Shown in pieces: positions 1 through 64,000 of a stretch of 64,000 nucleotides of DNA. Each line of letters begins with the position of its first letter. Within the stretch, counting starts at the first letter, position 1. This DNA comes from Bolinopsis microptera (lineage: Eukaryota; Ctenophora; Tentaculata; Lobata; Bolinopsidae). Both the position numbers and the translations under genes were made by a program. The DNA lies in assembly GCF_026151205.1 (NCBI RefSeq), contig NC_087076.1, forward strand, positions 9,028,902-9,092,901, written 5' to 3'. Under the pieces are notes generated by a model. The model was not told the origin of the DNA, searched no databases, and saw nothing but the letters and a program-made list of their open reading frames with translations.

Positions 1-75
1 AAAGAGGAAGCGTTATAATAGACTCACATTTTACTGTTTGTTTTGAAATCCTTTTATCTTCCGAATCTGAACTGA

Positions 76-139
76 TGTTGAATCTCATTGAATGACCCAG
101 TGTAGTGTGTAACACAGGGTCATTCAATGAGATTCAACA
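76..139. repeat. Perfect 23-bp inverted repeat (hairpin)
   Basis: Positions 76-98 and 117-139 are exact reverse complements (the left arm begins TGTTGAATCTCATTG), separated by 18 bases. It lies about 480 bp upstream of the first phosphatase exon. It could be a small MITE remnant or a cruciform/hairpin. I see no ORF and no flanking duplication. Bases 140-617 otherwise hold nothing recognisable. Confidence 0.85.
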
Positions 140-617
140 CCAGAAAGGGCCTGTGTTTAAACTTTCTGGTGAAATCTGATCAATTTCCAATTTTTTCCAA
201 AATGTTGTTCTTGTATTTAATCAGAAACAGACATGTTGAACACAAAACCAATCACATTCGTTAATCTTAGCTTGCGTAAGCCGTCTTATTGTTGAAAAAT
301 CTAAAGCCAATATAAGGACTCTATATTATGATGTCACAACATGACAATGTCCTTAAAAGGGTATAATGTTGAACATTGTGCCCTTATTAGGACATCAGGT
401 GATAGAGTCACTGTGATCAGTGTGCATATTCTGGTCATTTCCCATCACTTAACAGTGTTTCCATGAGTTCTATACTGAATACAGCTCGAGCTACTGAAGC
501 ATTAGTTGACTATAGCTCGCTTTACTGGATCTTGTTACTTTTAGTGTAATGTCCTGCGATTCAGCTGGTTTCTGAGATTTCTCAAGTTTGTCTGACTGAA
601 GTGGGAGATTTGCTAGT

Positions 618-1126
618 ATGAACTTTATTATTGAGGTTTATCGTTTTTTCGAGTTCTTCGCTGCTCTCTTTTTTAATGTTATTGCGCACACGTACTGGGG
701 TAAGTGAACTTTAGTCTCTAATCACAAGTGTGTTTTAAGTGTGTTTTTAGTGTGTTTTTAGTGTGTTTTTAGTGTGTTTTAATTATGCTTTTTAAGTGTG
801 TTTTTAGTGTGTTTTTAGTGTGTTTTTAGTGTGTTTTTAGTGTGTTTTTAGTGTGTTTTTAGTGTGTTTTGAGTGTGTTTTTAATGTGTTTTTAGTGTGT
901 TTTTAGTGTGTTTTTAGTGTGTTTTGATGTGTTTTGAGTGTGTTTTTAGTGTGTTATTAAGTTATTAGTGTGGTCTCATTTATCTTTACAAATATCGTAA
1001 TTTGTCACCATCTTCCGTCAACAAGGCGGTTAAAACAGAAAGAATGGTGACTAAAATCTCAGGCAGCACAATCTGTGCAATTAACACGTGTTGAGGTGCA
1101 GACGTCTCACGAAATAGCGCCCAATT

Positions 1127-1209
<83 letters not shown>

Positions 1210-1210
1210 C

Positions 1211-1262
<52 letters not shown>

Positions 1263-4200
1263 AATATTTCAGAGCAAGCAGGATCTCAAGTGCTTACCAC
1301 AGTAATAGTATGTGTGGTTGTGTTGGGTGTGGCTGTTATATTACTATTCCTCTTTATCATCGTTCAATGGAGGAAAAAGAAAAACGCTGCTAGTTACAAG
1401 TAAGAAACTTTTATTATTCCCTTCTAAAGACTAACTTTTAAACCAGGATTATAAGTAAAGAGTGTTATTAAGTTTCCTTCCTAGATTTCAAAAACAAAAG
1501 TAATTCAAGATAGTTATTGATAGTAGTAGGAAGTATACAACATTTTACCTGTGAATTACACGATAATAAAACCCAAGCCAGGTTATCGTGAAGCAAGACC
1601 TCTTAATAGCGTGAATCACAAAAATTACCATAGCAACAGTTACTATAACAAAAGTTACCATAGCAACAGTTACTATAACAAAAGTTACCATAGCAACAGT
1701 TACTATAACAACAGTTACTATGGTAACAGTTACTATGGTAACAGTTACTATGATAACAGTTACTATGGTAACAGTCAGTAAAGCAACTATAAGCTGAACA
1801 TGTTAATACTAGTGCTGCAATTTCAATTTCGCTGAAATTATCAGGAACTGATCAAGTTTATATAAATTTGCATCAACCATTAGATAATTAGTTAATGGAT
1901 TAAAAATAGTATAAATACAGTTATATGAATTAGTTCATTTTTCATTCTCATACCAATAATCTAACAAACTCTTGTTTCTCAGCTAACTCTACCATGCTGG
2001 TGTATGCATTGACTTTAACCTTGCTTTATAGGGTTTTAAAGGGTTTTATAGTCTCAGTTAAAATTGTTTTGTTTCCACATCTCTTTCTAACATGCACTTT
2101 AAACTTAAAGTTTCTATCGTCATTAATGCTTATTGTTTAGATAGATTAGAGAAAAACTTTGATTGCAACCAAAATTAGCACCTTACTGCTTTCTAACGCA
2201 AGCCGATATGAGGCTTACGTAAAAACATTCTCGCTCGATTTTCCAAAGCTATATACCTTATCAAGCTTATCTGCTATAGCAACCTGCAACAGTTACTATA
2301 GCAACCTTATCTGCTGACTTTCTTATTATCTTTGTCGAAAGATCTCCCTATACTTCTCATATAATATAAAGTATATTATACTTTCTCACTGACCCTCATT
2401 TGAAACCTTAACAAATCACAGACTACTCATTTTCCATATATACGTAGGTAAACCAACTAAATGTAAAGTAAAAAAGAGCGTGTTGCTTAGTAACAAGAGC
2501 CACGTGTTGCTTAGTAACAAGAGCCATGTGTTGCTTAGTAACAAGAGCCACGTGTTGCTTAGTAACAAGAGCCATGTGTTGCTTAGTAACAAGAGCCATG
2601 TGTTGCTTAGTAACAAGAGCCACGTGTTGCTTAGTAACAAGAGCCATGTGTTGCTTAGTAACTAGAGCCACGTGTTGCTTAGTAACAAGAGCCATGTGTT
2701 GCTTAGTAACAAGAGCCACGTGTTGCTTAGTAACAAGAGCCATGTGTTGCTTAGTAACTAGAGCCACGTGTTGCTTAGTAACTAGAGCCACGTGTTGCTT
2801 AGTAACAAGAGCCATGTGTTGCTTAGTAACAAGAGCCATGTTTTGCTTAGTAACAAGAGCCATGTGTTGCCTAACATCCCCCGATAAAGTGTGTACTATT
2901 AGTGTTCTGTTTACTAGGGGTAAGAAGAGTGGTAAAGTAGGTCCCACTACAGCAGAGGAGGGCCCTAGAAGGTAACGCTCTCAGTGGAACTACTTGAAGA
3001 GAGTGGTTTCTATCTGTCGTAAACTGCCCTTTTTACTGCAATTCGTAGTGATTTTAGCAGCGTGGTTTCAAGTTATATCACGTAATGTCACGTGGTGTGA
3101 CGTCATTTCACGTGGTGTGACGTCATGTCACATGGTGTGACGTAATGTCACGTGGTGTGATGTGATGTACCGTCCTATGACTCTAACCATGGTAATTGTA
3201 GTTAGTAAAATGTAGAACCCTTTTTAGCTACTCTCGTTTTCCGAGAGGCAATTGGGCCCCTGAGCACATTTAACAGTTGTAATCGTTCGTGAAGCCACAA
3301 ATTAAAAGCATTGTGATTCGTTGTACCTCGTTGTAACGTACCTCATCCGAAACAGCGGTTAAATAATAAGAAAAATCACCAAATAATCGAAACAAATGCT
3401 GTAAAGTTAATCCCAGTTAATCATATAATATATAAAAAATTCAATAAAGATTGACTGCTATCAGAATTAGATAGAAATTACAATTTATTTAAACTATTTT
3501 CTGTTGCTTTTTGTTACATCGTTGTCAATGTTGCTATACCGATGGATTGTAAAGCTGATACATCTCTCTAAAGCCCGCTAAATCAGCTTGCTTGTTGTAA
3601 CAATGGAAACTGAATCTTGCTGGATCGGTTACCATAGTAACTATGTCTGCTCCTTGTCCTGACAACGGACTGCTGATTGTCCCATGTGTTGTTACCATGA
3701 CAACCGTGTCACCATGACAACCAGCTACTAGTCCAAGCTGCTGACGTCACAACACGTGACTGCTCCAAGCTGCTGACGTCACAACACGTGACTGCTCCAA
3801 GCTGCTGACGTCACAACACGTGACTGCTCCAAGCTGATGACGTCACAACACGTGACTGCTCCCAGCTGCTGAAGTCACAGCTGGAAAGTGTCCCGCAAAA
3901 GACTGCTGACTAAATGTTCCTGATCAGTGTCTGACTCCCTTTCTCCCAGAGCCCGCACAAATGATATGGACATGGTAACCACGCACGCTACACCATCTCC
4001 TGCTTGTGTCCCCGATCAGAAAAACAGAACGCTTACTCTCCGCAATCCTGCCGGAAATGACTACGATCTCTAAACCTTCATAAGTGTCACACGCGTGACG
4101 TCATAGCACGTGGTTTGTGACATCACAAACCACGTGATGAGAAGTTGATTTGAGTTATAGCTCTGTCCCTCATTTTAACATGTACATAAGATGTCTCTTC

Positions 4201-7200
4201 AGACTCCACGCTGAGCCAAGAAATATAATTTCTGGCAGACCAATCACCGTGGCAACCATTCAAGTTACCATAGCAACCATTTTAGTTACCATAGTAACTG
4301 TTATAATTGCCTTAATTTAACTTTAGATGTAGCTTGCTTGTGGTTTCTTGCATTTTGTAGTGCCGAGCTGCCAAATATCTGAATATATAAACAGTATGCA
4401 CCGAAGTTGAGGGTTCTTAGAAGAATGATTACTGTGTAGAATACAATTTGATTACATTTAGAATTGTTATTTATATTTTGAAACTTAAATTTTTTTGTAC
4501 TGAAAAGTTCAATTTTCTAAGGTTCATATTAGTGAGCTTTCAAAACGAAATCTGTTTCAACGATCAGGATTGGTAATTTTTGTAGTCGTGATTAATTTGA
4601 AAATTATTAACTCTTTGAGAGCAATGTCAGTTATTTGTGTAACACAATTTTATATGTAAATTATATATGCAGTGATTTTTATTTTTTCCGTCAAACATGA
4701 GTGTAGCTTTTATAAGTTCTCAAAAATAAGATGCCATACTCCTGAAATAAACTAACATTTTTTTAAATGTAAAAAAAGTAAAACTGTTTCTTTTCCTCTC
4801 CTGATATCCGTGTCTGTGCATGTGACTGTCTTCTCTCCTTTATTCCTCTCTCAAGTGTTCCTTGTTACCATGGTAACAGTGTAATGTTACCATGACAACC
4901 GTGTAATGTTACCATGACAACCGTGTTATGTCACCATGACAACCGTGTAATGTTACCATGACAACCGTGTTATGTCACCATGACAACCGTGTAATGTTAC
5001 CATGGTAACCGTGTAATGTTACCATGACAACTGTTCCCTTCTCTGAAGACTAGTCTATCCGTCAGGTCTAAAAGTGTCCTATCCGCTAAAAGTGTCCAGT
5101 CAACAAGAAGCTCAGTTCGGGAAGTGAGTGTCCCTATTGGTGGGGGCACGATGCCTGGTGGGGACATGGACTTGGAGCAGCAACTCCGAACTAGGCCACA
5201 GTCTAATAAAAACTATGACAGAGACTAGTAACCTATCTCACCATTTCTTAACTGTTGTTTTTGTACATTTTGATAGGGATTAGAGAGGATAAAAACTGTA
5301 AACTTGGACCTTCATTCGTGGAGTTATGGAAATTACTTATATCTTGGTGACCACTGAATAAAAATGTAACAAATAATCCCTTCTCACCTGACATCCTTCT
5401 AGCTAATTAACATTTTGTTTTGTACTAATAGTTTTTAACCACGAGATTGAGGAATGTGTTATAGAGACATTCCTCAATTCACCAGATACTTATTGTATTG
5501 TATTCTAAACTCTATGAAATTCTTTGTAAACACTAAGAGCTTCCAATTGTATATAATTGTGTTTGTTTGGAGAAAATGGAGATAAATGGGATCAATGTCA
5601 AAATTAAGAATAGAATGAACCCCTTTTTTGTTTGACTTAAACCTTGTAACCATGGTAACGGCTTATTAGATAGAAGTCTTGTAAAACTTAGTCTGCAAAT
5701 AAAATAAAACAACAATTATTATATTTAACATTAGCCAAGAATGTGAATATATGGATTGGAATGTTATTAAGATGGTTGATAAAATCCTGAATAAATATAT
5801 GATAACATGCTTACTTATTTACAACGTTTAAAATTTTCTATACTACTGTTACCATGGCAACACTACTGTTACCATGGCAACACCACTGTTACCATGACAA
5901 CACCAGCTGTTACCATGACAACACTACTGCTACCATGACAACACTACTGTTACCATGACAACTCTACTGTTACCATGACAACACTACTGTTACCATGACA
6001 ACACTTCACTACTGTACCATGACAAGACCATGACAACACTACTGTTACCATGACAACACCACTGTTACCATAACAACACACGTCTAACATTAGTAACCCA
6101 GGCTGAGGGGAGAGAAAGGGTTCATGGATCCAATAGAGAACATGGCAGCAGAGGAAGGAACGGGAGTGCAGATGAAGAAAGTGAGTCTGAAACTGAGTGA
6201 AGCAGATAAGAAAGCTCCTCTAATGTCCCGACCTGTTCACATCTCCGACTTTAGCAAGTAAGTAGCGACTCTGTTACGTGGTATGGCGCCACCATATACT
6301 TTTAAATTGGTTGGAAGTATCGTATAACTGTGGTAAGCAACATCATTGCTTTTGCTTTACTTATAGATTTCATATTTAGTCTTCAAATTGTGTAGTGTGT
6401 ATGTATAATTAACGATAGCTTTTTGTAACCAGACGGCGATATCACATGACAAGTGTAAGTTTCCGTTGATTTAAAGCTGTCCTACACCCCCACATTTCAT
6501 CCTACACCCCCACATTTCATCCTACACCCCCACATTTCATCCTACGCCCCCACATCTCATCCTAAACCCCCACATTTCATCCTACACCCCCACATCTCAT
6601 CCTACACCCCCACATTTCATCCTACGCCCCCACATCTCAACCTAAACCCCCACATTTCATCCTACACCCCCACATCTCATCCTACACCCCCACATCTCAT
6701 CCTACACCCCCACATCTCATCCTACACCCCCACATTTCATCCTACGCCCCCACATCCCATCCTAAACCCCCACATTTCATCCTACACCCCCACATCTCAT
6801 CCTACACCCCCACATCTCATCCTAAACCCCCACATTTCATCCTACACCCCACATTTCATCCTACACCCCATATTTCATCCTGCATCCCCACATTTCATCC
6901 TACACCCCCACTTTTCATCTTACGACCCCCACATTTCATCCTACACCCCCACTTTTTATCTTACGACCCCCACATTTCATCCTACACCCCCACATTTCAT
7001 CCTACATCCCCACATTTCATCTATAATACACCCACCAACCTAGCCCTCGCAGCATTGCAGATTTCTTTATTCACTGTTTGAGCTTCTTTTTCGGGGTTTA
7101 AGCTTTTTAATGTGGTTCCTAAGTCTCGTTGAAGTGACGCACATTGTTACCATGACAACACTGAAATTACCCACATTGTTAGCCGGGATGCATCCTAATT

Positions 7201-9688
7201 AATACCCGGTTCACTATGACCGTATAAGGAGTGTCACGTGGTATGAAATCACACCATAAACTCTTTCTCTCTCAGGTACTACGATCTCTTGACTAGAAAC
7301 GACGACCGAGAACTGAAACAAGAATTCAGCACTTTCGACTCATTCGATGACAACAATACTTGTTACCATGGCTCTATTCCTGAGAACGATACCAAGAACC
7401 GCTACAAGAATATCATTCCATGTTAGTTTACTAATTGGATATCCCTAATTAAAAACACCAATTTTAAACTGGTTATAGATTAATGTAACCTGTGATTTAA
7501 AATTAAAAGTTATATCAGAATTTATCCAAAAGTCTCAGATCTTCCTAAGTCCTCTAAAACAAATCATTACTTCATAGCTAAGTTCCAACCAAGGCTAAGT
7601 TCCAACTAAGTGCACCCAATTCACCAGATATAAGAACGCTCTGTTTCAGTCGACCACAGCAGAGTTAAACTATCTATAATGAACGATGATGTGCACTCTG
7701 ACTACATAAATGCTAGTTACATACACGGCTACCACAAACCCCGAGTTTTCGTTGCTACTCAGGCACCACTCTACGAGACTCTGGATGACTTCTGGAGATG
7801 GTGTGGGAGAAAAAAGGTCAGTGTTATTATAAGTGGTCACTGGGCATTGTTAGAAAGCACATAAAGGTTTTGTACAAGAACTGTAGAATCTAACCAGATC
7901 TCCCTTTAACACACACCGTTGTGATGTGTAGAATCTAACTATCATCTCTCCAGAGTACTATGGTAGTGAATCTGACTAAAGTGGAGGAGAACGGAAAGAC
8001 AAAGAGTATAGTGTACTGGCCCAGTGTGGAGGAGCGAGCTAAACAGTTCGGTCTAGTCAACGTGAAGAGGGTGGATAAGCAGGAGAGTGAATACTTCGTA
8101 GTGTACTCCTTCGAGATAAGACACAAACTCGAGGTACGTGGTGAAGTATCTCTCCTCAACCCCCCCCCCCCCCTCCCCTCCCAACTTCACCAAATTATAT
8201 CCAGTTCCCACAAAGTTAACAGGACTCTGATTAGGGTTAGGGTTTGGTTTGTTCTCGAGTTTACTGTGTCTCTAAAGTAAGATGTGTTAATTGTACTGTG
8301 TTTCAGGAAGGAGTCCGGGAGGTGTATATGTTCAACTACGTAGGATGGCCCGACTTTGACGTGCCCTCGAGAACAACTGAGTTTGTTAACTTCATCTACA
8401 ACATCAGACATCTCTCTTCATCAGACCACCCATGGGTCCTATAGTCTGTCATTGCAGGTTGTTACCCCAGCACTTGCAGTCTTGAGCCTCATTTTTGAAA
8501 TTTGTGTGTTAGTTGGAGTCAACTTTTCCTGCGCTGTAGGGCGTTAACATTTCCTTTGAAATGGCACTGATTAACATAACTAAATCTATTGCCGTAAGTG
8601 GAGAAGTTGATTAATTAAAGTATATTTCAGTGCGGGTACAGGCCGAACAGGAGCATATATTGGTATAATGAACTCATTAGATAGGCTTATTAACAAAGAA
8701 GACCTGGATATCCTGGGATTAGTGGGCTCGCTTAGACAGCAGAGACGCAAGATGGTCTTCACTAATGTGAGCTTAATTAATCTTATCTAACTCTTTACTA
8801 ATATGAGCTTAATTAATTTTATCTAACTCTTCACTAATGTGAGCTTAATTAATCTTATCTAACTCTTCACTAATGTGAGCTTAATTAATTTTACTTAATT
8901 CTTTACTAATGTGAACTTTACTTAACTGCTCATTGTGGCACATTGAGCTCCAGAGTTGGCCAACAGTTTGTTATTCTGTTCATTTTCAGGACTTTACCAC
9001 ATTTCTTTTCAGACACAATACAAATTCCTGCATAGAGTTATGATGGATATTGTGACTAACGACAACTTCGACTTATTGAAGCAGAGTGGCTTCCGAAAAA
9101 GTGAGCACTTTCAAAGATATTGTTTATTGTTTTTAACCGCATAACATATCTTAGCTTAAACAATGTCACCAAGTCTGGACCACACTCGATAGTTTTCTCT
9201 GAAAACTTGCTGCGCTTGAAATCTAATTGCCCCATTTTAATTAAGTGAATACTGAATATCCGCGATGTGGTGGTCTTGTTTTCTCGGATTCCTATTTTAA
9301 TGATTTTCCTAAATTTAGACTATTTTGGACTTCTTGAAAACAGTGCACTTTACGAAGAAGTGCATGCCAATAACACTACTTTAGATTGTAAGTCATTACG
9401 CGTGCAGTGTGTATCTCCAGGACGTAGTCCATTCTCAGTTTCATGTTATAATTTAGGATGAAAATTCGATCTATCTGTCGTAAACGCTGTGGTGGTATTT
9501 CGCTGGTGTTTAAATTATCATTATTGAACGGAAAACTAATTCAATATCCCCAAATAAATTGAACATAAAGTTTAAATTTATAACAAGGTCCCTTTTCAGA
9601 GATAGAAGTTCAAGGTGTGTTGGAAAACCCCTACGTCTCAACAAGTGAGAGTGATGAACTAGACGAACTAAATGACACTAAAGTCTAG
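618..9688 (+). CDS. Receptor-type protein tyrosine phosphatase, single PTP domain, 11 exons, one frame break
   Basis: Removes phosphate from phosphotyrosine; predicted single-pass membrane protein with a cytosolic catalytic domain. Exons: 618-699, 1273-1399, 2918-2971, 6102-6257, 7276-7421, 7650-7816, 7954-8133, 8307-8457, 8631-8766, 9013-9100, 9600-9688. All junction phases agree except inside exon 8. Exon 1 gives a hydrophobic leader (MNFIIEVYRFFEFFAALFF). Exon 2 gives the membrane span and an RKKK stop-transfer. The PTP domain then shows KNRYKN, PFDHSRVKL, DYINASYIHGY, WPDFDVP, HCSAGTGRTG (catalytic Cys and Arg intact, split by an intron after HC) and a Q-loop region QQRRKMVFTNTQY. The ectodomain would be only about 10 residues, very short for this family. 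Exon 8 is 151 nt and changes frame near 8425-8432, between the WPD and catalytic loops: as written it meets TAG at 8442. Expected length about 458 residues. Upstream exons beyond position 1 cannot be excluded. Confidence 0.85.
713..960. repeat. 11-bp minisatellite (AGTGTGTTTTT)n
   Basis: About 20 imperfect copies of AGTGTGTTTTT begin roughly 13 bases downstream of the first 5' splice site of the phosphatase gene (700) and fill the start of intron 1. Confidence 0.95.
1126..1262. repeat. (CTAA)n microsatellite
   Basis: About 34 copies of CTAA, with one interruption (CTAC) near 1209. It ends about 10 bases before the acceptor of exon 2 of the phosphatase gene, so the array sits where branch point and polypyrimidine tract would normally lie. 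CTAAC resembles an animal branch-point consensus. Confidence 0.97.
1610..1782. repeat. 15/30-bp minisatellite with GTTACYATRGYAAC-like palindromes
   Basis: Repeats of GTTACCATAGCAACA and GTTACTATAACAAAA, later GTTACTATGGTAACA. An open frame of 76 codons across it (NSYYNKSYHSNSYY) is a by-product of the repeat period. It lies in intron 2 of the phosphatase gene. Bases 1783-2478 hold only single motif copies and nothing else recognised. Confidence 0.9.
2479..2872. repeat. 24-bp minisatellite, about 16 copies, each with an X-box-like dyad and often CACGTG
   Basis: The unit is GTTGCTTAGTAAC followed by AAGAGCCAYGT. The C-variant creates a CACGTG E-box. The 24-bp period keeps all six frames open, giving spurious long ORFs on both strands. 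It lies 45 bp upstream of phosphatase exon 3. Confidence 0.97.
3070..3175. repeat. Repeats of CACGTGGTGTGACGTCAT type
   Basis: About five degenerate 19-bp units alternating CACGTG (E-box) and TGACGTCA or TGACGTAA (CRE-like) sites, within intron 3 of the phosphatase gene. Confidence 0.8.
3735..3885. repeat. 32-bp minisatellite with CRE and E-box cores
   Basis: Four to five copies of a 32-bp unit. Each has AAGCTGCTGACGTCACAACA followed by CGTGACTGCTCC, so TGACGTCA and ACACGTGA recur at fixed spacing. Intron 3 of the phosphatase gene. The same pair of cores recurs at 4090-4135 as a looser palindrome (TGACATCACAAACCACGTGA). Confidence 0.9.
4862..5036. repeat. 22-bp minisatellite (GTTACCATGACAACCGTGTAAT)n in two parts
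   Basis: About eight copies, each carrying GTTACCATGACAAC or GTTACCATGGTAAC followed by CGTGTAAT. It ends just before the candidate alternative exon at 5054. Confidence 0.92.
5054..5228 (+). CDS. Candidate alternative last exon of the phosphatase gene (short-tail isoform)
   Basis: After an acceptor CTAG at 5050-5053 a frame of 57 codons runs to TAG at 5226-5228. It joins exon 3 (ends 2971, phase 2) in frame. It would give a membrane protein with a Ser-, Arg- and Lys-rich tail (LSVRSKSVLSAKSVQSTRSS ... DMDLEQQLRTRPQSN) and no phosphatase domain. AATAAA lies at 5357-5362. Codon choice and composition look coding, but no homology is recognised. It could instead be chance. Confidence 0.4.
5843..6082. 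repeat. 20-bp minisatellite (CTGTTACCATGACAACACTA)n
   Basis: About 11 copies of a 20-bp unit, each with GTTACCATGRCAAC. It lies immediately upstream of phosphatase exon 4 (6102). Confidence 0.93.
6477..7022. repeat. 20-bp C-rich minisatellite (CCTACACCCCCACATTTCAT)n
   Basis: About 27 copies in intron 4 of the phosphatase gene, with strong strand asymmetry: the + strand is C-rich and nearly G-free. Confidence 0.97.
8756..8920. repeat. 36-bp repeat that copies an exon end and its 5' splice site five times
   Basis: The last bases of phosphatase exon 9 and its donor (CACTAAT|GTGAGC at 8766/8767) recur with a 36-bp period; the ACTAAT cores start at 8761, 8797, 8833, 8869 and 8905. Copies 3 and 4 keep GTGAGC; copies 2 and 5 have ATGAGC and GTGAAC. 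Use of a later donor would bring in a TAA in the unit. Confidence 0.92.
9319..9387 (+). CDS. Candidate alternative 23-codon tail exon of the phosphatase gene
   Basis: Acceptor TTTAG at 9314-9318 and donor GTAAGT at 9388, phase 1 on both sides, so it fits after exon 10. It encodes a Tyr-containing segment (NYFGLLENSALYEEVHANNT) with YEEV, an SH2-ligand-like motif. If joined to the last exon at 9600 it gives an immediate TAG, so it would end the protein with a different tail. Confidence 0.45.
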
Positions 9689-10716
9689 TTACCATGGCAA
9701 CCATGTCAGTTGTGTACATAGTTGCTATAGCAACAGTATCACCTTCATACCTTTTAGTTATGGGACTGTTTGGAGTAACACGTTTTTGTGAATTCTGTCT
9801 CTAAAATTTCAGATTGTCCAGTGATATGTAATTATTTCAAACAGAATAAACGCCACATCAAAAGTGAGCTTTTTTCTATCATGATTACCGAACATCGCCG
9901 ATATTTTAAGTCTTTTTATACGTTCACTGACTTTATGTGTATACAATATACATATGCTAAGGGAAATGTATATAGTTGTTGCAGTTTTTGAAATTTCTTA
10001 GCTTACGTTTCTACATGGTTTCTGAAAAATCAAAGATATGATAATAATAAAATTCAGTTTATGATATTTCCAGATCTGGTAGATAACCGGTTGAGGAATT
10101 TATGCATGATTTTTGTGGAGCCACCTGCCACATTCTATTTCTTTTAATATAAGTGAAAGATACCTCCTGGTAGAGTTTTCCCTTTTAACATTTCATTTTA
10201 AACCGGGTCCTGTAAATTAAGAGTTATTTTTATTTGAGTAAAGTTTTCGGTACGTTTTTTAGCTTAAAACTCTCACCATTTCAGTTTTTATTGAATGTTA
10301 AAGAATGTTGTCGCACAGTTATTATACACTCCAGTCGGTGACATGATTTTCTGTTTACACTTTAGATTCAGAACTTGTAGATACTTTTTAACTTAATTGA
10401 ATGTAATGTTACTATGGCAATCATGTGTTGCAAATGTGGTCACGTGACAGTGTTGTTAGAGGAAATGTTACTTGTAAGTTTGCTAAACTGACTAGTTCCT
10501 ATTTTTAGTTCATGTATGATTCAGAAATGGTGCTAAAAGATAGGATTACTACTAGGATTACTAATTCAAATTGTGTCGTTAAATTACTTTTAGTTTATTT
10601 ACATAACAATGACATGGCTGTTTTATTCGGCTCTTATAAAATATTGTTATATATCTTTAACTGTACTTAGCTTGCTAATCGATTTAGTTTATTGCTCAAT
10701 GCTCATATCGCTCCTT
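9689..10716. other. Phosphatase 3' flank, no further gene seen
   Basis: Apart from the weak exon candidates at 9813 and 10074, this stretch holds AT-rich sequence. It has X-box-like palindromes at 9691-9702 and 9720-9733, a poly(A) signal AATAAA at 9845 and a second near 10047. Confidence 0.6.
9813..9863 (+). CDS. Weak candidate alternative tail exon (phase 1-1)
   Basis: Acceptor TTTCAG at 9807-9812 and donor GTGAGC at 9864. It is 17 codons long, in phase with exon 10 of the phosphatase, and encodes CPVICNYFKQNKRHIK. A further phase-1 acceptor at 10073 leads to a short frame ending TAA near 10148. No homology; both may be chance. AATAAA at 9845-9850 overlaps this exon. Confidence 0.25.
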
Positions 10717-11831
10717 TATAACCTACCAGGACGCGCGCCGAGTTGGACTCGTCGACGGTCCTTGGAACAAATATTTTACGAGTATCACCGTTAATGGTTA
10801 ACGTACAGGAAGCTTGAAAAGAACGCCGCGCACATGATGCACACAGGGCGCTTTAGCTTGGCGAATGGCGAGCTTGTTTAGGTTTATACAACTTACCGCA
10901 CCAAGACGCGCACCGAGTTGGATTTAAATATTTTACGAGTATCACCCATTAATACGTAATGATAATGGCAAGCCAGACAATTTTATTTCTCGACGCCCGC
11001 GCCAATTTAGGGTTGGACGGGTTTCTGCTAGTTATAGTCAGTGTACTAAGCGCCAAGTTGTATCACGTCGTGACCTCCACGGTCATTTCACTATGGACAT
11101 GGTGTAGAGTTTTCAGTTTCAACGATACAGGGGGAGCCGCGCACTCGTGCGCGGCGGGTCATACAACGTATGACAAGCGCGATCACAGAACATTTTTCTC
11201 CGATTATTGAAATGGCACGCGATTTCGATAAATTTGGTACCAAAAGTTGTTTAAAAATGCGAATGAAATAATTCCACCGTGTAGCAATTTTTGCTAAAAA
11301 TGCCATGCTACACGGCGCTTGTTCGCCGCGCGTGCTTTTTTGCGCAAACTTTTTAGTTTTTGGCCTATATAACTTTCACATTTTCAGTTATTACCACTAA
11401 ATTATTATGGCATCGTAATTTGACGGATGTTACTTTGTACTTGTTTAAATTTCTTCGAAGTAGCGCGCGCCGCTTTCTTCTCGAAATGGCTTCTACGAAG
11501 AAGCGCTTAACGGGTGATACTTGTAAAATATCTTGTCATACTTTTTTAAATTGACGATGTCAGATCAATTCATGGCAGCTTGGCGCGGCACAGTAGCGCA
11601 TTTCGCCGATCTGTCGCTGTGAGAAGCCTTATTGAGTGCGCGGCGCGGCACAGTAACGCATCGCGCTACAAATACGTTGTATGACCCGCCGCGCACGAAG
11701 TGCGCGGCTCCCCTGTATCGTCAGGACTATAGTGAAACGACCATGGGGGTCGCAACGTGATACAAAAATATCTGTTTCATATATTGGACCGTCGACGAGT
11801 CCAACTCGGCGCGCGTCCTGGTAGGTTGTAA
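10717..11831. mobile_element. Non-autonomous TIR DNA element, about 1.1 kb
   Basis: The ends are near-perfect inverted repeats of about 45 bp: left 10717-10760 and right 11786-11831, both reading TTTAYAACCTACCAGGACGC inward, then GCGCCGAGTTGG. A second inverted pair lies inside: 11060-11172 and 11672-11760, sharing GTATCACGTYG and AGCCGCGCACT. The left end also has a subterminal direct repeat (10730-10790 and 10906-10960, sharing ATATTTTACGAGTATCACC). CpG-rich blocks contrast with the flanks. There is no transposase ORF. Superfamily and target duplication are not clear. Confidence 0.85.
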
Positions 11832-12522
11832 ACCTACAATGGAATCCTCTACACTGTTTTCTTTATATTTCGTATTTCGTGCATTTTTAGGTCCGGACTG
11901 AGACCTTACTGAGCTAAAATTCTTCGACTGTAACAACTTTCAAGCTTGACCGAGGTCCGGGTGTTTAACAAGTTGTACTCAATGAAGAAAAAAAGAAACA
12001 AGAAAGCCTTCTTTTTTATTTTGCCAACTCTACTGAGCTCCATTGCTGGTTTAATACCAATCTTCTCAAATATTCCAATATACACTAAGTTTGTTGTATA
12101 AAGACGCGCTTTATTAAAAAAGACAGCAAGCTTTATTAAAAAAGGCAGCAAGGCTTCATAATTGAAAAATCAAAGACGCCACAACAGATTTCATTGTCAT
12201 TACTTCTACTAGCAAATTTAAAAATGGGTTGCGATGAACTAAAGATGGTGAAGCCTTTAAAATAGTCAAAATTTAAGACAATAAAGCCTTCAGCAAAGTT
12301 AACCGTCTTTATATAATGAACTGAGTGTAGTGGTAAGTCAGCCAGTAGCCCATGTTCTGTCTCAATGGAACATCAATGTCTGCAGACCCTCGTTAAATGT
12401 TTGATTACTGGGGTAGTTGTTAAGTCAGTCCATGGTAGCGTTCAACTAAGGAACTTTTTTAATTACTTTGGGTCAACCATAAGGGATACCAAAAAGAATC
12501 TGCACTACGCAGCTGTTTGGAT
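11832..12522. other. AT-rich spacer between two TIR elements
   Basis: No gene recognised. A short tandem AAAGCTTTATTAAAAAAG-type repeat lies at 12105-12150. Confidence 0.6.
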
Positions 12523-13680
12523 AATCATATAATACTGCCTTGCAACATTTCCGTTTAAGGGGACTGGGGGTCTTCAGGAAAATTATCTCGAAATAGATTT
12601 TGTAGTCCTTTCTGATAGAGGGGAGTGATATCTATCAAGAAAGGCAACCTAACTACTCACATAAAATTTAACGAACAGTTACTAAAGGCTATCGACCTCA
12701 ATTCTGAAGGGCATGATCAACAGACTAGATCACTAAATGTTGACGTTAGTTTTACCACAGAAAGAATTTGACTCTCTGACTATGAGGAAATCGATAACGA
12801 TACCAACAACGACACACAACGACTAAATTTGAAAAAGTAAAATTTCTTGTCTGAATGAACTATTAGAACCTCAAGAAGCTGATCCGTGTGTCTCCGCTAC
12901 TAAAATGTTTAATGAGCCCAATCACTCATCACTTAACAGTTTAATCTTCAAAGTGAGTTGTACAATCTAGGTTGTTTTAAGTAGCTGTTGATATTGTAAA
13001 ACAGAATAGCCCTAACATAACGATCAAGCCACAAATTAGGTCCCTATAATGATTTAATATTGTTGAATAAAGAGATTTGAATATAATATTTGTTTTATTC
13101 TGAATATTTGTTTTATTCTGAACACCATGCAATGCTACAAGGACGGCTCCAAAAAACTAGATGTCGTTCACCGCAGACATCTTCGCACTATTTTGAATAT
13201 AAAGTACCCAGGAGTCATCTCCAACAAAAACTTGTATAAATGCTGCAATGCTGAACCATTGTCAGAAAAAGTGGCCCGTAGTCGGTTGAGAATGTTAGGA
13301 CATGTTTTGCAGGGTCCTATTGACGGACAAGCGTTTTCTTCCCTCATTTTTGCCATCAATACACTGGACTTACCAGGGAGAAGAGGAAGACCCCAAAGCA
13401 ATCTATTCTCGCTGATTGTGCATGATTTATGTCAAAGAAATCTTTATTTGAATAATATCTTTGACCTGAATTATCTCCGTAATTTAGCTTATGACAAGAG
13501 ATATTGGCGGAAATTACAATGAAGTTTTTGATTTTTAGTTTTTGTTTTAGGGAAAGATTAGACTTGGGCATTGTTTTTTAACTATCCCTTGTTTAGAACT
13601 TTGATTTAAATTTAAAAAATTTCCTGAAGACCCCCCTGGCCCCCTTAAACAAAAATGTTGCAAGACAGTACTATATGATT
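12523..13680. mobile_element. TIR element, about 1.16 kb, enclosing a LINE fragment
   Basis: Left 12523-12583 and right 13616-13680 are inverted copies of about 60 bp, roughly 85 percent alike, sharing AATCATATARTACTG, CTTGCAACATTT and GGGGGTCTTCAGGAAA. Inside is an ORF with the tail of a LINE reverse transcriptase (13127-13522). No DNA transposase is seen and no clear target duplication. Confidence 0.8.
13127..13525 (+). pseudogene. LINE retrotransposon reverse-transcriptase C-terminal fragment
   Basis: 131 codons. They read like the region after the RT domain of non-LTR elements: LDVVHRRHLRTIL, then LSEKVARSRLRMLGHVLQ, LPGRRGRP and a final RYWRKLQ. In full elements this follows endonuclease and RT domains, which are absent here, so it is a remnant. 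It lies wholly inside the TIR pair 12523-13680. The frame is open to its natural-looking end, so either the insertion is young or this part is under constraint. Confidence 0.8.
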
Positions 13681-13825
13681 CGTTGATCGAAAATCATGAA
13701 ACTCCAGAACTGGCTTATATGTATATATCCTCAAAAAGTTAATTATGAATATCACAATTAATATGAAAATAATAAAATTTTTCCGCTATTTGACCGAACA
13801 AATAATAAAATAATCTCTGGATAGA

Positions 13826-16800
13826 ATGAATGTAGAAGTCTTACTCTTGGCACTGATTGGGATTGTCATAGCGGATAATACTTGTACTTACATAAACCAG
13901 AACAAAAACGTGGTTTCTGTCAGCAAAGTTTCTAGAAGTTCTGGTGGCAACACAGAAGAGATTGATGTTCAAGTTGGGGAATCAATAACAATTAGGTATG
14001 TTAATACATGTGTTATAATTACCCTTTTCTAAGTATATTCATTTATGATCAATTCAGGCATTGATATTTTTCTGTCCTTCATACCTTGATTTTTAAAGTA
14101 GTAATCAACTGGCTTGATGTTACTTTTGCAGTTGTGTAGATACAACCAACAAAGCATTCGAGTATGGAGCAAAGACTGTTTACAGTTGTGATGAGGCATC
14201 CACTGACAAGGTCAATCTTCCTCTCTGTGTTGGTAAGTACAAATTCACATTCAATTTAATACCACTTTTGTTCTACACCTTTTTCTGTTCAAAGCTAACA
14301 CAACAAACCAATTTCATTTATTGAGGATTTCCTTATTATTTTCTAAAGATATTGCACATTGTATATAAGAGTGCATCCATTGGCTGTCTACTAGATTTTG
14401 TCAGCATTGGAATGTCTCATTGTCTTTCACGATCGAATATTAGAAAGTTTTAAGCTCTCACATTTTCAGAACTTAAGGCAGTATTGAATTGAGAGTAATT
14501 GTAGTGAAGTCTGTATATCAGTTTACAGTGAAATATTAAGTCATTAGGTGGTCTTGCATTTCCGTGAATACAATGTACACTCTTTACCAAACTATCATAT
14601 CATATACCACCAATAACGGATAACCTTATTGGCTTATTGAGTTAGGCACATACTGTAATACTATATTAGGCATATGTTACTAGCTATTATATTAGGGATA
14701 TATTACTTTTATTTGCATTTTTATGCCCTCTCTTGCAATTTTGGGATATTTCATTCAATCTTCCATGTAAATTCTGGACTGTAATCAGGCAGCACCTATA
14801 TTGGTCTAGTATTTCGTTTACACTTATAATCCGCCCAAAAGAATAAGCTTATCCTTAAATTTTAAATCTTAAATATTATGCTTAAAAGCCCTCCAGAAAG
14901 AAAATTTGTGAACAGAAAAGTTGCAATAAAGAATTTCATTGTTACTCAGTATCTATTGTATTAGGACATGACGTGTTGGGTTCATTGTATACAGAAGATA
15001 CATACACAATACACATCAGGATGTGAAGCGTTGCTGCGCGCGCATTGGAGGACGCAGGCCCTTCTTCTGCAGCTCTGTCTGAACACCAATTATTCCATAT
15101 AAGGAATAATGGCAGATTTCTGAATTGTTCGACTTTCAGGATGAGGATCGTTTAAGAGGTGATTTTGTCTATTGTTACTGAGATAGTCTGCATCTAGTGA
15201 CATCATTGAGGTCCTCAACTCTGAACTCTAAACTCTAAACTCTCTACTCTGTACGAAGAATTTGCCTACTATATACTGTTTACAGTGTTTTGAAGATGCT
15301 AGTTTCGCATAAGAAAGCGGGAGTTCTAGGTTATGGGGCGATTTAATGGGTTTCCGGGACTAGGTTGAAATGCAATGTTTAATGTTATTATTAAAGGGGC
15401 ACAGTTTCACGTGATGATTAGCGGTCCAAATGGCCCTTGTAACTGTAATGCAAGCTAATTGTTCCTGGTTAGAAATGTGCAGTTTTCGCAGCATTTCATC
15501 AGATATGTCTGACAATCTTAAGATCACTCAACACTAGACACTGATTTGTAGCGCACTTGTACAATGTGTGTTTATCAATACTTTATCACCTTAATTCTCC
15601 GTGTTTTAAAGAAATTTGAGACATGCAATAATGACATTCAGATGAGTTCAGATGAGGTCACTACAAAGTGAGGAATTCTGTAATATGAATTGTAGACCTT
15701 GGGAATCGCGGTGTCATGGTATTAAATCAATACTCTCCATAGAATCTGTTGCTATGGCAACCCTTCATTAGAGATGTCCCTTGTAAAGTAACTGAACGCA
15801 TTATTACACACTTTACATGGCCCTCAACTGGATTGCTGAAATGGTCACATCTCTTATAGTTATTTATATATTAGTAAAATATCTCAGTTAAATCTGAGAT
15901 ATTAGGATGTATCTCCATTTATGATTAAAGAAAAAGCTTTTAGACTTTAGAATGCTATTGCAATTCCATTAGCCATCTTAGTTAGAAGAAAGATCTATTA
16001 TGTTAAAATATGTGTCGTGATATGAACCTCTTACTAGTCAGTTGAAACTAGAATATAAAACTGGTATCTACAGAGACAGAGACACTAATAGTTAATACAG
16101 ATTACAGGTTATCAATAAAGGGTTGTTTCTGAAGACACACTGCTATATTATATACAAAATAACTTTATAATTAACAGTAATCTAATCCCCCCTCCCCTGG
16201 GTATTAGGTTGAGTATTGTGACTACAACCTGTTAACTTGACTATATAGCTGTATTCTGCCGTGTTTTTCTGACTAAATAACTACAGATCTAAGTTTAATT
16301 GGTGTCACAGGTTTTCAGAATAATAAATCTCCGAATAAAATGTAAGCCCTTCTACTTCAGTATCCTAATTGTAACCTGATCTCGCTCAGATAAGTGTCAG
16401 ACACTGTTAAACCTGGACCCAGACCAAGTGTCAGTGTTTGTACTAACAGACGGAACTGTGGTTACTGATCAGACGTTAGCTAAAAGTACACCTGTAACCA
16501 TACATTGCAGTCAAGATGAATACGCTCAGATGTTCAAACAGGTTGACACCCAGGCGTGTGAACTGTGGAACAGTGACGCTCTCTGTAAAAGTAAGTCAGG
16601 GTGGGGTTTAGTGAGGTTTAGTGGGGTTTAGTGGGGTTTAGTGGGGTTTAGTGGGGTTTAGTGGGGTTTAGTGGGGTTTAGTGGGGTTTAGTGGGGTTTA
16701 GGGGGTTTAGTGGGGTTTAGTGGGGTTTAGTGGGGTTTAGTGAGGTTTAGTGGCGTTTAGTGGGGTTAAGTGGCGTTTAGTGGGGTTTAGTGGGGTTTAG

Positions 16801-19800
16801 TGGGGTTTAGTGGGGTTTAGTGGGATTTAGTGGGGTTTAGTGGGGTTTATAAAATAATATCACTAGCGTCATGAAATTTAGAAATGTTTTACTAGAAATT
16901 ATTTATAAAAATTTGGCTTTTTGCCAATCTGCCCGTTAAGTCCCTCCCATTAGCCTGACTATCCTGTCATTTTACACTTACATGACAAAGTTTAAATCAA
17001 GAGTTGCTACTTGAACTGCATGCCAAATGCCAGGACCTATCTTTATAAGCACTTCTGCATGTTTGATATATTTCTAAACAGAATATGCATCGTTGGAGGT
17101 GTTAAATTCCTTGTTTATGTTTAGAAATGGGGCGTGTCAAAAACAAAATTATAAGCCAAACTTGTTGGAAATAAGACATAAGCTATTCAATTTATTAAAT
17201 AATTGCCACATCTAACTAAAACACTCCACCAATATTACACAATTTTTTTCTCCGCATCAGACGAACTTTGGTCGACAACATGAAGATGTTACACTTGATA
17301 TTATAGCGGCAACAAAATAAAGAATTACCTTTCAATTAAAAGAGAAAACTTACAGCTGCGCCCTAACCTGGAACCAATTATTGCTCCCTAGACAATAATG
17401 ACTTGAGAATTAGAATCAGTAAAGCAAGAGAATTGTAGTCAAGTTGGTAGTGAAGGGTTTCGAACTGTGACGTTTTTATTGATAGTTATTGGTGAATTGT
17501 TCCGTACCGCTTGTTTGGAAGGGTTACGGGGTTAATTATTATAAGAATAAGAAAACACCGCTTCATGGTTATAATAAGCCATTATTTTTCTCTCCGACAA
17601 AAATGTTGTCAAGAATAAACAATATTCAGTGACCAGAAGAGCTCAGGACATGGTATCCAAAGAAAATAGATCGAGCAATCGTTATCACAAATAACAATTT
17701 CACTAAGAAATCACGAAGAAAATTCTATCAAAAATGTACAGAACAACAAAAATAAACAAAAATCCTTCTATTAAATTTCCAAATGTCCAATATATATAAT
17801 ACCTCCCAGTTCCCACCTACATTCTACAACCCCCTTTTCCCTCAGAAATGTGCACCCTCTCCTCCTACTCGCCCCTCAACACTGACCTCGCCAGTACTGG
17901 AGTAAAACCCTCTCTAGCGGACCCACAATACCTACAAGTTGGCTTCTCTGTCTCCATCTCCTGTAAAAGTGCTGATTACGCTCAGCCCTTGGGAGCAGCG
18001 TCATCCCACACCTGTAACCAGGATCACGGGAACGATGCTATTGTCATTGAAAACTGTAACAGTAAGTGTGATGTTATTTATTTTAAGTGCAGGGTGTTCT
18101 ATTATTATATATAATATGTGCGGATGTGATTTGCTTTTTAAATAAAACGGTGTGGGATAATTTATGTCTGTAGAAGGGTTTTTGTAGTAGGTGTGAACGG
18201 GGGATTCTAAGATTTAGAGGTTGGCCAGCATAGCGACCACAACTGGTTACCTAGCAATTGAGACTAAAATTCAATAATCTGATCTTAGGGTTTTGTAACG
18301 TTATTGCATTTATTGTAAACAAGCTAACAACCCTTCAGAGATGTGCAGAGTTCCAACACCTCCCACTGACACTATCTACCAGGCTACACAAGATCAACTC
18401 AGACAGGGACAAGCTTTCACTGTCAAATGCACAGGTAAATTATATCATGTTACATATTTCATATATTATTTCATATTAGATTTCTGTGTACAAATTCGGT
18501 AATTTGTTCTCCTTGTTACTTAATCTAAGAAGAACATTTCTTTGATAATAATATTACATAATTTCCCGAAAACAATGTTATATTTATCACAAAGAATGCT
18601 CTACTTCTCTGATCTCTCTAAAATACTCCTCCCACAGGAGCCCTGAAGTTCCCTATTGATCAGACAGTTAGAGAGGTAGAGTGTCAGAGTGATGGTACTT
18701 TTCACACTCCCTACCCTACTTGTCAAGGTAAGGGCATGTTATCCTGTTAGAATGTGATCGTTTATATTTTGTCGTTTATCTGTATAATTATTTAATCCAA
18801 ATGCGGACTGATAGGAAACCTGCAAAACAAAGTACCTAGTGAGCTGTGAGCCCTTAAATCACCAGAGATTCAGGTAAAATCAGCTCCGAGCCTCGGATCC
18901 AGAATAGTATACCACGTGGTATAACGCGTGGTATAACACGTGCTATACATATCAGGTGTTGTGTGTCCCACCTGGTGATAACATGTAAACACCAGTGTTT
19001 CTGTTCCACCTAAGTGTACACCTGGACCTCACACTCTCACCTGACTGAGCTGCTATATAACTCTAATTTAGCCTTAACCCATTAGGGACGACGAGTTTTA
19101 AAGTTTGCCGATTTTGATGCCGTTTAACACACTAGGTCACATTACAGCAAAAATGAGATATCCAAAAAAGCTAATCTGTATCTCGTTTACTTTAAAAGAT
19201 ACAGCTATGGTCGCATACGACCCACTCGTCCGGGTCGCAAACGACCCATCACGGTTTTTCGGCTATTACTTCTGAAACAAAGACGTTAGGATAAAATAAA
19301 AACTGTAGCATAAGTTAAAAACTTATGGTCAATACTGTGTGACTCTAGCTTTTCAAAAATAGAGAATTTGGGTCATTAACGACCCACTCGGCTCACTTGC
19401 TTATTACTACATTTGTCCATGTAACTTCTTGAATTCAGCCTAAAACATGACATCATATGTGCAAAAACGCCTCTCAGCAAGTGATTATCATCATAAACTG
19501 CGAAAAATCGGTTAAATGGGTCATTAGCGACCCACTAGGACCACAAAATTGATTAATTAAATATAATGTTGTCAAACTATTACAAATATTATTATAAAAA
19601 CATGTTATATCTTGGTCATTACTCCTGTACGTTGATTTAACTTTTAAAATCGACCAACTGGGTCAATAACGACCCACTCGGAAGTTGAACCACGTCATTA
19701 ATTATCAGTATCATGCTGTTCCACCATCAAGAAAGACACTCGTAGGTCTTAACTCCACACGGACCACGGTGGCTGACCACTAGCCCTCCTGAGTCTGGAG

Positions 19801-22800
19801 TCTCAAGGTGATCTGCAGATCACGTCACCCAATCACTGACAAATAATGGGCAGAATTGGATTGATAGGTAGGTGAGTTTATCAGCTGTTACTACACGACC
19901 GTAATGTCGTGGGACAACAAACAACGTGCCTATCTTTTCCCGATTCCTAGTCCAAGAAGAACTATACAACTGCTGGATTCAGATTTCAGATGGCTGCATC
20001 TACTCATTTCGCAGCTTCCTTTCTTTACTTCTTTATAGGGGCCGTTCACATTGACATAATATAATTACGTTATCACTTATTGGACAATTTTTAGCCCCGC
20101 CCCCCCCCCCACCCCACCACATAGCTATTATGTCAAAATTACACTAGCGTAATCATTTGGAAACCCCCCTCCCCCTCGGCCGATGACGTAATACTTGGTT
20201 TCGTTTTGAAAGCTGCCTCGTTGTTGCGGGGTTGTTACCCACAACAAAGTAGTTGTCTGAGAGATTGCAGGTTGCAGCACCGCCAGCCAGATGGGGGGGG
20301 GGGGGTGCTTTTTCCTTGTCCTTCTTCGCAGAGCTGTAGATTTAGCCATCTGAATGCAGCAGTTGTTTAGTTATTCTTGTACTTTCTAGGAATGTCAAAC
20401 AGATTGGCATGTTGGATTAGAATATGCAATTTGACCGCTCTTCTTTCAGAATTTACCCAAGGTTACAGGATATCTCGTAAACTTCGTTCAGGGGATTTTT
20501 CTTGAGTGACCGTGGGACCCTGGGTCTCAAGCGGTGAGTTGTAGCAGGTCGTTTACCAAGATACGAAATTGACGAAAAAGGTAACAGAATCTAATAAGCA
20601 ACAACAACAGCATGGCTATTATCTAGCAAGTTAGGAACGAGGGCCGATCTCCTTTTCTTTTGCGACACGGCCACGGTCCTTTCGGTACAGATTTCCACGC
20701 ACCATAGTCAGGACGCAACTCCAGGCATATGCAGTCGTGTTATTCTCGCAGCTCTTTGATGAGTGATGACTGCCCTTCAGTTGGCCCTGGATCTCATAAT
20801 GGCTAGTGGTCAGCCACCGTGGTCCGTGTGGAGTTAAGACCTACGAGTGTCTTTCTTGATGGTGGAACAGCATGATAATTAATGAAGTGGTTCAACTTCC
20901 GAGTGGGTCGTTATTGACCCAGTTGATCGATTTAAGAAGTTAAATCAACGTACAGGAGTAATGACCAAGATATAATATGTTTTTATACTAATATTTGTAA
21001 AAGTTTGACAACATTATATTTAATAAATCAATTTTGTGGTCCTAGTGGGTCGCTAATGACCCATTTAACCGATTTTTCGCAGTTTATGATGATAATCACT
21101 TGCTGAGAGGCGTTTTTGCACTTATGATGTCATGTTTTAGGCTGAATTCAAGAAGTTACATGGACAAATGTAGTAATAAGCAAGTGAGCCGAGTGGGTCG
21201 TTAATGACCCAAATTCTCTATTTTTGAAAAGTTAGAGTCACACAGTATTGACCATACGTTTTTAACTTATGCAACAGTTTTTATTTTATCCTAACGTCTT
21301 TGTTTCAGAAGTAATAGCCGAAAAACCGCGATGGGTCGTTTGCGACCCGGACGAGTGGGTCGTATGCGACCGCAGTTAGTAAACAGCGTCTAGCTCTGTT
21401 TGTGAACATTTGATTATCACGGGCTTTTCATTTGTGCCAAGGAAATCGTTGCCCGCAACTATTTTGTTCTCAAAAAAATAAGCCTACATAAAGTTTTAAT
21501 GTCCCAATCAAGGCAAGAAGTTAAGTGGAATATTTTCCAAATATGACGACTAATTAGTCTAATTATTTAATTGTTAGTGATTAATTGGGTCTCGGCTGGA
21601 AAGTCAATAATGTAGCCCAATAACTTTTGAGCATATGTGCGAAAGATTCGTGGCGTTTAGTATTTTGGTTTGTCCTCTGTAGCCTCTAGAAAAGGTGGGT
21701 CGTAAACGACCCTATCGTCCCTAATGGGTTAACATATATTATATTACTCTATTAGAATTTATAAAATTGTATCATGTAGTTTCTAGATCGTAGAGTAAAA
21801 CTTTTAAATGAAGCTTTCTCACGGTTACCTGTTGTATCAAATTAATTTAGTAAAAACAAATTTAGTGTTCTTCATTTAGTGTTCTTTATACTGATGATTT
21901 AATACGCAGTAGCACATAAACTTGATTATCATAACTGATTTATTCTTTATAGTAGTAAAAACTGATAATAGATTGTAAAGTGGATTAATAATTAAGAAAC
22001 TACAGAACAGTAAGATTAATAGGTAAGGTATGATTGCTAATCAGCCCCTCTATGAATTACCCATTTAACCAGCTACAAATCTCCATCCCTGTCCAAGCAA
22101 TGGTCTCCCCAGAATACCCTGACCTCTATCATTAACCCCCTCAGCTACGTGTAAGATAAGCGCTACAGACTCCGCCACTACAAAGCTAAACAAGACAATA
22201 GTAGGAGGACTAGCCCAAAAGGAATCAGTGGAAGTGTCGTGTGCTGATGTTAACTTGTTGTTACCCTTCGGGTACAAAACACCCTGGGTTATCACCTGCG
22301 GTCCTGATAATCTGGATATTGATGTACCTGCTTGTCAACGTATGTTACTCAATATTTACATTCATGTCATTGTATTTAAGTTACAAATTTAGAAAAATTA
22401 ATGAAATATAAAATTATGAGCTGGTGCTCCCCACATTACTATAACAAATCTCAGTTATCATATTATACCTAATCCCCTTTATATCTATTGTTTTATTTCA
22501 GAAACCTGTGCTGTACCGGCTGCTCCCCCTCACGCTACACTGTCCCAAGTAAACAGTACCCGTTTGAAGCTCAGAGAGCCTATAACGGCTACCTGTAAAG
22601 AGTATTACAGTTACGAGGTGGATATGGGCACCTCTAACACTAAGGAGTTTACTTGTTCGGATACAAGTGGCAGCCCTACCGTGGATATCAACGACTTTTG
22701 TTATGGTGAGTGGGATGATGCAGCTGACTGTAACTAAGTGTTACTAGGTGTTACTAGGTGTTACTAAGTGTTACTAGGTGTTATTAGGTGTTTCTAGGTG

Positions 22801-25800
22801 TTACTAAGTGTTACTTAGTGTTACTAGGTGTTATTAGGTGTTACTAGGTGTTACTAAATGTTACTAGGTGTTACTAGGTGTAATTAGGTGTTATTAAGTG
22901 TTACTAGGTGTTACCAAGGTAAGTGGGAGATACAACTGACTCAATTTTTGACTAAAATGTACCCTTGTTCATCGTTACACCATAATGTTCTGAAAAACTC
23001 ACGCAAAACTTTCGTTATTCTCGTAAATCAAGGAAGTAATTGAATCTACATTTAAAGTTACATAATATTTGGAGCATGTCCTGTAAGATACATGCTTGAT
23101 AAGTATGAGATGTACCAAGGGTCGGATGCTGAATGCAGATAGGATCTTCAATCTTCAATCTTCATCTGAGAGCAAATAATTGGAGTCTCAAACTCTAACC
23201 CGTCAGTAACTCGTACAGTGATATTGCTACATTGGTAAATTGTTCTTTGTATTATCTAAATAACTTCTAAGGATTATATCGCCTGTGTGACTGAGATTCT
23301 AATTGAGATTAGCGTGCACTTTACCCCACCCATAGTGTCTTCTTAAACACTTACCTGTCTAGTCTGATCTCGTAAAACGGTTACTTGGTGATGTCTAGTG
23401 TTGCTATGGTTACTTGGTGATGTCTAGTGTGAAGTCACAGTTCACACCCTCTTTTTCCCTTTTGAGTAGACCTCCAAAAAGAGGGAGATTTTGTCAAGCG
23501 CTCGGAAATGGACAGCCTTTGATAAAAAAAGTAGATATAAGGAAAGGCTGTTTGTTTGGTATGTTGGTTCGGTTTATCTGTAGAAACAGGTTCAACCGAT
23601 TTAAATAGGAAAAATTAGATGATTTCATCTATTTCTAACGACACCCAATTAATGGTTCCTAAAAATACGGTTGAGGAAATTAAGAATCCGCCATTTGTTG
23701 CAGACTGTAGTCTCTTTCACCCAGTTTTCCAAAATTAGCGAATTTTTAATTGAAACAGTCACATTGTATCCTAGATCATCTGCTTTTCAGTATGAATGGT
23801 TAATTAAGTACGGTTTATCTCTAACCATGACGTTATAACGTTTAGTTCAAGTTAAATTTTCATGTAAATTACAAATAAGTGCATTATAACAGGGAAATAA
23901 TTGACGTCAATTCAACCGTTCTAGTCGTTTTGTCTGAGGATTGAATTAATTAATTATCAATTATTCTACTCATTAGTAAAAGTAATTGCACGCGGAAACT
24001 CTCCCAACCAAAGTAGTGGTACAGTGTGGGAACTGAGGACTGATTAGAATGTGATTGGTCACGTGACACTGATTGTACAGTGGTGTGTGATCATATTGTA
24101 ATTATGTATTATATCATTATTGTATAATTATTAGCTCATCCCATGTTATCATAGTGATCACTCAATTTTCAAACTCAATTTCTGATTTTCAAATTCGAAA
24201 ATGCACGTCAGAGTATGATTGAGCTCATTCCAACTTAATATTACATGTTAATGTAATAGCCCCACTTTAATGTCGCACTTTTTACACTTCAATGGGCCGC
24301 ATTGTAAAATGTAATCAAAGAAACTTATTCAATGTTACTTATTCAATGTTAAAGGTAACATGACCTATTAAAACAAGGCGCCCCCTAGAAAAAGGTGGCA
24401 ACTGGCTATCTACCAACATTAGATATATTCCCCACTGTTTTACCATGTGGCACTACCATGTGGCACTACCATGTGGCACTACCATGTGGTACTACCATTT
24501 GGCACTAACATTATCACATAAGTTACCCTCTCACTGTACAATAAAATATGCTGTGAGGATTGAATGACGGGAGGTAGAATCAGGATCCTGTAGTATATAT
24601 ATATATATGTATAATTGAACACTAAAGTTAAAGGTGTAGTGTTTCACATGAGACGAGGTCAGTAATAAGTTTAGAACGTATCGTATGGTGCACTGTGTGT
24701 GACGTGTGTGCGTGTGTGACCACCCAAATTGGAGTTAGCTCACACAACATGCGTTTCAAACTGGAGCAACCCGGGTCAAATTTCTGCAGTCAAAGTTAAT
24801 TTATATAATGATATTATGTTGAAACAACGAACCCTTAGGTCTGAAATAAAACCATCTACCTTAATCGGGAATATTATGACTGGGATAAAGTGGTGGATTT
24901 TGGAAAATTCCGCCATATTTTTCCCGGTCAAAAATTTTACCAGTCATAAATTAACCCGCAATAATATTCCCGAGTAAGGTATATTCTCTGAAGTCTGAAG
25001 TAACGCTATGAAAATATGTTTCACTGTCGTGACACTGTCGTGACACTGTCGTGACACTGTCGTGACACTGTCGTGACACTGTCGTGACACTGTTGTGACA
25101 CTGTTGTGACACTGTTGTGACACTGTTGTGACACTGTCGTGACACTGTCGTGACACTGTCGTGACACTGTCGTGACACTGTCGTGACACTGTCGTGACAC
25201 TGTTGTGACACTGTTGTGACACTGTTGTCACACTGTTGTGACACTGTTGTCACACTGTTGTCACACTGTTGTCACACTGTTGTCACACTGTTGTCACACT
25301 GAAACAACGAACCCTTAGGTCTGAAATAAAACCATCTACCTTAATCGGGAATATTATGACTGGGATAAAGTGGTGGATTTTGGAAAATTCCGCCATATTT
25401 TTCCCGGTCAAAAATTTTACCAGTCATAAATTAACCCGCAATAATATTCCCGAGTAAGGTATATTCTCTGAAGTCTGAAGTAACGCTATGAAAATATGTT
25501 TCACTGTCGTGACACTGTCGTGACACTGTCGTGACACTGTCGTGACACTGTCGTGACACTGTCGTGACACTGTTGTGACACTGTTGTGACACTGTTGTGA
25601 CACTGTTGTGACACTGTCGTGACACTGTCGTGACACTGTCGTGACACTGTCGTGACACTGTCGTGACACTGTCGTGACACTGTTGTGACACTGTTGTGAC
25701 ACTGTTGTCACACTGTTGTGACACTGTTGTGACACTGTTGTCACACTGTTGTCACACTGTTGTCACACTGTTGTCACACTGTTGTCACACTGTTGTCACA

Positions 25801-28800
25801 CTGTTGTCACACTGTTGTCACACTGTTGTCACACTGTTGTCACACTGTTGTCACACTGTTGTCACACTGTTGTCACACTGTTGTCACACTGTTGTCACAC
25901 TGTTGTCACACTGTTGTCACACTGTTGTCACACTGTTGTCACACTGTTGTCACACTGTTGTCACACTGTTGTCACACTGTTGTCACACTGTTGTCACACT
26001 GTTGTCACACTGTTGTCACACTGTTGTCACACTGTTGTGGCATTCATATTAATCGTCGTTGTACCTAATAATAATGTCTCTCCAGTGTATGCAAAGTTAT
26101 CCAGCAAAACTACTGGTACAGCAAAGCTTGAGCTAAAGGGTGAAATAAACGACGGTGGAAACTACGACAACGGTGATACTGTCGTAGATTTTATAATAAC
26201 AGGTTCGTTTGTTCACTTAAAGTTATTAAATAATACAAAATAATTCAGATTACACAGATTATCTAAGAACTAGATAACATGTTTTATGAAGGAGACAGGT
26301 ACAGACTCTTTATATAAATATTTCTTCTTATTTTCTTTCTTACCAGTTATCTGCCCTATCTGTCTACACTGTTGTATTTCAAAACATACCAATCATATAA
26401 AATACATTGAACAGGAGCAACAACTGATCTGGCGAAGCAAGCAAAGCCGAATGTAGCAGTAGAAGTTGTTGTGGGTAGCTATGAACCACTAAAAGTGGAG
26501 GTGAGGACTACTTCAGTGGATAGTAGTGGGGAGAAGAAGGTTATTATTATCACCGAGCAGGATATCTACCCTGGTGAGCCAACTTAACGTTTTTAGTTAT
26601 CACTTTTACTTAAGGTTTAAATCAAATTATTTACATATGTATAACCATCTTAATTTTCCTCTGCAATGTAGATCTGATTCTCCTCCTCCCCCTGCCAGGT
26701 CCCTCGTCACCACCAGCAGTACAACAAGACTCGGCTAGCTCCACTGTTAATGTTCAGCTCGTACCATCTGCTGGTGATGTTATCTTGGAGAACGTAGTAC
26801 AGGAACATCTTATAAAGTAAGTGTTCTTTATCAGTACATCTGTAGCTAAGTGTTACTAGGTGTTACTAGGTGTTACTAGGTGTTACTAGGTGTTACTAGG
26901 TGTTACTAAGTGTTACTAAGTGTTACTTAGTGTTACTAGGTGTTACTAGGTGTTACTAGGTGTTACTAGGTGTTACTAGGTGTTACTAGGTGTTACTAGG
27001 TGTTACTAGGTGCTACTAGGTGTTACTAGGTGTTACTAGGTGTTACTAGGTGTTACTAGGTGTTACTAGGTGTTACTAGGTGTTACTAGGTGTTACTAGG
27101 TGTTACTAGGTGTTACTAGGTGTTACTGCTGGTGATGTTATCTTGGAGAACGTAGTACAGGAACATCTTATAAAGTAAGTGTTCTTTATCAGTACATCTG
27201 TAGCTAAGTGTTATTAGGTGTTACTAGGTGTTACTAGGTGTTACTAGGTGTTACTAAGTGTTACTAGGTGTTATTAGGTGTTACTAGGTGTTACTAAGTG
27301 TTACTAGGTGTTATTAGGTGTTACTAGGTGTTACTGCTGGTGATGTTATCCTAGAGAACGTAGTACAGGAACATCTGATAAAGTAAGTGTTCTTTATCAG
27401 TACATCTGTTTTGCTCTAAAGATGTGGGTCATATTTATCACGCATATATCTTCAGTTCTGTTTTCTTTTCCATCAGGATTTGAGGAATGTTTGCAACACA
27501 GCTACCATAATGATTTTATATGTGATATCCTGATAAGAGCATTGTCTATGAGTTGCTTTTTTAATGTGTTCAAATTGTCTGATAATCAAAAAGGAAAACT
27601 GCTTATTTAGTAAAAGGTAGCAGTTGTTGACAACCTTTTACTAAAATTGTGAACACTGAACAATTATTTTATTGTTAGAATTTAACGCCTACAAATGAAT
27701 CGTTACTAATGTTGTATTGACGCCGAATTTCTCTGATCGTTCACAAGTTTGACATTAGCTGATTAGCTCATCACAATGTGAATCCAGTGGCATATGCTGA
27801 AATGACCATGACTTATTGTCTTAACAAAATACTGATAAATGCATGTGAAGAGCAGTTATTACTTTCCTCGTTGAGTTATATCCAGTACAATCAACGAATT
27901 GAGCCATATATTTAGAATACATCCTTGCCATATTATACTACTTATAGTTTATATTACTAGCTGTAGTGGTCAGTTACCCACCAGTGTCACGTGTGCTGTC
28001 CACCAGTGTCACGTGTGCTGTCCACCTGTGTCACGTGTGCTGTCCACCAGTGTCACGTGTGCTGTCCACCTGTGTCACGTGTGCTGTCCACCTGTGTCAC
28101 GTGTGCTGTCCACCTGTGTCACGTGTGCTGTCCACCTGTGGTATTTTAGAAAATAGATGACTTCACTCACAGAGCTGTTCTCAATAAATAACAACGTTAG
28201 TGGTCAACACACACGCACTGGCGTGACGACATGCTTGAAAAGAAAGCAGTATTAAAGTAAACAAAACACAGTTTAACTTGAGGGATTTGTAGCGGTGTAT
28301 TTGTAGTTGTGAATGGTAAGAATAGTACAGGTTACTACTGCTTCATAAGAGAGTTGGGATCATGATATGAAGCAAACATTAACTGGAGTTCGTGATACAA
28401 CGTACAAATGATACTTTGTGGATACTTTTTGTTACTATACTAAATACTTGTGTTTATTACAGCACAACTAAGAGCAAGGCTCTTACTACAAAGCAAGAGT
28501 GAGGCTTGTTGGTACTTATGTAGCTTGAATGCAGTGAAGGAGAACTAATGGACGACTTAACAAAAGCATTTTTAAAAAAGTTATGTTAGAGTTGAAAAGC
28601 AAGGCTTTCAAATAAATTAAAGATCCTAAGTGCCACCACAAATGTAACCACCATCGAACTTTAAACAGGTTATTTATAGCCTGTATTGCACAATATTACA
28701 TAAACAATATTTGATATTGCAGGTACACGATCCAATACACCAACAACGGTAAAGATGAAACAATAGATGTCGGTAAAGATGACAGAAAGATACCCATCAC

Positions 28801-31800
28801 ACTTTCTAACTTATTACCTGCTACAACTTACACTATAACAACTACTACAGTGTTACCTGTAGAGTATGGCGGAGAGGGGGACCCTACTTCATCTACTGTT
28901 TACACTGGTAATATCAACTTAGTATTTCTGATTATTAGTTTATAATTTTGTAGTTTAATTGTACTCACTACTCACCACACACTACCTATATAATACAGCT
29001 TGAGTCTTGTATCCAGTGTATTGTTAGACACCTGGTCTCAATCTAGTGTACATTTGTCTGGTTGTAATTTAATTAACTTTCTTCATATCGTTATCACCAT
29101 ATTTGGACATAATCGGTCTGACCATTTGTACATTGCTTGTTCGACTAAGGCACCATCCCACATTGAGATGTATATTTCACATTTGAAAGGTGTTTGTGGT
29201 TTTTGGCGGAATCTTGTATATCTGCACGTTTATTCGCATTGTGTATATAGGATTGTGTTTCACAGTAAGTGTTTCAAGTTTTACTGATAACAGTTGATAA
29301 GCAAGCTGCTCATATTTAATCTTCTTGCTTGTGCCAATAAAGGAGATTTGCTTACGAACTGAATGTAGCGCGCGAGACTTTGATTTGTATTCTCTTTTTA
29401 AGTGTCAATTCGCACTATGACCATTTGCGCGCGCGCGCGCGTTGCGCGCCGCACAGTATGCTCATATCATGACGTATATACATGACATGATCGGCATAAT
29501 GTGCAGTTTTCTTCATTTCCGATTAGAATAGAATATACATCCATCGAATTTACTAAGGCCTAGAGGGAAAGAGAGCTATTTCGTTAACTAATTATTAATT
29601 TTCTTGGATAATGTCGTCGGAAGTTCCAGTGTAATTTACTAACTTACTAAGAAGGGAAGCTTTCGAGTTGTATCAAACTTGTATTCTTACTTGTGTCATA
29701 TTGATCTCACACTCAGAAGTGACACAAATATTTGATTAAAATCATTTCATGAATATATTATAACAAATCATTAAGCTTTATGCTATCAAATAAAGTAAAC
29801 CTTCATATCCATAATCCAATCAAAGTATACGGTTTAAATCGTTGCATAATCAATGATAATACATATCCATAAAATTCTATTAGATGAAACCATGTAAGAG
29901 TTTACGTTTAATAACTTATGAGCATTAAAACTTGTGACTCCGGCTTTAGTACGAAGAAAACATTTATACAACATAAAATAATCGTGGATTAAAAGGTTTA
30001 CGAGAGATTCCTTTCCTTCTTAGCGATCACTTCTGTCTTCTAGATCCGAGAAAATTTCAACTCCGCATTATTCGTACAGCTTCATCATCATCTGGGTTCT
30101 TCATTCAAGGTAGAGTGTCATCAGGAATAAGTTAAGTGATCAAGGTGGAGTGATAATACGAGCACAGCTGCAGTTTTAGGTAGTATTACGAACCTCTCTG
30201 TTGTCTGCAGACTTGTTCCTTACCCCTCATCCTCTTATTCTTGAACCAGTTACACACCTGCATGTAACTCAGATCACACCTCTCTGACAACTCCTTCTTC
30301 TCTAGAGGAGTGGGGTATTTGTTGTTGTTGTAGAAGTCTTCTAGCTGATCTCTAGAGCTCTGTTTGTAGCAGTAAAGGGTCCTCTCACCGTCCCATACTG
30401 TAGCTGGGAAGGGGTATTTCTTTCTCAGTCTGTATCTGTCCACTGCATTGGGAGGCTTGCCTCGTCTGAGTTTAGCGAACCCGTACACAGCTGACAACCA
30501 GAGCTCTTGTAGTGTGTCGTGGTGTTTTGGGGAGAAACAGTTGGTGGCTATCATCTCCATTACCCCCTTGTGGTTGCCTTGTAAGTGAGCTTCTTGGATC
30601 TGGTCAACTAGGCTGGCTTCTTGGTGGTTGTTGTAGTTGTAACCTTGCTGGGCGATCTGGGGAGTGGCGTTGTAAGCTGCTATCTGGTTATCTTTTCTAT
30701 CTTTATAATGTGTACTGAGCTCTTTTATATCCTCATAATCAGTTCTGATCGGGATAGGTATCAAACGTGGGATTGCTTCCTCTGACTTCACAAGGTTGTT
30801 ACTGTAAACACAGGAAGAAGGCGCTGGTAAATCTACTGGCTCCTCTTTAGCATTCTTCCAAACATCAAACTGAGTCTCAGGTCCAAACATTGTGTCTCTA
30901 AAAGAAGCTCCGCTATCAGATTGTTCTGGAGTCTCAGGATCACCAGTCTTTTCAGAACAAGACTCGAACTGACCTTCCTCTGATGGTTGGTACAGAGGAT
31001 CAAACTTATCATAGTGAGCCTTTTCTTGAGGTGAGAGATAAGAGTTGTGGGGATCTGTTTCAGAGTAGGGAGGAGGAGGAGGACTGGGGTAGATACTGGG
31101 GTAACCTCCCCCCGCAGCTTCTAGGGTAGTGTTACCGATGAAGTAGTTGGAGATGTAGACGTTGTGTTCTGCTGGGTGAGTGTTGTAGGGTCCTGCTGGG
31201 TAACTTGTGGGGTAGCTGGGGTTGTAGTACATGTAGTTATCCATTTTGAAGGTGATATCAACGATTGCGAAACTGGAATGATAAACAAAGATAGCTTTGA
31301 AGGTGGGATCATCGGTATTTATATCAAACTGAGGGTAGAGATCGAGTAGACTCTTGAAGATCCGATAGTCTTGTTAAGAAGTAAGGAGTGAGCAAGTGGT
31401 TGATCGAAATGAGGGCTTCAGATAAGGATCACCTGAAACGTGTCACGTGATCAGGAAATCGTATCACGTGTCCTGCAAACCGACATCCAACACACGTCAT
31501 GATTGTATACTTGACACTTAATCCGGTTTCACGGGTTCCTGCACGCATGTTCTTCGCATTCTATCACATCGAGAAGTGCACTGTGGCATGATGAACAAGC
31601 ATACCGGAACAGAATGTCGGAATTATATATTTTAGTTTATTGGAGAGAATGTCTGAGTTTGAAATATTTTGCTTTCAGGACCAAGTCAGGTGGATGAGGC
31701 AACGTTTAAGAGTACTGTAATTGAAGATGCAGTGAAACTCGAGTGGGGGTGGGTCACGCATTTTTCTATTTCAGAGTCGTTGAAATTGCAAAACACTTCA

Positions 31801-34800
31801 TTATCATCCATGATCATAAATTGATCATTAGCAGATATCTCAAAATAAATTGTCAAAATATTCGTAATTGTTAAATATCTAATCTTCAGTTCTGTTGACG
31901 GAGCTGATAAATACAAAGTAGATCTGTTTGAGAACGGAACGAGCACAAGATCCCATTATCCAAAAGATTCCAAGATTGAGTACGTTAAATTCAACTCCAA
32001 AACAACCTATAAGCTGGAGATAAGAGCAATAAGAGAGGTTGATATCAACAGTAAACTAGTCGAGTATTCCGGAGATATCCTGGACAAAGAGCTCTCAGGG
32101 CGTAAGTTTGCTTTGTGGATATTTAATTAGAAAATACAAATGTTTCCGCTAATAGTTTATTGGAAAAGTGGTAAAACCAACGATATCACCGCTCGAACCG
32201 ATAAATCCGTACGACTGTCGTCTGTCAGAATATCTCACACATTGATCCTGACACCACCCTCTCTCTTCCCCAGCTCCACCAGCCCCAACTACGGACCAGT
32301 TCGAGGTAACCAACACCAGCGACAGTGTGACAGTACGGAGAGTATCCTCTGAGGATCAGACAACCCGCACTAACATGGTACAGGGTGATGGTGTGGGGTA
32401 CATTGTGTTTGTTAGTCATAGTGGGGTCAAGGAACAGAAGACACTTGCAGGTTGGTAGCTTATGTTGGGGTTTGAGAACTATAATTAAGTGGGAATTAGG
32501 TAGTGATCTATCAGTTGTTAAGAGTGTTTTTCATCAGTAATTTCAGTTTTACCCCCTCCCCCCTCCGTAATCAACCGTAATTAAGACCCAACCCCCCCCC
32601 CCTGACAGCAATATTACGTAATCATGGCCTGACCCCCCACCCCCCCTTTGACTTTTTTCCCTGGAAATCATTTTTCTTTACGTTTCATGCTACCCTGATC
32701 ATGATGAGATGATATCATTGTTATGATATCCGGCCAAGCACCTTTCAAACTACTTACTATAGTCAGATATCCGATTAATTTCTAAATTTTATCACTATCA
32801 GAATGAAACTGAGTGGAATTTGAATTAAAATTGTTATTTTAGAGGGTAAAAAAGAGAATTTTTAAATTAACGATCAAAAATCTCCCCGCCCCCCCCCCCC
32901 CCCCCCCCCCCCGTAATCAACCGTAAGCATTTGTAAACCCCCCCCCTCGGCTGATTACGTAATATGTGAACGACCCCTTAGTGTAGGGTTATGTTTTTAA
33001 ATGTGGGACCAGCATACTGGCAACCAAAGATTCTGCAAATTTCACGATTTTACATTTCCGCAGCTGAGGAACCCTCCCTCGTGCTTGGAGACCTGAGGTT
33101 ATCTTCAGACTACGAGATAATGGTAGCCCAGACTGTAGGGACAGGTTACGGAATGAAAACCTTCCTCAAATCCTTCAAAACAGGTTTGTAGACCAATTAA
33201 AACCGTTTTGGTTGAAGGGAAGGGATCCTAGGGATAACAAGCTAACACAGTAACTTTGCAGCGGACTGTAGAACACTGGACTGTGTGAACTGCCAGGAAA
33301 CCACCCAGTTCGACTACGTCTCCTTCGAGACCGCTGTTACCGTTAAATGTCTGGATGAAAACTTCATTAGGGAGAAAGACGCTGAAACAGGTACGGAATT
33401 GTTATATAATCATCATTTGTGATGAGACTATTATAGACGTCCGCATTGGTGGGGATCTGATCGAGAGCTCCTTCCATTTTTGAAGAAAACTTCTCAATTA
33501 TATGAAAATTTTCTTCACATCCTCATCATAAACCACGTCTACAAATTGCGATAATGATTTTGTGGTGACAGTAACCCTTCATGCTCTCGTGTTTGAGCAT
33601 AGGGAATGATCGGTTAGAAACTCATTAAATTGGACACTTCCTTACAGGTGAGACAACGTATAAAGCAGAGAAAACTTTGCTCTGTAACGGAAACAACCAG
33701 TACGTGGATCAGGACAATGAGAACCAGATTATCACCATTATAGAGTGTATTAAACAAGGTAATTGTGGTTTCGTCAGATTACTTTCCTTCTATATATCGA
33801 CCGCGAAAAACTGGCCGCCCAGACCCATTCACAGATTGCTTGAAGATATGATAGAACTATACTAAAAGCTCGCAACATAGAGGGCAGACCTCCGCAGCTG
33901 TGATAAAAACAGATGCTGTACCCTCAAACTCTAACCCACGGATCCCCTACTTTTTACAGGTGCGGTAATTGATCCGGTAGGTGGAGACTACACTTTATAC
34001 TACATCATAGCTGGAGTAGGGGTATTCTTGGTTCTTATAATTATAATCATCATCGTGGTTATAAGACGAAAGAGAACTCAGGGATCTTATAACGCTAAGA
34101 AAGCTAAGGATACATCTAAAAATGGGTAATTCAGTCATTTTCCTAAAACGTATTGATGGTATGTTTTCTTTTTATCCGGAACTTATATTTTGCTACCTCG
34201 ATCAAATTAAAATACAAATTACCGATAGTCTGGATCAAAGATCTGACAGTCGAGGTAAAAAGGAAAATGTTGCAGCCTCATCCAAACTGAATTTTCAGGG
34301 TCGCATCTCCAGACTTGGGCTTGGAACAACCAAAGACCTTTGTAAACGATGATGCCTTCTTCGAAAACAAGTGAGTAGCATCATCAGTCCATTGATAATC
34401 CTTAGCAAATATCCCAGGTATTCTTTATGCTAACAACCTCTTAGAAATTGGAAACTTGAGCTACTATAACAATTATCATGCTCATGCTCTGATATGGCAG
34501 CTCTTATTTGATACACCTAAATGTCACTGTTGTTATGGTTACTGTTGGTTGAACAGTAATATCTCCCTAGGTGGGATAACGAGTTACTCAGGGCTCAGTC
34601 AGGACGCAGTAAAGCTACTTCTTACGGGTCACAGGTTTGTTGTTTTACTAATTTTTTATTTTTTCCAGTTAACGTTACGGTTCACAAACACACTATTTTT
34701 GTTTATAAATTATTTAAAATTCCTTCAGGAATATTTGGTGTGAAAAGAACCACAAGAGTGAGAGAAAAAGAATAAACGGAAATGAAAACAGTGAATGTGA

Positions 34801-35890
34801 GATCGAGAGTAAAGTAGCGCCAGAACTTTCTAGATAACTTCAGAGACAAACACATTTGTGATGAGAGACACATTTTTATTAGAGATTGAGATATGAACTG
34901 TGTAGGGACAAAATGAAAAACTAGAAAAGTGCAATTTTTATATTTGTCAAAAGTGTAAAAATGTTGAGTGAGATTAAGAATTAAAAAAGAGTGTGTGCAT
35001 GCAGTGTGTTGTTACCTAACAACTGTAACCTAGCAACACATGCAGTGTGTTGTTACCTAACAACTGTAACCTAGCAACACATGCAGAGTGTTGTTACCTA
35101 ACAACTGTAACCTAGCAACACATGCAGAGTGTTGTTACCTAACAACTGTAACCTAGCAACACATGCAGTGTGTTGTTACCTAACAACTGTAACCTAGCAA
35201 CACATGCAGTGTGTTGTTACCTAACAACTGTAACCTAGCAACACATGCAGTGTGTTGTTACCTAACAACTGTAACCTAGCAACACATGCAGTGTGTTGTT
35301 ACCTAACAACTGTAACCTAGCAACACATGCAGTGTGTTGTTACCTAACAACTGTAACCTAGCAACACATGCAGAGTGTTGTTACCTAACAACTGTAACCT
35401 AGCAACACATGCAGTGTGTTGTTACCTAACAACTGTAACCTAGCAACACATGCAGAGTGTTGTTACCTATCAACTGTAACCTAGCAACACATGCAGTGTG
35501 TTGGATAGTGTGAATATGTTGTTAATACCTTAAATAAGTTTATGACATTGTGATTTGTGAGCTGTGACATTGGTGAAAATTTTACTGATATGAGAACTGA
35601 GAAGTGAGAAGCATGGACAATTTGGCACATTCTGTATATGAACGGAAAGTTATTTGGACACCAACCTAAACACATTTAACCTACTTATTTACTATTGAGT
35701 GGCCCTGTGAGGAGATTGAACCCAGTAACCCCGTGTTTTAGTAACCCTGATTTACCAGGAATTACGGATGACGATAGCGGACAGTGACAGTGGTATCACA
35801 GAAGACCTAGAGAACACATACTTCAACCCCACTCTGTACAGTACTAACTGTGAGGACGATACTATTTCTACTAAATCCGCCCTCGTGTGA
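13826..35890 (+). CDS. Large single-pass membrane protein with CCP-like and FN3-like modules, 22 exons, 1034 residues
   Basis: Role unknown; the build suggests an adhesion or recognition receptor. Exons: 13826-13995, 14132-14232, 16390-16590, 17846-18061, 18339-18434, 18638-18727, 22145-22339, 22502-22705, 26086-26202, 26415-26573, 26699-26816, 28723-28907, 31679-31748, 31890-32101, 32274-32450, 33064-33183, 33262-33390, 33648-33758, 33960-34125, 34299-34370, 34571-34634, 35759-35890. Every phase matches and the total is 3105 nt. A signal peptide (MNVEVLLLALIGIVIA) is followed by six four-cysteine modules like sushi/CCP domains but mostly lacking the usual Trp, mostly bounded by phase-1 introns. 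Then come four FN3-like modules (for example IKYTIQY ... LSNLLPATTYTI) and a seventh CCP-like module. One span follows (YYIIAGVGVFLVLIIIIIIV), stopped by RRKR. The tail ends SALV. No close homologue is recognised. A SIX gene sits in the intron 28908-31678. Confidence 0.85.
14233..16389. other. Intron 2 of the CCP/FN3 gene
   Basis: 2.2 kb with no ORF of note. It has a small palindrome ATTATTCCATATAAGGAATAAT at 15091-15110 and an X-box-like site at 15751-15762. Confidence 0.6.
16603..16850. repeat. 10-bp minisatellite (GTGGGGTTTA)n starting beside a 5' splice site
   Basis: About 24 copies of GTGGGGTTTA begin about 12 bases after the donor of exon 3 (16591) of the CCP/FN3 gene. The strand is G-rich with GGGG runs. 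Confidence 0.97.
19074..21732. mobile_element. TTAA-flanked element (piggyBac-like ends) with 575-bp palindromic arms, 2.65 kb
   Basis: TTAA at 19074-19077 and 21729-21732 flank the ends CCCATTAGGGACGA (19078) and TCGTCCCTAATGGG (21728). TTAA targets and CCC-starting ends are typical of piggyBac elements. Inside, 19209-19786 and 20802-21373 are near-identical inverted arms. Short palindromes of the form GGGTCRNNNNCGACCC recur at 19232, 19370, 19518 and 19660 (138-148 bp apart), again in the right arm near 20905, 21047, 21195 and 21333, and once at 21697. There is no transposase, so it is non-autonomous. It lies in intron 6 of the CCP/FN3 gene. Confidence 0.85.
20035..20200. mobile_element. 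C-rich short element nested in the palindrome loop
   Basis: Begins GGGGCCGTTCACATTGACA and contains C-runs and CCCCTCGGCCGATGACGTAA. The intron at 32540-32980 ends with the closely related CCCCCTCGGCTGATTACGTA then ATATGTGAACGACCCCT. The two look like members of one dispersed short family whose ends read RGGGGYCGTTCACAT. Confidence 0.5.
21733..22144. other. Rest of intron 6 of the CCP/FN3 gene
   Basis: AT-rich, nothing recognised. Confidence 0.6.
22733..22920. repeat. 10-bp minisatellite (GTTACTAGGT)n near a 5' splice site
   Basis: About 18 copies of GTTACTAGGT begin about 27 bases after the donor of exon 8 (22706). The array is bracketed by two similar copies of the donor region: GTGAGTGGGATGATGCAGCT at 22706 and GTAAGTGGGAGATACAACTG at 22919. 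Bases 22950-24435 hold no recognised gene. Confidence 0.95.
24437..24510. repeat. 13-bp repeat (CCATGTGGCACTA)n
   Basis: Five copies in intron 8 of the CCP/FN3 gene. Confidence 0.85.
24821..25780. repeat. 480-bp segment duplicated in tandem
   Basis: 24821-25300 and 25301-25780 match almost base for base with an offset of exactly 480. Each copy has a unique-looking part (GAAACAACGAACCCTTAGGT onward) and then about 25 units of an 11-bp minisatellite. The near-identity means a recent duplication, gene conversion or an assembly duplicate. Confidence 0.95.
24858..24980. mobile_element. Small inverted-repeat (MITE-like) unit within the 480-bp duplication
   Basis: The left end ACCTTAATCGGGAATATTAT and the right end ATAATATTCCCGAGTAAGGT are inverted copies with one mismatch. 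The unit is 123 bp and recurs at 25338-25460 as part of the tandem copy. Confidence 0.7.
25022..26038. repeat. 11-bp minisatellite (CACTGTYGTSA)n in blocks of variants
   Basis: CACTGTCGTGA, CACTGTTGTGA and CACTGTTGTCA occur in ordered blocks: runs of six TCGTGA, four TTGTGA, six TCGTGA, then mixed, then a uniform TTGTCA run from 25738. The array is interrupted at 25301-25500 by the second copy of the unique part of the 480-bp unit. It ends about 47 bp before the acceptor of exon 9. Long ORFs across it in several frames are repeat artefacts. Confidence 0.97.
26848..27120. repeat. 10-bp minisatellite (GTTACTAGGT)n, first block
   Basis: About 27 copies, starting about 30 bases after the donor of exon 11 (26817). 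The unit is the same as in the array at 22733, four kb upstream in the same gene. A second block of about 12 copies lies at 27210-27332. Confidence 0.97.
27120..27174 (+). CDS. Candidate alternative exon: second copy of the end of exon 11
   Basis: 27126-27210 repeats 26768-26852, the last 49 coding bases of exon 11 plus its donor GTAAGT. Preceded by ACTAG|GT from the array, the frame is open and phase 1 in, phase 2 out, exactly like exon 11. It would encode VTAGDVILENVVQEHLIK. The acceptor lacks a good pyrimidine tract, so use is uncertain. Confidence 0.3.
27328..27382 (+). CDS. Candidate alternative exon: third copy of the end of exon 11
   Basis: 27333-27410 is a third copy of the exon 11 end and donor. 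Relative to exon 11 it has three base changes in two codons (TTG to CTA, CTT to CTG), all silent, so the peptide AGDVILENVVQEHLIK is kept. Phases match exon 11 if the array's TAG at 27325-27327 serves as acceptor. Confidence 0.35.
27411..28722. other. Rest of intron 11 of the CCP/FN3 gene
   Basis: Apart from the 22-bp array at 27975-28140, AT-rich sequence with no recognised gene. Confidence 0.6.
27975..28142. repeat. 22-bp minisatellite with CACGTG in each unit
   Basis: Seven to eight copies of CCASTGTCACGTGTGCTGTC (22-bp period), each with TCACGTGT. Intron 11 of the CCP/FN3 gene. Open frames across it are artefacts. Confidence 0.95.
29425..29452. repeat. (GC)n tract
   Basis: TTGCGCGCGCGCGCGCGTTGCGCGCC-type alternating GC in an AT-rich intron. 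Possible Z-DNA-forming run. Confidence 0.8.
30186..31244 (-). CDS. Divergent SIX-family homeobox transcription factor, intronless, 352 residues
   Basis: DNA-binding regulator of the SIX/sine oculis class. One exon, ATG at 31242-31244, TAA at 30186-30188. Residues 1-200 are Pro-, Ser- and Tyr-rich and low in order, with possible SUMO-type sites (LVKSEE) and KEEPVDLPAP, which resembles a CtBP ligand. From about 210 the SIX domain reads LWLSAVYGFAKLRRGKPPNA then YRLRKKYPFPATVWDGE. The first 40 or so residues usual for SIX domains are missing or unrecognisable. The homeodomain (about 286-345) ends QVCNWFKNKRMRG, keeping K50, N51 and R53; the tail after it is only about ten residues. The homeodomain YNNNKYPTP is nearest in look to the SIX4/5 group, but assignment is uncertain. 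It lies inside intron 12 of the CCP/FN3 gene, on the opposite strand. Confidence 0.88.
   Translation of the reverse strand: MDNYMYYNPSYPTSYPAGPYNTHPAEHNVYISNYFIGNTTLEAAGGGYPSIYPSPPPPPYSETDPHNSYLSPQEKAHYDKFDPLYQPSEEGQFESCSEKTGDPETPEQSDSGASFRDTMFGPETQFDVWKNAKEEPVDLPAPSSCVYSNNLVKSEEAIPRLIPIPIRTDYEDIKELSTHYKDRKDNQIAAYNATPQIAQQGYNYNNHQEASLVDQIQEAHLQGNHKGVMEMIATNCFSPKHHDTLQELWLSAVYGFAKLRRGKPPNAVDRYRLRKKYPFPATVWDGERTLYCYKQSSRDQLEDFYNNNKYPTPLEKKELSERCDLSYMQVCNWFKNKRMRGKEQVCRQQRGS
32540..32980. mobile_element. C-run-rich short interspersed element in intron 15
   Basis: Contains three related blocks with poly-C runs and TAATCAACCGTAA or TTACGTAAT. These include a run of about 28 C near 32885-32912, and the element ends CTCGGCTGATTACGTAATAT then GTGAACGACCCC. 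Related to 20035-20200. C-run length is likely uncertain in the assembly. Confidence 0.5.
34983..35508. repeat. 41-bp minisatellite, about 13 copies
   Basis: The unit is GTTGTTACCTAACAACTGTA followed by ACCTAGCAACACATGCAGWGT. It holds two X-box-like half-palindromes (GTTACCTAACAAC and GTAACCTAGCAAC). It lies in the last intron of the CCP/FN3 gene. Copies are nearly identical, so the array is young or homogenised. Confidence 0.97.
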
Positions 35891-37292
35891 GCAAGGGGTA
35901 TTACCTAGCAACCGTAACCTAGCTACTGTAACCTAGCAACGGTTTACGAACTTTCAGTTAACTCAGATCAGTGTATCACGTGAGAGAGAAGAGGAATTAA
36001 AACTTTGCTTTGTTTCTGTGATAAATTGGTTTTGGAACTGTGTAGGGGATTGTGACCACAAACTTTAGAGATCATCATCTGAGAAACAGAAGAAGTTCTT
36101 TAATTAATTAATGAAGCTGACGTCAGGACTGAAGACTGTATTATAGTATAGTTACAGAGTTCAGTAACTACACTAGCTGCTACTGGAGTAGTAAGGACAG
36201 AGCTGTAATAATTATCAGAGTCACACTTCTGTTTGCTTTACTTGGAATATAGATTGATTATAACACATTTTAATAAACTGTTTATTAATTCAAATTTATT
36301 TATTATTTGATCAGTACGTAGGGAGTGTAATTAAGTAATCGTACGTTGATTTATAACAATTTATATTTAGTTTTGTTTGGCTGTACAGAAGCTAACAAGT
36401 TTAATAAACTGCCAGAATACGATAATTAAGGTTTTTACGACGAGAAAACTTCGTTTTGAAGAATAGTTCAGATAAATAATTACACGGAGAAATAATTAGT
36501 GATTTGTAATAACTCTGACTTATTTTAAATTGCCTGACTTGGGAGCACCTCATTATACCTAGTATTTAGTTTAGTTCCTGTATTAATATATTATACAGTA
36601 ATATAATCTATTTAACTTAGATTTCAGACGATCACCAGGGTTATTTAATATAACAGACGCATTAATTAACTCCTGATTTACCTTACTACAATCACCTGTT
36701 TAGTTATTATTTATACGTATATCACAGTAATAATTAGAATTTAAATCTACGCTTTATTAAAACTGTTGATAAAGTTCCATTGTAATGTGGCGACAAATTT
36801 TATATTTGATTTTTATTCCCTTTTTTTGGAGGGACACTTGTTTATGTAGCATTTTTGTACCATGATACTATGATTTATTTGCCAAAAATAGATAACCCAG
36901 TTTTTATTGTCCCATTGTATCACACGAGGAAAATAAACAAACTATTGAAAATCACGAACTCTTTGTTCTGGATGAAGCAACAACTGCACGGTATAGAAAA
37001 ATCACGGTAGAGAGAGATTTAGCTGTATGTCTAATATAGTTTCGGGATAATGATAGGCATGGTTTGGAGAGTTTTTACTGCAATTGTATCTTACTATTCA
37101 CCATAAACATTAAACAGTATATTCAAGATTACTATCACCGTAGAATATTCCTTACCAGAGTCAACATAAAGACCTTTCCCGAATTCTTATTTCTGAAAAC
37201 TTCCACTTCGTCAAAAACTAACTCAATAACAAATCAATAAAATATATAACACCCATTAATCAAATATACATTTCTGACTTCAGAGTCTCTAA
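35891..37292. other. Tail-to-tail intergenic region
   Basis: The CCP/FN3 gene (+) and the SLC22-like gene (-) converge here. AATAAA at 36272-36277 is a good poly(A) signal for the + gene, with others near 36395 and 36931. No further gene seen. Confidence 0.6.
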
Positions 37293-40200
37293 CTAAACGT
37301 CAGAGTCTCCCATTCCCCGTTTTGGTCCAGCCCGAAGACCCCGATTTGGTCCGGCCATAAGTTGTCGGGGTTTAGAAACTGCCTTTTCCTGTCTTCTACT
37401 TTCTTCAGCCTCACCGCCTTTCTTGGGCTTGTAACTTCTTCTCTCCACCTACGTAGAATGAAGTTATAGGGTTGGATAAAATCTCGGGGGAACTACGAAT
37501 AAAATCACAAATGTTGATATCGAATCGACATCATGGGTGGGCTGCGGTCAACTCTCCCACTCTAATTTCGAGCAAATGGTGGGATCCAGCAAACAATGCA
37601 GTTGTTTTACATCTTCATCGAAGCACTTTGGGAACATCAAAATTGTTCTAAAACGAAATGTAGATAAGAGGGACCAATTATAAATTATAATTATTTGCTT
37701 AAACCTCTAAAGTATACAAGTACAGGCAGAATACATGTCCATAATACATGATGCATACCTCTATAGGAACATCAGGGGTTGGTCTTCCTTTAGTCTTTGG
37801 CATCAAGAACAAGAGACCAAAGCAAACGATATTCATCACAGCAAAGATCATCAGAGCCATATATTTGCTCACCTCATACAGCTTGTTTGATCGGGCTCCA
37901 AGAAATGAACCTGAAATACGAAATATGAAACGTGAGTCATGAACATGACCTAGCTTCATATAAATCTTGTTGGTATTTTACCTCGTTTCCTACTGAGCCC
38001 GAATTTTATTTGATACAAACCACTAAAATACTTTGATTTTCACATTATCAAATGCTTACTTGGTTAAAAGAGGAGAAATGAAATGAAATAATGTCCTTGT
38101 ATACCGCCCATATGGTTAGCAACTGACAAGAAGAATTTTCAATAAAACTGATAAACTCATTATAATGTTGCCAGCTATATAATACATGGGCTTGTTCCAA
38201 CAACAACAACATTGTTAACTGTTTATTAACTACTGACAACACAAGTTTCAGTGGTCTAGAAATGAATATCTAACTCATGAGTTTCTGAGAATCTGGTTAC
38301 GAATGCAGCGTTCCCAATTCCCTGGAAGACCGTCCAGAATACCCTCCCAACTCGTCTTACTAACACCCTGGCGTATTCGTTCAGTCCTGTGTTCCTTACC
38401 ATGTAAATCACTGGATTGATCAACGAGTTTGCTGGCATCATAATAAAGTATATGAAGTTGTCAATAGATGCCTCTTTATATGCCTCATCATTTGCGGTAT
38501 CCATGTAAGAAATATAAATGCTAATATAAAGGGTGATCCAAGTGCCATTGATAAGAACAAAGACCAAAGACAGTATAAGGATCATGACAGTAGCTCTTCT
38601 GTTGGTTGAATTATCAGGGCGACCCTCAGGGTCCATTACCTCAACTATTGGTGAGTTGAGGGCTCTAACAGTTGTTACACTGCATACAGTCACTGTCACT
38701 ACCATTACCCCGACAAGTATGTATTCTGTTATTGTGATGTAGGATTGGATGAACCAATTTTTCTCCAGCTCTGGATTCACAGTGCTTGGATATTTTAACA
38801 TTTCTTCAGACAAGATGATATCGGACATGGCTTTAAGTGTTACCCATTTTCCGATAGCTGTACTGAACAGAAATATTAAAGCGATGATAAGGGCACCCCA
38901 AACTATTCTCTGTCGAAGGATATAAAGTGGTTTTACCAAGGCAACCATTCTTGTAGCGCTTAGAAGTACTGTTAAGAAGCAGGAAACTAGCACTAGAAAC
39001 TGAAATGGAGTGTAACAAACTGCCTGCCATACTACAAAGTATGTTCCGGCTCTTCTGGCTGCTTCGATCGATTCCTCTGTTGCGTTTTTATCCTCCGTAA
39101 GTTCATAAAGTTCCGCTTGTCTTCTGTTCATCGTATTAAAGGAAAGTATATTAACCATAGACAGGATACAGAGAGACAGATCACAAATGTTCAGAGCGAT
39201 TATAAGTTTGTTTCCCAGCCCTTTTTTCTGCTTCCTGAGGTTTGGGTGAGTGAACAAAAATGTGAGCAACAATTTGCGGTTGAAACTTTGAATCTAATAA
39301 AATATCAGAACTTTCAGCTGAAAGTCCCAATGAGGTACAGTACCTGATGAAAAAGGAGAATGACGTTCCATTAGCGATGATTCCAATCAACGATAAACCA
39401 CAAATTGTTACTCCAGAAATAAACACAAATTCTTCTGAATAGAAGAAATTGCTATCAGATTCGCTCATTTTGAAACGAAAGGTGTTCTTTTCCGAATGAT
39501 CTCTGCACGATTTCGCTTGCGAATCCAAATATTACTTAGAAAAGTATCAAGTAAGGCCTGGCAAGTGTACACTGCTCAGGTATAACGAGTATATAAATAT
39601 AAATATACCCATTATAATCTCAACTCATTGAGCACGTGGGACATTATATCACATCGAGTAACTGGTATGATCTTATGATGATTAACCGCTGTTTCATTGG
39701 GTGACCGACAAAAAAACTTTTAATGAGTACAGCTGGTTTGATGAGTTACCGGTGTTTTCTGGAGTTATATAAGTCCTCTCCTCATGGTCGCTCATATTAG
39801 TATCACTAACTCATGTGATGAAATACCCGCTGGACACCCGACTTTACACGCTACATATTGGCAACATTGTGTTTTCATATTGTTGTTTATGTTTTATATG
39901 TCAAATATGTTGTAATATCATGATGATAAAAAGTAAATGAATAAATAGTTAATAATTAAATAAATAAATAAATAATTTAAAAAATACTCAAATCTGGCCA
40001 ACTACCATGACTAAAACAATCCTTAATTTTCACAGCTTGTTTGAGAATCACGGAATCGCAGATCTGGCGCCTGTCACGGAGAGATTTGTTACGCGTGCTG
40101 TTAATTGGCTAATTGGTGTGGTGTCTGTAATGATAAGAGTTCACTAAGTACGCACTAAGTAAGGGCACCCTAACAACTAACCTACTCTGCAGGCAAACTG

Positions 40201-43200
40201 GCAGGTGTTGAATATCCTGCCCCGGTGAGTAGTGGGTGACAGTTCGAATGTGTAGAGGTAGAGACTGGAGAAGGCTGCTGAAACCCCCATGTTACCCAGC
40301 AGTGCTGTCAGCTCCTGGACCGAGATTGCGTTCTTGATTCCAGGAAACGGAAACATCATCACAACGAACGAGGCTCCGGCTGGGTAGGCGATGTGTGGGT
40401 TATCATTGAGTTATCTAACTTTGGGGGAGTTGCACCCCACACAAAATCGTGTCTAAAATCTAATAGCACCTATGAATTAGAAAACCATTCCTTTGTTTGT
40501 TTTAGATCTAGGTTTAGCCTCAGCATGTCATCAGATACATTAGAATCCGACTCTATCAATATGTTTCTAAATTAAAGTTTAAACTTACCCAGGAAGAAGA
40601 AAATCTGGCAGGACAATTTCCGTCCGAGATACAAAAGGGGAACAATCGTCATGAGGCTCGCAAAAATCTCCCCGATAGCTGCAAGTTTAAATATCAAGAG
40701 TTTGCTCGGCTTACCAGCCAAAAAAAGACACGAATAAAATTGGCGAAAATGACAAGATCGCAAATCTAAATATAAACAGATGAAAATTTGTCACTATCTA
40801 ATATCACTTCAGAAAACCAATACGAGTTTATTTCAACTTCTCCAAAGAAAGTTGGACTAACCAGCGTACAAGGTGCTGGGTACAATGTTTTTACTGAGTT
40901 GACTGAAACTGTACCCAAACCCATAGTAGGAGAATCCCACAACAAACCACAGTATTATCAACACAATCATCTCTTTTACAAACTTCCTGGGGACTATAAG
41001 ATTAAGACAAAGTGTTTACTATTATTCATCGAGTTCTTCGTTAACTTGTCCGTCTGACCGATGATGCATACGGAAATAGTCACTTTTAACAGCATATGGT
41101 TTCAAAAAGATTTAAACAAAAAGGATTCTTAAAATTAACTTAATAAATTAACTTACGGATGAAGTCTCACGATATTGATACCGGTTATCTCATCCATACG
41201 CTGCTCGTGGAAAGTGAGGGCCGCTTTGAATTCTTTGAAGTGGAATGTTTCACCGTTCAAGCCGAACAATAATTCCAGCTCCTTTCTGGCCTCTAATTCT
41301 CTGCCTGTACGCATTATGTTTAGAATATTTGTAGGGTAACACCAGTAGTCAGGTTAACACCAGTAGTCAGGGTAACACCAGTAGTCAGAGTAACACCAGT
41401 AGTCACGGTAACACCAGTAGTCAGGGTAACACCAGTAGTCAGGGTAACACCAGTAGTCAGGGTAACACCAGTAGTGAGGGTAACACCAGTAGTCAGGGTA
41501 ACACCAGTAGTCAGGGTAACACCAGTAGTCAGTGTAACACCAGTAGTCAGAGTAACACCAGTAGTCACGGTAACATCAGTAGTCAGGTTAACAGCAGTAA
41601 TCAGGGTAACACCAGTAGTCAGGGTAACATCAGTAGTCAGGGTAACACCAGTAGTCAGGGTAACACCAGTAGTCAGAGTAACACCAGTAGTCAGTGTAAC
41701 ACCAGTAGTCAGGGTAACACCAGTAGTCAGGCTAACACCAGTAGTCAGAGTAACACCAGTAGTCAGGGTGACAGAAGTTTTTAATGTTATGGCGAGGAGG
41801 CGAGAATAGTAGTAATAAAATATCAATAATACTAACGGAGAGTGACTAGTTTGAATCTCGGCGAGTCAGGACCGTAGAGGAGGGGTATCAGGGAAATTAC
41901 CATCAACATCCCCATAAACGACATGGTGGTTCCCCAGCTGAAATGTACAACGTGTCTGTACCTTTTCTGTCTATAGACAACACACAGAAAAGAGAAAAGT
42001 AAGGTATAGAATATAGATACCTTACTTTTTATTTTTGTAATCTGATGTATAGCTCGGACCAATATTATAAAGTTTATTAATAAATTGTCGCATTGATTCA
42101 TATCATACTGAATTTCATTTCGACCTTGATCAAAATATACCAACAATTTCTATAATATCACTCACTAATTCCCTTACTTTTTGCACATGACGAAGATGAA
42201 CAACTCGAATAACTGCCCAAAACTCCAGAAAACCATGTAAAAAGTTGACACAATGACTCGGAAACTGGACGGAACTATCTCCATCAGATAGATATAGACC
42301 GCTGTGTAGTATATTAACATTCCAAAACCTGTAATTAACTGGTCAGTAAGCCGAGGGAAATTGTTTTTTAATCGAGCAAACTTTTATCGTTTTAGGTTAG
42401 GATCAGGGGCTTACATTTCGTACCTCAAATATCAAAGTAAAGAATTACCAATCAGTTAAACCAGCCCCTGCCACATTATTGATCATTGATGATAACATTA
42501 TTCTTACACATTTTCATTATTTTTATACATTTATACATTTATACATTTATACATTTATACATTTATACATTTATACATTTATACATTTATACATTTATAC
42601 ATTTATACATTTATACATTTATACATTTATTCATTTATACATTTATACATTTATTCATTTATACATTTATACATTTATACATTTTCCTCTTTTATTAACT
42701 GAATTTAACTATTTTTCCTACCTTGAAAGAAGCGGTATATAATCATTAGATAGGCGTTTGGAGAGAAAGCAGATACAGCAGTGACAGTAATAGAAATCAC
42801 AAGTCCTATCATAGCAGAGGTTCTTCTTCCTATGGTATCGTACAACAACCTGTAACAAACAGGCGTTATTTGTTAGGGTGACAGTGGTTGGTATGGTCAC
42901 AGTGGTTCTTGACATATCGTATAACAACCTGTAATGTCTGGTTACATTATCACAACAATTAACCATTAACTTGCCAAGCTAGGAGAGTGCCACAACCACT
43001 GCCAATAAAGAACATCTGAACGATAAGGTCCTTGTAAAGTCCCATCTCATCGCAGTAGAGACCCCACTCAGTGGAGAAGAAGTTTACATCACTAACGACC
43101 CAGTTGAAGTGGAGGCCAGCTTTCAACTTGTTGGCACATATTGTAGTCTTGTTGTAAATACTCCCGTCTGAAGGGTGGGACAGTAAATTTACGTAATCTG

Positions 43201-44176
43201 TATGATGGTATCATTGAATTGGGATAGTCAGCAGTTTTACAGCGATTGTTAAATATCAGAATCCCATTCCTTGTAAGTATACAAAAATGGTGTTGAATCA
43301 CTTGTCAGTAAGCTAGCAGTATAGTAGCATTAAGTTAGCAGTAGCCCAAACTGCTGTGGTTTACCGGCCCTACGGGCTACGTATTACCAATGCACTATCT
43401 TTAAACGAATTTTTAGGTCTGGTAAACGTAAAACGATCGAAAATGTATAACTATTAACATGTTTGTTAACGAACAATGTACTCACTGGTTGAACGATTCA
43501 ACGACTGAGTAGCTTCAAAACACTTGGGATTGGTAGTCACGTTACCGAGACAATCCCACTCACTGTACGGCAGGTGACCACAAAGGCTGTGGAACAGGGT
43601 CTGGGCTCCTCCCATCTGAGGTTCTCCGTGTGTTTAATATTTCATATTTACAGAAACATAAAATGGATATTAAATTATTACGTCGTGTGCTTATGATTTA
43701 GCTCATCTTCAGCTGCCACTACTTAAAAGATAAACGCCACCAACTACTGCTAGATGTTTTGTCTCTCTCTCTCTCTTTATATTTAAATGAGATTTAAAAT
43801 TAGGGCTATGAGTTTGAGGTCGGGTTCCGGTTAGAGTACTAAAAAGAATAAGTTGTAGATTTTCATATTGCAGATATAGTGCAGTGCTATAATATGATGT
43901 TCCACTTACGGCAGATACATAAAGAATTCCCGTGATAAAGAGAGAAAACTTCTTTGTAGGTCTTTGGATGACCTTTGTCAAAATCTCCTCCGTTGCGAAC
44001 AAATTTTTGCTCGATTTTGATCTCTCGGGAGTTATGAGATCTTTAAGTTTTAGTTCTTCTGTTTGCAAGGCAGTCATTCTAGCCTTCCTTGCTTTATCTA
44101 AAGCACTTGATGGTCGCGGTTTCATCATAGAGTTAGTGGATACCCGCCGTACGCTGGCATGAGTTTTATCCGGCAT
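37293..44176 (-). CDS. SLC22-like organic ion transporter (MFS), 12 exons, 623 residues
   Basis: Predicted plasma-membrane carrier of organic cations, anions or zwitterions. Exons on the - strand: 44176-43910, 43615-43486, 43167-42975, 42849-42722, 42328-42178, 41970-41837, 41304-41157, 40986-40862, 40678-40589, 40379-40182, 37910-37759, 37448-37293. All phases agree; the total is 1872 nt. The build is that of SLC22: TM1 (KFSLFITGILYVSA), a Cys-rich outer loop (CGHLPYSEWDCLGN), TEWGLYCDE, the loop 2-3 motif YDTIGRRTS, EIVPSSFRV, PDSPRFK, FELSPTTHRGR, and the end MPKTKGRPTPDVPIE. About 75 residues of basic N-terminus precede TM1 and a basic C-terminus follows. Intron 3 has a GC donor (42974-42973) that gives the right spacing and phase. 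The GPCR at 39468-38256 lies in intron 11. Substrate unknown. Confidence 0.9.
38256..39468 (-). CDS. Class-A-like 7TM receptor (GPCR), two exons, 384 residues
   Basis: Predicted rhodopsin-like receptor, ligand unknown. Exon 1 39468-39344, a 58-nt intron, exon 2 39285-38256; phases match. TM1 is in exon 1 (GLSLIGIIANGTSFSFF, with the family Asn). TM2 has ALNICDLSLC with the conserved Asp. TM3 ends SATRMVALVKP, with TRM in place of DRY. TM4 to TM6 are hydrophobic, and TM7 has NSLINPVIYMV, the NPxxY motif. The extracellular loop between TM2 and TM3 carries NATE, a glycosylation site. The gene lies in an intron of the SLC22-like gene on the same strand. AATAAA (TTTATT at 38222-38227) is about 30 nt past the stop, so it has its own 3' end. 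Confidence 0.88.
41325..41782. repeat. 18-bp minisatellite (CAGGGTAACACCAGTAGT)n
   Basis: About 25 copies in intron 6 of the SLC22-like gene, between the donor at 41836 and the acceptor at 41305. Because 18 is a multiple of three, two strands show long spurious ORFs (TLTTGV, VRVTPV). Confidence 0.97.
42520..42690. repeat. 10-bp repeat (TTTATACATT)n
   Basis: About 17 copies in intron 4 of the SLC22-like gene, with some TTCATT variants. Confidence 0.97.
42845..42945 (-). other. Duplicated 3' splice site before exon 4 of the transporter
   Basis: The acceptor region TTACAGGTTGTTGTACGATA (used at 42850/42849) has a near copy upstream, ATTACAGGTTGTTATACGAT, ending near 42916. The upstream copy would not continue in the protein, so it looks like a tandem duplicate of the junction. 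Confidence 0.55.
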
Positions 44177-44773
44177 AATGATTTCTCCAGTCAGCGAGCA
44201 GCTACTAAAAAATCAAGCAAAGACATTCAAAACAACAGAAGAATAAAGAGTCTATAATTAACTTGGCTATCGTATCAATTGAAATGCAGGTCATGACTCA
44301 GCAGATGTGTGTAGTTCCTCAAAGATGTACCTTTACAAAGCTGCCTATACTTGCGTATTCAGGGCAACTTTGACTGTTTAATTTGAAAACAAAGCTATGG
44401 TTTTGTTCACAGACATGCATGTAATTATACCAAAACCATTGAAATCTGCTCGTACTTGATGATATTGAGGGCAAGGCACGGTATTTTACATTTTGAAACG
44501 AAATGAAATATTTTCCTTCATTCCATCGATTGAATACAAATTGCTGGTGGTACATGATTAATAAAGATGATTGGACTTATCAAATTCTTAAAATAATATA
44601 TTATAGTAATATATGGCAATAGAATGTTATTCTTTATCTATTTTAATGTCTAATGACTACTAGATACTGGCTAGATACTGGCTAGATACTGGCTAGATAC
44701 TGGTCTCACATAACATCTGCCTAATTATTGTGCTAACGAGGTTTTACCAGTTACGATGGCATCTAATACCGCT
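44177..44773. other. 5' flank of the transporter gene
   Basis: Likely promoter side of the - strand gene. It holds a 12-bp repeat (TAGATACTGGC)n at 44660-44705 and nothing else recognised. Confidence 0.5.
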
Positions 44774-45107
44774 CCTACTAAATCGCTCGCCCAAATTTTA
44801 AGAAAATTCTTGTGAAAAGGCCCTTTGGGTATTTTTGGACGCTGATTCCGAATCATCCCCATGACGTAGGGTAAAAATGCTTCACTGGAGAGTTGTGGGC
44901 AGAAAACCGTTTTGGTCACGTAACAGGCTAGTAAACCATGAATTCGATTGTTAAGGGCTTGGGTTAGGGTAAAGGTTGTGATAAGGGTTATGGTTAGCTT
45001 CGGGGTTATGGTTGGGATTAGGGTTTATGTAAAACCGTTTTGTACGGCTGCAAAACCATAAAAACCAAAGTCACGTGAAATTTTTGGCCGAGCGAATTAG
45101 TAAAAGC
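44774..45107. mobile_element. TIR element copy 1 (about 334 bp)
   Basis: The ends ACTAAATCGCTCGCCCAAAT (left) and GGCCGAGCGAATTAGTAAAA (right) are imperfect inverted repeats. Internal blocks AGAAAATTCTTGTGAAAAGG, TTTTTGGACGCTGATT and ATGACGTAGGGTAAAAATGC are shared with copy 2 at 45298. It includes degenerate GGGTTAGGG-like runs. No ORF. Confidence 0.75.
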
Positions 45108-45297
45108 CCGAAATATAACCAGATTTGATGATCATATCACAAGTCATCTTCCTCAAATGGGTTAGGTATCGTGCATTACATATTCCATGCTTAAAGCATC
45201 ATATCAGTAATACCTGCTTTTTGAAAAAAAATTTTAATTTGACCACCTCGGTCCTGCATTTCAGTGTAAACTTTTACAAGATGTGGAAGTAAATAAT

Positions 45298-45724
45298 AAC
45301 TAAATCGCTCCGCACCCAAAATCAAATTTTAAGAAAATTCTTGTGAAAAGGCCCTGAAGGTATAAAAGTAATCTGGTTCTGTGTATTTTTGGACGCTGAT
45401 TCTGAATCACCAACCCCTCGACCCCCCCCCCCCCCCCCCCCCCCCCATGACGTAGGGTAAAAATGCCTCACCTGGAAAGTTATGGACAAAAACTGTTTTG
45501 GTCACATGACAGGCTAGTAAAACACGAATTTGATTGTTTAGGGATCGGGTTATAGGGTTAGGGTTGTGGTTTGGGTTATGGATAGATATTTGGGGTTATG
45601 GTTATGGTTAGGGTAAGGCCCGTTAGGGTTGGGATAAGGGTTTATGTAAAACCGTTTTGTTCGGCTGCAAAACCATAAAAAGCAAAGTCACGTGATAATT
45701 TTTGGCGAGCGAATTAGTAAAAGC
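45298..45724. mobile_element. TIR element copy 2 (about 427 bp) with a 26-C run
   Basis: Same family and orientation as 44774-45107, with an inserted AAGGTATAAAAGTAATCTGG block and a run of about 26 C at 45421-45446. The ends are CTAAATCGCTC and TTTGGCGAGCGAATTAGTAA. Confidence 0.75.
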
Positions 45725-46950
45725 CATCGATATTACCGCTTGATTTTTTCTTCCGGCCCATGAAAACCTAAATTTTGTAATACTTGAAGTTGAGGCATGA
45801 AATAAAAAGCAAAATTGATATGCAGGCACGATCAGTGGTCTGATATTTAACGGCAGGATCTTTTTTATATTGGGGATTGGCAAGACATTTTTAAACATGT
45901 GACCATTTTATTGTTCATGGCATATAATTATATTATGTTCTTGAAAATTTTATCAAATTTGATGCAGTTGATTTATACTTATAGATTTATATGCATGAAT
46001 CTAAATGTTACGTCATTTTTTAATTTAACTTAAACGCAGTGATAAACGGTCACGTACCATTTTGGATTAATTTCTGGTCAATTTAGAATTCTGTGGAACC
46101 ACATGAATATATCGTATAACGAGCGGTAATTACGCCTAAAATTTACTTTCCGGTAACACTAGGTCAGTTGATCAAATAATATTTGATCAAAATTGAAAAT
46201 TGGAGCAGTTAATTTTCCGCATATTACCACCACATATAAAGTGTATACCGAATGCTTGCGGAGCACAGTTTCGTTTCGTTTTGTTTTGTTAATTTGGTAT
46301 AGTTATAACTCTTCTTTCGAAACAATTACCCTCGTACGTTTTGAATAATCGCTTCTTCTTTTGGAGTTGACACAGGTTACTAAATGTCAGTACAAAGGAA
46401 TAATTTTAAACTGGCAGCTTTTTTAAACCGCGCTCTACTGTGAACACCAAGCCTCTTATTCACTACGATATTAATGTAAGGGCCTCCGATATCTTAAGTA
46501 AAGAATTGTTGAATAAGTATCTGTCTTGCTGATCTAATAAATATACAGTCTATTGAATGAGCTATATAGAATAATTATATTACCGCTTTGTCACAGAGCG
46601 GTAGTCAGAATAAATTAAAAAGATTATTTATATCCTAAAATCCCAACATTAAAGTTGATGTTACAACAGAATTTCTACAACTATAAGTTTTCGCCAGTGA
46701 TCTTTAGTTTTTACCAGTCATTTGCCTGGTTTCACTTTGTCTGTCAAGAGCCGTAAAGCTCCCTACTAACCACTACAAACATAAGCTAAATCTTGCAAAA
46801 CCTATCCAAATTTCTTTTTGGTTAGTGTCCGAATGACCTTGGGACCATCTAAAATTAGGGTCACCAAAATAATTCCCGTAAAAAAGTAGCGCAAGTGAAC
46901 GTGAGCAACCAAATTGGTAGCGTAGTGAAAGAACTGCAGTATATATATTG
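45725..46950. other. AT-rich intergenic DNA
   Basis: No gene or repeat recognised. Confidence 0.55.
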
Positions 46951-46956
46951 TCATTA

Positions 46957-47435
46957 CCTAAGATGAGAAGTACGAATGAGTCGGACTTTTCAATTTACTC
47001 GTATTGTACGTACTTTTCAATTCTACTGAAAAGTCCTCCTCTAGAAATCGATGGAAGAGTTCTAAATCGCATGTTACGGACTAATATTGAGCGTTTTCAA
47101 AAACTTGTGTTTTTATATTCCAATCGTCGATCGCGATTAACTTAAAGTTTAAATTTAAGAGAAACAAGCTGTTTAAATTAGTAAATTGTCTAGTAATTTT
47201 GTAGAATTTTTGTTTTACTTGCCTGGCCTAAGAATTCTGTGTTTAATTTGTTCGCGAACGGTATATTTTCTCTAACATCGGCAATTAACAATTACATTTT
47301 ACAACGGCCCCGATGATAATAATTCAAAAACAAAAAAATTCTATCTGAATCGTACGTCGTATGAGTCGGACTTTTCAAAGTTGCGTACAAGTGCGTACTT
47401 TTCCCCCTAAACGAGTCCGTACTCCTCATCTTAGG
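46957..47435. mobile_element. 479-bp MITE with intact target-site duplication
   Basis: The ends are CCTAAGATGAGAAGTACG (46957) and, inverted, CCTAAGATGAGGAGTACG (47435), one mismatch in 18. TCATTA directly flanks both sides (46951-46956 and 47436-47441). The motif GAGTCGGACTTTTCAA occurs near both ends in direct orientation. No ORF. Confidence 0.88.
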
Positions 47436-48028
47436 TCATTACTGCTTGAATTGAAATGTTTCTTGACTTTCGCGTGGCAGAAGTTATGCTACTTTCCTCG
47501 TTTCAAGATTTTAAAACATAATAAGTTTTAAAGAAGTTATGAAATCCTCTGAGGAATAAAACTTAATTTTCAACCGAATTTCTTTGTATATCAGGAATGA
47601 AATTTTGATATTTCTTGCAATCCTTTCTCCAGCTCAAAGACTAAATTCTTTTGTCCAAGATATTTCAATACCCTGCGTTTAAAAGTTGAGTTCCAGCCGC
47701 ATTTATTGCACCTTGAGTAGCGGATCGAATTTATGTAATCAAGATTTAATAATTCTAATTATGAGAATGACATTGAAACACATATAAGCATGTTACGTAA
47801 CACACTCGGAGCGGAATTCCGATTTTATTATAGATTCTCGAATGCAGATTGGAAATATTCCTGGCTATAATAGTTAACTCCCATTGAAACAACTCCTCTC
47901 GGACGACAGTTGTTTCATTCCGTAACTTAAACTAAAATCCCGTGTTCCAATTATCCAATTAGGGTCAATAACGAATTGAAAGCCATTAGACATGCAAGGA
48001 TCTGTTCCTAAAACAGAACCTAAGGACC

Positions 48029-48135
48029 TAGGGCGCGATTAAAGTGGTAGACTGTGTTCCCAGAAACATCAGTGAGAGTCTGGCCACCTGCCGACTGTGT
48101 TCCGAACCGGCCAGGCTAGAAACCTTGGACTACAA
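48029..48135 (+). CDS. Possible isolated coding exon (CRLC motif)
   Basis: Between an acceptor CCTAG and a donor GTAAAT lies an open frame of 35 codons reading VVDCVPRNISESLATCRLCS then EPARLETLDYK. The CxxC pair might belong to a zinc-binding module. It ends in phase 2, which does not match the first recognised exon of the FLYWCH/BTB gene, so linking exons would be needed. No partner exon was identified. Confidence 0.3.
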
Positions 48136-48659
48136 GTAAATCATCCTTCTAGCTGTCTATATCAGGGCGATCGCTGTAAAGCGAACCAGCTCTCAATTGT
48201 CTTAAACCAATAGCTTTTTCCTTTAAAAAGGCTGATTTTACCCGGGTAAAAAATGTAATATGTCACTCCTTGACCAGGCTGGAGTAATAGAGGAGGAGAG
48301 ACCGAGCATTTTAATATCCCGTTTAACCGTTCCCAGGGTATCGTGAACAGAGGACCGGATCTTGCACAGCTCGAGTAGGAGCGCAATTATCGAGCACCGC
48401 GTGAACGAGAGCTTAATTAGCACACCATTACAAAATTGGAACTGAGCGGTGACATTCGGCGAAGTTTTGACGTTTGACTCCAGTCTTTGGTTACAAGCGG
48501 CCGAGTAGCTGGTGAAAAATTAATTAAATTTTAAGTAAAGTGAAAATGAAGATGAGTGAGGAGAAGGTGGCGACGTGGGTTGTACGATGCTTGTCCTGGT
48601 TCTGCACGTGCGACTACATGCTCCTCTACAACCTGACAAAACGTTCCCATGACAACTGA

Positions 48660-51600
48660 GAGGAGGAAACGGACACCTGCCCTGCATGACACATCATCGA
48701 CCGAATATTTAGCTTGAAAATATTTTAATGACACACTAATTTGGGGTAAAATTGCTGTTGAAAATGGTCATTATAAGTTTAGAGGGTTGTGAAATTTTAA
48801 GTCACCAAATCCAAATAGATCACGACGGAGATAACCTCTGGTGACGAATGCACGATAATAATTCACAACTCTGCTCTTATTTTAGGCTATCGTAATTTGA
48901 GGGTACGGAAACGGGAAACCAGAAGTCGCTGATGTAAAAACACTACCAAACTATTCTGCAGGGCGTGCACTAATTTGTTCATTGAAGATGTTTCGATGTA
49001 ACAGGAGGTCAGAGAGGCCGGAGGGGCGTACGTGATTGAGAATTACAGTTTTCTTCGCAATTAACAATTATTAAATATCCTGTGATACAATCTCATACAT
49101 AAAATAATGGCATAATTATTTTTTAGCAACTCGATCCCCACACCTCTGCGATTGCCCCTGTCAACACGAGAGTATAGCCCCGGGACATGTCCCCCTCGAG
49201 GGTGGGGTTGTTAACGAGATTGATTAGCTAGTGATCCGCTCTCTTCTGTTTTTACTTGAACTTCAACAGTTTTTTTGGCAGTGACAACCCGACTCCAGGG
49301 TCCTGGTGTTCTGGAGGTTGACGGGGCCAGAGTGCTGAAACGGCACGCCTTTTATTCAGAACCCCAAATAACTAATAATCTTCATCACTTCTTTTATCTG
49401 GCTTCAGGTTTAATTAACTTTTTGGTCACCTAGTACTGTGTGAGCACAAATGGTAACGAATGGTAACAGTTTAAGTTTTAACCGTGAGACGTACTTTTTC
49501 GAGACCCGGGCCCCGGACTAAGGAAGGAATAGTTTGAGACACAAAGGTCAAAATAATTACTGGGAACCCGTCAATTGGACGACTTTCTTTGATCCTAAAC
49601 GAGAAGAACTTTTTCAGATAGAACCATAGAAACACATACTTTGTATCTAGACGGGTAGAATCAACTTCCTGTGCACATGAAAAGAAGTTGACAAATGAAG
49701 TGGCTATTACTCAAGTACCGCAGACTCACTCTTAGTCAAATATCACGGTCCGCTGAGAATAATCCTAGATATTCGGTCACGTGATTAATTGAGGCTGTCC
49801 TATTGGCTGGTCATTCTAACCCGGTCCAGTGAACCGTCAAATTTGTGTGTTTCACGTGATAGGGGCCTATTAGTGTGATACCATGAGTGTGACACTGATA
49901 CTTTCTGTTTGTTGACATTTGCAGTGTTATGGTAACAAAGAGTATCGTTTATTTCCCAGAGGATCTGTTTTCTTAACTGAAAGTCCGTGAAACTCTCCCA
50001 AGTAGAACAATAGCTCCCTGTCTACGTTTAGACCCAGATATTACTCACCGGCCAATGTCTATTGTTCTCTCCGTGTCAGCTTTAGAGTGCGATATACTGA
50101 TTGATCAACAGAATCGTTGCCTGATGATCTTGCTCAGGTTGTGACTTATTGCATGACGAGGGAGCGTGTTCCCTCCAAAACTAACCGAAATGCCGTGTCT
50201 AGTTAGTCTGGGATGGGAATAATTTCAAACGTACACAATGATCATATATACAGGGTCCAGTGAACGCCATCTTAATTAATACTGCCGCCAACGACCTACT
50301 CAATTCGACCAAATGACTGTTGCTCCAGGAATTTATTTTAATTTCCGTTGATTCAATTTGATAGAGTCCCCAGGAAATGTTCGTAGCTTGAAAACAGTTT
50401 TCAGTAAGTTTTCAGATTAGAATTTGAAATTATTGGAGTTCTCTAAGTCACAAATTTAAGTGGGGACTAAAGTGCAGTTCATTAAGGCAGTATCATACAC
50501 AATTCACAATTTAATCCAAATACCAAAATTATTATTCAAAATTTAATTAAATTCAAATAGCTGGTTATTGTCGTAAACTCCACGTTTAAAGTTACAAGGT
50601 TTTCTCCCCGTCATTGCTTCCCTCGACCTCGCCAGCGAAAGACTTGCACAGCGGCTGCAACCATAGAGGCACACGTCAGCTGTTGGTTCACGTGACCATC
50701 TTTCCGTCACGTGACAGCAAAACCACCAATTGTGAAGCATCAGGTGCCGTTGATATGGCAACGCGCGTCAGAAAATCTGTCACGTGATATAAGGAATAAG
50801 TAGCGCGCGCGTGATAGGGACTTGTTATTTGAAGTTGAACCAAACACGCGTTCACTCGGTCTTAACCAAAATCAGTCCCTGACAACTTGTGAAGCTTGAA
50901 TGGCGCCTTTCTTTTCCAGTTTCCTTTGCTTTCTCCCGCTTCTCTCAGGATCTCCAATCTTTGGTTGTTATCGCTGGTTTGTTTACCTTAATTAGATGAT
51001 ATATACCGTTTGAGCTGAGGTCATCTACAAGTGCCACCCCCTTCTGGCCCTCCTCATGAATAAATCGTAATCGAATTTGCGTTCAATGGAACACACTTAT
51101 GCAGTTTTGATAATTCATAAAGTACGAATAAAATGCCTGATCCGATTCTATTGTAGTAGATTGCCGGTCATAATGATAAATTATGGCCGCCTATTAACAT
51201 AGTCTGAAAATGTAAATCAAGATATGCCTCTGGATGTGGTTCGTTGCACCTTGCTCGACCGGCGATAGTGAAGATTTTCAAGATCTCTTCTGCCTTCTCA
51301 GCCGTACCTTGTTGTAAATACATATATTGCCTGTATTAGCGATTATATCATTATTGACATCATCCCCGTAACCGCATCATACTTAGAAACATTGTTAATG
51401 GATATTATATACAGCCCAGTATTACTGAATTATTCCCTCATATCAGCAACAATTCTCAGTATGTTATTTGTATCAAACTTCGTTTAGAATTCAAAAGATC
51501 ATAGTGCGCTCACATCTCATTTAGATGCAGGCACCCTTTGATCTATACCATCGCGGGAAGTTTTTTGACTCGAAATGATAACTCATGATAAGCTTGTTCA

Positions 51601-54600
51601 CATTTATTAGGAGGTAAAGTCAAAGATATCATAACTAAAAGTAAGGAGGAAATAGTGTTGGCGCTCAGTCCTTTGTGGCAAATTATTTGCCGAGTTTAGC
51701 GATCTTATACTTGCTGCCAGTGTTTCTTGGGAGTTGTGACCGCCTCTGTTTTCTGTTAAATATGTTGGTTACTATAGCTAAGTCAAGGGTTCATATCTTA
51801 TCAAAATATGCTGTTTCATAGAAAATGTCATTATTATTTTATGTTCTGATTTATAATTGTCATAGTATTCTGGTAAGAAATAATGTTATAAAGGAGTAAG
51901 ATCGTTACACTCAAATTGGTGTAAGCTCATTTCCGTGATTTATCCAGGTCCTTTATAATATCAATTACTGTTAGCTGCTACTAAATGTAAGTCCAAGATA
52001 AGTATAAATATGTGACAATATACTTATCAGCATTTTGCAAAACCTGCACAAACTGGAAAATTTCTCTTATCTTGACTACGATAAATGTGTTTACTTAACT
52101 AGAATTCTATCCACAATTAATGTCTAATGTTAAAAATATCATTTCACCTCACTATATTACACAACCACCAGACAGTTTTATCTCAATGTTCAATGTTCTC
52201 AATTTAGAAGCTAGCAACTATTAAATAGCAGTCTTCCAGTTCAATCCTAGTCTCATTTCACACTTGTTAGATTCACACGTATTATTTACCGGACATCAAG
52301 ATACCATGGTACGGAATAGTTCTCCAATCTGTGATGTAATCTGTGCAAACAGGGCCATTATTAACATTAAACATGACTGGTGAGTTTATAGCGATTACCG
52401 CTCTCTTAGGATAACTACCTTGGTAACTCGCTGCTGTCTCTAACTGTCTCTAACCTGTAATATGTTAGTAGTCAGCTCCCTCACCCTCCTTCTTTAAAGA
52501 CACTGATAATAGCAATTGCTAACGGTTTCCTCCTGTTTTGACATGTGTCTAGAGACTTGTGCTGCATTCCTTGGGAAAATCTAATTGTGGCTTTGTGGAT
52601 TTACAGGCCAGTTTACTTGTCATATCATGAGCACCAATTTTGGTGGAGAAGAGAGCAGCCGCCCTGTCTAAAATACAGCATGCATCTGCCACAAGTCTCA
52701 CTCCGAGTCATTGTGGCACATTTAGTTGGGGGCCTGATCTTGACTGGCAAAACGGCTCCAGCGAGGCAGTCAAACCTAACTGTCAAACCCTCCCGTGAGC
52801 GTACCACCCTGCCAAGCCACAACACGGGTTGCTCGTCACGTGACATGTCTCCCATTGGTGCGGACAAGTCATGTGGGCGGTTTCCAGGGTTTTGATCGGC
52901 TTATGGGTTAATTGTCACGTGGTTTTGTCGTGTCCGGTGGTCGGTATTGCGCTTCACAGAACTCCTGTGTTTGTTGGGTCTACTGATCAATATGAGCTCT
53001 TGTCTTGCTGCTGTTGGTACGATAAATTGCCGCAAATTACGCCAACGATTTTTGTTTGTGATCCGGGACTTTTTGCCATTATCAACAGCAGTCTAACGAT
53101 CCTGATATTACCCTGGGCTTACGAGATCTGTACCTCTGTCTAAATTAAATATTTGCTTTGCTCCTGCTCCGTCACCAGGCGAGCTATTTACTCCCTGATT
53201 GTTTAGGGAAACGCTTACTAATTGGGCTACTACTATCAACCAGGTTAATAATTTGATTTTACGTTGGACAAAGTAGATGATTAGCATAAGTTGTTGTTAT
53301 TTTGACAAGAACTTTGAAGTGGTTCTAAATGGAAGGCTCCCCTTTTCAGCGGACAATCTTATATTTTACCGACCTTTCATCATCGGATGAGAATCTGACT
53401 TTGCCCCTTCCGACTGGTGTTTTGAGCTGAACCGCTTCTCTACTGTGATTGGTCAGTGAGTATGACATCATGTGATAGGACGGCTCTGATTGGTCCATGT
53501 CAACCGCGGTTGATCGTTGATTGGGTGGTTTTGTTTAATGGGTCAGTTATATGTCCTTGCTAATATTTTCGCATTGTCACGAGTCATTTTGCTTTTAACG
53601 CACAAAATTCCCAGAGCTATTTAAGCCTGCCCAAAGTACTGTAAAAATTATAAGTTGCTCTTCAAAGGACTTTCCCTCAAATTGCAATGAATAATCCATC
53701 AGCTCACCATTTGTCGTCTACGAGATGGTTTTTAGATAGAGAGTGATTTAACGGCGGGTAACTCTGTCAAAATCCACTTCCCCCGATCCTCCACTTTATC
53801 TGCTGGCAGATTCTTCTCCCGGCTAAATTTGCAAGCTCTTTTTCTTTTTCAGACAGACCAGCCCACTTTACGAATCGATACAAGTTTTACGTTTGACTAC
53901 GATTACTCTTCTTTCCTGTCCACTGATTGGCCGAAAAGCACTCCATGATACAAATTCCAGCCGTCTGATTGGTTGATCTCTTAAAACGGCCCGACGTGAA
54001 GTTCATTTCAAATGATTCAGCACAATCAGTTAAATCTCGGAGTCAATCTAACTTGCTGGATCTTTTGAAGCATGCAAATTATTTGTTATTTACGATTTGA
54101 TCGTCGTTTGTCTAGAAATATTGCGGCAATTTATAAAGAACTGGTTCTCCATTTACTTTTTGCATTATGTATGAGAATTTTGAGTCAAAAACGTTCCGTC
54201 TAAGTTGTCTATCGGAGCGATCGCCGCTCTCTTTCTAGTTTCTTAACTTTTAACATTTTTGACCTGCTCGACTTGATAACTGTATACATCATGTATCTGT
54301 TTTGTGTCGCCGTCATATTCCGCCAGAATTGCATGCTCATCAATTCTATATAAGCTGTTTAATTTCCAAAATGGGCATTTCGTAAGTACTACCAGTACCC
54401 AGAAAGGTTCGTTAGAATAATCGGTTAGTTTTGCTAGGAGAGATCGAGGACTAATGTCCCCTCAAGTTGACCTGGTGTCCTATGAGGTCGTATGTCTATA
54501 AAATTCTGATAGATTTTCTCTCTCTACTACCTCCGTGTGATATAACTAAGACCGGTGGCAATAAAATCCCAAAATACGTTCATATTTACAATCGGTAAAT

Positions 54601-55905
54601 TGTCTATTTTGTTGCTCTCTCAGCGCTCGCTCTCTCTCGCTCTCTCTCTCTCTCTCGCTCTCTCTCTCACTCTCTCTAGTTACCATAACCAGTTAGACTA
54701 GTGGCCTTTGAAAAAGATGGTGTGTTGTCAGTCATTAGCTGACTAATTATCGCAAGGGGCTATTTCACCTACTTTCAAACTACCCGAAATAATCGTGTCA
54801 AGAAATGTTAATGTGATCGGGATGGCTACCCCGTGCGACCGGGCAATTATTGGCCGACAGTCCTGCCCCCCGTAAATTCTCATTGAACAGATTGCACCGT
54901 CTTGCTCTCATTTATAGTGCTCCACATCTCTGGAATTGAGAGAAAGTGGTTACGGTGATTGCTTTTTGACAAGACCCCTGTTCACCTTAATCTGCGTTGA
55001 AAAGGGTAGCGTGTTTAAAGGTGCCCCGGACCGTATTACCCTCTCCCTCCTCTCTCAACTGATTATTTCTCCGTCTGTGATTGAGCCGAGGCCTTTGCAC
55101 GTGCAAGTTTTTGATTTCTCAGACTATTGCCGTTTTATATTAGAGTAATAGGCCCGGCGCGTTGTGAGTCCAACTAGCTATTTCTCTTGACCTGCTCAGA
55201 GTGATTTTAACGTCAATATACTGGAGCAATTAATTTGCTGTCTAACATCCTTTCGTTTCGTGCCTCCGTCGACCTTATATGGAACACATTTGGCTTTTGA
55301 GTACCGATCATGATTTTTGTCAGGTTCGATTTTCTAACAATTACATTATATTTATAATTATATGGCACTTAAACGCTTAACAATGAGCAATATAAGAGCA
55401 CCACCCTTATAAGTTAAAGTCGTCTAAAATGTAACCAGCTCCTCTCAAGGCTCAACACTCGACCAGCTTAAGTGTTGAGGAACCAGTGACAACTGCAGCT
55501 CCTCGTCACCTACTGGTCTTTCATTACTGTTCACTGTTCAGGATCCGGTGCTCTCAGCTGATGGCAAAATATTCCTCAAGTTATATCATCTGTAACTACA
55601 TTTTTAGATATCTCAAGCTCTTTAACCATAGCTCCCTGGTCATATATTGCCGGGGTTAGGTTTCTTGGAAAATGGTTTTCATCGTTCCTCAGAACGCTGA
55701 ACATCACCATTTTTAGACTTGACAATAACTTTAATAAACGAGGGGCATACATTGTCAAATGGCACTGTGCAGTGCAGATAGTAAAATAGCCTCAAGATAT
55801 AATATATTATCTATATATTACATATATTAACCAGCACTTCATATTCCAGCGCTAGTATAATTGTTACCGCTCTTCCCCTTTCCGCACTAACCGTACTTTT
55901 ATCTT
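48660..55905. other. Long gene-poor stretch upstream of the FLYWCH/BTB gene
   Basis: 7.2 kb with no recognisable exon. It has scattered CACGTG/TCACGTGA sites (49790, 50690, 50780, 52840), a CpG-richer zone around 52.5-55.2 kb and a (TC)n run at 54610-54680. Open frames near 52545-52895 on both strands look like chance. It may hold the promoter and distal 5' exons of the downstream gene. Confidence 0.5.
54608..54680. repeat. (TC)n microsatellite
   Basis: CTCTCTCTCGCTCTCTC-type pyrimidine run of about 70 bases, interrupted by G and A. Confidence 0.93.
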
Positions 55906-55913
55906 AGTGTTTG

Positions 55914-58900
55914 ATGGAAGGTTGCCTGCTAAGTCGAGTATCTGAACCCTACGGAGTAACCAGTGCTGCAGAGCAACTCCAGAGTCTCCTTGACAACAAG
56001 TGTCTGCCTCTCATGTTCCCCACTACACCTACCATCAAGATGAACGATGTTATATCGTCCCTTCTGCAGTATAAGGTTGGTTTTAGATTACTGTTGTTTC
56101 GTATGTTTCTAGAATTCTCTTGTGTTTCTAGAATTCTCTTGTGTTTCTAGAATTCTCGTGTGTTTTTAGAACTCCTTTATGACAGTTTATGGACGATTTG
56201 AAGGGACATCTGACTGTCCTATATAATATGTAGTTAGAGGAAGGCATATGGAGGTTCATCTTGGCATTTAACATTTTTTTCGAAGGTCAAAAATGATTAA
56301 ATATTTATTTCACCGATTGTTTTGTGATGGCAAAAATGGTGAAAATGTCTTAAATATTCCCTAAACTTTAAAACGAGGCTGTTATTACTTTGGTATTTAT
56401 TAAATCATCCTGACAATCATTTGATAGGTGATTCAACTAAGTAATTAAGAGTGTTAAAAACCATGTAATAAATTTTTAAATCCGCAAAGTAAACGTATTC
56501 AGTATTGGCGCTTGTGTTCACGCTAAAAACCCTTGATCTTGGCTTCCAAATTTGGTATAGGTATCAAGTTAAGACATGTTCCAATTTTAACCTGCTGCCA
56601 CGCTTTGTCAACTCCAAACTAAAAAGGGAAATTTTACACTTTAGTTTTCCACCCGTTCTCCTATTGGCAGGCATTTCGATCAAATTATCGAAATAGGAGC
56701 GTTGTCGTATTAGATTTATACCTGACACAATATCGATGTCTAAAATAAAGATTAACCTCCCCCTCATTATTCCCTTGGCACTCCCTTTAATTTACCTGCA
56801 TGTTCTCTAGTTCATGAATCAGAGGCTCCGTTTTGAATATTTATTGAGCTATTATTACAGCTTATGTTTTATTTAAAATTTCAGGCTGATCTGTGTGCGG
56901 GGACAGTTAAAACAGAGCCTCCCTCTCCTCTGTACTCTCCGGACAAGAAGACTAACAAACCAACAACCTCCCCGGAGAAACCCTCTCACCTAGCACCCGG
57001 TGTCACGTCACCTGTCACCCTGACCAGTACCTGTGCTAGCCTGCTTTCCAGCAGTGGTAACCCGCCCAGCTCCAGTATGATGCAGAGCAGTGCTAGTTTC
57101 CTGCCCTCTAGCTCTAATACTGGACTTCTTTCTTCTAACAGTGGCTTGCTGCCAACTAGCTCCATGTTACCCTCAAGCACTGCTCTGTTCTCCAGCTCCT
57201 CCAGCTCCAGCAGTCAACTGCCAAGACCCAGTCTCCTTCAGAACAACACTATTCTATCAGGAACCCCCCTCATACCCTCCACATCCCTCCTCCCCAGCAA
57301 TGGACTGGTCCCCAACACCTCCATCATCCCCAACAGTTCGCTGTTATCTAACAGCAGTAACATGCTGCCCCACAGTGCTGGCAATCTTCTTCAGGGTCCT
57401 ATGTTCACAGGGTCCAACAGTTTCATCAACACCAGCTCTCTTCTCAACGCTAATCAGCTTCTTGCTAACAAGGTTTGTTTGATATTACACTTTTCCTGTA
57501 AACACGAAAGTAGAGTGTTGAAAGTTGACACTCAATTTTATGATTTGCAATCTTTAAGTTTCAACACTGGTTTCACTATGATTATTCACATGTTCGGTCG
57601 GCGGTTAAATCAAGTATAAATGGAACATAAAATTTTAGCCAAGAATGTTGACCGTTGAGAAGCTCGTCTCCTCAAAAAGTAGCCCCGTTTTACACTCACA
57701 TGCGAAGCCGGCAACATTCTTGGTAACATTCCAGCAATTGTGCCTAAATCACACACCGAGCGGTAATTTTAAATGACATGACCATACAGTTGACTTTAAA
57801 CTGCATTTGGTCTTTCTTCTGACTAAAAAAGGTAACTTGGTAAAGGTGTAAATTGTGTTATTTATAAGAATGACCGAATTTTCAATGCTTGCTGTTTAAT
57901 AAGTACCCGTTGAGCTTTCTCAGAATAATCGGTGAGTACACGGTAAGTGGCCAGCGAACCATTAAGTAACCAACAATGCGTTACCAGTAAGTAACCAGTA
58001 AGTAACCAGTAAGTAACCAGTAAGTTACCAGTAAGTTACCAGTAAGTTACCAGTAAGTTACCAGTAAGTTACCAGTAAGTTACCAGTAAGTTACCAGTAA
58101 GTTACCAGTAAGTTACCAGTAAGTTACCAGTAAGTTACCAGTAAGTTACCAGTAAGTTACCAGTAAGTTACCAGTAAGTTACCAGTAAGTTACCAGTGAA
58201 TAACCAATACGTAACCAATAAGTAACCAATAAGTAACATGTTACTTGTTTCAGATGTGCGACATGACCAAGAAAGTTGATAAGACTGTCACGAACCCGTC
58301 TTCTTCCAATCCCACAGTAAATAACGGGGTAAAGATATTCCAAACTAAACAGGGATACACACTTCTAATCTGTAACGGATACCGGTTAGTTCATTATAAA
58401 GCTATTAAGTTAGTTAGTTTCTGATAAAGTTGTTATTTTAGATTTAATGTCTTATAAAACTATCATGTTAATTAGATTCAGTTTCTGATAAAGTTATTAT
58501 GATAGTTAGATTCCTGACTGTTCAAACTTGCATTTGTGATTTGATTTTGATTTAACTGCCAGCCCTTGGCTACTGAGGGGTTGTACCCAGATTCCAGCAG
58601 TGCCTCCAGAATACCACATTAATTGTAGCATGTGACACTCTCCTTTGATCTACTGTAAATCTTGAGGCCTGCTAACTGGAAAGTATGACTTTCTATATCA
58701 GCCCCAACATGATCGCCCAAGATCCATCACATCCCAGCTATTGCAATCAACTTCTAATTCTTTTCAGTTTTCATGGATTCAAAATCAACATGGAACTGAA
58801 TAATAATTGTAGGCCAAAAATTGTTGCACTTTAAGAGCATAAGATCTCTGAAAATGTCCTATAGCAATATAATATGTTCTGTAACTTAGTCAGGTGACTG

Positions 58901-61900
58901 CTTGCGTGCAGTGAAAATCACACTATTTCTACTCATGGGTTTTCGCCAAGCTAGTCTAGACCCGCCAAATCCGTCTGTGAGATTTTGCCAGCAATCTTAA
59001 GATCATAAGCAATTAATACTTCAGCAGGTCAGTATATCCTAGCTTGCTGTATTTCGCTTGTGAACTTTTGTTGAAGTGTCTATTTCTGTCTTCCCGCTCG
59101 AAACTTCGCTACAACTCGCCTCCAATGATTGTTCAATATTTGAGCAGGTTTTTACAAGACTCACAACATTACCAGGCCTATGTTAAACAAGAATTAGTTG
59201 TCTCATTGCCTGGGAACAAACCAATAGTTTAAATAACTTCCTCAAAATAGAACGGTATTCCAGTCTGCTGTTTACGGAGCTAGTGTGACCTATATATTTG
59301 TACCTTACCTCACGAACCAACCTATTCGTTAGTGGCCCTTGGTCTGGCTCAAACAGGTGGTCCAAGAAAACAGACGCTATCCGGTTAGTTAAACTACCGG
59401 TATATAGGAGCCTGACTGCATGGTAACAAGGCTGGACAACCTGCAGGTAACAAGCCTGGTGAGCATGGTAACAGGGTTACATTACCCTGGTAACCCCCCG
59501 GTAACAGGTCATCACCAGTCTGGTAACTGGTGAGTTGTGTGGGATATGAGGTTCTCTCTTTCCGGAATCTCCCGGTCACACATTGTCTACTGTCTCCAGC
59601 TACTCTAGATCACACTTCTCTCTCTCCAGCTCGTGTCTTTTCTCTTTTTCTCATGATAAACTATTACAAGGTTCTCAACTCTAGAGTCCACCTCCTCTCC
59701 GACTCGAGGCTAGTTATTGAGAGCCTTTCACATCTCACATAACCTCATCATGGTGGCAATTATCTCTTGACCTCGGTTTATCAGTATAAAATAACGGATT
59801 TGTAATGATTCAATCACATGTGAGTGCAGTCAAAATGCTGTCCTTCGGATTGGATTCTACGTAAATTTTTCTGATGTGGCCTAAAATCGATTATTTGGCT
59901 TGTGACATATTCTATCATCACCGGTGGTAGGTCATTGGCACCTTTTAATTATAATCTCAGTATTCAGCTTAGTCCTGGTGATCGAATTTAGGCGTATTTT
60001 GTTGTATCAAAGAAGGTCATATGTTATGGACTAATGTTCGGGTGGCCTGTAAGTCCCCGCTAAAACCCACCTCAGTCTGTACCTCACTTCACTCTGAACA
60101 CGGCGTTTAAATTAATTCAAGCAAGAATCTAAATATACCCAAAATGTTCCCATATATTGATACGGATTAGATTTATAAGATGTTTCCAGGGTACCTGGTG
60201 GAGATCTGGGGTTAAATACGCATTTTATATTGCTATTTGTTCGGGTTAATACAATGAGCATGTCATTGGCATGTGATTTAGAAAGTGATCAAGTGTTAGA
60301 GCCCCTCTCTCTCCCAATATGCCCCCTGAGCCACTCTTCTCCTCCTCGCCAGTCTAGCTCCCAGTCAAAAATGTAACACAGTGTTGTGTCACACTCTCTC
60401 TCTATCCTGATGTGTCCGGGCAACTAATTTCTCTAACCGTGGTGAGAGAGAGAGACCGGGGAACTATAACCGCTCTAACTAATTCTAACTAACTGAATAT
60501 CCTCTACAGCTCAACATACAGCTAGCTATCAGCCCGGCAACTGCTAAAAGTTAATGTCATTTTCACAATTGCCGCCGATCAAGGGTCGGGCGCCTACTAA
60601 AGTTAGGCCCCAAGTAGCTGGCCAAGGAGTCCCAACTAGTCTGGTAGAGCTAATGGAATTTGTCTTGACCATGTGATGGAGGATCCCACTTTACTGGTCT
60701 GTCAGCTGAGAGTGGGGCTACATGCTCTGGTTTGAGCGGGGCTTTGAGAGAAGGATCAGCTGTCTGGTGTCACATTTATTATATTGAGGTCTAAATAGAG
60801 CACTTTAGAATGTGCTGAGGTCCACACACCAGAAGTGAGGTCCTCACACCAGATACATTGTCAAATGTTGAGGCCTACCAATCTCATTAAATAGATCAAA
60901 GCGGTTTTTAACGAGTGGTATGATAGTTCCCGAACTTTTTTTCAGACCCGGAAGTAACAGTTCCACCCCAGGTACTCCAAAATCAGTACGAGCAGTAACG
61001 GTAAGAAGGTGTACTGGAGATGCACACTGCGAAGCTGCAAAGGTAAAGTGCACACTGATGTGGGTGGAGGTGTGGTGTATGAGAGCACACATGATCACCC
61101 CCCAATGGCAGAGGAGTTCTTGTTTAGTTGTCATAGCAACAGACTTGCCAAGGAAGCTAGACAAATAATGAGGTATGGTCATCAAGTTTCAGTGAAATGT
61201 TTTATACTTTTTTGTTTGTTTTGATGAATATTTGTTTGTCCGTATCTTCAGCTTCCCTATAAAAGCTAAACATCATTTCTTGGCCTGGTTAAATACCATT
61301 TCTTGACCTGATCGAACATTATTTCAATTTATTCACACCGAAAATTGTTACAGATTTGATCCAATGAAGGCACTAAAAGACGAAATACCTTATTCAGCTT
61401 TGGAGTCAACACCAACATTCTGTAAAATAAAAGGTATTTTAACCGCACATGAATGTTTCTAAATTATTTGGTGACTGTTGCTGGGTTACGGGTAGTGTTG
61501 CCGTGGTAACACCAGTGTTGTCTTGGTCGCATACCTGCCCCTTGCAGGGCACCACCAACATTTCCTCTCTCAAGCCTGATTTATAACTTAGTTGAGTGGC
61601 TTCATACCGTATAAATCGCATCAAAAATTTGGAAGATAAGGCGTTGTGAAGTGGTATATTTTGTTGATAAGCCGGTCTGAACTCTAAATATTGAGTCGTT
61701 ACAAATTGACAAACTGCAAGTAGGGCATGACACACGGTAGCCCGGAGTTATTATTTTAAATTATCTTCATTAGCAGTCGTCTAAATCCTATTAGAATATA
61801 ATATTGACGCTCTGTTTCACAAAGTAGGGCTCGAGGGAGGCCCAAGTAGGGCTTCTATCTCCCAATTTGAAACAAACAGAAGGAGATTTGAGCACCTAAA

Positions 61901-64000
61901 GTCACACTAGCGAGACGCTCAATGTCACGTGTCCACCCCACGTGCTCCTACACTACAATGTGTCATGTGATTCTAGATATCACCTGATCATCGATAACAA
62001 ACTAATCTCCGCAGATAGACTGAACATTAAGAAGGGCAGCTCCAGTCCCGACCACCCCATGGTAACAGAATCAGGGTCACCTCTGAAGCAAACCTTCCCA
62101 GTCCCCTCCTCCCCCCTTCCAGTTATTAATCTGGATCATAAGGAAGGTGCTATAACAGGTAAAAACATCTGACCAGTGACTATTTACTCTGAAATTGCTG
62201 CATCTAAGCCTATACGACCATATAAGGTCCGTTTGATTGAACTTAAACAGAGTAACCTATTCCTCGGAAAGAACCGGCAAATGATCAACCATCACTAATA
62301 AACATATCTCCAGTACAAACAACAACCTGCGATCTGTTAACAGAGCTGAATGCACTGCGCTTGACGCACCACCTGTGCGATGTAGCACTCTGCGTTAACG
62401 GGACCCTGATCTACGCACACCGTGTTGTACTCGCAGCTGCAAGGTACTGCTCTTTCTCATCTCATTTAGATTAGGAAGGCAGTTTGTTTGTCTGTTTGTG
62501 AAAATCTATTGTGAAATTAGATGATTTTTTCAGGACTACCGGGTATTATGGGCTGATCGGAAGTAAAGCTTCATCACAAACCGCAGTAATCTTGCTCGCA
62601 GATAAAATTTCTAATTCCGTGAAAAACCAATTTGGTTGTAGCCTGTGTGTCCTACTAAGAAACCTTACTTTTCCCACATTATAATGATCTGGAACGATTT
62701 GGGGGTCGGTACCAGCCCTATTGTTGGCAGATAATGAGACTAAAGTTGACGGAGAGGGTCTCGCTCTCCAATAATATTGGAGTTGACGGGGTCGAGCAAT
62801 CCGGCAACCAATTGAGAGACTTATCAACACAAGTCTGGTTCAAACAATATCCATTTGATTAAGTCAAAGCTTGACACATAAGTAACTGTGAAAAATATTG
62901 TCTACCATTATTTGATCTAATGAGTCGGAAAACCCCGCAAAGAACCCTTCTAACATGTTCTCAAACTGGAATTCAGGATTTTTAGACTTGAAATAAGCAC
63001 CTTGCACGATACATCCGTTTATGTTAAATTTGACTGGGATTCACGTTGACAGCATACCATTTTGATGTGAACATCAGTCATGGGAAAATAACCCATCCTC
63101 TCATGTGTCCTGTTATTATAAATATAGCCAGGAAACTATCAACCAGCTAGGTGTCCATGTTATGTCTTTGCAAGATTTAGTATTACCTCAAATTACCGTG
63201 TCCTATAGTCGGGAGGGGGGACTTGTTGGTGAGGTGGCCTCTTTGCCACACTGATCATTACCTCCACAAACGAGATGGGAGCCTATTAACCATCCTCATG
63301 ACTGCGCACTGACTAAAGACTCCCCCGACTCCCTGTATCAGTGTGTGCTCCTTTGTAATATTAATCAATCAGACGGTATAGATTCCGTAATCTCAGTTTA
63401 TATCGAGTTATTTCGGTATTTTGACCCGGGATGAAGCTGCAATAGTTCTCGTATGTTGTCACGATGCCCGGATGAAATTATTTTATCTGTAGCTTAAAGT
63501 TAATCGAATGAAAATAGGATACCTGAAATAAAAAGAGCACACCAAAAATCTACAGTCCTAAAAATACCTTACGTAGTTTCTCCGAAACTGATACTTATGC
63601 AGTGATCTGTACCAAAAAAAATTTAGAGCAATATAGCCGTTAAAACAAAGCGTACAGTAAAATCTTTCCCAACTAACATTTCACTAATAATCTTAATCAT
63701 CTTTTACTATTCTAACCAAAGTATGTTTTCAGTCAGTATTTCCGACTACTGTTCCTGGCAAACACAAAGCTTTTGAGCTACATCGAGCTGAGGGGAGTTG
63801 ATCCTGAGTCGGTGGAACTATTAGTGAACTTTGCTTACACAGGCTCACTGAACATAAACTACATCAGGTAGCTACTTATCTTAACATAAATCATATTCTT
63901 GGTTGATCCGTTTGTCCCTGCTTCGATAGCTTTTTCTCAATGTCTCGAGTCAGTCTTTATCTCCCTGAATTTCAATCTTCATACTGTAGATTCCTCTACA
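55914..64000 (+). CDS. FLYWCH zinc finger plus BTB domain protein, 5' part, runs off the window
   Basis: Probably a nuclear regulator or adaptor. Exons: 55914-56075, 56885-57472, 58254-58384, 60972-61172, 61354-61433, 62015-62158, 62314-62443, 63733-63867, and perhaps 63990 onward; phases agree throughout (523 codons so far). Residues 55-250 are Ser/Leu/Asn-rich and start with VKTEPPSP, a match to the phosphorylation-dependent SUMO site pattern. The FLYWCH finger is at about 279-337: FQTKQGYTLLICNGYR, KKVYWRCTLRSCKGK, STHDHPP, with Cys311, Cys316, His334 and His336 as metal ligands. BTB from about 443: LNALRLTHHLCDVALCV, AHRVVLAAASQYFRLLF, VELLVNFAYTGSL. A Kelch or BACK part may follow beyond 64000. 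The start is uncertain: ATG at 55914 lies just after a possible acceptor (TTAG at 55906), so 5' exons may exist. Confidence 0.8.
57960..58235. repeat. 11-bp minisatellite (TTACCAGTAAG)n before an acceptor
   Basis: About 24 copies ending about 20 bp before the acceptor of the FLYWCH exon at 58254. Each unit contains CAGTAAG, which resembles a 5' splice site (CAG|GTAAG) lacking one G. Confidence 0.97.
58385..60971. other. Intron 3 of the FLYWCH/BTB gene
   Basis: 2.6 kb splitting the FLYWCH finger coding sequence. It has clustered GGTAAC motifs at 59415-59530 and no recognised gene. Confidence 0.6.
62444..63732. other. Intron splitting the BTB domain
   Basis: 1.3 kb, no recognised gene or repeat. 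Confidence 0.6.

Follow-up and report, generated by a model that had tools for sequence, protein, structure and literature searches.

We propose that a dispersed minisatellite has inserted at exon-intron boundaries and in exons with duplication of its target, the array ending up in an intron, and that this has happened recurrently across genes; we give this reading a probability of about 0.6. The locus at the centre of the analysis lies in the window, by which we mean the whole 64,000-nucleotide stretch of contig NC_087076.1 (C5) between positions 9028902 and 9092901, in a genome of 264.65 Mb and 232 contigs. Within the window, an FN3 gene with small exons runs on the plus strand from roughly 16.4 to 34.9 kb. 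The minisatellite has a unit of 10-11 bp, GTGTTACTAG, with GT...AG on either strand.

At exon 11 of the FN3 gene, a segment of 76 bp, here called X, consists of the last 49 coding bases of the exon and the 27 intron bases that start with GTAAGT. It is found three times in the order X-array-X-array-X, with native flanks outside (Table 1): exon 11 lies to the left of copy 1, the native intron (TTTGCTC...) lies to the right of copy 3, and copy 2 is flanked by array. Copies 1 and 2 are identical over 26768-26855 and share more than the 76 bp because both continue into array. Copy 3 carries three base changes (TTG to CTA, CTT to CTG), all of them silent. A genome-wide search with a 146-bp query, which passes over simple repeats and words of very high frequency, found only these three places. 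The flank-to-flank score of the locus was 66, compared with a maximum of 23 in a null of 1824 comparisons; the duplication of X is far beyond chance.

Most of this layout had been recognised in a first-pass annotation made from the letters of the sequence. Its description of an exon end and donor in three copies stands, with the third copy starting at 27334 instead of 27333 and a common intron part of 27 instead of about 35 bases. The sequence of the two intervening stretches agrees with its statement that (GTGTTACTAG)n arrays separate the copies, the alignment agrees with its count of three silent differences in copy 3, and its view of a joint duplication of minisatellite, exon end and donor was likewise borne out. 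The proposed gene name, CCP/FN3, is retained in part: exons 11 and 12 together matched fn3, weakly (E=1.3e-4; 22.5 bits, below the gathering score of 25), whereas CCP found no confirmation, two upstream exons tested against Pfam having matched no family. A genome search for paralogs of the FN3 exons returned none.

Table 1 Features of the exon 11 locus and of the W2 array in the FN3 gene (positions in the window)
Feature	Position	Strand	Description
Exon 11, native copy	26699..26816	+	CAG/GTCCC acceptor, AAA/GTAAGT donor; phase 1 to 2; open frame into exon 12
X copy 1 (native)	26768..26843	+	Exon continues on its left
Minisatellite array 1	26844..27125	+	Unit GTGTTACTAG
X copy 2	27126..27201	+	Identical to copy 1; array on both sides
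Minisatellite array 2	27202..27333	+	
X copy 3	27334..27409	+	Three silent differences; native intron continues on its right
Intron 11, most likely splice form (inferred)	26817..28722	+	GTAAGT donor, TTGCAG acceptor; includes the two arrays together with X copies 2 and 3
Exon 12	28723..28907	+	Phase 2 start fits exon 11; fn3
W2 left, donor edge	22705..22728	+	Aligns with 22918-22941, 3 mismatches and a gap
W2 array, GTGTTACTAG family	22738..22917	+	In an earlier intron of the FN3 gene
W2 right, probable decayed donor-edge copy	22918..22941	+	

Searching the genome with three exact units gave 91 matches in 15 places (control, 0), and a relaxed unit search gave 526 matches (control, 2). We fetched the 14 places outside the window from the exact list and 11 more among the relaxed matches listed; loci were chosen by position and spacing of the matches, ignoring gene content, and the place at C4:6.30 Mb is covered in part only. 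Among the 44 arrays of at least 40 bp defined by the unit, 17 lay between direct duplicates of their flanks, each at p<0.005 in a null of 1824 cross-locus comparisons. In 15 of these 17, no more than 10 bases separate the array from the duplicate on either side, the exceptions being L044 (14 bases) and L057 (26 bases). Counting L041 and L043 as one event, they amount to 16 independent duplicated segments.

Flank duplication was also associated with this particular repeat family. When arrays were defined by Tandem Repeats Finder (TRF), with one method for both groups and with the other-unit arrays of the window and the fetched loci as background, it was found in 15 of 34 family arrays versus 2 of the 58 with other units (Fisher p=2.3e-6). 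In the TRF count, some inner arrays of the compound loci L047 and L048 are entered as arrays of their own; four arrays that score in the unit-defined test, at W2, L055, L057 and the short one at L058, do not score in it. Significant flank duplication was absent in 27 of the 44 unit-defined and 19 of the 34 TRF-defined family arrays. The two positive arrays of other units lie at L037 (4341-4442), where a second probable exon edge of the L037 gene (CCCACG/GTGAGC) is duplicated around a different array with a 33-bp unit (4309-4470), and at L046 (517-649), where an (ACCAGGTA)n array lies between two copies of a segment about 50 bp long (466-703).

The duplicated segments fall mostly on splice edges: nine of the 16 cover such an edge, two lie within exons (L053, L054) and five have no assigned place (L041/L043, L044, L048, L051, L055). 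Donor edges are duplicated at the exon 11 locus (W1), at W2, which is a probable and decayed case, and at L037; acceptor edges are duplicated at L047, twice at the beta-tubulin locus L049, and at L050, L057 and L058, the last with an ephrin-receptor-like exon. The L047 duplicate comprises the acceptor and at least 60 exon bases and is present in six copies, counting the native one. At W2, the flank match was equalled by 4 of 3000 random windows and had a cross-locus p value of 0.0044. A random 60-bp piece of the FN3 gene covers an edge 10.5% of the time, based on 33 edges in a list that misses some exons. For nine of 16, this gives p=8.9e-6 at 10.5%, 3.7e-5 at 12.5% and 1.6e-4 at 15%, with exons outside the window that are inferred and were called with the arrays already seen, not blind. 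Protein-level support is available for W1 (fn3, weak), for both L049 edges, for L053 and for L058, and the remaining exon calls were made from frame and splice motif. Arrays without a scored flank duplication were also seen at splice sites, namely of cadherin (L040), Sm-like (L041/L043), EGF-type (L038) and secretin-family receptor (L059) exons, and copies of exon edges occur within the arrays of L047 (donor side), L056, L058 (donor side) and L044 (minus strand). In L054 (300-700), an open frame crosses the array (period 24, EVLLGVTR) as well as the two X copies, and the repeat may therefore be coding there.

The main rival to insertion is a capture from one side, in which an array already present in intron 11 expanded and took up copies of the exon edge, by slippage or unequal exchange where array and exon have short matches, and the terminal array was later lost. 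Some loci fit it better. On the minus strand of L044, the array starts out of the sequence of the donor itself (GTAAGTTACCAGG), and there is array after the last copy; the right side of L047, L056 and the right side of L058 are likewise one-sided, and introns 5, 6 and 7 of the L049 tubulin gene hold array from the donor or near it with no clear duplication. However, because 17 of the 44 arrays have duplicates on both outer sides, the terminal array would have to vanish completely and do so repeatedly, and the presence of one unit at many unlinked loci would go unexplained. We therefore regard one-sided capture as an unlikely account of the exon 11 locus. Even less credence, indeed next to none, is due to a collapsed or mis-joined repeat: tandem arrays are prone to assembly error, but the pattern is found at many unlinked loci with different X segments, each of which matches its own native flanks.

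From the X-array-X layout, its recurrence, the common unit and the open frames observed across two empty sites, we infer an insertion event, a repair pathway, an order of steps and a splicing outcome. The GTGTTACTAG minisatellite would have inserted at the boundary of exon 11 and intron 11, where a repair or template-switch event would have duplicated the 76-bp target and left an X-array-X product bordered by native exon to the left and native intron to the right. The third copy would have been added afterwards, when array plus X was duplicated in tandem; growth of this kind is in line with two related loci on C4, which have two (L043) and four (L041) copies of X. Repeat sequence could have been copied into a break with staggered ends, or a template could have been switched and rejoined farther upstream, with duplication of the target. 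By eye, and not tested against chance, the junctions overlap by TGT and CT at exon 11, TGTTAC at L047, GTGT at L037 and ACTTAGT at L049, and by the same reading L037 and L049 have one junction apiece that shows no overlap. Together, the layout, the one unit at many loci and these overlaps suggest copying into a break or a template switch.

The insertion would do little harm to the host gene. As the leftmost X leaves exon 11 whole and with a good donor, copies 2 and 3 would be removed along with the array within intron 11, with 26816 joined to 28723. In other genes, an insertion by a splice site would give a longer intron, and one in an exon that holds AGGT could give a new intron. In general, an insert would be neutral or nearly so where the outermost copy at an exon edge keeps exon and splice site whole.

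The first-pass annotation had also proposed that copies 2 and 3 serve as alternative exons, maintained by selection on the peptide AGDVILENVVQEHLIK. On paper the copies are indeed frame-compatible, since G/GT GTT ACT GCT GGT... has the start and end phase of exon 11. In addition, all three differences of copy 3 are silent, and the fn3 score with the alternative exon (22.1 bits vs 22.5 with exon 11) is nearly unchanged, so that breakage of the domain by the alternative exon cannot be claimed. However, the TAG acceptors offered by the arrays are poor. They score -6.6 and -6.5, compared with 2.9 to 10.8 for the 16 CAG acceptors of the FN3 gene, in a model built from the same 16 CAG acceptors only and with leave-one-out scores for these; 789 of 1113 AGs in the FN3 gene region score at least as high as the array acceptors. 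Copies at other loci carry non-silent changes, and the unused beta-tubulin copy (L049) has its acceptor destroyed by a change from CAG to AAG. The two changes from TTG to CTA may be a single event, and similar duplications flank the repeat in genes unrelated to this one. For the amphioxus analogues, RT-PCR results point to undisturbed regular splicing (PMC3087553). Given the weak acceptors, the non-silent changes elsewhere and the recurrence at unrelated genes, we do not uphold the use of copies 2 and 3 as exons, and consider it improbable that they are exons maintained by selection. For annotation, this is a warning that frame-compatible exon copies in such arrays are likely by-products.

The silent changes themselves deserve a separate account. 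Pooled over 12 exon-edge or exon sets, the differences between copies were 13 silent and 9 non-silent; L050 and L057 are outside this pool, their frame being not settable or no exon difference being there to count. The pooled ratio departs from the plain silent expectation of 0.222 (p=2.0e-4), but some excess is to be expected because mutations of the used copy are filtered. With an expectation in which only the used copy is constrained (0.364 silent), p rises to 0.025. Leaving out the exon 11 locus gives 10 silent to 9 (p=0.11 vs 0.364), and leaving out L054, the copies of which may be coding as a frame crosses the array, gives 13 to 7 (p=0.007 vs 0.364). The silent bias is thus a real tendency, of which purifying selection on the used copy together with exchange between copies could give much; weak selection or gene conversion on the copies may be compatible with the pooled excess. 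The proposed selection on the peptide accordingly finds some backing in the pooled excess over the relaxed null, whereas the non-silent changes and the lost acceptor at other loci speak against it.

Two loci bear on whether an insertion can create an intron where there was none. In L053, removing the array yields ...RNVTK/VRVRGEEQDLVEGDM..., which reads through. Splicing from AAG/GTGAGA in the first X to CTCAG/GTGAGA before the second takes 140 bases out and brings back one open frame. The joined piece matched Astacin (E=1.4e-13), with the match in its downstream part, and no astacin paralogs of L053 were found at the search sensitivity used. In L052, an intron of 319 bp, mostly array, has CCCCTCCT[C/G]GCCAGGT at each end and sits between CCCCTCCTCGCCAGGT and CCCCTCCTGGCCAGGT; the spliced piece matched Ammonium_transp (E=1.2e-6). 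Among the matches listed at E<=0.001 are three further ammonium transporters, 35-39% identical, all with uninterrupted coding sequence at the position of this intron, the alignment having been inspected for one of the three. Judged by their sequences, the introns of L052 (ammonium transporter) and L053 (astacin) look like introns newly made by an array between duplicated AGGT sites.

Array sequence accounts for almost all of the L052 intron and of tubulin intron 7, and for only part of the intron at the exon 11 locus. Seven beta-tubulin paralogs have uninterrupted coding sequence at the positions of L049 introns 7 and 8. We checked three paralog loci: the match runs unbroken through residues 1-442 in L062 and through residues 20-424 in L063, and the alignment of L061 was not clean enough to be used. 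These paralogs might be retrocopies, yet L063 is split near codon 20. The match to a more distant beta-tubulin paralog, on C13, is broken into three pieces close to where introns 7 and 8 lie; this paralog may share introns there, and the L049 introns may therefore predate the arrays.

The mirages of amphioxus, which reportedly go back to Canestro and co-workers in 2002, are the nearest published kind, going by excerpts of the later reports. They are described there as tandem copies across splice sites, both donors and acceptors, in several genes and in variable number, and have been proposed as a source of new introns (PMC3087553, PMC3902484). Tandem duplication across the intron/exon boundary is common to mirages and to the exon 11 and other loci described here. 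In contrast, the duplicated unit here combines an exon edge with an array of a dispersed 10-11-bp minisatellite and recurs in many genes, whereas mirage units span the boundary with no shared dispersed repeat described in those excerpts; by the descriptions compared, this composite unit is a difference from mirages. As to copy number, the related C4 loci L043 and L041 differ from each other, with two and four copies of X.

Introns can also be gained by tandem duplication of an exon segment that contains AGGT (Rogers 1989, cited in PMC3087553), and such a case is described in potato RdRp (PMC4974935). L052 and L053 resemble this in that the AGGT of both copies gives donor and acceptor; they differ in that the copies are split by the minisatellite, which accounts for the greater part of the intron in L052 and for much of it in L053. 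The pattern does not apply to the exon 11 locus, where X spans an already existing intron. Direct repeats of 4-30 bp (mean 11.4) near splice sites have been read as traces of insertion in another study (PMC11782384). Flanking direct repeats are present here too, but are up to about 76 bp long and nearly identical.

Like introners, the minisatellite is a single dispersed sequence that contributes to introns of several genes and is accompanied by target duplication. It differs in being a tandem repeat with no conserved ends or coding capacity visible, its mobility being a candidate property only, and in target duplicates that vary from about 15 to 80 bp. We put forward as a tentative possibility that this minisatellite, its unit having GT...AG on both strands, acts in the manner of an introner, creating and lengthening introns genome-wide through templated insertion into exons and exon edges with long target duplications. 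Inserts would be tolerated because the spliceosome removes the array, and the L049 beta-tubulin gene, with several array introns absent from its closest paralogs, would be an advanced case. The literature searched, one collection only, yielded no report of a dispersed minisatellite that duplicates exon edges. How animals come by new spliceosomal introns is a long-standing question for which recent cases are few, and a dispersed repeat with near-identical target duplications beside two apparent new introns makes a route by insertion plus splicing testable.

The window holds several further features. At 16601-16849, a different array, (GTGGGGTTTA)n, begins about 10 bases or less from a donor of the FN3 gene. 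A 480-bp unit at 24820-26039, made of about 200 bp of unique sequence and a CACTGTTGTGA array, is tandemly duplicated at 99%, so that the left flank of another array has been copied into that array. The stretch 19074-21732 resembles an element, with perfect 18-bp inverted ends (TTAACCCATTAGGGACGA) and arms of 499 and 85 nt at 96-97%; its TTAA ends, we presume, recall the piggyBac type. On the minus strand at 30205-31250, opposite to the FN3 gene and inside its span, lies a homeodomain gene (E=5e-14), which looks SIX-like.
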